From the NCBI GenBank assembly GCA_030608005.1, contig JAUWIX010000006.1:1-53243 (forward strand): a stretch of 53,243 nucleotides of DNA, written 5' to 3'. Made by a program: the position numbers and the translations under genes. Each line of letters opens with the position of its first letter. Position 1 is the stretch's first letter. The notes beneath the pieces were generated by a model that was not told the origin of the DNA, did not search any database, and worked only from the letters and a program-made list of their open reading frames with translations. Origin of the DNA: Dehalococcoidia bacterium (GTDB lineage: Bacteria > Chloroflexota > Dehalococcoidia > Dehalococcoidales > BS750m-G39). Below are positions 1 through 53,243 of this stretch, one piece after another.

Positions 1-432
1 AATATACCGCCCCGACGCTATCTCAAAATCATACAACTGCTGAAATTCGGGAGTGGTACCCTCTATCACGACGCTTACGCTTTCATTACCGGCTATTAGC
101 TTAACAAAGCTCTCGTTAGTCGGATTTACGGCTATCACTGAGCGGATGTCGCGCATAGCCTCAGCGTCATCCATAGTAAGACTGGCAGTGGCATAGCCGG
201 GAGCCATTGCGGTGATTCCCGGTGCGTCTGGATTGGCCGGCGTCACAAAGAGCAGGTTGGAGCCCATCTCTTCAAAAGTGGAGGTAATGTAATTTTGGAG
301 ACCCGCCCCAACGGACATCAGAACGATAACGGCGCCGACGCCGATTATCATACCCAGCATGGTTAGCGCCGAGCGCAACTTGTTAGCTAATAGAGACCTT
401 ACGGCGATAGCTAACGATTCAACAAACTTCAC
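1..432 (-). CDS. MacB-like ABC transporter permease, N-terminal part (runs off the left edge)
   Basis: Reverse-strand translation from GTG at 432 gives [44 protein letters not shown]..., nearly the same N-terminus as ORF 5535..6758. Start overlaps the ATPase stop (429-432). Confidence 0.85.
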   Translation of the reverse strand, partial: MKFVESLAIAVRSLLANKLRSALTMLGMIIGVGAVIVLMSVGAGLQNYITSTFEEMGSNLLFVTPANPDAPGITAMAPGYATASLTMDDAEAMRDIRSVIAVNPTNESFVKLIAGNESVSVVIEGTTPEFQQLYDFEIASGRYI

Positions 433-1088
433 TGGCTGACAATCTCCCCATCATGAAGGCGAATGGTGCGCTGGGTCTGAGAGGCTATATCCGCCTCGTG
501 GGTAACCATAACTACAGTAATACCATCCTGATTGAGCTGGTGGAAGATAGAGATAATCTCGGCGGTGGAGGCACTATCAAGATTGCCAGTAGGCTCATCG
601 GCTAAAATAAGGGCTGGGTTATTGACCAGTGCCCGAGCTATAGCCACCCTTTGTTGCTCGCCACCTGATAGCTCGGTGGGTTTATGCTTAGCCCTTGGTC
701 CCAGTCCCACCCGCTCCAGAGCCTCCATAGCCCGCTGGCGCTTATGACGGTTACCGCCGTAGATAAGGGGAAGCTCTACATTGGATAAGGCAGTGGCACG
801 GGATAAAAGATTATACTCCTGAAAGACAAAACCAAACTTTCTATTTCTCATCTCAGCTAGCTGATTATCATTAAGCCGGCTGACATCAGCCCCCTCAAAG
901 ACATATCTACCCGAGGTAAGTTTATCCAGACAGCCGATGACATGTAGCAAGGTGGACTTGCCCGAGCCTGAGGCACCGATGATAGAAATCATCTCACCCT
1001 GTTTGATGGACAAGGTTACCCCACTGAGGGCATAGACCTCTACCTTGCCCATTCGGTAAACTTTGGTCACATTTTCAAGCTCAATCAT
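429..1088 (-). CDS. ABC transporter ATP-binding protein, MacB/LolD type
   Basis: Walker [10 protein letters not shown], signature [15 protein letters not shown], Walker [13 protein letters not shown]. Confidence 0.95.
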
Positions 1089-1122
1089 GTTACTAACCTA
1101 TGATAGCTAATATCTTTGAGGT

Positions 1123-2157
1123 TCATTCAGCCAAAGCACACCCCATTCCAGTTGGCTCTGGCCTGGCTCGCTGTTCTATCATCACTATCTCGCCCTCAAC
1201 CAGCCCATCCACAATCTCGGTCTGAAAACTATCGCTTATACCGATAACTACAGACCTCTCCTCAATCTGCTCGCCGCTCTTAACCCAAACCATAGGATTA
1301 CCCTGGCTATCGCGCTCAACAGCCCGGTCTGGCACCAACAAAACGTTGTTCCGCTGCTGGATTATGATGTCAGCGGTGGCACTCATGCCAACCCTCAGCT
1401 CTGAGCCCTCGGGGACATCAAAGCCAATTTTGACCTTATATAGCACCAGACCAGCCTCCACAACTGGCAGTGAGCCGACCAGAGTAACCACTCCCTCAAA
1501 CTGCTCATCAGGCAATGCATCTACACTGATAACGGCTCTTTGCCCTGGCTTTACCCCTGGGACATCTATCTCATCCACCTCCACCTTCAGTTCCATACTG
1601 GTGGGGTCAATTAGATAGACCACGGGCATAGAGGACATGGTAGGGGATGGAGTAATGTCGCCTTCCTTAACATATACACTGGCTGCTAGCCCGTCAAATG
1701 GAGCGGTGATAGTTGCCTCATCCAATTGCTTCTGTGCCTGGGCAACAGCCTGCTCAGTCGCTTTAAGCTCTGACTTAGCTATGTCTACCCTGTCTTGCGA
1801 GGCATGTAGTACATCCTCTAGCTGGTTCAGATTATATTCAGCATACTCCAGGGCTACCTCTGCTTGAGCTAAAGCCAGCTCCAGAGCGCCGGTATCAAGC
1901 TTGGCCAGCACATCACCCTTACTGACCTTATCACCTTCCTCAACATAGAGCTTGTCCACCTTGCCGCCACTACCAAAAACCAGACTCGCCTCATCGGAAA
2001 CACCTATGTTACCACTGCCACTGACGCTAACCGTCAGGTCACCCCGCACCACCTCACTCAGTTGCCACTCAGCCTCCTCTGGTTCGCCGCCACAAGCGGC
2101 AGTTCCAGCTAAAACCAGACACAGCAATAAAATAGCTACCATTCGCCAGTCCTTCAT
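1123..2157 (-). CDS. HlyD/MacA/YknX-like efflux adaptor, predicted lipoprotein
   Basis: Lipobox-like LAGTAAC; biotinyl-lipoyl-like fold (VYVKEGDITPS), beta-barrel region; adjacent to ATPase and permease. Confidence 0.88.
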   Translation of the reverse strand: MKDWRMVAILLLCLVLAGTAACGGEPEEAEWQLSEVVRGDLTVSVSGSGNIGVSDEASLVFGSGGKVDKLYVEEGDKVSKGDVLAKLDTGALELALAQAEVALEYAEYNLNQLEDVLHASQDRVDIAKSELKATEQAVAQAQKQLDEATITAPFDGLAASVYVKEGDITPSPTMSSMPVVYLIDPTSMELKVEVDEIDVPGVKPGQRAVISVDALPDEQFEGVVTLVGSLPVVEAGLVLYKVKIGFDVPEGSELRVGMSATADIIIQQRNNVLLVPDRAVERDSQGNPMVWVKSGEQIEERSVVIGISDSFQTEIVDGLVEGEIVMIEQRARPEPTGMGCALAE

Positions 2158-2234
2158 GTTAAATCATCCTCTCCTTCCTGGTCGAAGCCATAAATTTTAG
2201 AGCGATTACTAGTTGAAAGTCAACCTTTACCACG

Positions 2235-5200
2235 CTAGAGCCTCGCCCTTAATGTTGCTACTATGAGCACAAGCACAACTATAACCAGAGCTACACCAAT
2301 GCCCAGCGCCACCCAGAAATATATAGGAATCCCTGGCTGGGATGTTGGGGCTGGAGGAGAGGAAGGTTGGGAAGGTTGGGGCGGTGCCTTCGGCGCCGCC
2401 CCGGTAGTAAACACCCCAACCCCCCACCCGCTTTGGCCGGTAACACTGATAGCCCTTACCCGCCAGAAATAAGTGGTGTCATAATCCAAATCCTGACTGC
2501 ATCCCCAGACAGTAGTGGATAAGGCATCAGCACCATTCAGAGCAATAACCACATCCGAGAACTCACTATCTCTGGACAGCACAAACTCATAGCCGGTAGC
2601 CCCGTCAGCCGGACTCCAGGCAAAAGTTGGTCTTATCGGCACATTGGTAGCTCCCGGCGATGGGGCTACCCCAGTAGGAGAGCCAAATGGTGACCATTGG
2701 GCACCACCAAGAGCAGTAGTAAACGACCAAATGGTGGAAAAACGGCTAAGCGCCGGTGCACCAAAGGTAATAGTGGTGCCGGGCACACAGGTTGAACCGC
2801 CTGCCTCACCTACCCTCACCCTCCAGTAGTAGGTAGTCCCAATATCCAGACCAGAGATTCTGATATTTGCCACCTCAGAATTTATTTGGACAGGAGATTG
2901 CTTGAAGCTGGGGAAGATGTGATACCACAAATTGTAAGACGAGGCGCTGGTAATAGAATCCCACGAAACCTCACAGCTTGTTTGCCTGCCTGAACAAGCT
3001 GTGTCATCTGGTGAGGCAAGCTCCGGGGATAGGGTAAGAGTATCCTCATAGGTATAAAGAACCATCGGGGTGGAAGCAGTATCCATAAACCACAGGGTAT
3101 GAGAGCCTTCGGCATACCATAACCCAGATAGTTTAATCCCCTCTGCTAGGTCGGTATTCACTATCTCAAACACAGGAGCAGAAGTGACTGGAGAAAGGGC
3201 AGCAGTGGGATTGAGACAACGAGCCACACCTCCTTCAGCGGCAGTGGTTCCAATTACACGAGGAACTACCAGGTTGGGGTCTGTGACATATAAGGTGCTC
3301 AAGCCATCTCCATCATCGGCAGCTACCATGCCCCTTATATCGGCAGAAGTGCTAGCACCAATCTCTTCAATACGAGTCGGTGAAGTATCATCTATTCGCT
3401 CCCAGTCGGTGGAAGTGTCAACAACATAGCGCATAACGCCATCTTTAGCCCCGGCGCCTCCATAGTCAGCGGCATAGACCGTTCGGTTAGTGGCATAGTC
3501 GGGGTCAAAGGCGACCACGGTGGACTGCATTAACCCGGTGTCGGCTAACTCCTCCCAGGTCTCGCCATCGTCTGTGGAGAGATAAATCTCGCCATCATTG
3601 CCACCGGCCAGGATAGTGTTATCATCCTCATAGTCTGGAGATAGAGCCATAGAGCTGAAGCTGGATAAGCCGGTAGCCGCAGCAGAGCTCCAGATGAGCC
3701 GGTCGTCGGTTGTCTTATAGAAATTACCCAGACTGTCACCAACCAATATCTCCTCATTATTAACAATTGCCCAGGAATTGATGGTGCCGGTGGTGCCACA
3801 CTTAGCCGGCAGGGGTGAGAAGTGAAAGCCGTTATCGGTTGACTTCCATATATTGGGTTGAGCCCCTGATTCACAGATAAAAACCGTAGTATCTGAGGCA
3901 AAAAGGGGCGATATAGCTACCTTATCAAACTTGGGCAGGGTTATGACCTGACCTTCGGTTAATACCGCATCCCAGGTTGTGCCGCTATTGGTGGTGCGCC
4001 ACAGTATTGAGTTGCCGGAATTGCCCTCGGTAATCATATACATTGTGCCATCGTTAGCGTAGTTTGGCGACACAGCCAGGTCGGTGATAGTCTGCAGGTC
4101 ATCACAGATAAATGCTGTTTGGGCAAAGGTATCCCCGCTATCAACACTGCGGGCAAAGCCACCGTTAACGCCAGAGGTGCCAGCATAGACCACATAGCCA
4201 GAGGAGTAAAATCCACCCAGAGCCACACAGGTATCACTAGCTGTAGCAGTTACCGATGGCGGCGTATAGCTTGCACGACCGTTGGATAAGACATTTCCAT
4301 TAATTAAACCAGCGACGATGGTGGCATCATAGGCTTCGCCGGCAATAGCTATACTGTGTATCGCTTTAGTCGAGTCAGGGATAAACATAGGCAAAACCTC
4401 AGAACTATCAGGCGTTTCATAGCCTATTACCATATAGACAGCGCTAGCCTCTCCAGCACTAAGACCTATATATTGGATATACTTATCTTCTATATCTGAT
4501 GAGTCATAGTCAGCGGGGAAGGCAAGGCAACCGCTGATTGCCACTACGCCAGGTAAGGTAGCATCGCCAATGGCGGCACCCCAGCCTGAGTTGCCAAACT
4601 TGGTGGTAACAATAGTATCGTTCTCATCAGTTACCAGGGCTACCACCTGCATATCATCGGCGAAGTTAGGGGAGAAGGCGACGTCAAGGACATCATACCT
4701 GGTGCCAGCGGGAGCATTGCCAACCCGCAGGTCAGCCCAGGAGGTAAATATCTCAGACTCATCATAGAAATAAACACCGCCGTAATCGTCAGCATCGGCA
4801 TCACGGGAGCCAACCAATACCCAATGGTTATTATGGTAAGAGGTGACATCAAGCGCGGTGATTTCCAGACCGTCAGTGCCAGCGCCACCAGGCTTACCAG
4901 CGACAGAGGTGAAATTCTCACCGCCATCGGTGGACTTATATACATTGTACTGAGTCGCCAGGTATAAAATATCGGTTTCTTCCCACCGGGGAAGGAGCAG
5001 AGCTATGATTTTTGAAGCAGCAGTGGCACTAGCTGGCTTATCACTGGTTGGTATTTCCCACAATGGTGTCCAGGTATAGCCGTCATCAGTGGACTTAAAC
5101 AGGTTATAGCCATCTAAGGGTGAGCCGTCTATTTCCTCAGTGGCAGCATAGATAGTGCCATCATAGGCAACGCAGATAGCGGTAACGCCAGTTCCGCCAC

Positions 5201-5396
5201 CAGTCAGAACCCAGCCGCCCTCCTCGCCTTTCTGAGGAATAGGATATCTAGCCCAAGCATCAGCTTCAGGCTCAGCCTGTGCCTGGGCTGGGAGCAGAGC
5301 AAAGGGCACAAGCAACAAAATTAGTACCAGCCCTAGCCATTGTGAGTGCCTTTTCCTCATATGAACCCTATGGCAAAATTTCGCCGTAATCTGCAT
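2235..5396 (-). CDS. Giant secreted BNR/Ycf48-like beta-propeller protein with FN3-like repeats, Pro-rich linker and C-terminal TM anchor (paralog 1)
   Basis: Signal peptide (alternative start at 5360, MRKRHSQWLGLVL...); repeated STDDGxTW and LSPDYxxDxT motifs; PPQPSQPSSPPAPTSQP linker then TM helix at the C-terminus. Confidence 0.85.
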   Translation of the reverse strand: MQITAKFCHRVHMRKRHSQWLGLVLILLLVPFALLPAQAQAEPEADAWARYPIPQKGEEGGWVLTGGGTGVTAICVAYDGTIYAATEEIDGSPLDGYNLFKSTDDGYTWTPLWEIPTSDKPASATAASKIIALLLPRWEETDILYLATQYNVYKSTDGGENFTSVAGKPGGAGTDGLEITALDVTSYHNNHWVLVGSRDADADDYGGVYFYDESEIFTSWADLRVGNAPAGTRYDVLDVAFSPNFADDMQVVALVTDENDTIVTTKFGNSGWGAAIGDATLPGVVAISGCLAFPADYDSSDIEDKYIQYIGLSAGEASAVYMVIGYETPDSSEVLPMFIPDSTKAIHSIAIAGEAYDATIVAGLINGNVLSNGRASYTPPSVTATASDTCVALGGFYSSGYVVYAGTSGVNGGFARSVDSGDTFAQTAFICDDLQTITDLAVSPNYANDGTMYMITEGNSGNSILWRTTNSGTTWDAVLTEGQVITLPKFDKVAISPLFASDTTVFICESGAQPNIWKSTDNGFHFSPLPAKCGTTGTINSWAIVNNEEILVGDSLGNFYKTTDDRLIWSSAAATGLSSFSSMALSPDYEDDNTILAGGNDGEIYLSTDDGETWEELADTGLMQSTVVAFDPDYATNRTVYAADYGGAGAKDGVMRYVVDTSTDWERIDDTSPTRIEEIGASTSADIRGMVAADDGDGLSTLYVTDPNLVVPRVIGTTAAEGGVARCLNPTAALSPVTSAPVFEIVNTDLAEGIKLSGLWYAEGSHTLWFMDTASTPMVLYTYEDTLTLSPELASPDDTACSGRQTSCEVSWDSITSASSYNLWYHIFPSFKQSPVQINSEVANIRISGLDIGTTYYWRVRVGEAGGSTCVPGTTITFGAPALSRFSTIWSFTTALGGAQWSPFGSPTGVAPSPGATNVPIRPTFAWSPADGATGYEFVLSRDSEFSDVVIALNGADALSTTVWGCSQDLDYDTTYFWRVRAISVTGQSGWGVGVFTTGAAPKAPPQPSQPSSPPAPTSQPGIPIYFWVALGIGVALVIVVLVLIVATLRARL

Positions 5397-5534
5397 ATGA
5401 TATAAGTTCAGGGCAATATTAGCAAATCGGTTGAAGCAGAGGGGTTCTTAACCTCGGCGTCATTTGCCTCTCTTTAACTCTCCTTGATAATAGCTACCAT
5501 ATCAAGCCAGTTCATTTAACCTTTCAAATTCCCG

Positions 5535-6758
5535 TCACCCATAGTGAAGAGCGTCAATGGGATTTAGCCTGGCAGCCCTCATTGCCGGATATATGCCAGA
5601 TGCTAGACCAATGATAACCGAGACCGAGATAGCCAGGATAATAATGTCTGGCGATACCAAGGTCTGCACTGTCTGCCCGCCGATGTTCAGGCGGGAAATC
5701 AAGCTTGATAGAAACCAGCCACCAGCTATCCCTATACCACCGGCAATTAAGCTGAGCATGGTTGCTTCAATCATGAACTGAATTAAAATGTCCCTCCGTT
5801 TGGCACCAACCGCCTTGCGAATGCCTATTTCCCTAGTTCGCTCGGTTACCGAGACCAGCATGATGTTCATAATGCCTATGCCAGCAACCAGCAGAGAGAT
5901 ACCAGCAATCACTCCCAGCACTATGGTAAACACCCCGGTCACCTCACTTACCGTGCTGATTATTTCCTCCTGACTAACAATGGTGAAATCATCCTCGTCT
6001 GAAGCCGATAACCGGTGGCGCTCTCTCAAAACAGCACTAATCTCTTGAATTGCCCTGTCTGTCACTTCAGTACTAGCTACTTGAACATTGATAGTCTGAA
6101 CCGCAGCTTCCCCTATGGCGGTGCGTTGAGGAAATAGCCTGGTCTGAAAAGTGGTTATTGGAATCATTAGCATATCATCCACGCTACGCCCCATAAATGC
6201 CCCGCCCCTAGCCTCCAGGACTCCGGTAACGGTAAACAGTCGCCCTGCGATTTTAACCTGCTGCCCCACTGGGTTATCCGAACCGAACAGGTCTTCAGCC
6301 ACATCACTCCCCAGCACCACCACCATATCCCTTTCAGCTATATTTTCATGAGAAATGAATCGACCTGAGGCTATGGTGTGGTTTAATACCTGCTGATAGT
6401 CAGGGGTAACGCCATTTATTGTGGTGGTAATACTCTCATTGCCGGCAATCACCTCACCAGAGCTTTGGCTTTGTGGGGCTACCGCCACCACCGAGGGAAC
6501 GATGTTAGAGTCAGCCAATGCCTGGGCATCCTCTATAGTAAGACTATTGGTTGTGCCTCTGGCACCCATTATAATTAGGAGATTGGTGCCCATCTCCTCA
6601 AAGCGGGAGGTAACTTCGGCTTGAGCTCCCCTGCCCACCGACATCAGGGTGATTACTGCCCCAACCCCGATTATGACACCCAACATAGTTAGCGAAGAGC
6701 GCAACTTATTTGCCGATAGCGACCTCATAGCAATAATAAAAGACTCTACGAACCTCAC
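5535..6758 (-). CDS. MacB-like ABC transporter permease
   Basis: MacB periplasmic core domain and FtsX-like C-terminus (NIMLVSVTERTREIGIRKAVGAKRRDIL). Confidence 0.93.
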   Translation of the reverse strand: MRFVESFIIAMRSLSANKLRSSLTMLGVIIGVGAVITLMSVGRGAQAEVTSRFEEMGTNLLIIMGARGTTNSLTIEDAQALADSNIVPSVVAVAPQSQSSGEVIAGNESITTTINGVTPDYQQVLNHTIASGRFISHENIAERDMVVVLGSDVAEDLFGSDNPVGQQVKIAGRLFTVTGVLEARGGAFMGRSVDDMLMIPITTFQTRLFPQRTAIGEAAVQTINVQVASTEVTDRAIQEISAVLRERHRLSASDEDDFTIVSQEEIISTVSEVTGVFTIVLGVIAGISLLVAGIGIMNIMLVSVTERTREIGIRKAVGAKRRDILIQFMIEATMLSLIAGGIGIAGGWFLSSLISRLNIGGQTVQTLVSPDIIILAISVSVIIGLASGIYPAMRAARLNPIDALHYG

Positions 6759-6815
6759 CTTTAGTCTCCTAAATAATTAACTATAGGAATCCGCCCGGGT
6801 CAATAGCCCTCCGAT

Positions 6816-7886
6816 TTATTGTTGTGGCGGGTGACCAAGAAACAGCCCCGGTGGGCGCGCTGGTTCACCCGATGGTTCTGTTTCAGCCCCCATTTCTATC
6901 AGTATTGTCTCTCCTTCACTAAGCCCTTCTACAATCTCGGTCTGCAAACCGACGCTTAAACCAGTGACAACCGGCCTTGGCTGCAGTTGCTCCCCATCTT
7001 GAACTATAACTATTGAATTGCCCTGCCTATCCTGCTTAATAGCTTGGGTAGGTACTAATAAAACATTGCTTCGTTTTTCAATTATAATGTCAGCCGTGGC
7101 GCTCATCCCGACTCTAGGGTCAGTACCCTCTGGGGCAGTCAAACTAATGGTTATGTCATACAATACCACACCGCCTGTTGCCGCAGGCACTGGACTGATA
7201 GCGGTGACACTTCCCTCAAGCTGAACATCAGGTAATGCGTCTATGCTAACAAAGGCTGTTTGGTCCAACTTAATCTTCGCTATATCTATCTCATCAACCT
7301 GTACCTTTAGTTCCATAGCAGTGAGGTCAATTAGGTGAACTATCACAGTACCATCGGCGATAGTGTCTCCCACTTTAGCACCAATACTGGCTACAACTCC
7401 ATCAAATGGGGCAGTAATAGTCTCGTTTTCTAGCTCCTTCTCGGCTTGAGCAAGCTCCAGCTCAGCCACTTCAAGCTCTAACTCAGCTATCTTTACTTTG
7501 TCATAGGAGGCATGTAATACATCCTTTAACTGATTCAGATTATATTCAGCCTGCTCCTGAGCTATCTGTTTCTTAAGTAAGGCCAGCTCCAGGGCATCAG
7601 TATCAAGCTTGGCTAGCTCGGCTAACATATCACCCTGACTGACCTTATCACCTACAGTAACATATATCTTATCTACCTTGCCTCTACTATCAACGGTCAA
7701 ATTCACCTCATTGGAAACATCTATATTGCCAGCACCACTGACACTAACGGTTAAATCACCCCGCACTACCTTAACCTGTTCCCAACTAGCCTCCTGCTTA
7801 CCATCACCGCCAAATGGATTACAAGCCATTGAGCCGGCTAGAACCAAGCATAGTAATAAAGCAGTTATTATTCGCCAACTTTTCAC
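6816..7886 (-). CDS. HlyD/MacA/YknX-like efflux adaptor, predicted lipoprotein
   Basis: Lipobox LAGSMAC; strongly similar in sequence to ORF 1123..2157. Confidence 0.88.
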   Translation of the reverse strand: MKSWRIITALLLCLVLAGSMACNPFGGDGKQEASWEQVKVVRGDLTVSVSGAGNIDVSNEVNLTVDSRGKVDKIYVTVGDKVSQGDMLAELAKLDTDALELALLKKQIAQEQAEYNLNQLKDVLHASYDKVKIAELELEVAELELAQAEKELENETITAPFDGVVASIGAKVGDTIADGTVIVHLIDLTAMELKVQVDEIDIAKIKLDQTAFVSIDALPDVQLEGSVTAISPVPAATGGVVLYDITISLTAPEGTDPRVGMSATADIIIEKRSNVLLVPTQAIKQDRQGNSIVIVQDGEQLQPRPVVTGLSVGLQTEIVEGLSEGETILIEMGAETEPSGEPARPPGLFLGHPPQQ

Positions 7887-8093
7887 CTAATCAACCCCCT
7901 TTCCCGCTTAGAGCCCTCGTCAAAATGTAAACTAAAACGAGTAAAATGGCGGTATAATAACCTGCCCATTATTCCCATTATTATAAACGATAATGAATGA
8001 AAAAGGTTAGTGCCTATTAGCCCAAAGAATTTCGGGGCAGTTGAAGGGACACTACAGCGGTTAGGTAATAAGTAGTCACCAGCGACTTGGTAC

Positions 8094-8894
8094 TTACCCC
8101 CCTAACCTCTTGGCTTTATCATAGGCAGCCTTAACCGCCTCAATGAGTAGCTGGGAGAACCTTCCCTTCTCCAGGCGAAGGAGAGCCTCGGCGGTGGTGC
8201 CACCGGGAGAGGTAACCATCCTTCGCAACTCAGATGGCTCTTTACCTGACTTCTGAATAAAATGACCTGAGCCCAGCATGGTTTGCAGCACCAACTGTTG
8301 AGCTATATCACGGGGAAGACCAATTCTCACTGCAGCATCAACCAGCGACTCCACAACAAGGAAGAAATAAGCCGGACCACTGCCACTCACCGCCGTAGCC
8401 ATATCAATATACCTCTCATCATCAACATAAATCTCCTTACCCATAGCCCCAAGAATAGCCCTAGCCCATCCCCTTTGCTGCTCGGTTACCTCAGTCGTAG
8501 CCGTCCACACGCTCATCCCTTCACCAATCCGGGCTGGGGTATTAGGCATAACCCGGACTATGCAACCATGCTTTAGCCCAAGACGCAAGGTATCAATTCT
8601 TGCCCCGGCAATGATGGATAGCAACAATTGAGCCGGCTTAAGCTGACCGCTAAGTTCAGTCATTACCTCAGCTAAATTCTGCGGTTTAATAGCCAGGACC
8701 ACTACATCACCGGTCTCTGCCGCCTGCCGATTACTACCCGTCACCGCCACACCATATTTCTGCTCCAGATGCTTAAGACGAGCTTGGCTAACATCGCTAA
8801 CCCAAACAGCCTGTGGTGTGCTCAGCCCTTTTCCCAAAACAGCGGCTAACATCGCTTCCCCCATAACCCCTCCACCAATAAATGCAATTTTCAT
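8094..8894 (-). CDS. proC: Pyrroline-5-carboxylate reductase
   Basis: N-terminal IAFIGGGVMGEAM nucleotide-binding motif; AVSGSGPAYFF and MVTSPGGTTAEAL motifs. Confidence 0.93.
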   Translation of the reverse strand: MKIAFIGGGVMGEAMLAAVLGKGLSTPQAVWVSDVSQARLKHLEQKYGVAVTGSNRQAAETGDVVVLAIKPQNLAEVMTELSGQLKPAQLLLSIIAGARIDTLRLGLKHGCIVRVMPNTPARIGEGMSVWTATTEVTEQQRGWARAILGAMGKEIYVDDERYIDMATAVSGSGPAYFFLVVESLVDAAVRIGLPRDIAQQLVLQTMLGSGHFIQKSGKEPSELRRMVTSPGGTTAEALLRLEKGRFSQLLIEAVKAAYDKAKRLGG

Positions 8895-8898
8895 TAGG

Positions 8899-9020
8899 TA
8901 ACCCCATCCCCTTTATCCCCTTCCCCTTAGAAAGGGGAAGGGGAAGGTTTTTTCTGAAGAGGGACTTCGTCCCTCTAAAACTTCCTATAATATATTTAGA
9001 GGCTTCGCCTATCTTTGACT
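8899..9020. repeat. Dispersed modular palindromic element, copy L1
   Basis: ccccatcccctttatccccttccccttagaaaggggaaggggaag followed by AGAGGGAC-TTC-GTCCCTCT (8958-8976) and ...ctataatatatttagaggcttcgcc. Confidence 0.8.
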
Positions 9021-9024
9021 CCCT

Positions 9025-11493
9025 TTACCGCACCACCAAGTTTACCAGCCTGCCGGGGACATAGATTGTCTTTAAGACCTCTTTGCCCTCAATGTAGGAC
9101 TTAACTCTTTGGTTATTTCGTGCTATATTTTTAGCCTCGGCTTCGTTAATAGATACCAGTGCCGTAACCCGGTCGCGCAGCTTACCGTTAACCTGAAGTA
9201 CCAGGGTAAATGCCTCATCCTTAGCCAGCTCTTCATCCCACTTGGGCCAGCTCTGATTATGGATACTATAGCTATGACCCGTCTGTTGCCACAGTTCCTC
9301 AGCCAGGTGCGGGGCAGTAGGAGCCAGCAGTAAGAGCAGGGTATCTACCGCCTGCCACCAGTCCGAATCAGTAATAGCCCCTATCTCCTTTGTCTTAGCC
9401 AGGTAATTGGTGAACGACATCAGTGCCGCTATCATAGTATTAAACCGGATTTTCTCCATATCCTCGGTAACCTTCCTGATAGTCTGGTGAGTAACACGAG
9501 ATAGCTGCTTTTCTGCTTTCTGCCTGACATCAGGACCAATCTTCCCACCCTGTTCATATCTTCCCAGCGCCAGGTTCCACACCCGATTAAGCCAGCGGCT
9601 TACGCCACTAATACCACTGTCATTCCACTCACCCCCCTGCTCCCAGGGGGCGACAAACATAAGATAGGCGCGCACCGCATCGGCACCCAGCTCAGAAACA
9701 TACTCGTCGGGGGTAATCACATTGCCCCGTGATTTACTCATCTTCTGCCGCTCAACAATAATAACCCCCTGGTTAAACAGGCGGGTAAATGGCTCACCAA
9801 AGTCAACCAGCCCCATATCCCGCAGTGCCTTAATAAAGAAGCGGGCATAAAACAGGTGCATGACAGCATGCTCAGCACCGCCGGTATAAAGGTCTACAGG
9901 CAACCAATACTTCACCCGTTCGGCATCAAATGGAGCGTTTTCACAATTGGGGCTGGCATAGCGCAAAAAATACCACGAGGAACACATAAAGGTATCCATA
10001 GTGTCGGTCTCACGCCTAGCTGGGGCTGAGCACCGCGGGCAAGTGATATTGACAAACTGCTCACAGTATTTCAGGGGGGATTCACCAGTGGGCTTAAACT
10101 CAGCGTCCTCGGGTAGTAATACCGGCAGGTCTTCCTCAGGGACGGGGACAATGCCACAGTTTGGGCAGTAAACTATAGGGATAGGCGCCCCCCAGTAGCG
10201 CTGACGAGAGATAAGCCAGTCACGAAGCCTGTAGGTTACGGTTCGCTTTCCCCAGCCCTTGTCCTCCAAAAAATCAGAGACTGCATCAATGCCCTGCTGG
10301 CTGGGGAGTCCATCAAACTGCCCTGAATTTACCATAGTGCCTAGTTCAGTATATGCCTGCTCAAGCTCCTCCCCACGCCATCCTGGTGGAGCGACTACTA
10401 CCTTAATTGGCAGGTTATACCTTTGGGCAAAGGCAAAGTCACGCTCATCATGAGCTGGCACCCCCATTACCATCCCAGTTCCATAGCTTAAGAGCACATA
10501 GTCGGCAATCCAGATAGGCACCATTTCACCATTAAGTCGGTTTACCACATAAGCCCCGGTAAATACCCCGTCCTTTTCCCTCTCGGTGGATAGCCTCTCA
10601 ATCTCGGTCTGGCGCCGTGACCGAGCCACATACTGTTCAACCTCAGCCTTCTTATCCGGCGAGGTCAGTTCAGCCACCAGAGGGTGCTCTGGAGCCAGAA
10701 CCATAAAGGTAACGCCAAAGGTGGTATCAGGACGAGTGGTAAATACCCTGATTTCCCTTTCTCCCACCCCGGGATGGTCAAGGGCGAAGGAAATCTCGGT
10801 GCCTACGCTCTTACCTACCCAGTTCCTCTGCATCACCTTTATTCGCTCCGGCCAGTCAATGCCATTGTGCTCCATAAGCTCATCGGCATACTTGGTAATG
10901 CGAAAAAACCACTGCTCCAAATCTCGCCGGTTGACTGCTGCCCCGCAACGCTCACAAAAGCCCTCCACCACCTGTTCATTAGCCAGCACTGTCTGGCAGT
11001 GGGGACACCAGTTAACCGGAGCCTTCCCCCGGTAAGCCAGACCATTCTCATATAGCTTCAAGAAGAACCACTGTGTCCACTTGTAATACTCAGGCAGGCA
11101 GGTAATCACCTCCCGGCTCCAGTCATAGATGGCGCCTATGCTCTTGAGCTGACGACGCATATTGTCTATGTTTTGTATCGTCCAGGTGAAAGGATGAATA
11201 CCACGGCTGATAGCGGCATTCTCAGCGGGAAGCCCAAAGGCATCAAAGCCCATAGGGTGAAGCACATTATAGCCCTGCATCCGCTTAAATCGGGCGTGAA
11301 CATCGGACGGAGCCATAGCATACCAGTGCCCAATGTGGAGGTCACCTGAGGTATAGGGGAACATGGTTAAGGCATACCACTTGGGCTTGGCACTTTCATC
11401 AGTAACCTCATACAGCCTGTCCTCAGCCCAGCGCTGCTGCCACTTCTTCTCTATCTCTTGCGGGTTATATTTAGCTATCATTATCTTCCCCAT
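9025..11493 (-). CDS. leuS: Leucyl-tRNA synthetase
   Basis: HIGH signature (DLHIGHWYAM), KMSKSRGN, CP1 editing domain, LVLQVNGKLRDR C-terminus. Start could be the second ATG (MIAKYNPQEIEKKW). Confidence 0.96.
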   Translation of the reverse strand: MGKIMIAKYNPQEIEKKWQQRWAEDRLYEVTDESAKPKWYALTMFPYTSGDLHIGHWYAMAPSDVHARFKRMQGYNVLHPMGFDAFGLPAENAAISRGIHPFTWTIQNIDNMRRQLKSIGAIYDWSREVITCLPEYYKWTQWFFLKLYENGLAYRGKAPVNWCPHCQTVLANEQVVEGFCERCGAAVNRRDLEQWFFRITKYADELMEHNGIDWPERIKVMQRNWVGKSVGTEISFALDHPGVGEREIRVFTTRPDTTFGVTFMVLAPEHPLVAELTSPDKKAEVEQYVARSRRQTEIERLSTEREKDGVFTGAYVVNRLNGEMVPIWIADYVLLSYGTGMVMGVPAHDERDFAFAQRYNLPIKVVVAPPGWRGEELEQAYTELGTMVNSGQFDGLPSQQGIDAVSDFLEDKGWGKRTVTYRLRDWLISRQRYWGAPIPIVYCPNCGIVPVPEEDLPVLLPEDAEFKPTGESPLKYCEQFVNITCPRCSAPARRETDTMDTFMCSSWYFLRYASPNCENAPFDAERVKYWLPVDLYTGGAEHAVMHLFYARFFIKALRDMGLVDFGEPFTRLFNQGVIIVERQKMSKSRGNVITPDEYVSELGADAVRAYLMFVAPWEQGGEWNDSGISGVSRWLNRVWNLALGRYEQGGKIGPDVRQKAEKQLSRVTHQTIRKVTEDMEKIRFNTMIAALMSFTNYLAKTKEIGAITDSDWWQAVDTLLLLLAPTAPHLAEELWQQTGHSYSIHNQSWPKWDEELAKDEAFTLVLQVNGKLRDRVTALVSINEAEAKNIARNNQRVKSYIEGKEVLKTIYVPGRLVNLVVR

Positions 11494-11497
11494 CTAA

Positions 11498-11545
11498 ATA
11501 AAAGCCCCCACCAGAGTCCTATCTCTGGTCATGGCTCTGTGAGGG
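11498..11545 (-). promoter_or_regulatory. Hairpin plus U-rich tract directly upstream of leuS (candidate leader terminator/attenuator)
   Basis: Minus strand AGCCATG-ACCAGAG-ATAGGA-CTCTGGT-GGGGGCTTTTATTT ending at the leuS start codon. Confidence 0.45.
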
Positions 11546-11618
11546 TAATTGTAACAAGATTGAAACTGTAGCGCAATCTTTGGGGTGGAGAGAAGGGAGA
11601 GAGATTCTTTGGGTCTTA

Positions 11619-11681
11619 CTTCCCACCCCCCCACCCTACAGGGGTTAAGGGCAAAGCCCCAATGGGTGGGCGGGTGGGAAG
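11619..11681. repeat. Long inverted repeat, copy L2 of the palindromic family (divergent)
   Basis: 18-bp arms cttcccacccccccaccc (11619-11636) and gggtgggcgggtgggaag (11664-11681), one mismatch, with inner hairpin ggggttaagggcaaagcccc. Confidence 0.75.
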
Positions 11682-11750
11682 AAAGAGATATGTTAAAAAC
11701 AGGGAGGGGATGGGGGCAATGTCAAGGCGAAGGGCAGCAGTGCCTTAATC

Positions 11751-11826
11751 TGGTGGAGCTGGGGGGATTCGAACCCCCTACCTTTTGACTGCCAGTCAAA
11801 CGTTCTCCCAACTGAACTACAGCCCC
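11751..11826 (-). tRNA. tRNA-Ala (anticodon GGC), CCA encoded
   Basis: Minus strand GGGGCTG TA GTTC AGTTGGGAGA AC G TTTGA CTGGCAG TCAAA AGGTA GGGGG TTCGAAT CCCCC CAGCTCC A CCA; full cloverleaf and the G3:U70 alanine identity pair. Confidence 0.96.
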
Positions 11827-11871
11827 TCAAGACACCATTTAATCTAGCAGAAAATGGCAGAGAGCGCAAGC

Positions 11872-12498
11872 CTAGATAGGCACACCCAGCATTCGGAGTA
11901 GACCTCCCAGCCCCCAGTAACCAGCGGCAGCCACGGTTATTCCTTTAATCGTCTTACCCCCCCAGCAAATAAGGAAATAACGCTGTATGCCAAAGCGTAG
12001 TGCCCCCGCAGCCAGAGCCGCAGGGTAAAAGAAAGGATTTAGCACTGCTGAAAGGACAAATAGAGTTAGCGTACCCCTCTTCTCTACCCACCCCAGCATT
12101 CGTGTGTAGATTGCCCGAATCTTCTGGTGCTCTATACCGTGGAGGGCAGCGCCACCACCATAGCCCGTCATGTAGATAGACAAGCCACCAACCGTCTCAC
12201 CCAAACCTGCTAAGGCACCAATAAACACCGGACCAAGGTAGGGGGCAAACGAGGGTCTCATTACCGTGCCCAAAGCAAATATCACCGGGGTCATGGGCAC
12301 TGGAGCCAGAATAGTGGCTCCGCCAAAAACACTGATAATAAAGGCGCCAAGATAACCATACTGCTCAAATGCCCGGACATTCTCCCAGAAAAAAACTACT
12401 GCCACCGCCAGTCCCACACTCAGGATTCCGCCCAGGATGCCTATATAATATTCCCACCTCCTCAAAGCCCCCCTCAGCTTGTCCCATTTAAGGCTCAC
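11872..12498 (-). CDS. VTT/DedA-like (SNARE-associated type) multi-pass membrane protein
   Basis: Several hydrophobic segments; FGGATILAPVPMTPVIFALG and FVLSAVLNPFFYPAALAAGALRFG motifs. Confidence 0.65.
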   Translation of the reverse strand: MSLKWDKLRGALRRWEYYIGILGGILSVGLAVAVVFFWENVRAFEQYGYLGAFIISVFGGATILAPVPMTPVIFALGTVMRPSFAPYLGPVFIGALAGLGETVGGLSIYMTGYGGGAALHGIEHQKIRAIYTRMLGWVEKRGTLTLFVLSAVLNPFFYPAALAAGALRFGIQRYFLICWGGKTIKGITVAAAGYWGLGGLLRMLGVPI

Positions 12499-12557
12499 CC
12501 TACACCTTGCCTTCCCTTAAATCACAAAAATCCTGTTTAAATACTATTATAAAGAAA

Positions 12558-15017
12558 TTACTGCTCAGGCAATAGTTTAGCACCCGCTCTGGCGGTAAAG
12601 TTTAAGCCATCATCCCCAAGGTCAACCATAACCGTATCACCCTCGCTGAATTCTCCTCGCAATAGCTTGGTGGACAGAGGATTCTCAACATAGCGCTCTA
12701 TGGCCCGTCTGAGCGGTCGTGCCCCATATATCGGGTCATAGCCTTCCTTAGCCAACCATGACTTCACCCCTTCAGTTAGCTCAATGTTCAGCTTACGGTC
12801 AGCCAGACGCCCCTGCAAATCCTTCACCAGCAAATCAACAATGCTCCTGAGCTGCTGCTCAGTTAGCTGATGGAAAACTATTATCTCATCTATGCGATTG
12901 ATGAACTCGGGGCGGAAGGTCTTCTTCATCTCCGCCAGCACCTTTTCCTTCATGGTGTCGTAGGCTTGCTTCTGGGTTCTGGCTTCGTCTTTCTTAGTAG
13001 CGAAACCAATGCTCATATCCCGCTTGATAAACTCAACACCGACATTGCTGGTCATAATGACCACCGTATTCTTAAAATCTACCGTATGCCCATGACCATC
13101 GGTCAACCGCCCATCATCAAGTAGCTGGAGCAGGCTATTAAATACCTCAGGATGTGCCTTTTCAATCTCATCCAGCAGAATCACCCGATAGGGGCGTCGT
13201 CTCACTGCCTCGGTAAGTTGTCCCCCCTCCTCATAGCCAACATATCCCGGTGGGGCGCCAATAAGGCGTGATACGGTGTGCCTCTCCTGATACTCCGACA
13301 TATCCAGGCGCACCATAGCATTCTCATCATCGAACAGAAACCGGGCTAGAGTTCGAGCCAGCTCAGTCTTGCCGACGCCGGTTGGACCCAAGAAGATAAA
13401 GCTACCAATAGGTCGCCCTGGGTCCTTAATCCCGGCTCTACTCCGTCTGATAGCCTCAGAAATAGCAGTAACCGCCTCATCCTGATTTACCAGCCGTTCG
13501 TGAATCCGCTCCTCCATATGAAGTAGCTTCTCGGCTTCACCCTCCAGCATTTGTGATACAGGGATACCCGTCCACTTAGAGATTAGCTGGGCAATATCCT
13601 CCTCATCCACCACCCCGTCAATCTTCTCCTCCTGGAGCCACTTGGTCTTAGCCCGGTTATACTCCTCTTCCTGACGCACCCTCTCACTCTTAAGTTGGGC
13701 AGCATGCTCATAATCCTCCCGCTGTGAGGCTGCCTCCTCCTCATTGACTAACTGCTTAAGTCTCTGCTCCAGGGATTTAACCTGGGGCGGCGCACTCTCA
13801 GTATCAATGCGCAGCTTGCTGGCAGCCTCATCAATAAGGTCAATAGCCTTATCCGGCAGATACCGGTCTGAAATATAGCGCTGACCGAGTCTAGCCGCTG
13901 CTTCCAGAGCCTCATCATCAATCTTAATCTTATGGTGTGCCTCATACCTGGGGCGGAGCCCCTTGAGCATCTCAATGGTAGCCTCAATGCTGGGCTCGCC
14001 GATGAACACCGGCTGGAGGCGGCGCTCCAGCGCCTTATCCTTCTCAATGAACTTGCGGTATTCATCCAGGGTGGTAGCTCCCACACACTGCAGCTCACCA
14101 TGAGCCAGGGCTGGCTTCAGCATGTTACTGGCGTCAATAGCCCCCTCAGCTGCCCCAGCCCCAACCACAGTATGAAACTCATCAATAAACAGAATGATTT
14201 CGCCCTGTGCCTGCCGTATTTCATCCATTACCGCCTTAAGTCGCTCCTCAAACTCGCCGCGGAACTTGCTCCCTGCCACCAACGCCCCCATATCCAGAGC
14301 CACTACTTTGCGCCCTTTAAGAGAATTGGGAACATCATCAGCTACAATCTTTTGTGCCAGTCCTTCAGCAATAGCCGTTTTGCCCACCCCGGCATCGCCA
14401 ACAATCACCGGGTTATTCTTGGTGCGCCGGGTAAGTATCTGCATCACCCGCTTAATCTCCTCATCCCGACCGATAACCGGGTCAAGCTTACCCCGGCGAG
14501 CAAGCTCAGTCAGGTCACGACCATACTTTTCCAGCGAGCGATACTTGCTCTCCGCCCTGGCATCGGTAACCCGGTGCCCACCACGAAGCTTCTGCAAGGC
14601 ACGATATACCTTTTCCTGGTCAATGCCGAAGCGGTGAAGGATGCTAGCCACTTCCCCTTTCTGCTCCCCAGCCATGGCAATAAGCAGGTGTTCAGTGCCA
14701 ATAAACTCGTCCTTGAGTCTATCAGCTTCATCACCAGCCCTCCTTATCAGGTCAACAATGCGTGGGGTAGCGTAGATTTGCGCCACCTCATAAGCAACCT
14801 TTGGCGACTTCTCCAAGACTGCTTCCACCTCCCGCCTCACCGGTTCAACATTAACATCAAGCTCCCTAAATATATCACCAACCAATCCGCTCTCCTGCTG
14901 CAGCAGTGCCAGCAAGATATGCTCCACATCCCACTGGCTATGGTGATACTGATGAACCAGCTCCTGGGAAGCAACCAATGCCTCCTGCGCCTGTTCAGTA
15001 AATCTCTCTTGCCTCAT
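12558..15017 (-). CDS. ClpC/ClpB-type AAA+ unfoldase
   Basis: Clp N domain, two Walker A motifs ([26 protein letters not shown]), short UVR-like middle domain ([14 protein letters not shown]). Confidence 0.93.
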
Positions 15018-15069
15018 AAACCACCTACATCATCATAGTTCACATAAATATGGCTTAGCTCCTAGCCTT

Positions 15070-15384
15070 CTAATGCCCTGCCTGCCTTAATCTATCTAGC
15101 TCCGATTCCAGTTCCTGCACATGGTTTTGCAATTCAAGTATTTGCTGCATCACTCTCATAATAACCTCTACCCCAGCCAGGTTAACCCCCATATCATCCA
15201 TCAGGGTCTTTACCCGCCTCAGGCGGGCTATATCCCTCTCCGAATACAGCCGAATATTGCCCCCAGAGCGGGATGGCTCTATTATGCCAACCCTTTCATA
15301 ATAGCGCAAGGTGTGAGTTTGCACACCTACCATTCTGGCAGCTACACTTATCACATAACATGGTTCAGTATCATCAAGATTCAT
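15070..15384 (-). CDS. hspR: MerR-family regulator, HspR-like
   Basis: YVISVAARMVGVQTHTLRYYERVGIIEPSRSGGNIRLYSERDIARLRRVKTLMDDMGVNLAGV; sits between a dnaJ-like gene and clp. Confidence 0.85.
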   Translation of the reverse strand: MNLDDTEPCYVISVAARMVGVQTHTLRYYERVGIIEPSRSGGNIRLYSERDIARLRRVKTLMDDMGVNLAGVEVIMRVMQQILELQNHVQELESELDRLRQAGH

Positions 15385-15400
15385 AATAACCTATATCCTA

Positions 15401-16297
15401 TCAACCTGAGCGAAGCTGACCAAGCTGCTTAAATAGCTCCTTCTCCTGCTGAGTCAGGTTAGTGGGCAATACTACGTTCACCTTAGCCAACAGGGCACCA
15501 CGGACAGAATTGCCCAGATGGGGCATACCCTGCCCTGCCAGGCGAAAGGCACGCCCATTCTGAGTCTCTGGTGGAATCTTCAATGCCAGCTTGCCCCTAA
15601 GAGTAGTCACCTGAACCTCACCACCCAGCATGGCTACCACCAATGGCACCGCCACCCCAACATATAGGTCATCGCCCCGCCGCTGGAACAAGTGGTGTGG
15701 CTTAACCGAAATCACCAGGTAAAGGTCACCCCTCACCCCACCGTAACCCCCTCCGCCTTTACCGGCAATGCGAACCCGAGACCCATCCTTAACCCCGGGC
15801 GGAATCTTGACCTCAAGACGCTTACCATCCTCAAGGCTAATAGTGCGGGTTGTCCCGTGATAGGCTTCTTCCAAGGTTACCTCCAGCGGGTATTCTACAT
15901 CCCGACCTCGCCTGGGCTGAACCCGACGGCTGGAAGCTCCGGTGGTAAAACCGCGGAGCAAATCATCAAACAGGCTACCCATCTCATCCTCGCCGAAGTA
16001 AACCTTGGTGCCACCTTGACTGAAATCCCAGAATGGTGCCTGCTGCCGCCCCGCACGGGCAAACTGGTCAGCATACTGCCACTGGTCTCCAAATTGGTCA
16101 TACTTCTGCCGCTTCTCCTTGTCGGACAGAACCTCATAAGCCTCATTTATCTGCTTAAACCTTGCCTCTGCCGACTTGTCACCGGGGTTAACATCAGGGT
16201 GATACCTGCGCGCCAGCCGCCGGTAAGCCTGCTTTATCTCACGCTCACTGGCATTCCTATTAACCCCCAATATACTATAGTAATCGTTGCCTGCCAT
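15401..16297 (-). CDS. DnaJ/CbpA-type co-chaperone lacking zinc fingers
   Basis: J domain [35 protein letters not shown] region, C-terminal domain, no CxxCxGxG repeats. Confidence 0.92.
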
Positions 16298-16317
16298 CTT
16301 TCTTCCTATATCCGCAA

Positions 16318-16350
16318 AGTATTATAAACTATTTTATAATACTTGTCAAT
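16318..16350 (-). promoter_or_regulatory. Consensus sigma70-type promoter with embedded 12-bp inverted repeat (candidate HspR operator)
   Basis: Minus strand TTGACA (16345-16350)-N17-TATAAT (16322-16327); perfect inverted repeat AAGTATTATAAA (16318-16329)/TTTATAATACTT (16334-16345). Confidence 0.8.
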
Positions 16351-16489
16351 AATTTTTAAGGAAAATTAACAAAATCTTATAAACTTCTTGGCAAAATTTG
16401 TAAATATACTATACTGCTAATAAGGGGGAGGGGGTGGGCAACCGGACTAAATAAATTAACAAGGTTAAAGCCACTGTTCCAACTGGTAT

Positions 16490-17074
16490 TCAGCTTTTAG
16501 CCCCCGTCACCCGGGCAAAAATATCCAGAAACTGATGCAGTATCCTGGCAGTTGCCCCCCAGATTACCCTTCCCTGATAATGATAATAGTATGAGGTAAC
16601 TGCTTGACCGCCTATGTTCTCGGTCTCCTGACGCAGGCAATCCTTATCCATCAGCGCCGAAATAGGGACTTCAATTATCTCCTCAGTCTCCCACCCGTCC
16701 ACCTTGAACTTATATGGCCAGGGGATAAAACCAACAAAGGGGGAGATAATATAGCTTGAAGTGGTGGTAATGGTATCATCCAGTTCCCCCAATACCTCAA
16801 CCTCACCAGGTACTAAGCCTATCTCCTCAGCACATTCGCGTAAGGCGGTATCAACCAGCGTCCTGTCCCCCTCCTGGCATGCTCCCCCGGGAAAGGATAT
16901 CTGCCCCTTATGCTCCTTCACCCTCTCTGTCCGTTTAGTAAACAGGATATAATACTCCTCCTGTTTATAATAGATAGGCACTAGCACCGCCGATGGCACC
17001 CGCTTAGCATCAATGATGTGCTGCTCTTGTCTCCGGGAAAGGGCCTCCCTCAGCCTTTGCTCCATAGCTATCAT
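16490..17074 (-). CDS. Nudix hydrolase (CoA pyrophosphatase-like)
   Basis: Nudix box GGACQEGDRTLVDTALRECAEEIGL. Confidence 0.9.
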   Translation of the reverse strand: MIAMEQRLREALSRRQEQHIIDAKRVPSAVLVPIYYKQEEYYILFTKRTERVKEHKGQISFPGGACQEGDRTLVDTALRECAEEIGLVPGEVEVLGELDDTITTTSSYIISPFVGFIPWPYKFKVDGWETEEIIEVPISALMDKDCLRQETENIGGQAVTSYYYHYQGRVIWGATARILHQFLDIFARVTGAKS

Positions 17075-17108
17075 GATAACACCACCCCCGTAGCCAATAC
17101 AAACTGAG

Positions 17109-17320
17109 CTAGTTCAGATAGATTGGTGATACAGATTATCATGTTTCGTTTTTCTGCGGCATTGACCCCATCCCCCTGACCCCCTTCCCCTAGAAGGGGA
17201 AGGGGGAAGTAGTTTTAAGAGGGGGCTTCGCCCCCTCTTTTTCATTCCTCCCCCTCCCTTGGTAAGGGAGGGGGACAAAGGGGGAGGGTTGTAAAATATT
17301 AAGGAGGTGAGGTAGATAAA
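17109..17320. repeat. Dispersed modular palindromic element, copy L3
   Basis: Left module ctagttcagatagattggtgatacagattatcatgtttcg shared with 27297; hairpin AGAGGGGGC-TTC-GCCCCCTCT (17218-17238); right module gggggagggttgtaaaatattaaggaggtgaggtagataaa shared with 27560 and, inverted, with 31995. Confidence 0.85.
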
Positions 17321-17340
17321 CAATCTAAACCAAGACAAAC

Positions 17341-17369
17341 TTGACAATTAATATTTGCCTCATTATAAT
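17341..17369 (+). promoter_or_regulatory. Consensus promoter of pyrG
   Basis: TTGACA (17341-17346)-N17-TATAAT (17364-17369). Confidence 0.75.
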
Positions 17370-17439
17370 ATATAAAAGTCCCCACCTCTTTATGTAAGGT
17401 TGCTTTCTGGATTGAATCCCTAGAGTTTGGTTTTCCCAG

Positions 17440-19080
17440 ATGTCGAAGTATATCTTTGTTACTGGTGGTGTAGTTAGTTCAGTTGGGAAAGGCATCACCG
17501 TCGCTTCTATTGGCACTATTCTGAAGAGTCGCCAAATTGTGGTGTCGGTGCAAAAGCTAGACCCTTACCTCAATGTTGACCCAGGGACAATGTCCCCCTA
17601 TCAGCATGGCGAGGTATTTGTCACCCAAGATGGTGCCGAGACCGACCTTGATTTGGGCAATTATGAGCGTTTCATTGATGTCAACCTTACTGCCGAATCC
17701 AGCGTTACCTCGGGTCAAATCTATAGTGCAGTTATTGCCAAGGAGAGACGGGGCGATTTCCTGGGAGGAACCATCCAGGTGGTGCCCCATGTTACCACCG
17801 AGATAAAGGAACGCTTCAGGCAATTAGCCCAGAAATCAAAGGCTGAGGTGGTTATTATAGAGGTAGGCGGCACAGTGGGTGATATTGAAGGACAGCCCTT
17901 CCTGGAAGCCATCAGGCAGATGCGAAACGATGTGGGAAGGGATAATGTGCTCTATGTCCATGTTACCCTTCTCCCCTATCTCAATTCTACCCAGGAGATA
18001 AAGACCAAGCCCACTCAGCACAGCGTTAACGAGCTGCGCCGTATAGGTATCCAGCCCGATATTATTGTGTGCCGGAGTGATTACCCCATCTCGGAGGGGA
18101 TAAGGGACAAAATATCCCTGTTCTGTGATGTTGAGCGACAGGCGGTCATCCCCCTGCCCACGGTATCTACTATCTACGAGGTGCCGCTTGTCCTGGAGGA
18201 GGAAGGATTGGGGCAACTAATTGTGGACAAGTTCAGACTTAACCCTCGCCAGTCAGACCTAAGCCAGTGGCAGGAACTGGTCAACCTTATCAAAACACCC
18301 CGTGAGCCGGTTAATATTGCTCTGGTGGGGAAATATGTGGAATTGAAGGATGCTTACTTCTCAGTTCGGGAAGCACTACACTACGCCGCCCTGTATCATG
18401 GAAGAGATATTGAGCTCACCTGGGTTCCATCAGAAGCTCTGGAAGCTGATGGGGGTGATTCTGCACTGCACTCAGCCCAAGGCATTATAGTCCCTGGCGG
18501 CTTCGGCGTTAGGGGAATAGAGGGTATGATAAAGGCAGCAACTTATGCCCGAGAGAATAAGATTCCCTACCTCGGACTGTGCCTGGGGATGCATGTTATG
18601 GTGATTGAGTTTGCCCGTTATGCCCTAAACTCAGATAAGCCAAACTCCACCGAGTTTGATGCCTCTACTCCCTATCCAATCATTAACCTCCTCCCCGAAC
18701 AGAAGGACAAGAAAAACAAAGGGGGCACCATGCGCCTGGGTAACTACCCCTGTCAATTGGTTGATGGCAGCCGTGCCGCTAGTGCCTATGGGCACAGTCT
18801 GGTCTACGAGCGCCATAGACACCGCTACGAATTTAATAATCAATTTCGTGCTCAGCTAGAGGAGGCAGGAATGGTCTATAGTGGGCTATCCCCTGATGGC
18901 AGGCTGGTTGAGCTCTGCGAGCTAGCCAACCACCCGTGGATGGTGAGCTGCCAGTTCCACCCTGAGTTTGGCTCCCGCCCCGGTCGTCCCCATCCCCTGT
19001 TCCGCGATTTTATTGCTATAGCTAAGGATGTATTACGAGAGGGGGCTCAACCACCGCTGCCCCTTTCATCTCAATCTTAG
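17440..19080 (+). CDS. pyrG: CTP synthase
   Basis: [25 protein letters not shown]; glutaminase motif [17 protein letters not shown]. Confidence 0.97.
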
Positions 19081-19088
19081 AGGTTAAA

Positions 19089-19739
19089 ATGCGAATCTTT
19101 CTGGATACAGCCAACATTGACCAAATCAGGCAAGCAGCCAAGCTGGGCATCATCAGCGGGGTTACTACCAACCCCAGCCTGGTGTCCAGGGAGGGAACTG
19201 CTGACTATGAGGCTATCATCAAAGAAATCTGCTCTATTATTCCCGGACCTATCTCGGTTGAGGTGCTGGTTGAAGAAACTCAAGCGATGATTGAGCAGGC
19301 ACAACTCATCTCTTCCTGGTCACCCAATGTCGTGATTAAAATCCCGGCTACCACCGAGGGTCTGGAGGTAACATCAGCCCTGGCAAAGGAGAATATAAAG
19401 GTAAACTTTACCCTGTGCTTCTCATTAAATCAAGCCCTCCTCGGTGCCCTAGCTGGCGCCACCTATGTCAGCCCCTTTGTCGGCAGGCTGGATGATGCCG
19501 GTCACAACGGCATGGAGGTAGTCAAGGATATTGTTGATGTCTTTGCTCATTACCAGCTAACCACCCAAGTGATTGCAGCCAGCATTCGTCACCCCCTACA
19601 CTGTGTGGCTGCTGCCAAGGCGGGGGCTCACATTGCCACCGTTCCCTATAAGGTTCTGATGCAGATGATACACCATCCGCTTACTGATGTCGGCGTCGCC
19701 CGCTTCCTCAGCGACTGGCAGAGTGTTTCGCAAAAATAA
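19089..19739 (+). CDS. tal: Transaldolase / fructose-6-phosphate aldolase family
   Basis: MRIFLDTANIDQIRQAAKLGIISGVTTNPSLV; VVIKIPATTEGL; TYVSPFVGRLDD. Confidence 0.93.
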   Translation: MRIFLDTANIDQIRQAAKLGIISGVTTNPSLVSREGTADYEAIIKEICSIIPGPISVEVLVEETQAMIEQAQLISSWSPNVVIKIPATTEGLEVTSALAKENIKVNFTLCFSLNQALLGALAGATYVSPFVGRLDDAGHNGMEVVKDIVDVFAHYQLTTQVIAASIRHPLHCVAAAKAGAHIATVPYKVLMQMIHHPLTDVGVARFLSDWQSVSQK

Positions 19740-19840
19740 AAACCAATAAAGCATTAAAAATGGGGAAACAATTCGTATCTGATTAGCTTTGAGAGTTGTT
19801 TTTTATGTTATGTTAAGTGGTTACCACGGGGGAGGTTACA

Positions 19841-21103
19841 ATGAATATAGGCGAATTAGAAAACAAAAGCAGAGACGAGCTGATTGAGCTAGCCAAGGGG
19901 ATGAGCGTCTCCAGCTATACTAACCTCAAGAAGCAAGAGCTGGTGATGCGCTTGCTTCAGGCGTATGCTGAGCAACAGGGCTTTATCTTCTGTGGCGGCA
20001 TTCTGGAGATTACAGGGGAGGGTTATGGATTCTTAAGGCAAAACAGTCTGTTGCCCAGCTCGGCTGATGTCTATATCTCCCAGTCTCAAATCCGGCGCTT
20101 TGGTCTGCGCACCGGTGATATGGTTGCTGGTCAGGGCAGACCACCCAAAAATGGCGAGAGATACTACGGTCTGGTGAGGGTAGAGGCAATTAACGAGATG
20201 AACCCCGAGCTAGCCAAGAGCCGCCCCTCCTTTGGTTCACTCACCCCCACCTTCCCCGATAAATTAATCAACCTGGAGACCAAACCAGATGACCTGTCCA
20301 CCCGGCTTATGAACCTCATTGCCCCCATTGGACGAGGGCAACGAGGCTTGATTGTATCGCCACCCAAAGCGGGTAAGACGGTGCTCTTAAAATCCATAGC
20401 CAATGCCACCACCGCTAACTATAATGATATTCACCTGATGGTATGCCTCATTGGCGAGCGACCGGAGGAGGTTACCGATATGAGGCGCTCGGTCAAGGGG
20501 GAGGTGATATCTTCCACCTTTGATGAGCCGGTGGAGAATCACACCCGTGTCGCCGAGCTGGCGCTGGAGAGAGCCAAGCGAATGGTGGAAAGCGGCAAGG
20601 ATGTGGTCATTCTTCTTGATGGCATTACCCGCCTCACCCGCTCATATAATCTGGTTATGCCCCCCAGTGGTCGCACCCTATCGGGTGGTATTGACCCGGC
20701 TGCCCTTCATCCATCCAAGCGCTTCTTTGGTGCTGCCCGCAATATGGATGAGGGAGGCAGCCTGACCATCATCGCCACCTGCCTTATTGATACCGGCAGC
20801 CGCATGGATGAGGTCATCTATGAGGAGTTCAAGGGAACGGGGAATATGGAGCTTCACCTTGACCGCCGATTAGCTGAGCGCCGAATCTTCCCGGCAATGA
20901 ATATTGAGCGCAGTGGCACCAGGCGGGAGGAGCTTTTGCTGGATGAGGAGACGGTAAAGCAGGTATGGCTGCTGAGGCGCATGGTAGGCATGATTGCCTC
21001 CGACTCCGTCAACTTCACTGAGACCACGGAGCGAGTGCTTGACCGCCTGCGCAGGACAAAGTCCAACGCCGAGTTCCTGGCTTCGCTGACTAAGGAGACA
21101 TAG
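19841..21103 (+). CDS. rho: Transcription termination factor Rho
   Basis: [40 protein letters not shown]. Start set to 19841 ([10 protein letters not shown]) behind gggggagg rather than 19817. Confidence 0.96.
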
Positions 21104-21112
21104 AATTTCTTA

Positions 21113-21205
21113 TGAACCCCATCCCCTTTATCCCCTTCCCCTTATCAAGGGGAAGGGGAAGGTAAGTTTTAGAGGGCTAACGCCCTCTAAAACTCCCTAT
21201 GAAGC
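21113..21205. repeat. Dispersed modular palindromic element, copy L4
   Basis: aaccccatcccctttatccccttccccttatcaaggggaaggggaagg and hairpin ttttagagggc-taac-gccctctaaaa. Confidence 0.8.
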
Positions 21206-21322
21206 AACCTCTTTCCTCCCACCCTAAAAAGGTTTTGGGGGGGTAAATTAAGGGAGTGTCAACTTATAGCCTAACCAAACAGGGGTTGTTTCGTTATAAC
21301 ATAATAGAAATCCCCAAGGCGT

Positions 21323-21350
21323 TTGACAAATGGCGAATTTATGTTATATA
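21323..21350 (+). promoter_or_regulatory. Promoter cassette copy 1 (before collagen-like lipoprotein 1)
   Basis: TTGACA (21323-21328)-N16 aatggcgaatttatgt-TATATA (21345-21350). Confidence 0.65.
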
Positions 21351-21417
21351 TATTAGTAGGAAATACTAATTGCTGGGGTATAATAAAAACCAGCTAAAGG
21401 AGGAGGTAAGAGGTAAA

Positions 21418-22263
21418 ATGAAGGTAGTTGGTAAGATACTCGCTTTTTTGGTAATTATAGCTCTAATTGTGGTGCCGCTGGCGGCTTGTGGTGGAGCGCC
21501 AGGAGCATCAGGTTCACCGGGACCAATGGGAGCGCAGGGACCGCAGGGAGAGCCAGGTCCAATGGGACCGCCGGGCTCAGAGGGTGACTGGTCTTTCCCC
21601 GATAGTGCGGTGACCTCATCTAAGATAGCCAGTAACTCAGTGACCACGGCTAAAATCCGAGATGGCACGATAATAGATGAGGACATCGACGACGATGCTG
21701 CCATTGCGTGGTCAAAGATGGCAGCACTTCAGTCGGCTCATATATTAGTTGGGAGTGCTGGCGTGGCTACAGATGTCGCCGTTAGTGGGGATATTAGTCT
21801 AGCCAGCGACGGCACAATGACAATTGCCAATGATGCCGTGACCACGGCTAAGATATTCGATAACACCATCACTGCTGCCGACATAGCCACCAGTGCTGTG
21901 ACCACGAATGAAATCCTCAACGGAACAATCCTTAGGGAGGATATAGCTAACAATGCCGTGGGCTCACAGCAGATCGGGAGTGGCGCAGTGGAGTCGATTG
22001 ATATAGCTACCGGCGCCGTGACATATGCTAAGCTATCAAGCGGTTCCATAGACTCTAGAGCATCCACAGCGAGTGACGGCACTATAATCTCCCACAGCCT
22101 AGCCGCCTCGCCAACCCTGGTTGTAGCCACCGGAAGCGTTGCTGGAGAAATAGTGTCGGTCACAGCGATAACCCCCACCACCTTCACGATAGCGATTAAA
22201 AAGGCTGATGGCACTACTGCGGGCACAACCCAGACTATCTACTGGATAGCTATTAAAAAGTAA
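21418..22263 (+). CDS. Collagen-like lipoprotein with tail-fibre-like AVTTAKI repeats
   Basis: Lipobox VPLAAC, about ten GXY triplets, pseudo-repeats (AVTTAKIFDNTITAADIATSAVTTNEI...). RBS aaaggaggagg before ATG 21418. Confidence 0.85.
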   Translation: MKVVGKILAFLVIIALIVVPLAACGGAPGASGSPGPMGAQGPQGEPGPMGPPGSEGDWSFPDSAVTSSKIASNSVTTAKIRDGTIIDEDIDDDAAIAWSKMAALQSAHILVGSAGVATDVAVSGDISLASDGTMTIANDAVTTAKIFDNTITAADIATSAVTTNEILNGTILREDIANNAVGSQQIGSGAVESIDIATGAVTYAKLSSGSIDSRASTASDGTIISHSLAASPTLVVATGSVAGEIVSVTAITPTTFTIAIKKADGTTAGTTQTIYWIAIKK

Positions 22264-22303
22264 CCGATAGCGGGTTAGCGGCGACAGGTCAGGTTTGTTC
22301 TTT

Positions 22304-22360
22304 GTCAGCCCAGATAAGGGGTTGACAAATGGCAAAATAGTGATATAGTGTTTAGCGTAG
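22304..22360 (+). promoter_or_regulatory. Promoter cassette copy 2 (before collagen-like lipoprotein 2)
   Basis: gtcagcccagataaggggTTGACAaatggcaaaatagtgaTATAGTgtttagcgtag; -35 22322-22327, -10 22344-22349. Confidence 0.75.
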
Positions 22361-22517
22361 CTAGAAGAGTTGATAGCTATGATGGAATACAAGGTGTTGC
22401 GAGTTTGAAAGCGGAAGGAAAGGACGGAGCAAAACCTTGAAAGAAGGGGGTGATATAGAGGGAAAAAAGCGAGCAGATAAGAGCAACCGGTATCTTGAGA
22501 AGTGTTAAGGAGGTAAA

Positions 22518-23102
22518 ATGAAGAAAGCAGGCAAGATAATTGCCTTTTTGATAGTTATAGCGTTGATTGTGGTGCCGCTGGCGGCTTGTGCTGGACCACC
22601 AGGAGCGTCAGGTTCACCGGGACCAATGGGAGCACAGGGACCGGCAGGACCGCCGGGAGCACAGGGACCACCGGGCTCGGAGGGAATACAGGGACCAGTG
22701 GGACCAAGAGGATTTCCCGGTGAAGATGGTGAAGACGGTGACCTAGGACCGGTAGCCCAGCTAACGGTTTGCATGGTCCCTGAAGAGGCACCGGCGTATT
22801 TACTTATACCCATCTGCGCCGTTCCATGGGAAGATGTTCCCCTGGTAATCCTGGGGGCTTGCTTCCCGCCGGATGCGCTTGTGTTCATAACCTACTGCGA
22901 CGAGAATATCTACTGGGAAGAAGAATATGCTAATGAGTGCGGCGCATTTTATATTGAAACATCTGTACAAGAGGACTTTGGTTATTGGGTGGACGATGTT
23001 ATGTCGGTAAGAGCCTGGGTTGACGATGGCGATGAGGAGTTTGACGAGGATGAAGACGAGCTGTGGGCTAACTGGCCGTTATACATCTATGGCGGGGATT
23101 AG
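22518..23102 (+). CDS. Collagen-like lipoprotein with acidic C-terminal domain
   Basis: Lipobox VPLAAC, about sixteen GXY triplets ([22 protein letters not shown]...), acidic tail; RBS aaggagg. Confidence 0.85.
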
Positions 23103-23124
23103 TTGAAAACCCAGCCTATTTGAT

Positions 23125-23182
23125 GTCAGCCCAGATAAGGGGGTTGACAAAAGGCGAAGTTGTGTTATAGTGTTTAGCGTAG
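23125..23182 (+). promoter_or_regulatory. Promoter cassette copy 3 (before BNR paralog 2)
   Basis: gtcagcccagataagggggTTGACAaaaggcgaagttgtgtTATAGTgtttagcgtaga; -35 23144-23149, -10 23166-23171. Confidence 0.75.
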
Positions 23183-23203
23183 ATATTGAAGGAGGTGATG
23201 TTT

Positions 23204-23248
23204 ATGACAAAAGCCCAGAGGCTAGTAAGCCCGAGGGGGAGAGAATGA
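23204..23248 (+). CDS. Candidate 14-aa leader peptide MTKAQRLVSPRGRE
   Basis: Strong SD gaaggaggtgatgttt just before ATG 23204; stop TGA 23246-23248; lies in the 5' leader of BNR paralog 2. Confidence 0.4.
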   Translation: MTKAQRLVSPRGRE

Positions 23249-23276
23249 TAAAAGCAATAGAAACTTAAAACAATCT

Positions 23277-23323
23277 TGTCTCCACAAAGGGGAGATAATT
23301 CTATATCTTTGTTTATGGAGACA
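23277..23323 (+). promoter_or_regulatory. Leader stem-loop upstream of BNR paralog 2
   Basis: TGTCTCCACAAAG (23277-23289) pairs with CTTTGT(ttat)GGAGACA (23307-23323), 13 bp with a 4-nt bulge. Confidence 0.55.
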
Positions 23324-23353
23324 GAAAGATTAAGGAGGATAAATTAGAGGTCG

Positions 23354-26347
23354 ATGAAAAGGAAAATATATAAGATAATGGGTGTGGCGCTGACCCTGGT
23401 GATGGTGCTGAGCCTGTTTGCGTTTGCGGCACCGGTGGCGGCTGACCCAGATGAGAACGAGTGGTCAAAGTTCAGCTACCCCGACGAGGGGTCTGGTGAC
23501 GACTGGTTCTACAACCCCGATATAGACTATGTGGGACCAATAGCCATGACTGTGGACGGCGAGGCGCTCTACTGCGCTGCCTATGATGGTAGTGAGTACC
23601 ATCTGTTCAAGTCGGAAGATGACGGTCGCACCTGGTCCAAGACCGACTACTACGCCGACCTGTATGATGACTACGGAGCAGACCAAATAGTTGATATAGC
23701 CTGCGACAGCGAGGATGCCGATGTCGTCTATGTAGCCGACGCCAACTATGTTTACTGGACTGAGGACGGCGGCGATAAGTGGACGGCAGTAGCCCCCGAA
23801 TCCTGGGTTATTGTGGGTGCACCTGCTGCTATCAACTCCCTTGATGTGGGCTACATCGGCGGCGACCCCTTCGTCTTCGTCAGCACCGGTAATGGAAGCT
23901 ACAACGGCAGTGTTTACTTCATAAATCAGGAGGATTACCTGGCGGGCTGGATTAACATGGATACCCAGTCCCCCTACTCCGGCTATGATGTCTATGCGGT
24001 AAATGTGGCCCCTGACTTTGAGGACAGCCACAAGATATTCGCTGTCATTACTGCTGCTACGCCGCGAACCCTGATTGTGACCAACACCGGCACCGAGGGA
24101 GCGTGGTCGCAGTTTGGCGGCGACTTCTACCTTGTTACCGGCCCACCGTCTAGCAGTCCTATTAAGATTGAGGCTGCCTCTGACATCTGCTTCCCCGGTG
24201 ACTTTGACGACGACGAACTGCTTGTCGGTGTCTCGGGTGCAATTGATGGTACGGGTAGCGTCTACCGGGTGATAGAGGATATAGCTTATGCCTACCGCCT
24301 GGGCAACTATGATAGTACTGTTGACGTTGATATCATCAGCCTGGACATGACGGGCGATGTTGGGGCTACCCTGCTGCTGGCTGGTGCCCAAGACTACAAC
24401 GCTGATATTGATGACTCGGTTGATGTATTCTACAGCACCGATGACGGCGAGGGCTGGGATGCAGCTGGCAAGCTGCCAACGGGCGATAACGGTATGGCTT
24501 ATGTGCTGATGGCTGAGGACTTCGCCGACTCAGGCATTGCCTGGGCGGCAACCTCTGGCGATGAATGCGCAGTATCATACACCATTGATGGTGGAGACCT
24601 GTGGAACCAGATTTCGCTGATTGACACCAATATGGACGGCGAGATACTGTCCTTCTCCTTCTACCCGGACTATGAGGACAGCGGCAAGCTGTTCATGGTG
24701 ACCAACGAAGATTATGGTGACGAAAGCCTGTGGCGGTATGACGGCGAATACTGGGAGCGGGTGGCTCTAGATAATGCGGCGGTCGGTGATGCCCTCCGCT
24801 GGGTAGAGGTATCGCCGGAGATAGGCAACGACGAGACCGTTTACCTTACCAATTGGCCTATGGGTGGTAGTCCAGACATATACCGCTCCACCGATGAGGG
24901 ACAGAGCTGGGATGACCTGCGCTGTCAACCTAATGACTTCTACGGTGGAATAGTAATAGACGAGGACACCGTTCTGGTCGGCGGCAGTGGTGAAGTCTTC
25001 TTGACTGACGACCACGGCAACCGGGTGTGGGACACCATAGGCGCCGATATTGATGGCGACATCTACTGGTTTGCCCGCTACGGCGACAATGTCCTATGTG
25101 CCAGCTTAGACGGTGAGGTAGCCCTGTCTGAGGACCTGGGCGAGAGCTGGGAGGAGCTGGGCGACGGCAGCGTCATTTCTACTGGTGGTTGGGATGATAT
25201 GACCTATGTCGCCTTTGACACCGAGTATGACGAGAACAGCTTTGTCTACGCTGCCTGCGCCGATAGCATATACCGCTTTGAGGTTGGTGAGTCCGACAAC
25301 TGGAAGGACATTGATGATGGTGTAACAGTAGGAGGGTCGCTCTCAGGCATAGCCACTGCTGATGGCTGTCTCTACGTCTCAGATAAAGACGCTGGGGCTG
25401 GCATGTGGCGCTCGGTTGACCCAACGGCAAGCAGTCCGCTGTTTGAGCAGGTAGACTTTGAACTTGGTGCCGGCGCCGAGCTATGGTGGCTGAAGACGAC
25501 CAGCGGGAGCAATGTCCTGTATGCTCTTGACTCGACCAGCTTCCCATTCGATAACACGGAGATAATATGGACCTATGAGGATGCTCTGGTAGGACCGGTA
25601 GTGCTGGATTCGCCGGCTGATGGCGAAGGCGTAGACAGAACAAACAAGCTAACCCTTGCCTGGGAAGGGCTGGATGACGCCGATGACTATGAGGTAAAGT
25701 GCTACGCCGACGAGGACTTCAGGGGTGCCTATAGAGTGTGGAACGCCGATATTGACGATGACGAGCCACTATTGGTTCTGACTGAGGGTGATGGCATAGA
25801 ACCGGGCACTGCCTACTGGTGGAAGGTGAGAGTAGCCGAAGGAGAGCCATTAGTCAGCAAGTGGTCAGTGGTGTGGTCAGCTACTACGGCAATGGGTGCG
25901 GCTCAGTGGAACCCGTTCAGTGGACCGGTCAATGAGTATCCATGGATGGGTGCAACCAATGTTCCGCTGGCACCGACCTTCGCCTGGAATGTGGCTGACT
26001 GGGCTTCTGGCTATGAGTTCGAGCTGGCTGACAACGATGCCTTCAGCGATGCCTTCACCAAGACGCTAACTACCACTGTCTATCAGTATGAGACAGACCT
26101 TGCTTACTTCACTACCTACTACTGGAAGGTGAGAGCAGTTAGTGCGACAGGCACGAGCAACTGGGCAACCGGTGTGTTCACCACTATGGAGAGGCCGGCA
26201 GAAATAATTGCGCCACCTCCACCGGTGCAGATACCACCAACGCCAGCACCGATAACCCCGGCCTGGATATGGGCGATAGTTGTTATTGGTGCAGTTCTAG
26301 TGGTGGCGGTGATTGTCCTGATAGTCATGACCAGGCGAGTACCCTGA
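23354..26347 (+). CDS. Giant secreted BNR/beta-propeller-like protein with FN3-like repeats and C-terminal TM anchor (paralog 2, very acidic)
   Basis: Signal peptide, STDDGEGW/STDEGQSW repeats, TYYWKVRAVSATGTSNWATGVFTT, APPPPVQIPPTPAPITP linker plus TM. Confidence 0.85.
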   Translation: MKRKIYKIMGVALTLVMVLSLFAFAAPVAADPDENEWSKFSYPDEGSGDDWFYNPDIDYVGPIAMTVDGEALYCAAYDGSEYHLFKSEDDGRTWSKTDYYADLYDDYGADQIVDIACDSEDADVVYVADANYVYWTEDGGDKWTAVAPESWVIVGAPAAINSLDVGYIGGDPFVFVSTGNGSYNGSVYFINQEDYLAGWINMDTQSPYSGYDVYAVNVAPDFEDSHKIFAVITAATPRTLIVTNTGTEGAWSQFGGDFYLVTGPPSSSPIKIEAASDICFPGDFDDDELLVGVSGAIDGTGSVYRVIEDIAYAYRLGNYDSTVDVDIISLDMTGDVGATLLLAGAQDYNADIDDSVDVFYSTDDGEGWDAAGKLPTGDNGMAYVLMAEDFADSGIAWAATSGDECAVSYTIDGGDLWNQISLIDTNMDGEILSFSFYPDYEDSGKLFMVTNEDYGDESLWRYDGEYWERVALDNAAVGDALRWVEVSPEIGNDETVYLTNWPMGGSPDIYRSTDEGQSWDDLRCQPNDFYGGIVIDEDTVLVGGSGEVFLTDDHGNRVWDTIGADIDGDIYWFARYGDNVLCASLDGEVALSEDLGESWEELGDGSVISTGGWDDMTYVAFDTEYDENSFVYAACADSIYRFEVGESDNWKDIDDGVTVGGSLSGIATADGCLYVSDKDAGAGMWRSVDPTASSPLFEQVDFELGAGAELWWLKTTSGSNVLYALDSTSFPFDNTEIIWTYEDALVGPVVLDSPADGEGVDRTNKLTLAWEGLDDADDYEVKCYADEDFRGAYRVWNADIDDDEPLLVLTEGDGIEPGTAYWWKVRVAEGEPLVSKWSVVWSATTAMGAAQWNPFSGPVNEYPWMGATNVPLAPTFAWNVADWASGYEFELADNDAFSDAFTKTLTTTVYQYETDLAYFTTYYWKVRAVSATGTSNWATGVFTTMERPAEIIAPPPPVQIPPTPAPITPAWIWAIVVIGAVLVVAVIVLIVMTRRVP

Positions 26348-26395
26348 TTAAAACCTGGTTCGGGCTAAAGGGATAATACCTTAGCCGGATACCTC

Positions 26396-26430
26396 GGAGC
26401 CCCCCGCAGAGCGGGGGGCTCCTCTTTTTT
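26396..26430 (+). terminator. Intrinsic terminator of BNR paralog 2 (copy A of duplicated unit)
   Basis: GGAGCCCCCCGC-AGA-GCGGGGGGCTCC then ctctttttt. Confidence 0.95.
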
Positions 26431-26527
26431 TAGAGATTGCTTACCAAAGTCACCAAGATTTGACTATATACCCTTATCTGCTATATAGTTTTATGTACTA
26501 AGGAGAATAAACTAACATTAACTTATA

Positions 26528-26773
26528 ATGCCTCTAGATATACCTATATATTTTACCAGACATGCCAGAAATAGGATGCGCTGGCGTGGCATATCTGAGG
26601 CAGATGTAAAGCTCTGTTTAGCAAATTCAGAGCAAGCAAAAACAAGAAGACTGGGAAAGATTAATGCTTGGCGAAAGTTCGGTGATAGATTTTTAAGGGT
26701 TACCTATCGCAGGGAAAGTAAACGGCTGGTAATTATTACCGCTGTGATGAAAAGGAGGTTAAGCGGGAACTGA
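26528..26773 (+). CDS. DUF4258 family protein, candidate toxin of a two-gene module
   Basis: FTRHARNRMRWRGISEADVKLCL...GDRFLRVTYRRESKRLVIITAVMKRR. Confidence 0.8.
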   Translation: MPLDIPIYFTRHARNRMRWRGISEADVKLCLANSEQAKTRRLGKINAWRKFGDRFLRVTYRRESKRLVIITAVMKRRLSGN

Positions 26774-26982
26774 TGAAGATAGAGTATGACCGTGAAGCTG
26801 ATGCGTTATATATACAATTGCGTGAAGTAGTGGTAGAAGATAACCTAGATATTGAGGAAGGGGTCACAGTAGATTTAGACGCCAGCGGTCACATTGTGGG
26901 AATCGAAATTCTAGATGCCAGCACCCGGATGAGCACTCAAGAGCTAAGTAAGGTAGCCATCGAAAACCTGCTCCCCGTATAA
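26773..26982 (+). CDS. DUF2283 family protein, candidate antitoxin
   Basis: MKIEYDREADALYIQLRE...VDLDASGHIVGIEILDAS; TGATG overlap with the upstream gene. Confidence 0.88.
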   Translation: MKIEYDREADALYIQLREVVVEDNLDIEEGVTVDLDASGHIVGIEILDASTRMSTQELSKVAIENLLPV

Positions 26983-27027
26983 AAACCAGATTCTAGCTTG
27001 AAGGATAATACCTTAGCCGGATACCTT

Positions 27028-27062
27028 GGAGCCCCCCGCAGAGCGGGGGGCTCCCTCTTTTT
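27028..27062 (+). terminator. Intrinsic terminator, copy B of duplicated unit
   Basis: GGAGCCCCCCGC-AGA-GCGGGGGGCTCC then ctcttttt; same hairpin as 26396. Confidence 0.95.
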
Positions 27063-27074
27063 AATCCCTTTACC

Positions 27075-27215
27075 AAACAACCCCTCACCCTTCAGGTTTT
27101 TATTAGGTAACCCTCCCCCTTTATGCACCCTAAAAAATCCTTGATTTTTCAGGGAACCCGCTTAATCCCCCTCCCTTGATAAGGGAGGGGGAAGGTTGGA
27201 GGGGCTACGCCCATG
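27075..27215. repeat. Dispersed modular palindromic element, copy L5 (degenerate)
   Basis: ccctccccctttatgcaccc... and ccccctcccttgataagggaggggg. Confidence 0.6.
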
Positions 27216-27296
27216 ATAAAATCCTAAATACAAAGCACTAATAACCAAATGACCAAAATGGTTTTGAATTTTGAATTTCCTCTGAAGGGGGATGCT

Positions 27297-27560
27297 CTAG
27301 TTCAGATAGATAGGTGACACAGATTATCATGTTTCGTTTCTCCGTGGCATTGACCCCATCCCCTCCCTGTTTTTAACTTATCTCTTTCTTCACACTGAAC
27401 CCTCCCTATAGGGGCGCTAGCCCCTCTTAAACACCTCGGAGAACAGAGAGTCAAGGAGAGGCGAAGCCTCTCTTATAATAACCATTCCCCCTCCCTTAGA
27501 TAAGGGAGGGGGACAAAGGGGGAGGGTTGTAAAATACTAAGGGGGTGAGGTAGATAAATA
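27297..27560. repeat. Dispersed modular palindromic element, copy L6
   Basis: Left 67 bp ctagttcagatagataggtgacacagattatcatgtttcg... nearly identical to L3; inner hairpins ggggcgctagcccc and gagaggcgaagcctctc; right module gggggtgaggtagataaat. Confidence 0.85.
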
Positions 27561-27568
27561 TCACAGTA

Positions 27569-27597
27569 TTGACTTCCACCTAGGGCAAGGGTAGAAT
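27569..27597 (+). promoter_or_regulatory. Promoter of BNR paralog 3, candidate leaderless
   Basis: TTGACT (27569-27574)-N17-TAGAAT (27592-27597); ATG at 27605, no SD. Confidence 0.6.
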
Positions 27598-27604
27598 TTG
27601 CCAT

Positions 27605-30505
27605 ATGGCAAAGGTAAAATTTGCTCTGGGTCTGCTTCTGCTACTGGGGCTGCTGGGCTTAACCTTCCCCGTTTCCGCCGAGCCAGATATAGCGGAATGG
27701 TCTGAGGTCAAGAGCCCCACCGATGGCAAGGCGGGGGACTGGGTGCTGGCTCTAGGCTCAGATGTCCAGCACTTGAGTATGGCTATTGACGGCACCTTAT
27801 ATGCTTACAACTTTGATGGCACAACACATCACCTGATGAAGTCCACAGATGGGGGGTGCACCTGGGAACAGACCGACTACGATGGGGGTGCCATAGCTGA
27901 TATTGCCGGCTCCAGGATTGATGCCGAGACTATCTACCTGACCGATGGCAGCCATGTTTATAAGTCTGATGATGGTGGCGATAGCTTTGATAAAGTAGGC
28001 TATGGCAGTTTTCCCGCTCTTGATGCCAATGAATCGGTCGCCTGCCTTGATGTCGGCTATAATGGCAATGATGACCCCTTTGTATTAATAGGCACTGCTG
28101 ATAAAGACAACTTTGGCGGTGTCTATTGCATAGCGGAAGCAGATTTTGGGGCTAGGTGGGCTGACTTAAAGGTGGGCAGCTATGACGTCTACTCTATAGC
28201 CTGCTCCCCTGACTTCGCCCAAGATTACCGAGTAATGGCTTTAGTTACTGACGAAACTCACACCTACATTATCAACAATTATGGTGTCCTTGGTGACTGG
28301 TCTTACCCCGTTGAGCTGGTTGAGAATAATGCCAGCAGTTTTGCCGTTAGTGCTGCCTCCAGGATTTGTTTCCCATCCAACTTTGGCGAAATTTATGAGT
28401 TTTTTGTCGGTGTCGTAGCTGTCGGCAATGGTGATGTCTACCGAGTGACCGAAGAGGATGCTTATGACCTTGGTGTGGATGCTGATATTATTAGCCTTGA
28501 CCTGATTGGTGAGATTGGCGATACCCGGCTACTGGCTGGTGGAACAGCGGGCAAGGTATGGTATAGCACCGACGATGGGGAGAGTTGGGATTCAAGCCAA
28601 AAAGCTCCATCTGGTGATGGCTTGACCTATGTGGTCATGGCGGCTGATTTTGCCAATAGCAGTATAGCATACGCCGCCACCAGTAGCACCGAGAGCGCCT
28701 TCTCAATAAGCAGGGATGGCGGCGTTACCTGGAACCAGACCAGCCTAATTGATACCAAAATCAGCGACATTGTTGACCTGGCTCCATCCCCCAGCTATAG
28801 CCAGGATAACACTCTGTTTATGCTCACCGAGCATACTGACGGGGAGCACAGCCTGTGGCGCAGCCTCAATGGTGGAACAAGCTGGGAAAGGGTCTATACT
28901 AGCGCCCTGTCCGATGTAGAGCAGATTGACCGAGTTGCACTTTCCCCACAATATGATAGTGACAACCAGGTAATGTTCATCGCTGGCAGTAGTAACGGAA
29001 GTTCGGCAATATGGAAGTCAGATGATAACGGTCAAAACTTCAAGCGCCGAATTGCCCCTTTCCCCATTGACGCCTGGACGGTGGTTGATGATACCAGCCT
29101 GTTTATCGGCAGCCATGATGGCAGTAGTGGGCTGGTCTACCGCACCAACAACAGCGGTCGGAGCTACTCTAAGGGGGCAGTCGCTGGCAGCCAGTCATTA
29201 AAATCCATCGCCTTATCGCCCGACTATGATGAGGATGAGACTATTCTGGTAGGCAACAAAGATGGCTGGGTCTATTGGTCCGAAGATAATGGTGCTTCAT
29301 TTGAGCCGTTACCGCTGGATGCCACCTCAAAACCACTGACTGGCAGTGTAACCGTTGCCTTTGACCCGGAATACAGCAGTAATAACACCGTCTATGCTGC
29401 CAGCGACACCGCAGGTGAGGGCATTTACCGCTTTATCATCGGCAAGAGTGATGCCTGGGAAAGCATAGACAGTCCCGACGAGGGCATGATTGGTCAAATG
29501 ATAGTGTCAGCGGAGGGAACATTATATGCCGCCAACTTCAAGGCTGACGGCGGTATGGAGCGCTGCCTTAACCCAACATATTCACTAGGACCCACATTTG
29601 AAGCGGTAACCAAAGGACTGGATGATGGGGTTACCTTAATCAGATTATGGCTGCATGACAATAGGCTGTGGTCGATTGATACCACTAATGTTAAGCTGAT
29701 GACCTATACCGATAGCCTGACCCAGCCTGTCGCCCTCACCTCACCTCTCAATGAGGCGCCGGGCGTAGGCACAATTATCGATAACACTGTTAGAAAAATA
29801 AGCCTTGATTGGGAGACATCGAAGGGTGCCACCGAGTATAAATGGCAACTCAACTATGATACCAACTTCTCCAGCGTTCCCGCTGACTTTGAGGGTGATA
29901 CTGAAGCTAGCTCAGCCCGACTGCCAGACCTTGAGCCAGCCACCACCTACTACTGGCGGGTGAGAGCCACCGAGCCGGTATTAAGCCCCTGGTCAGCTAA
30001 GTGGTCATTTACTACCAGCCTTGGCACCGAGGTCTCTGCCCCCGAGCTAGATAGTCCCAAAGCTGGTGCCAGCGGGATGCCAGTAAAACCGATATTTCAG
30101 TGGAGCGCCGTAGCCGGGGCAGATAGCTATGAGCTAGTGGTGTCTACCGAGGCTAATCTTGGCAATCCCACCATCCTAAAGACCGGTGCCTATGCCTTGC
30201 CCACCACCGCCTGGCAATGTAACATAGCTCTCGACTACAATACCGCCTACTACTGGAAGGTAAGGGCTATCAGCTCTGATACTTGCAGTGCCTGGAGTGC
30301 TGTTAGTGCCTTCACTATCGAGCCACCACCATCGCCCCAGTCAACGCCTCCACTAACGCCACCCCAACCACCTTCCCCAGCCACCCCCGACTGGGTAAAT
30401 TGGCTAATGCCGCTGGGTGGTGTCCTGCTCCTGACTTTCCTCGTGACCATGATAGCAATGCTAATCACTATGATAATACTGGTAATAAAGGTATCGAGGC
30501 TCTAA
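27605..30505 (+). CDS. Giant secreted BNR/beta-propeller-like protein with FN3-like repeats and C-terminal TM anchor (paralog 3)
   Basis: Signal peptide MAKVKFALGLLLLLGLLGLTFPVSA; YSTDDGESWD, ALSPDYDEDETILVGNKDGWVYWSEDNGASF; Pro-rich linker plus TM. Confidence 0.85.
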   Translation: MAKVKFALGLLLLLGLLGLTFPVSAEPDIAEWSEVKSPTDGKAGDWVLALGSDVQHLSMAIDGTLYAYNFDGTTHHLMKSTDGGCTWEQTDYDGGAIADIAGSRIDAETIYLTDGSHVYKSDDGGDSFDKVGYGSFPALDANESVACLDVGYNGNDDPFVLIGTADKDNFGGVYCIAEADFGARWADLKVGSYDVYSIACSPDFAQDYRVMALVTDETHTYIINNYGVLGDWSYPVELVENNASSFAVSAASRICFPSNFGEIYEFFVGVVAVGNGDVYRVTEEDAYDLGVDADIISLDLIGEIGDTRLLAGGTAGKVWYSTDDGESWDSSQKAPSGDGLTYVVMAADFANSSIAYAATSSTESAFSISRDGGVTWNQTSLIDTKISDIVDLAPSPSYSQDNTLFMLTEHTDGEHSLWRSLNGGTSWERVYTSALSDVEQIDRVALSPQYDSDNQVMFIAGSSNGSSAIWKSDDNGQNFKRRIAPFPIDAWTVVDDTSLFIGSHDGSSGLVYRTNNSGRSYSKGAVAGSQSLKSIALSPDYDEDETILVGNKDGWVYWSEDNGASFEPLPLDATSKPLTGSVTVAFDPEYSSNNTVYAASDTAGEGIYRFIIGKSDAWESIDSPDEGMIGQMIVSAEGTLYAANFKADGGMERCLNPTYSLGPTFEAVTKGLDDGVTLIRLWLHDNRLWSIDTTNVKLMTYTDSLTQPVALTSPLNEAPGVGTIIDNTVRKISLDWETSKGATEYKWQLNYDTNFSSVPADFEGDTEASSARLPDLEPATTYYWRVRATEPVLSPWSAKWSFTTSLGTEVSAPELDSPKAGASGMPVKPIFQWSAVAGADSYELVVSTEANLGNPTILKTGAYALPTTAWQCNIALDYNTAYYWKVRAISSDTCSAWSAVSAFTIEPPPSPQSTPPLTPPQPPSPATPDWVNWLMPLGGVLLLTFLVTMIAMLITMIILVIKVSRL

Positions 30506-30512
30506 GGTAGAT

Positions 30513-31151
30513 TTAGCGCGGATAATCGAGCAGGAAGACCTGTGTAGTGACAGGCAGGCTTGACTTGGTGAGGGAGAGCTTAGGTAGGGGATTGACCTCT
30601 TTTGCCCCTATCTCCTTGAGGAATCTTTCCACCGGCTCCAGCTCCCAGCCTAGCGCCGGGGTTTTGTAATGCATCGGGATTACCACTTTGGGCTCAAGTT
30701 GCCTCACTACCTCGGCTGCCACGGGGGCATTTATGGTGGACACCCCACCTACCGGAAGCAATAACACATCCACATTGTCTATCTCCTCAACCTGCCCAGC
30801 AGAGAGCACATGCCCTAGGTCGCCAAGGTGACATACCGATATTTCATCTATCTCCATAAGGTAGACGGTGTTTTTGCCCCTCTTTCTGCCCCCCTCCCCA
30901 TCATGAGAGGTGGCTATCCCTATAATCAGGACGCCACTGATTTCATACTCACCAGGTCCGCTAATCACCCTTGGTTGATCACCAATGCCCTGAACATAGG
31001 AGTGACCGGGGTGCTGATGGGAGACAGTTACAATACGGGCAGTAGGCTTGCCTAATGAGTAACCCAGGTCCGGTGAATAGGGGTCGGTAATAACTGTGGC
31101 ACGACTGCCCCTAATCCTGAAGCAGGAATGACCTAACCAGGTAATATCCAT
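30513..31151 (-). CDS. Metallo-beta-lactamase-fold hydrolase
   Basis: MDITWLGHSCFRIRG start (31151, downstream of the listed 31187); VSHQHPGH, LGDLGH, VVIPMHY motifs. Confidence 0.82.
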   Translation of the reverse strand: MDITWLGHSCFRIRGSRATVITDPYSPDLGYSLGKPTARIVTVSHQHPGHSYVQGIGDQPRVISGPGEYEISGVLIIGIATSHDGEGGRKRGKNTVYLMEIDEISVCHLGDLGHVLSAGQVEEIDNVDVLLLPVGGVSTINAPVAAEVVRQLEPKVVIPMHYKTPALGWELEPVERFLKEIGAKEVNPLPKLSLTKSSLPVTTQVFLLDYPR

Positions 31152-31243
31152 TGGACTAAATATAGCATAGCTGAGGTTGCCAATCAAATCTAGCTTGTTA
31201 CGAAATGCTCTTACTGATGGCTCACTTATCGGAGGGAATAAAT

Positions 31244-31807
31244 TTAAATTAAGAGAACCGAACCACTAACTAATTCTTGGGTGATTTCTATTCTTTCGTC
31301 TGCTTCATCTAGCAAATCATCGTGGGGATTTGTGCCATGGGCTAGATATACTAATATCCCTTCGGTTTTCACGGCACGTACGGCGGGAACAAAATCACTA
31401 TCACCGGCGATTAGAAAAATCTCGTCCACCGTCCCTTTAGCAGCGTGAAGCATTAAATCTACACCCAAGAGCAAGTCAACCTGCTTTTGCTCATAAATGG
31501 GTTTACCTTCCGAATCATAACCCCTAAAAGCAAGCCGACCTCGTCTCACTTCAAACCTTGGGGTTCGTTGCAGAGCTCGGAAAAAGCCCTGTGCTTTACT
31601 AAAACGCCCCTTTTGTTCATCGGTTGGGGAACTATCTTGATAGGGTAGGCAATGGTAATAATAAATCCGAATTATTTCTTTTTCACCGCCTGCTTTATCA
31701 ACTATATTCTGAATTAGTTTCCGATAATCTATGCGTTTCCCTTGTCTCTTATCTTCCAAGACATGGTCTAGATATGAACCATCTACAAAAACGGCAACCC
31801 TTCGCAT
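31244..31807 (-). CDS. NYN-domain (LabA/DUF88-like) putative nuclease
   Basis: VAVFVDGSYL, QVDLLLGVDLMLHA, IFLIAGDSDFVPAVRAVKTEGI. Confidence 0.88.
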   Translation of the reverse strand: MRRVAVFVDGSYLDHVLEDKRQGKRIDYRKLIQNIVDKAGGEKEIIRIYYYHCLPYQDSSPTDEQKGRFSKAQGFFRALQRTPRFEVRRGRLAFRGYDSEGKPIYEQKQVDLLLGVDLMLHAAKGTVDEIFLIAGDSDFVPAVRAVKTEGILVYLAHGTNPHDDLLDEADERIEITQELVSGSVLLI

Positions 31808-31829
31808 TGTTTACTCCCATATATTATAC

Positions 31830-31873
31830 ATCCTCCGCATCTGCAAGCTGAATAACTCACAAACGCGGAGGAT
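31830..31873. promoter_or_regulatory. 9-bp inverted repeat in the leader of the NYN gene
   Basis: ATCCTCCGC (31830-31838) and GCGGAGGAT (31865-31873). Confidence 0.5.
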
Positions 31874-31994
31874 TGATACACTTATTTAATCAATAACACA
31901 TGTTTCACACTTTGTCAAGTCCCCCAACACAATTCCTCGGCGTATCAGGGAAAGCTAAAGCTACAGCTTAAATCTCCGTCCTGATTGTTTATTA

Positions 31995-32230
31995 ACCTCA
32001 CCCCCTTAATATTTCACAACCCTCCCCCTTTGTCCCCCTCCCTTGGTAAGGGAGGGGGAATAGTTATATAAGAGAGGCTTCGCCTCTCTTTAACTCTCTT
32101 ATACTCTTGGGGCATCTGAAAGGGGCGTCGGCCCCAAATACATTATAGGGAGTTTTAGAGGGGGCGAATCCCCCTCTTTTTTATTCCTCCCCCCTCTCCT
32201 GGACGGAGAGGGGGATTAAGGGGGTGAGGT
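31995..32230. mobile_element. MITE-like element, copy L7, with perfect 16-bp terminal inverted repeats
   Basis: ACCTCACCCCCTTAAT (31995-32010) and ATTAAGGGGGTGAGGT (32215-32230); inner hairpins gagaggcttcgcctctc, ggggcgtcggcccc, gagggggcgaatccccctc. Confidence 0.6.
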
Positions 32231-32275
32231 GCTGAAAGTTGAGGTATCACTAAGGTATGGAACAAGTACAATCTC

Positions 32276-32304
32276 TTGACAAGTGATGGCTAAAGTGGTA
32301 AGTT
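32276..32304 (+). promoter_or_regulatory. Candidate promoter of the hrcA operon
   Basis: TTGACA (32276-32281)-N17-TAAGTT (32299-32304), just upstream of the CIRCE element. Confidence 0.5.
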
Positions 32305-32312
32305 AAATATGA

Positions 32313-32339
32313 TTAGCAGTCTCAGGGTTAGACTGCTAA
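32313..32339 (+). promoter_or_regulatory. CIRCE-type HrcA operator (variant)
   Basis: TTAGCAGTC-N9-GACTGCTAA; perfect 9-bp arms; canonical is TTAGCACTC-N9-GAGTGCTAA. Confidence 0.9.
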
Positions 32340-32360
32340 CTCAAGGGCACGGAGGTAAAG

Positions 32361-33407
32361 GTGTTATCCTCTAGAGGTGAGACAATACTGAAGTCTATAG
32401 TGGGACAATATATTGTCAGGGCAATGCCGGTGCCATCACAGAGCATCATTAACGACTATGAGCTGGCGGTAAGTCCAGCTACCATCCGCAATGAGATGGC
32501 ACACCTGGAGCAAGAGGGTTATATTACCCGTCCCCACCCTTCAGCCGGGAGCATACCCTCAGATAAGGGCTACCGCTACTATGTGGAGAATTTGAGTGAT
32601 ATTGAGCTCCCCTTAGCCGAGCAGCTTTTGATAAGCCACCTGTTCCACCAAGTGGAGGGCGAGCTAGAGGAGTGGCTGAGCCTGGCGGCAACACTTACCG
32701 CTCAGTTGGTCCAAAATGTGGCTATAGTAACTATGCCCAAGCCAGCAAAATGCCAATTTAAGTATCTGGAGCTAGTCGCCCTGAAAGACTCTCTGGCACT
32801 GGTTGTCCTTGTCCTTCACGGAGCCAGGCTAAAGCAACAGCTAATAACCTTTGACCAGCTTATATCTCAATCAGAATTAACCACCATGGCTAATAAACTA
32901 AATGCTGCTTATTCTGGCTTGACCAGGGCATGGATTTCGGCCGAGAAGATGGAGCTTTCCCTCGCTGAACAGCAGCTAACCGATTGCCTGCTCAAGATAA
33001 TGCAAGCTGAAGATGAGCAGGAGTATGAGAAGTCCTGCCTCGATGGACTACATTTCACTCTTAACCAGCCAGAATTTCGCCATGGTCACGGGGTGCTAGC
33101 CCTAATGGAATTAGTTGATTGCAGAAACCTGCTGAGGACCATCGCCCCAGAGGAGATAGATAGCCAAGGGGTGCAAGTAATCATAGGTAAGGAGAATAAG
33201 GCAGAGGCTATCCAGGATTGCAGCGTGGTAATCAGCCAATATGGGCTGCCTGAAGAAGCCGTTGGCATTATAAGTGTGGTCGGTCCCACCCGCATGCCCT
33301 ATGCCCGAACTATCTCCGCCGTAGGCTATCTATCCTCAGTGCTGAGCCAACTGATAGCCGAGCTATATGAGAGAAAGCCCACAACAGGGAAATCTATACC
33401 ATGTTGA
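32361..33407 (+). CDS. hrcA: Heat-inducible transcription repressor HrcA
   Basis: LSSRGETILKSIVGQYI, VSPATIRNEMAHLEQEGYITRPHPSAGSIPSDKGYRYYV; GTG start behind ggagg. Confidence 0.95.
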   Translation: MLSSRGETILKSIVGQYIVRAMPVPSQSIINDYELAVSPATIRNEMAHLEQEGYITRPHPSAGSIPSDKGYRYYVENLSDIELPLAEQLLISHLFHQVEGELEEWLSLAATLTAQLVQNVAIVTMPKPAKCQFKYLELVALKDSLALVVLVLHGARLKQQLITFDQLISQSELTTMANKLNAAYSGLTRAWISAEKMELSLAEQQLTDCLLKIMQAEDEQEYEKSCLDGLHFTLNQPEFRHGHGVLALMELVDCRNLLRTIAPEEIDSQGVQVIIGKENKAEAIQDCSVVISQYGLPEEAVGIISVVGPTRMPYARTISAVGYLSSVLSQLIAELYERKPTTGKSIPC

Positions 33408-33427
33408 TTGATAAGGAGTAAGTAATA

Positions 33428-33976
33428 ATGACACAACAGGAGCCAGAGGAAGATCAAAACAAGGAGGTAGAGCAAGGGGTCACTGAGGTAGAGGATGTAG
33501 AGACACTGAAGAAAATCCTGGCTGAGGAAAAGGGAAAGGCAGAAGGCTATCTGGCTAACTGGCAGAGAGCCCAGGCGGACTTCATTAATTACAAGCGGCG
33601 CAGTGAGCAAGAAAAGGAGGAAATCGGTAAGTTCGCCAACGCTATACTTATGCTTAACCTTCTGCCCATTCTTGACGACCTGGAGCGAGCCTTCACTTCT
33701 ATCCCACCCCAGCTAGCCAAGCTTAGCTGGGTAGATGGCATAAAGCTCATTGAGCGAAAGCTCTGGGCAAGCCTGGAGGCACAGGGGCTCTCCCAGATTA
33801 AGGCACTGGGTGAACCATTCGACCCCAAGCTCCATGAAGCGGCGATGCATGCTAAGGGTAAGGAGGGAATAGTTATCGAAGAGCTACAGAAGGGTTACCA
33901 GTTACACGATAGGGTTATTCGCCCCACTATGGTGATAGTGGGCAATGGAGAAGAGGAGGAAAGGAAGGAGGATTAA
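33428..33976 (+). CDS. grpE: Nucleotide exchange factor GrpE
   Basis: YLANWQRAQADFINYKRRSEQEKEE, LPILDDLERA, PFDPKLHEAAM. Confidence 0.95.
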   Translation: MTQQEPEEDQNKEVEQGVTEVEDVETLKKILAEEKGKAEGYLANWQRAQADFINYKRRSEQEKEEIGKFANAILMLNLLPILDDLERAFTSIPPQLAKLSWVDGIKLIERKLWASLEAQGLSQIKALGEPFDPKLHEAAMHAKGKEGIVIEELQKGYQLHDRVIRPTMVIVGNGEEEERKED

Positions 33977-33979
33977 ACT

Positions 33980-35878
33980 ATGGGAAAGGTTATAGGTATT
34001 GATTTAGGCACAACCTTTTCTGGCGTGGCGGTGATGGAGGCAGGAGAGCCGGTAATCATCCCTAATGCTGAGGGCGGTCGCATCACCCCATCAGTAGTAG
34101 CTATAAGTAAGAACGGCGAGCGTCTGGTGGGGCAGGTGGCAAAGCGTCAGGCTATTACCAACTCAGATAACACTATCTTCAGCATCAAGCGCCTGATAGG
34201 GCGCAAGTTCGATGAGCCCACAGTGGAGTATGACAGGAAGCTACTGCCCTTCAAGATAACCAGGGCAGCCAATGGTGATGCCTGGGTAGTGATGGGCAAT
34301 AAGGAGTACAGCCCATCCGAAATCTCGGCTATGATTCTACAAAAACTTAAGACGGATGCTGAGGCTTACCTTGGTGAGAAGGTTACTGAGGCGGTAATCA
34401 CTGTGCCTGCTTATTTCAATGATAGTCAGCGGCAGGCGACCAAGGATGCCGGCAAGATAGCCGGGCTGGAGGTGCTGCGTATAGTTAATGAGCCGACTGC
34501 CGCCTCTCTAGCCTATGGACTGGATAAGAAGAAGGAGGAGACTATCGCCGTTTATGACCTCGGTGGTGGCACCTTTGATATATCCATCCTAGAGCTGGGT
34601 GAAGGCACCTTCCAGGTCAAATCAACCAATGGCGATACTCACCTGGGAGGCGATGATTTTGACCAGAGAATTATGGACTGGCTATGCGATGAGTTCAAGC
34701 GAGACCAGGGGATAGACCTGCGGCAGGATAAAATGGCGCTACAGCGACTAAAGGAAGCCGCTGAAAAGGCTAAATGCGAGTTGTCCACCGTCCAGCAGAC
34801 CGAGGTAAACCTCCCCTTTATTACTGCTGATGCCAGCGGTCCCAAGCACCTTAGCATCACCCTTACTCGGGCCAAGCTGGAGCAACTGATAATGGACCTG
34901 GTAGAGAAAAGCATAGGTCCTTGCCGCCAGGCACTGGCTGATGCTGAAAAGACCCCAGCCCAGATTGATGAGGTGGTTCTAGTCGGCGGACAGACCAGAA
35001 CACCGCTGGTCTACGAAAAGGTGAAGCAAGCTTTCGGTAGGGAACCCCATAAGGGAGTTAACCCCGATGAAGTAGTAGCTGTAGGCGCCGCTATTCAGGC
35101 GGGGGTGCTCAAGGGAGAGGTCAAGGATGTTCTCCTGCTTGATGTTACCCCGCTCACCCTGGGCATTGAGACCCTGGGTGCAGTAGCTACTCCCCTCATC
35201 CCTCGTAATACCACAATCCCCACCTCCAAGAGCCAGATTTTCAGCACTGCGGCTGATAACCAGTCCAGTGTGGAGATTCATGTCCTGCAGGGGGAGAGAC
35301 CTATGGCTGCTAATAATAGAACACTGGGACAGTTTATGCTTGATGGCATCCTGCCGGCACCACGGGGTTTGCCCCAGATTGAGGTCAGCTTTGATATTGA
35401 TGCCAATGGCATCCTCAGTGTTAAGGCTCATGATAAGGGAACTGGTCGGGAGCAGAAAATCACCATCACTGCTTCCAGCGGACTGTCTAAGGAAGAGGTA
35501 GAGCGGATGCAGCGGGAGGCAGAGGCACACGCTGCTGAGGATGCCAAACGCCGTGAGGAAGTAGAAGCTCGCAATGCCGCTGACACCCTGGCTTATACTG
35601 CAGAAAAAACCCTGCGGGAGCAGAAGGACAAGATACCCTCAGACTTGAACCAGGAGGTAGAAAGCAAAGTTCAAGCGGTACGCTCGGCACTACAGGGCAC
35701 AGATATAGATGCCGTCCGCCAGGCAACGCAAGAATTAAACGAGGTTATGCAGAAGATTGGCGCTGCCATCTATAAACAGCAACCACCCCCCGGTGAGCAG
35801 CCTCCACCGGGTGAACAGCCACCACCAGGCAAAGAAGGCGAAGAAGGCACCGTGGAGGGTGAGTTTAAGGAGGTTTAA
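33980..35878 (+). CDS. dnaK: Molecular chaperone DnaK
   Basis: [56 protein letters not shown]. Confidence 0.98.
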
Positions 35879-35892
35879 GTAGGAGGAATAAC

Positions 35893-36555
35893 GTGAAACT
35901 TAAATTTACCTGTAGAAACTGTAAGAAAACCGGCTTTGCAGACCTAACATCAATGAGAGAGTTTGCAGATTTTGTACACGCTCCTTGGTATGAAAGTCAG
36001 AGGGGCTTGCTACATAATTGTATCTATTGCAGGTCTTGTGGTGCAGTCCATGATACAACTGGGCATCCTTTTCTTCCCTTTGGACTAATAAAATGGCTAT
36101 TTTCAAGAGTCCCTTCCAAAGTTGAGGTTACTTATGAATTTTCAGAGTTTAAGAAGTTGTTTAAAATGAATAACCCCGATACTGGAATTACCTCACTACA
36201 TCCCATAATTATCGAGGCTATGATAGAAGATGGAAGACTTATAGATACAGAATTAGTGGATGAAGAACCACCACTGGATTTTCTATTGGAATGTTTGAAA
36301 GACAAAAGTTGGCATGTGAGAAGGGAAGCGGCAGTGGCCTTGAGCAGATTCGCAGATGACGAGCGAGTAGTAGACGCACTAATAGGAGCATTAAAAGATA
36401 AAAATTGGCAGGTAAGAAGAGACGCTGCAATTACTTTGGGTGACATAGGAGATAGTAGGGCGATAGAACCATTAAATGAACTTTTAAGAAGAGAGGCTTG
36501 GGAGCATTTAGTCATAAAAGAGGCAAAGATAGCTCTAAAAAAATTGAGGAGTTAA
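35893..36555 (+). CDS. Zinc-ribbon-like plus HEAT-repeat (PBS lyase-like) protein
   Basis: CRNCKK...CIYCRSCG and tandem KSWHVRREAAVALSRFADDERVVDALIGALKDKNWQVRRDAAITLGDIGDSRAIEPL; GTG start 14 nt after the dnaK stop. Confidence 0.8.
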   Translation: MKLKFTCRNCKKTGFADLTSMREFADFVHAPWYESQRGLLHNCIYCRSCGAVHDTTGHPFLPFGLIKWLFSRVPSKVEVTYEFSEFKKLFKMNNPDTGITSLHPIIIEAMIEDGRLIDTELVDEEPPLDFLLECLKDKSWHVRREAAVALSRFADDERVVDALIGALKDKNWQVRRDAAITLGDIGDSRAIEPLNELLRREAWEHLVIKEAKIALKKLRS

Positions 36556-36655
36556 AGAGGGGCGAAGCCCCTCTTCCAAAAACCCTCCCCCCTCTCCTTT
36601 GAAGGAGAGGGGGATAAAGGGGTCGACAGAGTCTGCCAGAGGCGGAGGAGAGGTA
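36555..36655. repeat. Dispersed modular palindromic element, copy L8
   Basis: aaagaggggcgaagcccctctt and cccctctcctttgaaggagaggggg. Confidence 0.75.
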
Positions 36656-36663
36656 GAAAACAA

Positions 36664-37134
36664 ATGTCGTCAATGCCAATTTATGAGGAAAGGCTAAATG
36701 TAAACTATCCGTTTATAGGTGGTATTTTGTTATGGGCTTTAGCCGTTGGCTTAGTCCCGGGTATTATTCTTGGAGGGCTATGGTGGCTCTTTGCCCTCTA
36801 CATCGCATTGACCATTGGCATCATAGTCAGCTTCTTTCAGATGAAGGTAGAGCTGTTTGAGGATAAGCTAGTAATAAAAATGGGGCTTTTTTACCGTAAG
36901 GTTATTGAAGTGGAGAAGATACAAAATTGCTCTCCCCACAAAATGTCTCACCCTATAAGGACATACGGAGGCTGGGGCATCAGGAAGGGGAGAGACGGAA
37001 CCTTTGCTCTAACCCAGGCTTTTGTAAATGAAGCTATAAAGTTGGAAACTCCGGAGAAGACCTTCGTCATCTCGTCCCAAACGCCAGAAAGTTTTTCTAA
37101 TGCCGTTAAATCAGTGTTATCGGAGCAAGGTTAA
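36664..37134 (+). CDS. Membrane protein with bacterial PH-like (bPH_2/DUF304-like) domain
   Basis: Two TM segments then FEDKLVIKMGLFYRKVIEVEKIQNCSPHK. Confidence 0.6.
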   Translation: MSSMPIYEERLNVNYPFIGGILLWALAVGLVPGIILGGLWWLFALYIALTIGIIVSFFQMKVELFEDKLVIKMGLFYRKVIEVEKIQNCSPHKMSHPIRTYGGWGIRKGRDGTFALTQAFVNEAIKLETPEKTFVISSQTPESFSNAVKSVLSEQG

Positions 37135-37140
37135 ACAAGA

Positions 37141-37312
37141 GTTAAAGAGGGGCGGAGCCCCTCTTACATACCCGTTCTCCCTCTTAGAGCATAGAAGTCA
37201 TTGCGAGGAGCGGAGCGACGAAGCAAACTAAAAGATAAGATTGCTTCGCCTTCGGCTCGCAATGACACATCAGACAGAAGGAGAGGGGGACACAGGGGGT
37301 GAGGTAGGAAAC
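37141..37312. repeat. Composite repeat, copy L9, containing a GTCATTGCGAG palindrome
   Basis: aaagaggggcggagcccctctt; GTCATTGCGAG (37197-37207)/CTCGCAATGAC (37256-37266); right module cagggggtgaggtag. Confidence 0.8.
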
Positions 37313-37315
37313 AAT

Positions 37316-38422
37316 ATGCCAACAAAGCGGGATTATTATGAGGTCCTCGGCATAGACAGAAATGCCACCGATGAGGAAATAAAGAGGGCGTTTCGTAAGC
37401 TAGCCTTTAAGTATCACCCTGACCACAACCATGATGATAAGACGGGGGAAAGATTCAAAGAGGTAAACGAAGCCTATGAAGTGCTCTCTGACCGGGATAA
37501 GCGTGCTGCTTATGACCGCTTTGGGCATGGTGGTGCTGAGGGACTTTTCGGGCGAGGCTTTGAGGGCTTCAACTTTGGTGGCTTTGGTGATATCTTTGAC
37601 GCCTTCTTTGGCGGGGCAGCTGCTGCCCGCCAAGCACCACAGCGTGGTGCTGACCTCAGCTACAGGATTACCATCACCTTTGAGGAAGCAGCCCTGGGCT
37701 GTGAAAGGGAGGTAACCATATCGCGCACCGAGAACTGCTCATTATGCCAGGGTGTTGGCTGCAAGCCAGGTAGTTCGCCCACCCGATGTCCCAACTGTAA
37801 TGGCACTGGGCAGGTGCGCCGGGTGCAGCAGAGCCTCTTCGGGCGTTTCACCCACACCACTGCCTGCGAGCAGTGCCAGGGTGAAGGCAGAATTATCACC
37901 GAGCCTTGTCCCCAGTGCCGAGGCACAGGTAAAGAGAAGCGCAAGCGTAATATTTTGGTTAAAATCCCGGCTGGGGTGGATAATGGCTCTCAAATGCGCC
38001 TCAGTGGTGAGGGTGAAGCTGGGACAAGGGGTGGCTCCCCAGGCAATCTCTACATCACCCTGTCAGTTAAAAAGCACGAATTCTTCACCCGATATAATGA
38101 CGACATCCTCTATGAGCTGCCAATCAACTTTGCTCAAGCTGCTTTGGGCACCGAGGTAGAGGTGCCCACCCTGGGCAGTAAAACCAAGCTCAAGGTCCCA
38201 GCCGGCAGTCAAACGGGGCAAGTCTTCAGGCTTAAAGGTCAGGGCATTGCCCATTTGCGTGGAAGGGGGCGCGGCGACCAGCTAGTTAGGCTATTTGTAG
38301 TTACCCCTGATTCACTAACTGAAAAACAGCACCAATTACTCCGGGAGCTGGGCGACAGCCTAAGTCCAACCAATATGCCAAATCCGGAAAAATTGAGGGG
38401 CTTTTCTCAGCGGGGTCTCTAA
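37316..38422 (+). CDS. dnaJ: Chaperone DnaJ with four CxxCxGxG zinc-finger motifs
   Basis: [70 protein letters not shown]. Start moved from 37241 to 37316. Confidence 0.95.
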
Positions 38423-38453
38423 AAATATTGGCTTTTGGGCTAGTCGGACAGCT

Positions 38454-39494
38454 TCAGCGCTTAAACAAGGAGAACAATTTCCACTTCCGACCCGCCAGCT
38501 CATGGCTGGTCTCAGCTTCCATCAGCTCCAATGCCGCTTGACGAGGGCTAAGCCCTTGGTAAAGTACCTGATAAATCTTCTCAGTAATAGGCATCTCCAG
38601 CCCAAACTGCTGGGCTAGATTGCGGGCAACAATGGTAGTACTTACTCCCTCAGCTACACCGTTCATTGATTTGATTATCTCCTCTAGCGAGCGCCCCTTG
38701 GTTAACTCCACCCCCACATAGTGATTACGACTTAGCGGGCTAGCACAGGTAGCGATTAAATCACCCAAGCCAGTTAACCCAGAAAAGGTGAGTGGATTTG
38801 CCCCAAGGGTAACTCCTAGAGCCGTTATCTCGGTCAGACCACGGGTGATTAAAGCCGACTTAGCATTATCACCATAGCCTAGCCCGTCAGCTATGCCAGC
38901 ACCCAGAGCGATAATATTCTTTAATGCTCCCCCCAGCTCCACCCCTATGACATCAGTATTGATATATAGACAAAGGTTGGGGGTATTTAACAGCCTCTGA
39001 GCCTTTCTGACTACAGCCCCGTTCCAGGCAGCCACCACTGCAACCGCAGGCAGGTCGTGGAGGATCTCCCGTGACAAATTAGGTCCGGAAAGAACACAAA
39101 TATTAGACCGAAAATCAGGGTTTATCTCATCAGCAATTACCTGAGACATCCGCTTGTTACTATCAATCTCCAGACCCTTGGCGGCACTCACTATCAATAT
39201 TGAACCATCGAGGTGGGGGGCAACTGATTTTATGTTCTGCCGCATCCTTTGAGATGGCACAACCAGGATTACTGCCTTGGCATGAGCTAAGGCTTCACTT
39301 AATGAGCTGGTAATTGATAGCTGAGGAGGCAAGATAATACCAGAAAGCGAGCGGGAATGATATCTGGCATTTCTCAGTTCAGTAGCCTCTTGCTCTGTCC
39401 GTGCCCACAGCCTGACCTCAACCCCCCTACGTGCTAATACCACTCCCAGGGTTATCCCCCAGGTAGTGGTACCAATAATGGCAACCTTGGGCAT
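38454..39494 (-). CDS. gpsA: Glycerol-3-phosphate dehydrogenase [NAD(P)+]
   Basis: VAIIGTTTWGITLGVVLA, VSAAKGLE, GALKNIIALGAGIADGLGYGDNAKSALITRGLTEI. Confidence 0.93.
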   Translation of the reverse strand: MPKVAIIGTTTWGITLGVVLARRGVEVRLWARTEQEATELRNARYHSRSLSGIILPPQLSITSSLSEALAHAKAVILVVPSQRMRQNIKSVAPHLDGSILIVSAAKGLEIDSNKRMSQVIADEINPDFRSNICVLSGPNLSREILHDLPAVAVVAAWNGAVVRKAQRLLNTPNLCLYINTDVIGVELGGALKNIIALGAGIADGLGYGDNAKSALITRGLTEITALGVTLGANPLTFSGLTGLGDLIATCASPLSRNHYVGVELTKGRSLEEIIKSMNGVAEGVSTTIVARNLAQQFGLEMPITEKIYQVLYQGLSPRQAALELMEAETSHELAGRKWKLFSLFKR

Positions 39495-39497
39495 TTC

Positions 39498-40190
39498 TTA
39501 TCCCGCGCCCTCTATGTGGTTAGAGGGAGGCGATTCTCCCTTTTCAGCCTTCTCGCCGAGCTTGCGCTCTTTGCCCGATAGCAATCGAGCAATGTTATCC
39601 CGGTGCATAACAAAAATCACTACTACACCCACCAGAGCATAAAACAGGTACTCTATAGGGAAGCCGTTCATAATGGTAAGCGGGACTAATATGGCATAGG
39701 TGCCTACTGCCCCAGCAATAGAGCCCAGAGATGCAAACCTAGTTAAGCCGGCACCTACAATCAAAACCTCGCCGCCAAATAGTGCTGCTACCGGACATAA
39801 GGCGATTAACCCACCGAAGAAGGTGGCAACGCCCCTACCCCCATGAAATCTGAGGAATACCGACCAATTATGTCCAGCTACAGCCGCTAACGCTGCCAGA
39901 ACCTGAGCAACCAGCGAGCCTAATCCAAAGCCGCCCACTACCAGGTAGCCTCTACCGACTATCAACCCGGCAAATACCACCGCCAGCACTCCCTTTAATA
40001 CATCCAAGACAACCACCAAAGCTGCTGACTTACGACCAGCGGTTCGGAGCACATTAGTTGCCCCTGTCTTGCCACTACCATACTGTCTGACATCCACCTT
40101 AGCCTGCCGCCTGCCTACCAACATACCAAAGGGAATAGAACCCAAAAGGTAACCAAGAACAACTACAGCTACAAACTTGGCAATTATCAT
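39498..40190 (-). CDS. plsY: Glycerol-3-phosphate acyltransferase PlsY
   Basis: GYLLGSIPFGMLVG, GSGKTGATNVLRTAG, GHNWSVFLRFHGGRGVATFFG. Confidence 0.95.
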   Translation of the reverse strand: MIIAKFVAVVVLGYLLGSIPFGMLVGRRQAKVDVRQYGSGKTGATNVLRTAGRKSAALVVVLDVLKGVLAVVFAGLIVGRGYLVVGGFGLGSLVAQVLAALAAVAGHNWSVFLRFHGGRGVATFFGGLIALCPVAALFGGEVLIVGAGLTRFASLGSIAGAVGTYAILVPLTIMNGFPIEYLFYALVGVVVIFVMHRDNIARLLSGKERKLGEKAEKGESPPSNHIEGAG

Positions 40191-41500
40191 GGCTTACCTC
40201 TGGTTTTAAAGACAAAACGAAACGGAGTGCCAGTGAAGCCGAATGACTGGCGTAGCTTGTTCTCCAGATAGCGTTGGTAGGAAAAATGTATCAACTTAGC
40301 GTCGTTGACAAAAAAGACGAAGGTTGGTGGGTTAACCTCAGCCTGGGTAGCATATAAAATCTTGAGCTGCTTGCTGCCCCTTCGGGGCACATTATGAGCA
40401 GCTACCGCCTGCTGGACCACACTATTAACTACAGTGGTAGGTAGTCGTTTGAGCCTCTCCTGATATACCTGACACGCCTGAGGCATCACCTTATCCACCC
40501 CCTGCCCCAACTTAGCTGAAACATACATCAGCGGCGCATAGGACATAAACCTGAGCTGGCTCCTGATATACCTATTACATTCAGCTTCATTCTTGCTCGC
40601 AACCAGGTCCCACTTATTGACTACCAATACCACCCCTTTAGCCGCCTGCTGAACATAACCAGCAACATGCTTGTCTTGAGCTGTAAGCAGTTCAGTGGCG
40701 TCAAGTACCAGCAGAACTACATCAGCATCGTCAATAGCCCGCAGGGCACGAATTAAGCTATACCGCTCGACTCCCATCCCCCACCGGCCCCGCCGCCTGA
40801 TTCCAGCGGTATCAATAAGTATCACACTTTGACCATCAAAGTCAAGCAGGGTATTTATAGCATCGTGAGTAGTCCCAGGGAGCTCATCAACAATAGCCCG
40901 CTCCTCACCCAAAAGGGCATTAAGAAGCGTTGACTTACCCACGTTAGGTCTACCGACAATAGCCAGCTTCATAACCTCCGCCTCAGCCTCAACCACTGAA
41001 GGGGTCGGTAGCAGGGGGATAACCTTATCCAGCAGCTCAGCGGTGCCCCGGCCATGATAGGCACTAATGGCAAATGGCTCACCAAGCCCTAACTGATAAA
41101 ATTCTACTGCCCCGCTCTCAAGCCTGGCATTATCCGCCTTATTAGCCACCAATACTATGGGCTTGCTTGAACTACGAAGCATCTGAGCTATTTCCAGGTC
41201 AGAGGGCACCACTCCATCCCTAGTGTCCACCATAAAAATAATAACATCAGCCTCAGCAATAGCCACCTCTACCTGCCCCCTGACTCCTCGAGCAATAGGA
41301 GACTGGGGTCTCACTTCCAGACCGCCGGTATCAACTAAGGTAAATTCAGCCCCCTGCCAGGAAACATCAGCAAATATACGGTCGCGGGTGGTCCCTGGCA
41401 AGTCAGCCACGATAGCTATTGGCTTGCCCGCCAAGCGATTTAGCAGGGTAGATTTACCCACATTCTGTCTGCCGATAATAGCCACAATCGGTTTGCTCAT
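40187..41500 (-). CDS. der: GTPase Der (EngA)
   Basis: Two GTPase domains: GRQNVGKSTLLNRL and GRPNVGKSTLLNALLG; C-terminal KH-like domain. Confidence 0.96.
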   Translation of the reverse strand: MSKPIVAIIGRQNVGKSTLLNRLAGKPIAIVADLPGTTRDRIFADVSWQGAEFTLVDTGGLEVRPQSPIARGVRGQVEVAIAEADVIIFMVDTRDGVVPSDLEIAQMLRSSSKPIVLVANKADNARLESGAVEFYQLGLGEPFAISAYHGRGTAELLDKVIPLLPTPSVVEAEAEVMKLAIVGRPNVGKSTLLNALLGEERAIVDELPGTTHDAINTLLDFDGQSVILIDTAGIRRRGRWGMGVERYSLIRALRAIDDADVVLLVLDATELLTAQDKHVAGYVQQAAKGVVLVVNKWDLVASKNEAECNRYIRSQLRFMSYAPLMYVSAKLGQGVDKVMPQACQVYQERLKRLPTTVVNSVVQQAVAAHNVPRRGSKQLKILYATQAEVNPPTFVFFVNDAKLIHFSYQRYLENKLRQSFGFTGTPFRFVFKTRGKP

Positions 41501-41526
41501 ATTTTATTAACCCCATCCCCCTTAAT

Positions 41527-41640
41527 CCCCCTTCCCCTTGGTAAGGGGAAGGGGGAAACAGCTGTAGAAGAGGGACTTCGTCCCTCTAAAACTCCCTATA
41601 ATATATTTGGAGGCTTCGCCTCTCTTTTGACTCTCCTTTC
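41527..41640. repeat. Dispersed modular palindromic element, copy L10
   Basis: attaaccccatcccccttaatcccccttccccttggtaaggggaaggggg, gagggacttcgtccctc, ctataatatatttggaggcttcgcctctc; close to L1. Confidence 0.85.
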
Positions 41641-42014
41641 AGACCAATGGCAGCCACCAGTAACAATACTGAAGCAGGGAGGAAAAGCAGACCTAGGCTG
41701 AATATGCTAACGAGGCTGACCGCCAGCATAGCTATGGCGCTCGTCCACAGGAAGGGTCCCCCTAGGCGAGGCCTCCTCTGGCTCAATACTATCGCCAGAA
41801 GTCCGAGCACACCCATCAGGGATATGAAAGACAGGACAGGCAGGGTATCACCAGCTGTACCCGCCTCCACCATACTCACCATCTTCTCCTCCCCAACCCC
41901 ACCAGGGAATGGGGGTGTGACTCCTACTGTAACAACAGGCAGTAGCACTAGAACAGGAGCCAGAAGACCCCAAACTCCGCCCGCTATCCCACAGGGCAAG
42001 GCTACTCTACGCAT
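41586..42014 (-). CDS. Small multi-pass membrane protein whose C-terminus is encoded by repeat L10
   Basis: Hydrophobic segments; final residues KGESKERRSLQIYYREF read straight into the repeat module. Confidence 0.6.
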   Translation of the reverse strand: MRRVALPCGIAGGVWGLLAPVLVLLPVVTVGVTPPFPGGVGEEKMVSMVEAGTAGDTLPVLSFISLMGVLGLLAIVLSQRRPRLGGPFLWTSAIAMLAVSLVSIFSLGLLFLPASVLLLVAAIGLKGESKERRSLQIYYREF

Positions 42015-42027
42015 AACACTTATCTCA

Positions 42028-42186
42028 ACCCCTCACCCTTTATCTTTATTAACCCTATCCCCTTTATCCCCTTCCCCTTAATAAGGGGAAGGGGAAGAGT
42101 TTTTATAAGAGAGGCTTCGCCTCTCTTTGACTCTCCTTTGTGAATTTGTGAAGGAGAGGGGGATTAAGGGGGTGAGGTAGATAAAT
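42028..42186. repeat. Dispersed modular palindromic element, copy L11
   Basis: acccctcaccctttat...ccccttccccttaataaggggaagggg...aagagaggcttcgcctctctttgactctcc...ggattaagggggtgaggtagataaat. Confidence 0.85.
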
Positions 42187-42191
42187 AATAA

Positions 42192-42851
42192 TTACTTTGC
42201 CACCGGTAACTCTTTAGCAAAATTGACGCTGGGGGGCTCAACCTCTGTTCTGGTAAACCTCCTCAGCTCGCCGATATTATCCCTGAAGTCCTGAACAAAG
42301 GCGTTGTATTCCATCACCAGCCGATTATACAGGTCTATGGTTTCCCGTGGAAGCTCAACCTTCTCCGCTACCTCACAGAACTGCTCGACAAATTCATAGT
42401 AATGAGTGTTTACCAGCCACAGCTCATTTAAACTGGTACGCAGGTAAGCATCAAACCGTCGGCTTCTGATATCGCTCTCCAGCCGGGTGACAAAGCTGCT
42501 ACACCAGGTATTGAAAATGCGCTGTGCCACCTCACACTCCCGAGCCCAAGCCCAGACTTTGGCATTATCGCTGGTGAGCAGACTACGGATAACAACAAAG
42601 ATAGACAGTGAAGAATCACCCATAAACCGGCGATTGAAATGTCCGGCTAGCTCCTTTAGCCTGAGCGATAAACTTTCCAATTGCTTCTCTTTAGCGCCAC
42701 TTGCCCCCACCACCAAGCCAATGACCAGGATAATAACCAGCACCGGGGCTAAAGCTTCAATTGGCCACGGAACGATATAACCAACCACCGCCAGTGCTGT
42801 GATTAAGATGGGGCACCAGCCCCGGTTTATTATAGACCTCAAGATATACAT
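42192..42851 (-). CDS. Hypothetical membrane protein (two N-terminal TM helices, soluble helical domain)
   Basis: ITALAVVGYIVPWPIEALAPVLVIILVIGLVVGA then charged helical region; four bases between argF stop region and its start. Confidence 0.6.
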   Translation of the reverse strand: MYILRSIINRGWCPILITALAVVGYIVPWPIEALAPVLVIILVIGLVVGASGAKEKQLESLSLRLKELAGHFNRRFMGDSSLSIFVVIRSLLTSDNAKVWAWARECEVAQRIFNTWCSSFVTRLESDIRSRRFDAYLRTSLNELWLVNTHYYEFVEQFCEVAEKVELPRETIDLYNRLVMEYNAFVQDFRDNIGELRRFTRTEVEPPSVNFAKELPVAK

Positions 42852-42860
42852 ACCAGCCTC

Positions 42861-43802
42861 CTAACGATAGCCAGCCAGTGGAATCTCCAGACCGCCCAGT
42901 ATTCCTGCCAGCAGCGCTTTCTGCATGTGTAACCTGTTTTCAGCCTGGTCAAAAACCACTGACTGGGGAGTATCTAAAATCCCCTCGGCTACCTCCTCAC
43001 CACGATGAGCAGGTAAGGGGTGCATAAATATGGCATCTTCCCTGGCTAAGGACAGTAGTTCACCATCCACCTGGTAGCCGGCAAATATCTGGCGTCGGGC
43101 TTCAGCCTCAGCCTCCTGCCCCATACTTGCCCACACATCAGTATAAACTACATCAGCCCCGGTAACCGCCTGGCGGGGGTCGTCAGTATAGAATATTTCA
43201 CCACCAGCGCTGAGGGCATTATTCTGAGCCAGATTGAATATATCGTCTTCAATAGCATACCCGGAGGGAGTGGCTATCCTGAAATTCATCCCGGTAAGCG
43301 AAGCCGCCAGCATAAGACTGCGAGCCACATTGTTACCATCGCCAACGAAGGCTAAGGTCAAACCCTGGAGTTCCCCCTTCTTCTCATAAATGGTAAGCAG
43401 GTCAGCCAGAGCCTGACAGGGGTGTTCCCAATCAGAGAGGGCGTTTATCACTGGCACACTGGAATAACCGGCTAGAACCTCTAATGTCTGGTGAGAAAAG
43501 GTGCGGGCGGCGATGGCATCTACATAGCGACTGAGCACTCTAGCCACATCTGGAACTGACTCCCGCTCCCCCAGACCAACCTCAGCCGGAGACAGATAAA
43601 CGGTCTCTCCGCCTAACTGTCGCATAGCTAGCTCAAAGCTAACCCGAGTCCGCAGTGAGGGCTTCTCAAACATTATCGCCAGCGTCTTCCCACTGAGTAT
43701 GGAGAGCCAACCCTGGGCTTTCATATCAATGGCATCTGATATGAGCAAGCGAATATCCTCACCGCCGAGGTCAGCTACTGAGAGTAGGTCTTTCCCTTTC
43801 AT
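42861..43802 (-). CDS. argF: Ornithine carbamoyltransferase-family protein
   Basis: FEKPSLRTRVSFELAMRQLGGE, DALSDWEHPCQALADLLT-like segment, FMHPLPAHRGEEV. Confidence 0.9.
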   Translation of the reverse strand: MKGKDLLSVADLGGEDIRLLISDAIDMKAQGWLSILSGKTLAIMFEKPSLRTRVSFELAMRQLGGETVYLSPAEVGLGERESVPDVARVLSRYVDAIAARTFSHQTLEVLAGYSSVPVINALSDWEHPCQALADLLTIYEKKGELQGLTLAFVGDGNNVARSLMLAASLTGMNFRIATPSGYAIEDDIFNLAQNNALSAGGEIFYTDDPRQAVTGADVVYTDVWASMGQEAEAEARRQIFAGYQVDGELLSLAREDAIFMHPLPAHRGEEVAEGILDTPQSVVFDQAENRLHMQKALLAGILGGLEIPLAGYR

Positions 43803-43867
43803 AGTCTAAAGTATATCACGAAAGGATAATCATTGAATAGAGGAATGGGTAAACTTATTCAGAACGC

Positions 43868-43897
43868 TTGACACAATAGAGGTAACAAATCTAATAT
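43868..43897 (+). promoter_or_regulatory. Promoter of the Fe-S protein gene
   Basis: TTGACA (43868-43873)-N18-TAATAT (43892-43897), RBS ttaggagag. Confidence 0.55.
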
Positions 43898-43917
43898 GCC
43901 TGCAGTTAGGAGAGATT

Positions 43918-45024
43918 ATGAGAGAGCTAATAGAGCAGTTGGAGCAATGCGATGAATGCGGGGCCTGCCTGGAGGTTTGCCCCACCTATAATGCCACCCA
44001 AGAGGAAGAATTTTCGCCTATAGGCAGGATTAAAGCCGCCAAGAAGATATTTCAGGGGGGAGAGGTTACCCCCCAGATGATGGAAGGCATCTATAACTGC
44101 CCCGAATGCCACCTTTGCCTTAATGCTTGCCCCTATAATATAGATGTCCCGGAGATTGTTACTCAGTCCAGAATAGAGTTGGTAAGAAGAGGGCTAGGAC
44201 CACTGGAGGGGCATAATAAGATTATTGAGGGAATGCAAAGGCTGGGGAATGCGGTAAATGGAGACCCGGCAAGGAGGCTTGATTGGCTGCCTGAGGAATT
44301 CCCCACCCGTGAATCAAGCACCTTGCTCTTTGTTGGCTGCCTAGCCTCCTATCTGGTCAAGGATGCCGCCACCTCATCCTACCTGCTGCTGAAAAAGCTA
44401 GGCGTTGACTTTATGATGTTAAGGGATGAGGGGTGCTGCGGGATTTACTATCATGAGGTGGGAAGGCTTGACCTTGCCCGAGAAAAATTCCAGGAAAACG
44501 CTGATAGATTCAGGAAACTGGGCATTAAGAGGCTCATCGTTGTCTGTGCTGGCTGCTATCACTGCTTTAAATGGCTCTATCCCAAGCTCCTGGGTGGTAT
44601 AGACTTTGAGGTAACGCATATCATCCAGCTATTACCCTCCCTATTGAAGGAAAGGGGGATAAAACTGGAAGAAAAGGGAACGGAGGTAACCTACCATGAC
44701 CCATGCCGACTGGGAAGGCTGGAGGGCTTTTATGATGAACCAAGGGAAGCTCTAGGGCTATGCGGGATAAAGGTGAACGAGATACCAGAAAATAGAGAGA
44801 ACGCCCTCTGCTGTGGGGCAGGGGCAGCAGTAAGGTCAGTCTACCGCAACCTTTCCCTAAAGCTAGCCACCAGCATCTTAGACCAAGCCCCGGTGAGCCC
44901 GATAGTAACCCCCTGCCCATTTTGTGAATTCAACTTCAGTTACACCATCCGTAAGACAGAAAGTGACAAGAAAGTAGCCTATATAACCGATGCTATCCTC
45001 AAGGCTCTGCCAGCTAACCTTTAA
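43918..45024 (+). CDS. HdrD/GlpC/LutA-like (Fe-S)-binding protein with CCG domains
   Basis: CDECGACLEVCPTYN, CPECHLCLNACPYNID, DEGCCGIYYHEVGR, ENALCCGAGAAVRS. Confidence 0.9.
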   Translation: MRELIEQLEQCDECGACLEVCPTYNATQEEEFSPIGRIKAAKKIFQGGEVTPQMMEGIYNCPECHLCLNACPYNIDVPEIVTQSRIELVRRGLGPLEGHNKIIEGMQRLGNAVNGDPARRLDWLPEEFPTRESSTLLFVGCLASYLVKDAATSSYLLLKKLGVDFMMLRDEGCCGIYYHEVGRLDLAREKFQENADRFRKLGIKRLIVVCAGCYHCFKWLYPKLLGGIDFEVTHIIQLLPSLLKERGIKLEEKGTEVTYHDPCRLGRLEGFYDEPREALGLCGIKVNEIPENRENALCCGAGAAVRSVYRNLSLKLATSILDQAPVSPIVTPCPFCEFNFSYTIRKTESDKKVAYITDAILKALPANL

Positions 45025-45060
45025 CCCTTGAGCCAAAATTAGAATATAAGGAGGTCGGAA

Positions 45061-45315
45061 ATGACCACTAATGAAAAATTCACCGTATCAGGAAGCCAGC
45101 TGGTTGATAAGGTTAAGCAGCTGGTACATGAAGGTAACATCAGAAGAGTGCGCGTGCTCCACGAAGGGCGAACGGTACTGGAGATTCCACTGTCAATTGG
45201 GGCACCAGCGGCGGCAGTAGGAATTAGGGCAGCCCCGGTTCTGGCTGCCCTGGGCGCTTTTGCCGTCCTAGTAACCGAATGCACCATTGAGGTCGAGAAG
45301 ATAGAAAAGTCATAG
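45061..45315 (+). CDS. DUF4342-like protein
   Basis: FTVSGSQLVDKVKQLVHEGNIRRVRVLHEGRTVLEIPLSIGAPAAAVG; strong RBS aaggaggtc. Confidence 0.75.
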   Translation: MTTNEKFTVSGSQLVDKVKQLVHEGNIRRVRVLHEGRTVLEIPLSIGAPAAAVGIRAAPVLAALGAFAVLVTECTIEVEKIEKS

Positions 45316-45463
45316 GCGGAAAGCTGCTACAAAAAATGTAAAGACGGGGATATAATTTCTTACGAATACGCTAAAGAACTTTCTCTTTCATTACCTGATT
45401 AAGAGTGCACAATCTTTGCCTGACACTACGAATTCTGCCCTCCTTCTGCCATGACCCCCACTC

Positions 45464-45472
45464 TGCTATAAT
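45464..45472 (+). promoter_or_regulatory. Extended -10 promoter of polA, candidate leaderless
   Basis: TGCTATAAT ends 6 nt before ATG 45479. Confidence 0.55.
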
Positions 45473-45478
45473 TAAGGT

Positions 45479-48178
45479 ATGAAGAAGCCGCTGCTGGTGC
45501 TGTTTGATGGTAATGCCCTGATTCACCGCGCCTTCCACGCCTTACCACCGCTCACCGTGAGCAAGACCGGCGAGATGGTCAGCGCCGTTTACGGCTTTGC
45601 CCTGATGCTGCTCAAGGTAATAAATGAGCTAAAACCCACCCATTATGCCATCGCCTTTGATATGAAAGGTCCTACCTTCAGGCACCAAATGTTTGAGCAG
45701 TATAAGGCACAGCGACCCCCAACCCCTGACGAACTGGTCAATCAACTGGGGCGGGTAAGGCAGCTAGTGGAAGCCTTCCACATCCCCATCTTTGAGCTCG
45801 AAGGTTATGAGGCAGATGATGTTTTAGGCACCCTCAGCCAGCAAGCCAGCAACCAGGACATTGATGCCATCATCGTTACCGGTGATGCCGATACCATGCA
45901 ACTGGTATCGGCACGGGTAAGGGTGCTTTACCCCAGACCGGGGCGAGCCTTTAGCGACACCATGCTCTATGACGAAACGGCGGTAAGCCAGAAGTATGGC
46001 GTCAAGCCGGAGCAGATTGCCGACCTCAAGGGGCTGATGGGTGACCCCTCAGATAATATCCCCGGCGTGTCCGGTATCGGTCCAGTAACCGCAGCTAAAC
46101 TGCTGAAGCAATTTGGCTCTATAGAGCAAATTTATGAGCATATAGACCAGGTAACTCCAGCCAAACTCCAGGCTCTATTGCGAGAAAATGAAGCCATTGC
46201 CCGCCAGAGCAAGGAGCTGGCGACCATCGTTACCCAGACACCGGTTAGTCTAAACCTTGATGACTGCCGGCTCGGCCAGTATGACCGTCATCAGGTAGCT
46301 GAGCTCTTCCGCGAGCTTGAGTTTGCCAGCCTGCTATCTAAACTGCCTGAAATTGAAACTCAAGTTGAAACTAAGCCACCTCAAGGAGACTACCATATCG
46401 TAAATACCACCTCAGCCCTTGATGAGCTGCTAAACCGCTTGTCAGCGGTTAAGTCCTTTGCCTTTGACCTGGAGACAACCAGCCTAGACCCGATGTCAGC
46501 CCAGCTAGTGGGCATATCTTTATCGCCGGCTCCGGGCGAAGCCTACTACATTCCCGTTGGTCATGTCGGCTGGGAGCAAGTAGAGCAACTGCCGCTGGAA
46601 CAGGTTATAGCATGGCTCAAGCCACCCCTGGAAGACAATACCTTAGCCAAGCTGGCTCACAACGGCAAGTATGATATAGAGGTGCTGGCTGAATATAGAG
46701 TAACGGTTAAAAACTTGACCTTTGACTCAATGCTCGCTGCCTATTTGCTGGGTGAGAAATCACTGGGGCTAAAAGCCCTCGCCTTCAGCAAGCTGGCTAT
46801 TGAAATGACACCCATCACTGACCTGATAGGCTCTAGGGCTAAGCAGATTTCCATGTCCCAGGTAGAGCTCACCCGCGCCGCCGACTATGCCTGCGCTGAC
46901 GCCGATATGACCGGGCGACTGGCCAAAGTGCTAGAGGCAGAGCTTCACCAGCAGGGACTTTGGCAACTTTTCTCCGAGGTTGAGCTACCATTGATGCCAG
47001 TGCTAATCCATATGGAAAGGAACGGAGTTGCCCTAGATACCGACTTGCTAAGGCAGATGTCACACCGCCTAGGTAAGCAGTTACTAAAGCTGGAGGCTGA
47101 GATATATAACAGTGTTGGTCACCAGTTCAATATAAACTCACCTCAACAAATAAGTTCCGTTCTGTTTGAGGAGCTTAGACTACCGCCAGCTCGCAAAACT
47201 AAAGGTGGCTACTCTACCGGGGCATCAGTGCTAGAGGAGCTCCGCGGGAGCCACCCAGTAATAGAATTCATCCTTGACTACCGTCAATTAAGCAAAATCA
47301 AGTCAACCTACATTGATGCCCTGCCCAGCCTAATCAACCCTAAAACAGGGCGGGTGCACACCAGCTTTAATCAGACACGGACGGCTACCGGACGGCTCTC
47401 CTCCAGCGAGCCAAACCTGCAAAATATCCCCGTCCGCGGCGAGCTGGGGAAGAAGGTCAGGCAGGCGTTTATTGCCCCACCGGGGTCATATCTTTTAGCT
47501 GCTGACTACTCACAGATTGACCTCCGCGCCCTGGCTCACCTGTCTCAGGATAAAAGCCTGCTAACTGCCTTCCACCGAGACGAGGATATTCATGCCGCCA
47601 CCGCTGCCCAGGTCTTCGGCGTAGAACCCTCTCAGGTAACTCCAGATATGCGCCGGGTAGCTAAAACTGTCAATTTTGGCGTCATCTATGGCATGAGCGA
47701 CTACGGGCTGGAGCAGGCAACAGAGCTATCACGGGAGGAAGCCGCCCAGTTCATCACCGCTTACTTTGAAAAATACCCCGGGGTAAAGCAATACCTTGAA
47801 TCTACCAAAGAACAGGCAAGGGAAGTAGGCTATGTTCAAACCCTCCTCGGCAGAAGGCGTTTCATCCCCGAAATCAATTCATCTAACCGGCAGGTAAGGG
47901 AAGCCGCCGAACGAATGGCAATAAATATGCCGGTACAGGGTACCTCCGCCGACATCATAAAAGTGGCGATGATAAATCTAGACCGGGAGATAGCTCAACG
48001 CCAACTGAAAAGTAAGATGCTGCTTCAGGTGCATGATGAGCTTATCTTTGAGGTGCCCGAGGCTGAGCTGGAAGAGATGCGACAAATGGTTCCTGAAATA
48101 ATGTCCACTGCTCTGGAGCTAAGCGTTCCGCTAAAAGTGGACATCAAGGCCGGCACCAACTGGGGAGAAATGGAATAA
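45479..48178 (+). CDS. polA: DNA polymerase I
   Basis: 5' nuclease, 3'-5' exonuclease (FDLETTSLD, AHNGKYDIEVL) and polymerase (DYSQIDLRALAHLS, RRVAKTVNFGVIYGMS) domains. Confidence 0.98.
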   Translation: MKKPLLVLFDGNALIHRAFHALPPLTVSKTGEMVSAVYGFALMLLKVINELKPTHYAIAFDMKGPTFRHQMFEQYKAQRPPTPDELVNQLGRVRQLVEAFHIPIFELEGYEADDVLGTLSQQASNQDIDAIIVTGDADTMQLVSARVRVLYPRPGRAFSDTMLYDETAVSQKYGVKPEQIADLKGLMGDPSDNIPGVSGIGPVTAAKLLKQFGSIEQIYEHIDQVTPAKLQALLRENEAIARQSKELATIVTQTPVSLNLDDCRLGQYDRHQVAELFRELEFASLLSKLPEIETQVETKPPQGDYHIVNTTSALDELLNRLSAVKSFAFDLETTSLDPMSAQLVGISLSPAPGEAYYIPVGHVGWEQVEQLPLEQVIAWLKPPLEDNTLAKLAHNGKYDIEVLAEYRVTVKNLTFDSMLAAYLLGEKSLGLKALAFSKLAIEMTPITDLIGSRAKQISMSQVELTRAADYACADADMTGRLAKVLEAELHQQGLWQLFSEVELPLMPVLIHMERNGVALDTDLLRQMSHRLGKQLLKLEAEIYNSVGHQFNINSPQQISSVLFEELRLPPARKTKGGYSTGASVLEELRGSHPVIEFILDYRQLSKIKSTYIDALPSLINPKTGRVHTSFNQTRTATGRLSSSEPNLQNIPVRGELGKKVRQAFIAPPGSYLLAADYSQIDLRALAHLSQDKSLLTAFHRDEDIHAATAAQVFGVEPSQVTPDMRRVAKTVNFGVIYGMSDYGLEQATELSREEAAQFITAYFEKYPGVKQYLESTKEQAREVGYVQTLLGRRRFIPEINSSNRQVREAAERMAINMPVQGTSADIIKVAMINLDREIAQRQLKSKMLLQVHDELIFEVPEAELEEMRQMVPEIMSTALELSVPLKVDIKAGTNWGEME

Positions 48179-48188
48179 GGAGGATAAA

Positions 48189-48845
48189 TTGAATATACAA
48201 ACAGTGCACTGGGTTCTAATAGGTATAGGAATTCTTCTGCTGTTAGCAATCTTGTCCTATTTGGTTCTAAAGTATATATACCATAAACCAACGGGCAGCA
48301 TCTGGCTGTATCTTTTCATGATTTTCATGTTTTGGATGTGGATATTCACCATATATGAGACGTCTAGTAAGCGAAGGGAGAAACTGAAGAAAGCAGGGGT
48401 TAAAGAGGGGCAGGTTATTGTGGACCTTGGCTGTGGTCCCGGTCGCTTCACGATTCTCGCCGCGAGGATAGTAGGGCCAGAAGGCAAAGTATGTGCCCTG
48501 GATATTCATCCCTTACACACAGCCATTGTTGCGGCCAGGATAGCAATAGGAGGCCCCAAGAACATAAGTGTCATGCATGCAGATTGCTGTGCAACGGGGT
48601 TACCAGATAAAGCGATAGACCTTATCTTCATAAACGACGCCTTCCACGAGTTTGATAAAGTTGGCTGCCTGAAGGAGGCAGCTAGGATTCTGAAAGCAGA
48701 TGGGATTCTAGCCATAGATGAGCACGAAATGAAAGAAAGCAAGCTTTTGAATGTTGTGGCTGAAGTTAACCTCTTCTCTCTTGCTGAAAAAGATAAAAGG
48801 CTTTATAAGTTCAGAAAACTAGTGGATGAAGGAAAAAGTGCCTGA
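48189..48845 (+). CDS. TM-anchored class I SAM-dependent methyltransferase
   Basis: Two N-terminal TM segments then VIVDLGCGPGRFTILAAR; TTG start behind ggaggataaa. Confidence 0.85.
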   Translation: MNIQTVHWVLIGIGILLLLAILSYLVLKYIYHKPTGSIWLYLFMIFMFWMWIFTIYETSSKRREKLKKAGVKEGQVIVDLGCGPGRFTILAARIVGPEGKVCALDIHPLHTAIVAARIAIGGPKNISVMHADCCATGLPDKAIDLIFINDAFHEFDKVGCLKEAARILKADGILAIDEHEMKESKLLNVVAEVNLFSLAEKDKRLYKFRKLVDEGKSA

Positions 48846-49656
48846 GCTACCTGAGGTAGAGACGATAAAGAATGAGCTGCTACCTTACCTAATTGGGCAT
48901 CCTGTTACTGGCGTCATCCTGTTCTGGGAGGGGATAGTGCGCCAGCCCTCGGCGGAGGAATTTCGCTCCCGCCTCATCGGGCAAAGGATAACTGAGGTGG
49001 CTCGGCGAGGTAAATATCTTATCCTAGGCTTAACCAGCGGTGAGGTGTTAATCGTCCACCTAAAGATGAGTGGCTCACTACTATTGAAGCCAACCTCTTC
49101 TGAACCTAATAAGTTTATCCGTGCCATACTTCACCTAGATGGTGGAACCGAACTTTACTTCCGCGACCCGCGCAAGCTGGGGAGGATGTGGCTGGTGGAG
49201 GATAAGAATAGCATTGTTGGTAAGCTTGGTCCTGAACCGCTGGAGGCTGACTTTAGCCCCGAGGTTCTGGCTCAGCGCCTGAGTAAGCGCACGGCACCAA
49301 TAAAGGCTCTGCTCTGCGACCAAAGCTTGGTTGCTGGCATCGGCAACATGTATGCCGATGAAGCCTTATTTTCTGCCAGAATCCACCCACTAAGGTCGGG
49401 AAAAAGCCTGTCTCAACAAGAGGTGGAGTGTCTTCATAGCACCATTCAACAGGTGCTGTGGTCAGCGATTAACGATAAAGGAGCCAGTGTAGATACCTAC
49501 CTTCGCCCCGGCGGTGAACTGGGCACTGCTCAGTTTCAGTTTAAGGTTGCCCATCGGGGTGGCCAGCCCTGTCCTGTCTGCGGCACCCTACTCCAGCGCA
49601 TCCCCGTCCGCAATCGGGGCAGCTACTTCTGCCCCCACTGCCAGCCGCTCAAATAA
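48838..49656 (+). CDS. mutM: Formamidopyrimidine-DNA glycosylase
   Basis: PELPEVETI N-terminus, C-terminal zinc finger CPVCGTLLQRIPVRNRGSYFCPHCQ. GTG start at 48838 puts the catalytic Pro at residue 2. Confidence 0.95.
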   Translation: MPELPEVETIKNELLPYLIGHPVTGVILFWEGIVRQPSAEEFRSRLIGQRITEVARRGKYLILGLTSGEVLIVHLKMSGSLLLKPTSSEPNKFIRAILHLDGGTELYFRDPRKLGRMWLVEDKNSIVGKLGPEPLEADFSPEVLAQRLSKRTAPIKALLCDQSLVAGIGNMYADEALFSARIHPLRSGKSLSQQEVECLHSTIQQVLWSAINDKGASVDTYLRPGGELGTAQFQFKVAHRGGQPCPVCGTLLQRIPVRNRGSYFCPHCQPLK

Positions 49657-49675
49657 CGCCCTATGACCCGGTTCA

Positions 49676-49861
49676 TCACCCTTTCCAAGCGAAGGGAATA
49701 AGAAAAACAACACAGCCCAGGAAAAAAGTAACACTGCCAGCTAATCCCAAAGGACTCCCAGCAGCTACACTATCAACAATGAAAAGGATACTACACACCA
49801 GGAAAAGCACCCAGCCCAGGAGTTGAAACTGGCTTTCTCTTCCCTGCTTCCTTGTGGGCAT
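49676..49861 (-). CDS. Small two-TM membrane protein
   Basis: WVLFLVCSILFIVDSVAAGSPLGLAGSVTFFLGCVVFLIPF. Confidence 0.5.
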   Translation of the reverse strand: MPTRKQGRESQFQLLGWVLFLVCSILFIVDSVAAGSPLGLAGSVTFFLGCVVFLIPFAWKG

Positions 49862-49931
49862 TGATACCCCCTTTCGGATTTTATCGGATTGATAACTAAT
49901 CTATATTATCCTCTGCTTCAAGCATCAATAA

Positions 49932-50342
49932 TCAAAACTGCAACTCATTGAGCCCAGTATAGGAGTCAGGGTAACGGTGAAGCTGATAGTCAAGCTCGGC
50001 TATTACTACTTCAGCAGTGGAAAATACTTTAGCCTCAACAAGGTGTCCCCCTCGGCATTCATCAGGACTGGAAAGCTGTATATGCACATGGGTGATTAGC
50101 TCAGCATCCTTAAGAGCTACCGAACCCTGGGCGCAGACAATCTCTAGGGGTCCCTGGTACTCCTTTGTCTCATATTTGCCTGGGAGTTCCCTCAGGAAGT
50201 TCAAACTAGCACTCTCCACAGAGCCTATGATACCAATGACCACCCCAGAGGAGATACCGTTCTGGCGGCAGTAGCAGGCTATCTCGCTGACTAGCTCCTG
50301 CTCGGGCTTAATTCTGAAAACATGCACCTTCTTAAACAACAT
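49932..50342 (-). CDS. PPC/PCC (DUF296) domain protein
   Basis: ISSGVVIGIIGSVESASLNF, THVHIQLSSPDECRGGHLVEAKVFSTAEVVIAEL. Confidence 0.85.
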   Translation of the reverse strand: MLFKKVHVFRIKPEQELVSEIACYCRQNGISSGVVIGIIGSVESASLNFLRELPGKYETKEYQGPLEIVCAQGSVALKDAELITHVHIQLSSPDECRGGHLVEAKVFSTAEVVIAELDYQLHRYPDSYTGLNELQF

Positions 50343-50378
50343 AATGCCTCCTTATCTTGTAGCGTAGAGAAACACTCT

Positions 50379-51569
50379 TTATATTATCCCCTGTTGCCTA
50401 AGCTCAGCCAGCTCATCTTCACTCATACCAAGTAGCTCACCATAAATGTAGTCATTGTCCTGACCCAAAACGGGGGCTGCCCGAGTATACCTTGCCGGGG
50501 TATCAGATAGCTTTATTGGCACGGCATCAGATATGGTCTTGCCCAATTCAGGGTGGTCAAGCTCAATGAAGAAGCCACGCTGTTTTAGCTGAGGGTCTTG
50601 GGCTAAATCGCTGGCATCCTGCACCACCCCGGCTGCCACCCCCCGCTCCTGAAGCAGAGCCATCGCCTCCTCAGCGGTGTGCTCCTTGGTCCCCCCCTCC
50701 ACCAGCCGGTTCAGCTGTTCACTATTCTTCAGACGAGCGGCTAAAGAAGCAAACCTCCTACCCTCAGCCCACGGCGGGTTGCCCAAAGCCAGCTTAAATC
50801 CCTGCCACTCGCCGTCAGTGAACACGGCAATGGCACACCATCGGTCGTCACCGCGGCAGCGATAGACACCATGAGGCGCCGCCTCAGCAGAGCTATTGCC
50901 CACCGGCTCCGCCTCTTTACCATTAACCGTATAGTCCAGAATGGCGTCACCCAATAAACTGGACATCGCCTCTACCTGGGAGACATCAATATATTGTCCC
51001 TCTCCCGTCCTCTGCCGGTATTCCAAAGCCCCAAGCAGGGCTAAACAAGCGAGCAGCCCAGCTATATGGTCGGCGTAAGAAGAGCCCAAGCCCAGCGGTG
51101 GCTTGCTAGGGTAGGAGGTGAGATAGGTTATGCCGGAAAAGGCTTGAACTGTAGGACCAAAGCCAGCATAGTGGCGCCAAGGTCCGCTACCGCCCATAGT
51201 CGACATACTGAGCATAATAAGGTCGGGCTTCACCTTTTTGAGGCTATCATAATCAAGCCCCCAGTTAGCCATCACCCTGGGGGTGAAGTTCTCCACCACG
51301 GCGTCACTTATAGCCACCAGCTTTTTGGCAAGAGCTACACCTTGCGGTTTACTTAGGTTCAGGGTGACACCCAGCTTATTGCGGTTCCAGGTGTTATAGT
51401 AGCCGCGGCTGAAGGTATCTTCTTCCTCAGGCACAAGTGGCTGGATTTTAATCACCTCGGCGCCAAAATCAGCCATGATTCGGGTGGCATAGGGTCCCGC
51501 CAGCACCCAGGTGAAGTCCAGGATGCGTATGTTGTGTAAGACACTGCTCTCTTCCAAAATCAGCCTCAA
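50379..51569 (-). CDS. CaiB/BaiF (formyl-CoA transferase family) CoA transferase
   Basis: IRILDFTWVLAGPYATRIMADFGAEVIKIQP; NRNKLGVTLNLSKPQGVALAKKL. Confidence 0.94.
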   Translation of the reverse strand: MRLILEESSVLHNIRILDFTWVLAGPYATRIMADFGAEVIKIQPLVPEEEDTFSRGYYNTWNRNKLGVTLNLSKPQGVALAKKLVAISDAVVENFTPRVMANWGLDYDSLKKVKPDLIMLSMSTMGGSGPWRHYAGFGPTVQAFSGITYLTSYPSKPPLGLGSSYADHIAGLLACLALLGALEYRQRTGEGQYIDVSQVEAMSSLLGDAILDYTVNGKEAEPVGNSSAEAAPHGVYRCRGDDRWCAIAVFTDGEWQGFKLALGNPPWAEGRRFASLAARLKNSEQLNRLVEGGTKEHTAEEAMALLQERGVAAGVVQDASDLAQDPQLKQRGFFIELDHPELGKTISDAVPIKLSDTPARYTRAAPVLGQDNDYIYGELLGMSEDELAELRQQGII

Positions 51570-51573
51570 TTAA

Positions 51574-52710
51574 TTAAAGATAGAAATATATTTGATCTAA
51601 AACTAAAATCGCTTGTAAAGCCCTTGTTTTTGTATAAGCCTCCGCTTGAGCAACACCATGGCTTAAACTATGGCGTGATAAATCAACTTTTCCAGTTTCA
51701 AGATCAAAGTCCGAAAAAACGACTTCATTAAGATACTTGAAGAAATGTAGCGGTAGGAATAATGACTCACTAGAGCCAGATTTTTCCTTTCCCTTTTCAA
51801 TAAGATACGATAATAATTTTTTCCCCTTAACCCGGCCTTTGCCAGTATCAGCAAAATACTGAAGCCTAATAATACCTTCGACTTGCGGTAAAAGAGTATT
51901 GATACAGTTGATATAACCGTCATTATCACCGCGCAGAAAGGCATTAATTCCGGCTTGCAAGATATTCTTCTTATCTATAAATACTTGGTTTTTCCACCAT
52001 TTATTTGTTATTTTCTCAATTCGTGCTTTATTAAAGCTATCAACAAGCTTTTCGATCCTGTTCTCAAAATCGAATTTATCTTGGTAAGCCTCACTTAAAG
52101 CTTTATATTCACCCCCAATAATTTCTATAAAGGGAAACCAACCATCTTTTATCATTTCTTCAAACTGTATTTCATTCTCTAAAACTTCATAGACATATTG
52201 GAATAATAAATAGCGATGTAATTTCCCTAAAGTCAAAGCCATTTCGTCGGGATCCAATTCACGCGTCAAATCAAAGAAAAGCCCGAACTTCCAGTTTCCT
52301 TTAAAACAATAAATTACTTTATCTATTTCAAGTATTTCAATATTTGGGAATTTCAACCTTCGTATATCTGCAATATCTCTCTGTGATACAGGTACCATTT
52401 TTTGCATATCGCGCTTAGCCATAATCTCAATTTCAACCGGGAAATCGTTTATATATAGGTCTGCGCTTAGGTCCTTATGTATAAGAATCAAGAATTGATA
52501 GACAGCGTTTTGTAAAACACCAACCCTGTTGAAAAAGTAATTCGATATATGTTCTATGTATTTGTAAAACTCAGGTTCATCAGAAGTAATCGATGCTCTG
52601 GTTAAAAGCCAAAAATAATGACCAGGTGGCACATTTACAGGCGAGAAACCTCCGAGATCTTCGACTTTATCTATATGAAAATGTATTATATTCTTTGTTA
52701 TCCTACTCAT
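51574..52710 (-). CDS. Hypothetical AT-rich gene with HEPN-like R-x4-H C-terminus
   Basis: Intact 378-aa ORF; C-terminal SRHSLSHGVAQAEAYTKTRALQAILVLDQIYFYL. Confidence 0.65.
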   Translation of the reverse strand: MSRITKNIIHFHIDKVEDLGGFSPVNVPPGHYFWLLTRASITSDEPEFYKYIEHISNYFFNRVGVLQNAVYQFLILIHKDLSADLYINDFPVEIEIMAKRDMQKMVPVSQRDIADIRRLKFPNIEILEIDKVIYCFKGNWKFGLFFDLTRELDPDEMALTLGKLHRYLLFQYVYEVLENEIQFEEMIKDGWFPFIEIIGGEYKALSEAYQDKFDFENRIEKLVDSFNKARIEKITNKWWKNQVFIDKKNILQAGINAFLRGDNDGYINCINTLLPQVEGIIRLQYFADTGKGRVKGKKLLSYLIEKGKEKSGSSESLFLPLHFFKYLNEVVFSDFDLETGKVDLSRHSLSHGVAQAEAYTKTRALQAILVLDQIYFYL

Positions 52711-52744
52711 AACTTACCCCCATTTACCTATTCCTATTATATAT

Positions 52745-52790
52745 CCCCCCTATCGGGGTGTCCAAGAGGGGCGAAGCCCCTCTTTTCTAT
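52745..52790. repeat. Dispersed palindromic element, copy L12 (minimal hairpin)
   Basis: ccaagaggggcgaagcccctcttttctattccc. Confidence 0.65.
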
Positions 52791-53058
52791 TCCCTTACTA
52801 AAAGAGAGAGAGCCCACACAAAGCCTTCACCGCTCCCAAAAAACGCTTAGATTTGGAGTACAGAGCGTCTCTCGCTGTAAAGTGGAGGACTCTGGACAAA
52901 GTCAGCAGCGCGGAGTTCCCATTTTTGTACCGACTGCACAAATCAAGCATTTGTTACCCTAACTATACATTTTGGACAAATGTTTTGTTACTGCCCCTCC
53001 CTGCTGACAGGTCAGCGCAGTAGTTATCATTCCAACCATAACCCAGTTTTTCAAACTT

Positions 53059-53243
53059 CTACCTAACTGTTTGGGCTGCCGAGAGATATACCTCAGCAGC
53101 ATGGAAGGAGCTGCGCACCAGGGGTCCAGAAATAACAGAGACGAACCCCATTTTCCTTCCCGCATTTTGATATTCTTCAAATTCCTGTGGGGAGACATAT
53201 CTCACAACTTTGTGGTGCTTTAGCGAAGGCTGCAAATACTGAC
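53059..53243 (-). CDS. lipA: Lipoyl synthase, C-terminal fragment (runs off the right edge)
   Basis: Reverse translation [60 protein letters not shown], the characteristic LipA C-terminus; absent from the ORF track. Confidence 0.93.

What the first reader, a model, noticed from the sequence alone, without database searches (positions are those of the whole stretch)
26350..27062. DUF4258-DUF2283 toxin-antitoxin-like pair bracketed by near-identical direct repeats containing a terminator
Copy A (about 26350-26431) and copy B (about 26981-27062) share aggataataccttagccggataccT/CggagccccccgcagagcggggggctccC/TcTTTTT, with one substitution before the hairpin, plus a degenerate match upstream. The pair lies exactly between. 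DUF4258/DUF2283 neighbours have, to my recollection, been proposed as TA-like. The geometry suggests insertion by recombination at a terminator, or a cassette that carries its own copy, insulating it transcriptionally.
Basis: partly seen in the sequence, partly recalled or inferred. Interest (0 to 1): 0.7.

Follow-up and report, generated by a model that had tools for sequence, protein, structure and literature searches.

The report
Toxin-antitoxin cassette between duplicated gene ends
A half-kilobase pair of genes that looks like a toxin and its antidote sits between two copies of the end of a neighbouring surface-protein gene, and the same arrangement recurs beside other genes in related bacteria, which suggests that such pairs jump into gene ends while duplicating them, without carrying any enzyme of their own for moving.

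Summary
Units A (26342-26430) and B (26974-27062) are 84% identical over 89 nt, occur only here in the genome, and bracket a DUF4258-DUF2283 pair. The unit is not a generic terminator. It is the order-wide conserved 3' UTR and terminator of the S-layer-like gene upstream. Three relatives carry the same gene order with one unit and no pair (empty sites).

DUF4258 is predicted to have a RelE-type fold. DUF2283 follows it, overlapping ATGA. Toxicity is untested. Unit B has a 5' flank unlike any same-family relative and closest to other families. The two copies have exchanged sequence.

The pattern is general. Among 116 DUF4258 loci in this phylum, 19 are tightly bracketed by a direct repeat, against 5 of 667 shifted controls (p=1e-12). 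Most repeats are partial duplications of the adjacent gene's end (recG, radA, etfA, ligA, polX and others). The material between the copies is 513-688 nt, with no recombinase and no shared terminal motif. Similar cassettes occupy different genes.

This works like the "insertion with long target duplication" described for restriction-modification genes. I found no description of it for toxin-antitoxin modules. Best reading: an integrase-free mobile TA cassette. Insertion chemistry and toxicity are inferred, not shown.

The parts
23354..26347 (+). S-layer-like gene (Sortilin-Vps10/BNR and Ig-like domains; C-terminal anchor ending VLIVMTRRVP*), the gene whose 3' end is duplicated
   Evidence: ORF, Pfam; same gene in the same synteny in relatives
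26342..26447 (+). Unit A: native 3' UTR and intrinsic terminator (hairpin 26396-26422) with the tail TTTAGAGATTGCTTACCAA
   Evidence: order-wide conserved element; A-type 5' flank shared with G041
26460..26489 (+). candidate promoter of the pair, TTGACT-18-TATAGT
   Evidence: consensus match only
26528..26773 (+). DUF4258 gene, 81 aa, predicted RelE/BECR-fold toxin; His12 invariant among 35 relatives
   Evidence: Pfam; alignment; AlphaFold2; Foldseek
26773..26982 (+). DUF2283 gene, 69 aa, presumed antitoxin; start overlaps the toxin stop (ATGA)
   Evidence: conserved order DUF4258 then DUF2283; model
26974..27062 (+). Unit B: second copy of the S-layer 3' UTR/terminator (hairpin 27028-27054), 5' flank of foreign type
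27605..30505 (+). next gene (second BNR/Sortilin-Vps10 protein), which directly follows the single unit at the empty sites

Best explanation
The pair is a type II toxin-antitoxin module (RelE-fold DUF4258 toxin first, DUF2283 antitoxin second) that forms a cassette of about 0.54 kb with its own promoter. It was inserted just behind the S-layer-like gene. Unit A is the native gene end; unit B is a second copy of that gene end that came or arose with the insertion. This is one case of a general mode of movement: DUF4258 modules (and at least one HicA module) insert at the ends of host genes and are left bracketed by an intact gene end and an orphan copy of it. No recombinase is carried. I propose that entry into a new gene makes a long target duplication. 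After that the duplicated gene ends act as homology arms: RecA-type recombination between them can excise the module as a circle with one gene end, and the circle can re-enter the same gene in another genome by single crossover. Toxin addiction selects against loss. Shown: anatomy, empty sites, the statistical excess of bracketing, different targets for similar modules. Probable from short sequences: a foreign-type unit B, exchange between copies. Inferred: toxicity, the circle, the chemistry of first insertion.
For: Repeats and pair. Empty sites in G001, G005, G008 with the same synteny. Tight bracketing 19/116 DUF4258 loci against 5/667 shifted controls, Fisher p=1e-12; with 16 of 114 the p is 2e-10. 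Duplicated segments map to ends of recG, radA, etfA, ligA, PPDK-like, HDAC-like, enolase-like and thioesterase-like genes at the 3' end, and polX (twice) and an ornithine-cyclodeaminase-like gene at the 5' end; the ffh 5' end is duplicated around a further module with looser spacing. Material between copies is 513-688 nt with no recombinase and no conserved terminal motif. Modules 87.5% identical in DNA (G181:C41, G390:C70) sit at different genes; related modules sit at the same gene in different families (polX, comM; ilvD-ilvB also shared). At recG, of 21 located gene ends among relatives, only G080 has a second copy, and it lies behind an orphan antitoxin of the same family. Unit B 5' flank: 20/22 identical between G000 and G041, 15-16/22 to G040 and G066 (other families), 6-12 identical positions to same-family relatives; the G000_A hairpin matches G041_B 28/29 but G041_A only 18/32, so the copies recombined. 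RelE-type fold.
Against: Only about one sixth of DUF4258 loci show tight bracketing; decay could explain the rest but was not tested. Unit-type assignment rests on about 22-26 nt per segment. G000 and G041 share one insertion and G041:C29 may be a misbinned or transferred contig. Foldseek E-values for DUF4258 are only 0.013 and worse although probability is about 1 and TM about 0.6. DUF2283 has no recognisable DNA-binding or known antitoxin fold. No excision product or toxicity was observed.
Confidence: 0.66

Rival explanations
1. Pure insertion with long target duplication: each module enters a new site by an unknown break-repair event that duplicates 30-300 nt of target; no gene-end homology arms are carried between genomes and the copies differ only through later decay.
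For: polX copies in G013:C177 are 100% identical over 56 nt; similar modules are found at unrelated genes; described for R-M genes (cited in PMC1643837, PMC3154945, PMC3874152).
Against: Unit B has a foreign-type 5' flank; in G080 the last 46 nt of the orphan recG end match another genome's recG end at 43/46, more than its own in-use end does, so gene ends appear to have been exchanged between genomes.
Confidence: 0.22
2. Tandem duplication of the S-layer gene 3' region, followed by replacement of the second gene body by the pair, so the flanking repeats are leftovers of a gene duplication.
For: Two BNR genes lie in tandem here, and the unit is multicopy in some relatives (G079).
Against: Empty-site relatives have the same two BNR genes with one unit; no remnant of an S-layer gene was seen between A and B; the same geometry occurs at housekeeping genes.
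Confidence: 0.06
3. The pair is not a TA module; DUF4258-DUF2283 is some other small accessory pair that happens to sit at gene ends.
For: No paper held describes DUF4258 or DUF2283 function (PMC11980606: undescribed; no paper with DUF2283); no NCBIfam or PADLOC hit.
Against: RelE-type fold, conserved toxin-then-partner order with overlap, MqsA-like antitoxin partners for another subfamily of the same toxin family; PMC11980606 lists PF14076 among BECR toxin families.
Confidence: 0.15
4. Chance or assembly artefact.
For: Most genomes are fragmented assemblies.
Against: Copies differ by up to 22%, recur in independent assemblies, and exceed shifted controls about 20-fold.
Confidence: 0.03

Closest known systems
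Insertion with long target duplication of restriction-modification genes (Nobusato et al. 2000; Furuta et al. 2010, both known here through citing papers PMC1643837, PMC3154945, PMC3874152)
   Same: An addiction-type module with no mobility enzyme is bracketed by long direct repeats, on the order of 100 bp, of target sequence; empty sites exist in relatives.
   Different: Here the cargo is a half-kilobase TA module; repeats are gene ends that keep the host gene intact; some copies look foreign, pointing to exchange between genomes; the hosts are not Helicobacter.
RelE/ParE (BECR-fold) type II toxin-antitoxin modules, family PF_DUF4258 (PMC11980606)
   Same: Small toxin with RelE-type fold in a two-gene module.
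   Different: Toxin comes first and the partner is DUF2283, a beta-sheet protein with no DNA-binding domain seen in the model; the paper's table gives antitoxin-first order for PF_DUF4258 and lists fusions to MqsA-type antitoxins.
Integrative elements and islands that insert in a gene end and carry a replacement end (general knowledge)
   Same: The host gene is kept whole and a remnant of the old end lies on the far side.
   Different: Those carry an integrase and are kilobases long; here there is no integrase and no attachment-site core was seen.

Membership tests
Type II toxin-antitoxin module, RelE/BECR superfamily | toxin with BECR fold | tested here: met
   AlphaFold2 pLDDT 89; top Foldseek hits RelE1, Cami1, HP0894, RelE2, ParE2, HigB2, prob about 0.9-1, TM about 0.5-0.6, E 0.013-0.09; PF14076 listed as BECR in PMC11980606
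Type II toxin-antitoxin module, RelE/BECR superfamily | two-gene operon with conserved partner | tested here: met
   DUF4258 followed by DUF2283 on the same strand at most loci of the order; MqsA-like partner for another subfamily
Type II toxin-antitoxin module, RelE/BECR superfamily | toxin inhibits growth, partner neutralises it | not testable with these tools
   needs expression in a laboratory strain
Insertion with long target duplication | long direct repeats of target sequence flank the insert | tested here: met
   84-89 nt here; 33-241 nt at the other tightly bracketed loci
Insertion with long target duplication | empty allele with a single copy in relatives | tested here: met
   G001, G005, G008 at this locus; 20 of 21 located recG ends single
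Transposon or integron cassette | terminal inverted repeats, recombinase or attC-like site | tested here: not met
   no common edge motif on inspection and no third gene within 513-688 nt

The most novel reading that the evidence does not exclude
DUF4258 and perhaps other small TA modules form a class of integrase-free mobile elements that spread between species by using duplicated ends of conserved host genes as homology arms, with addiction replacing a dedicated mobility enzyme.
Probability: 0.4. Interest if true: 0.78.

Novelty: new variant of a known kind. Interest (0 to 1): 0.62.

Why it matters
TA modules are known to move, but how solitary half-kilobase modules without any recombinase enter chromosomes is unclear; a 2013 review (PMC3874152) notes that TA mobility is often ascribed to carriage by known elements and credits long target duplications only to R-M systems. 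A reproducible footprint (intact gene end, module, orphan gene end) makes the question testable by sequence: the orphan copy records the site, the direction and possibly the donor. It also gives a context for DUF4258-DUF2283, a widespread pair with no described function.

Tried and rejected
Generic repeated terminator: rejected, only two copies in the genome and elsewhere it follows the S-layer-like gene. Known RNA family: only a tRNA in the window. A stable upstream hairpin in the unit: mean z only -0.77 over 32 units, so not claimed; the terminator hairpin itself is strongly covarying (379 of 383 cells paired). Plasmid relatives of the toxin: none. Close relatives in the genome collection: five loci, one being the G041 contig. 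Solved-structure sequence search: nothing meaningful. PADLOC and NCBIfam: nothing. HicA as a negative control family: not clean, 7 of 29 have a repeat across the module and L248 shows a leuD 5'-end duplication, so the effect is probably not specific to DUF4258. Which recG end of G047 is foreign: inconclusive.

Full report
What is there. The window is contig C4 of a 1.12-Mb, 87% complete genome. An 89-nt direct repeat (84% identical) lies at 26342-26430 and 26974-27062. Each copy holds a 12-bp GC hairpin and a T run, and folds well below its shuffles. Between them are DUF4258 (26528-26773, PF14076, 6e-9) and DUF2283 (26773-26982, PF10049, 1.5e-17), overlapping by ATGA, with a promoter-like TTGACT-18-TATAGT at 26460-26489. 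The repeat is found nowhere else in the genome.

What the repeat is. A covariance model from nine units found the same element in many genomes of the order. In 24 of 28 inspected loci it closely follows the stop codon of a gene whose product ends in an anchor of the type ...YIWAIIGIGAVLVIAVIVLIVRTRRVA*. So the unit is the 3' UTR and terminator of the S-layer-like gene, not a generic terminator. The terminator hairpin covaries (379 of 383 cells paired, two or more standard pair types at every position). An upstream mini-hairpin is only weakly supported.

Empty sites. In G001, G005 and G008 (same family) the S-layer-like gene is followed by one unit and then directly by the second BNR gene, with no pair; rho lies upstream where the contig reaches it (G001, G005), and collagen-like lipoprotein genes lie between in G005 and G008. 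G041 contig C29 holds the same pair and both units at about 94-95% identity, but G041's dnaK is only 81% identical to the window's, so this contig is transferred or misbinned; it still serves as a second haplotype.

Which copy is which. The A flanks agree between G000 and G041 (20/24), as do the B flanks (20/22), while A and B differ (15/24, 11/24). The B flank is nearest to G040 and G066 of other families (15-16 of 22), not to same-family relatives (6-12 identical positions). The G041_A core is like G001 (24/26), and the G000_A hairpin is like G041_B (28/29) rather than G041_A (18/32). Hence A is native, B has a foreign-type 5' part, and the copies have recombined in the G000 line. These are short stretches, so the assignment is probable, not certain.

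The pattern is general. DUF4258 is followed by DUF2283 at most loci of the order; another subfamily has an MqsA-like partner. Looking at flanks, 28 of 116 usable DUF4258 loci in order and phylum samples have a repeat of 30 nt or more across the module, against 45 of 590 random positions, of which the printed examples fall largely in low-complexity genes or dispersed repeats. With tight geometry (left copy ending within 200 nt of the toxin domain, right copy starting just behind the partner) the count is 19 of 116 against 5 of 667 shifted pseudo-cassettes, p=1e-12. Of the 19, G000 and G041 are one event, G112 is a dispersed repeat and G201 is short; dropping three such cases gives p=2e-10. The repeats are mostly partial duplications of the adjacent gene: 3' ends of recG (G047:C16), radA (G047:C27), etfA (G013:C134), ligA (G390), HDAC-like (G181:C41), PPDK-like (G201), enolase-like (G252), thioesterase-like (G129) and a methylase-like gene (G346); 5' ends of polX (G013:C177, G104) and an ornithine-cyclodeaminase-like gene (G410). 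The ffh 5' end is duplicated around G144:C33 with looser spacing. Gene names are my reading of the translated ends, not family searches. One copy stays part of the intact gene and the other is an orphan fragment.

Mobility. The stretch between copies is 513-688 nt, enough for the two genes only, without shared edge motifs on inspection. Modules up to 87.5% identical in DNA sit at different genes, while related ones sit at the same gene in different families: polX, comM. At recG, 20 of 21 located ends are single; the exception, G080, has an orphan MqsA-like antitoxin followed by a recG remnant whose last 46 nt match the in-use recG end of G047 at 43/46, while over 63 nt it matches G080's own end at 82.5%. 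So gene ends appear to have been exchanged along with modules.

The proteins. The DUF4258 model (pLDDT 89) matches RelE1, Cami1, HP0894, RelE2, ParE2 and HigB2 best, and His12 is invariant in 35 sequences. The DUF2283 model (pLDDT 84) is a small beta sheet without a confident solved match. Literature: PF_DUF4258 is listed as a BECR family with nothing known (PMC11980606); no held paper mentions DUF2283.

Mechanism and comparison. [quoted passage not shown]). The original papers were not held, so that comparison rests on citing texts. The cases here share the footprint. The added proposal, that duplicated gene ends then serve as homology arms for excision and re-entry in other genomes, fits the foreign-type unit B, the exchange between A and B, and the recG case, but no excised form was seen. 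HicA loci show at least one similar case (leuD, L248), so the mode may be common to small TA modules.

Limits. The control is positional, not a matched set of non-TA genes at gene ends. Toxicity is untested.

Noticed in passing
window 26342-26430 and units in L085-L109: A structured 3' UTR and terminator is conserved behind S-layer-like genes across this order (hits in 67 of 151 genomes at E <= 0.01, some weak or hairpin only), with a sequence motif resembling TTGANGGATAACACC upstream of a covarying hairpin; Rfam reports nothing there.
   Followed up: partly
L012 (G041:C29), also SOJS01000075.1: This contig is about 94-95% identical to the window although the rest of that genome looks like another family (dnaK 81%); misbinned or recently transferred.
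   Followed up: partly
recG 3' end in G047:C16 and G080:C28; HicA near recG in G060, G034, G059, G000:C6: The region behind recG looks like a hotspot for toxin-antitoxin modules in this order.
   Followed up: partly
window 17251-17273, 27168-27190, 32035-32057 and weaker copies elsewhere in the window: Dispersed palindromic intergenic repeat CCCCTCCCTTGATAAGGGAGGGG, never matched in shuffles; REP-like.
   Followed up: no
window 21370-23102: Two collagen-like lipoprotein genes with partly repeated sequence; the number of such genes varies between relatives at this locus.
   Followed up: no
L248 (G113:C68): A HicA locus is bracketed by a duplicated start of leuD, suggesting the same insertion mode for another TA family.
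   Followed up: partly
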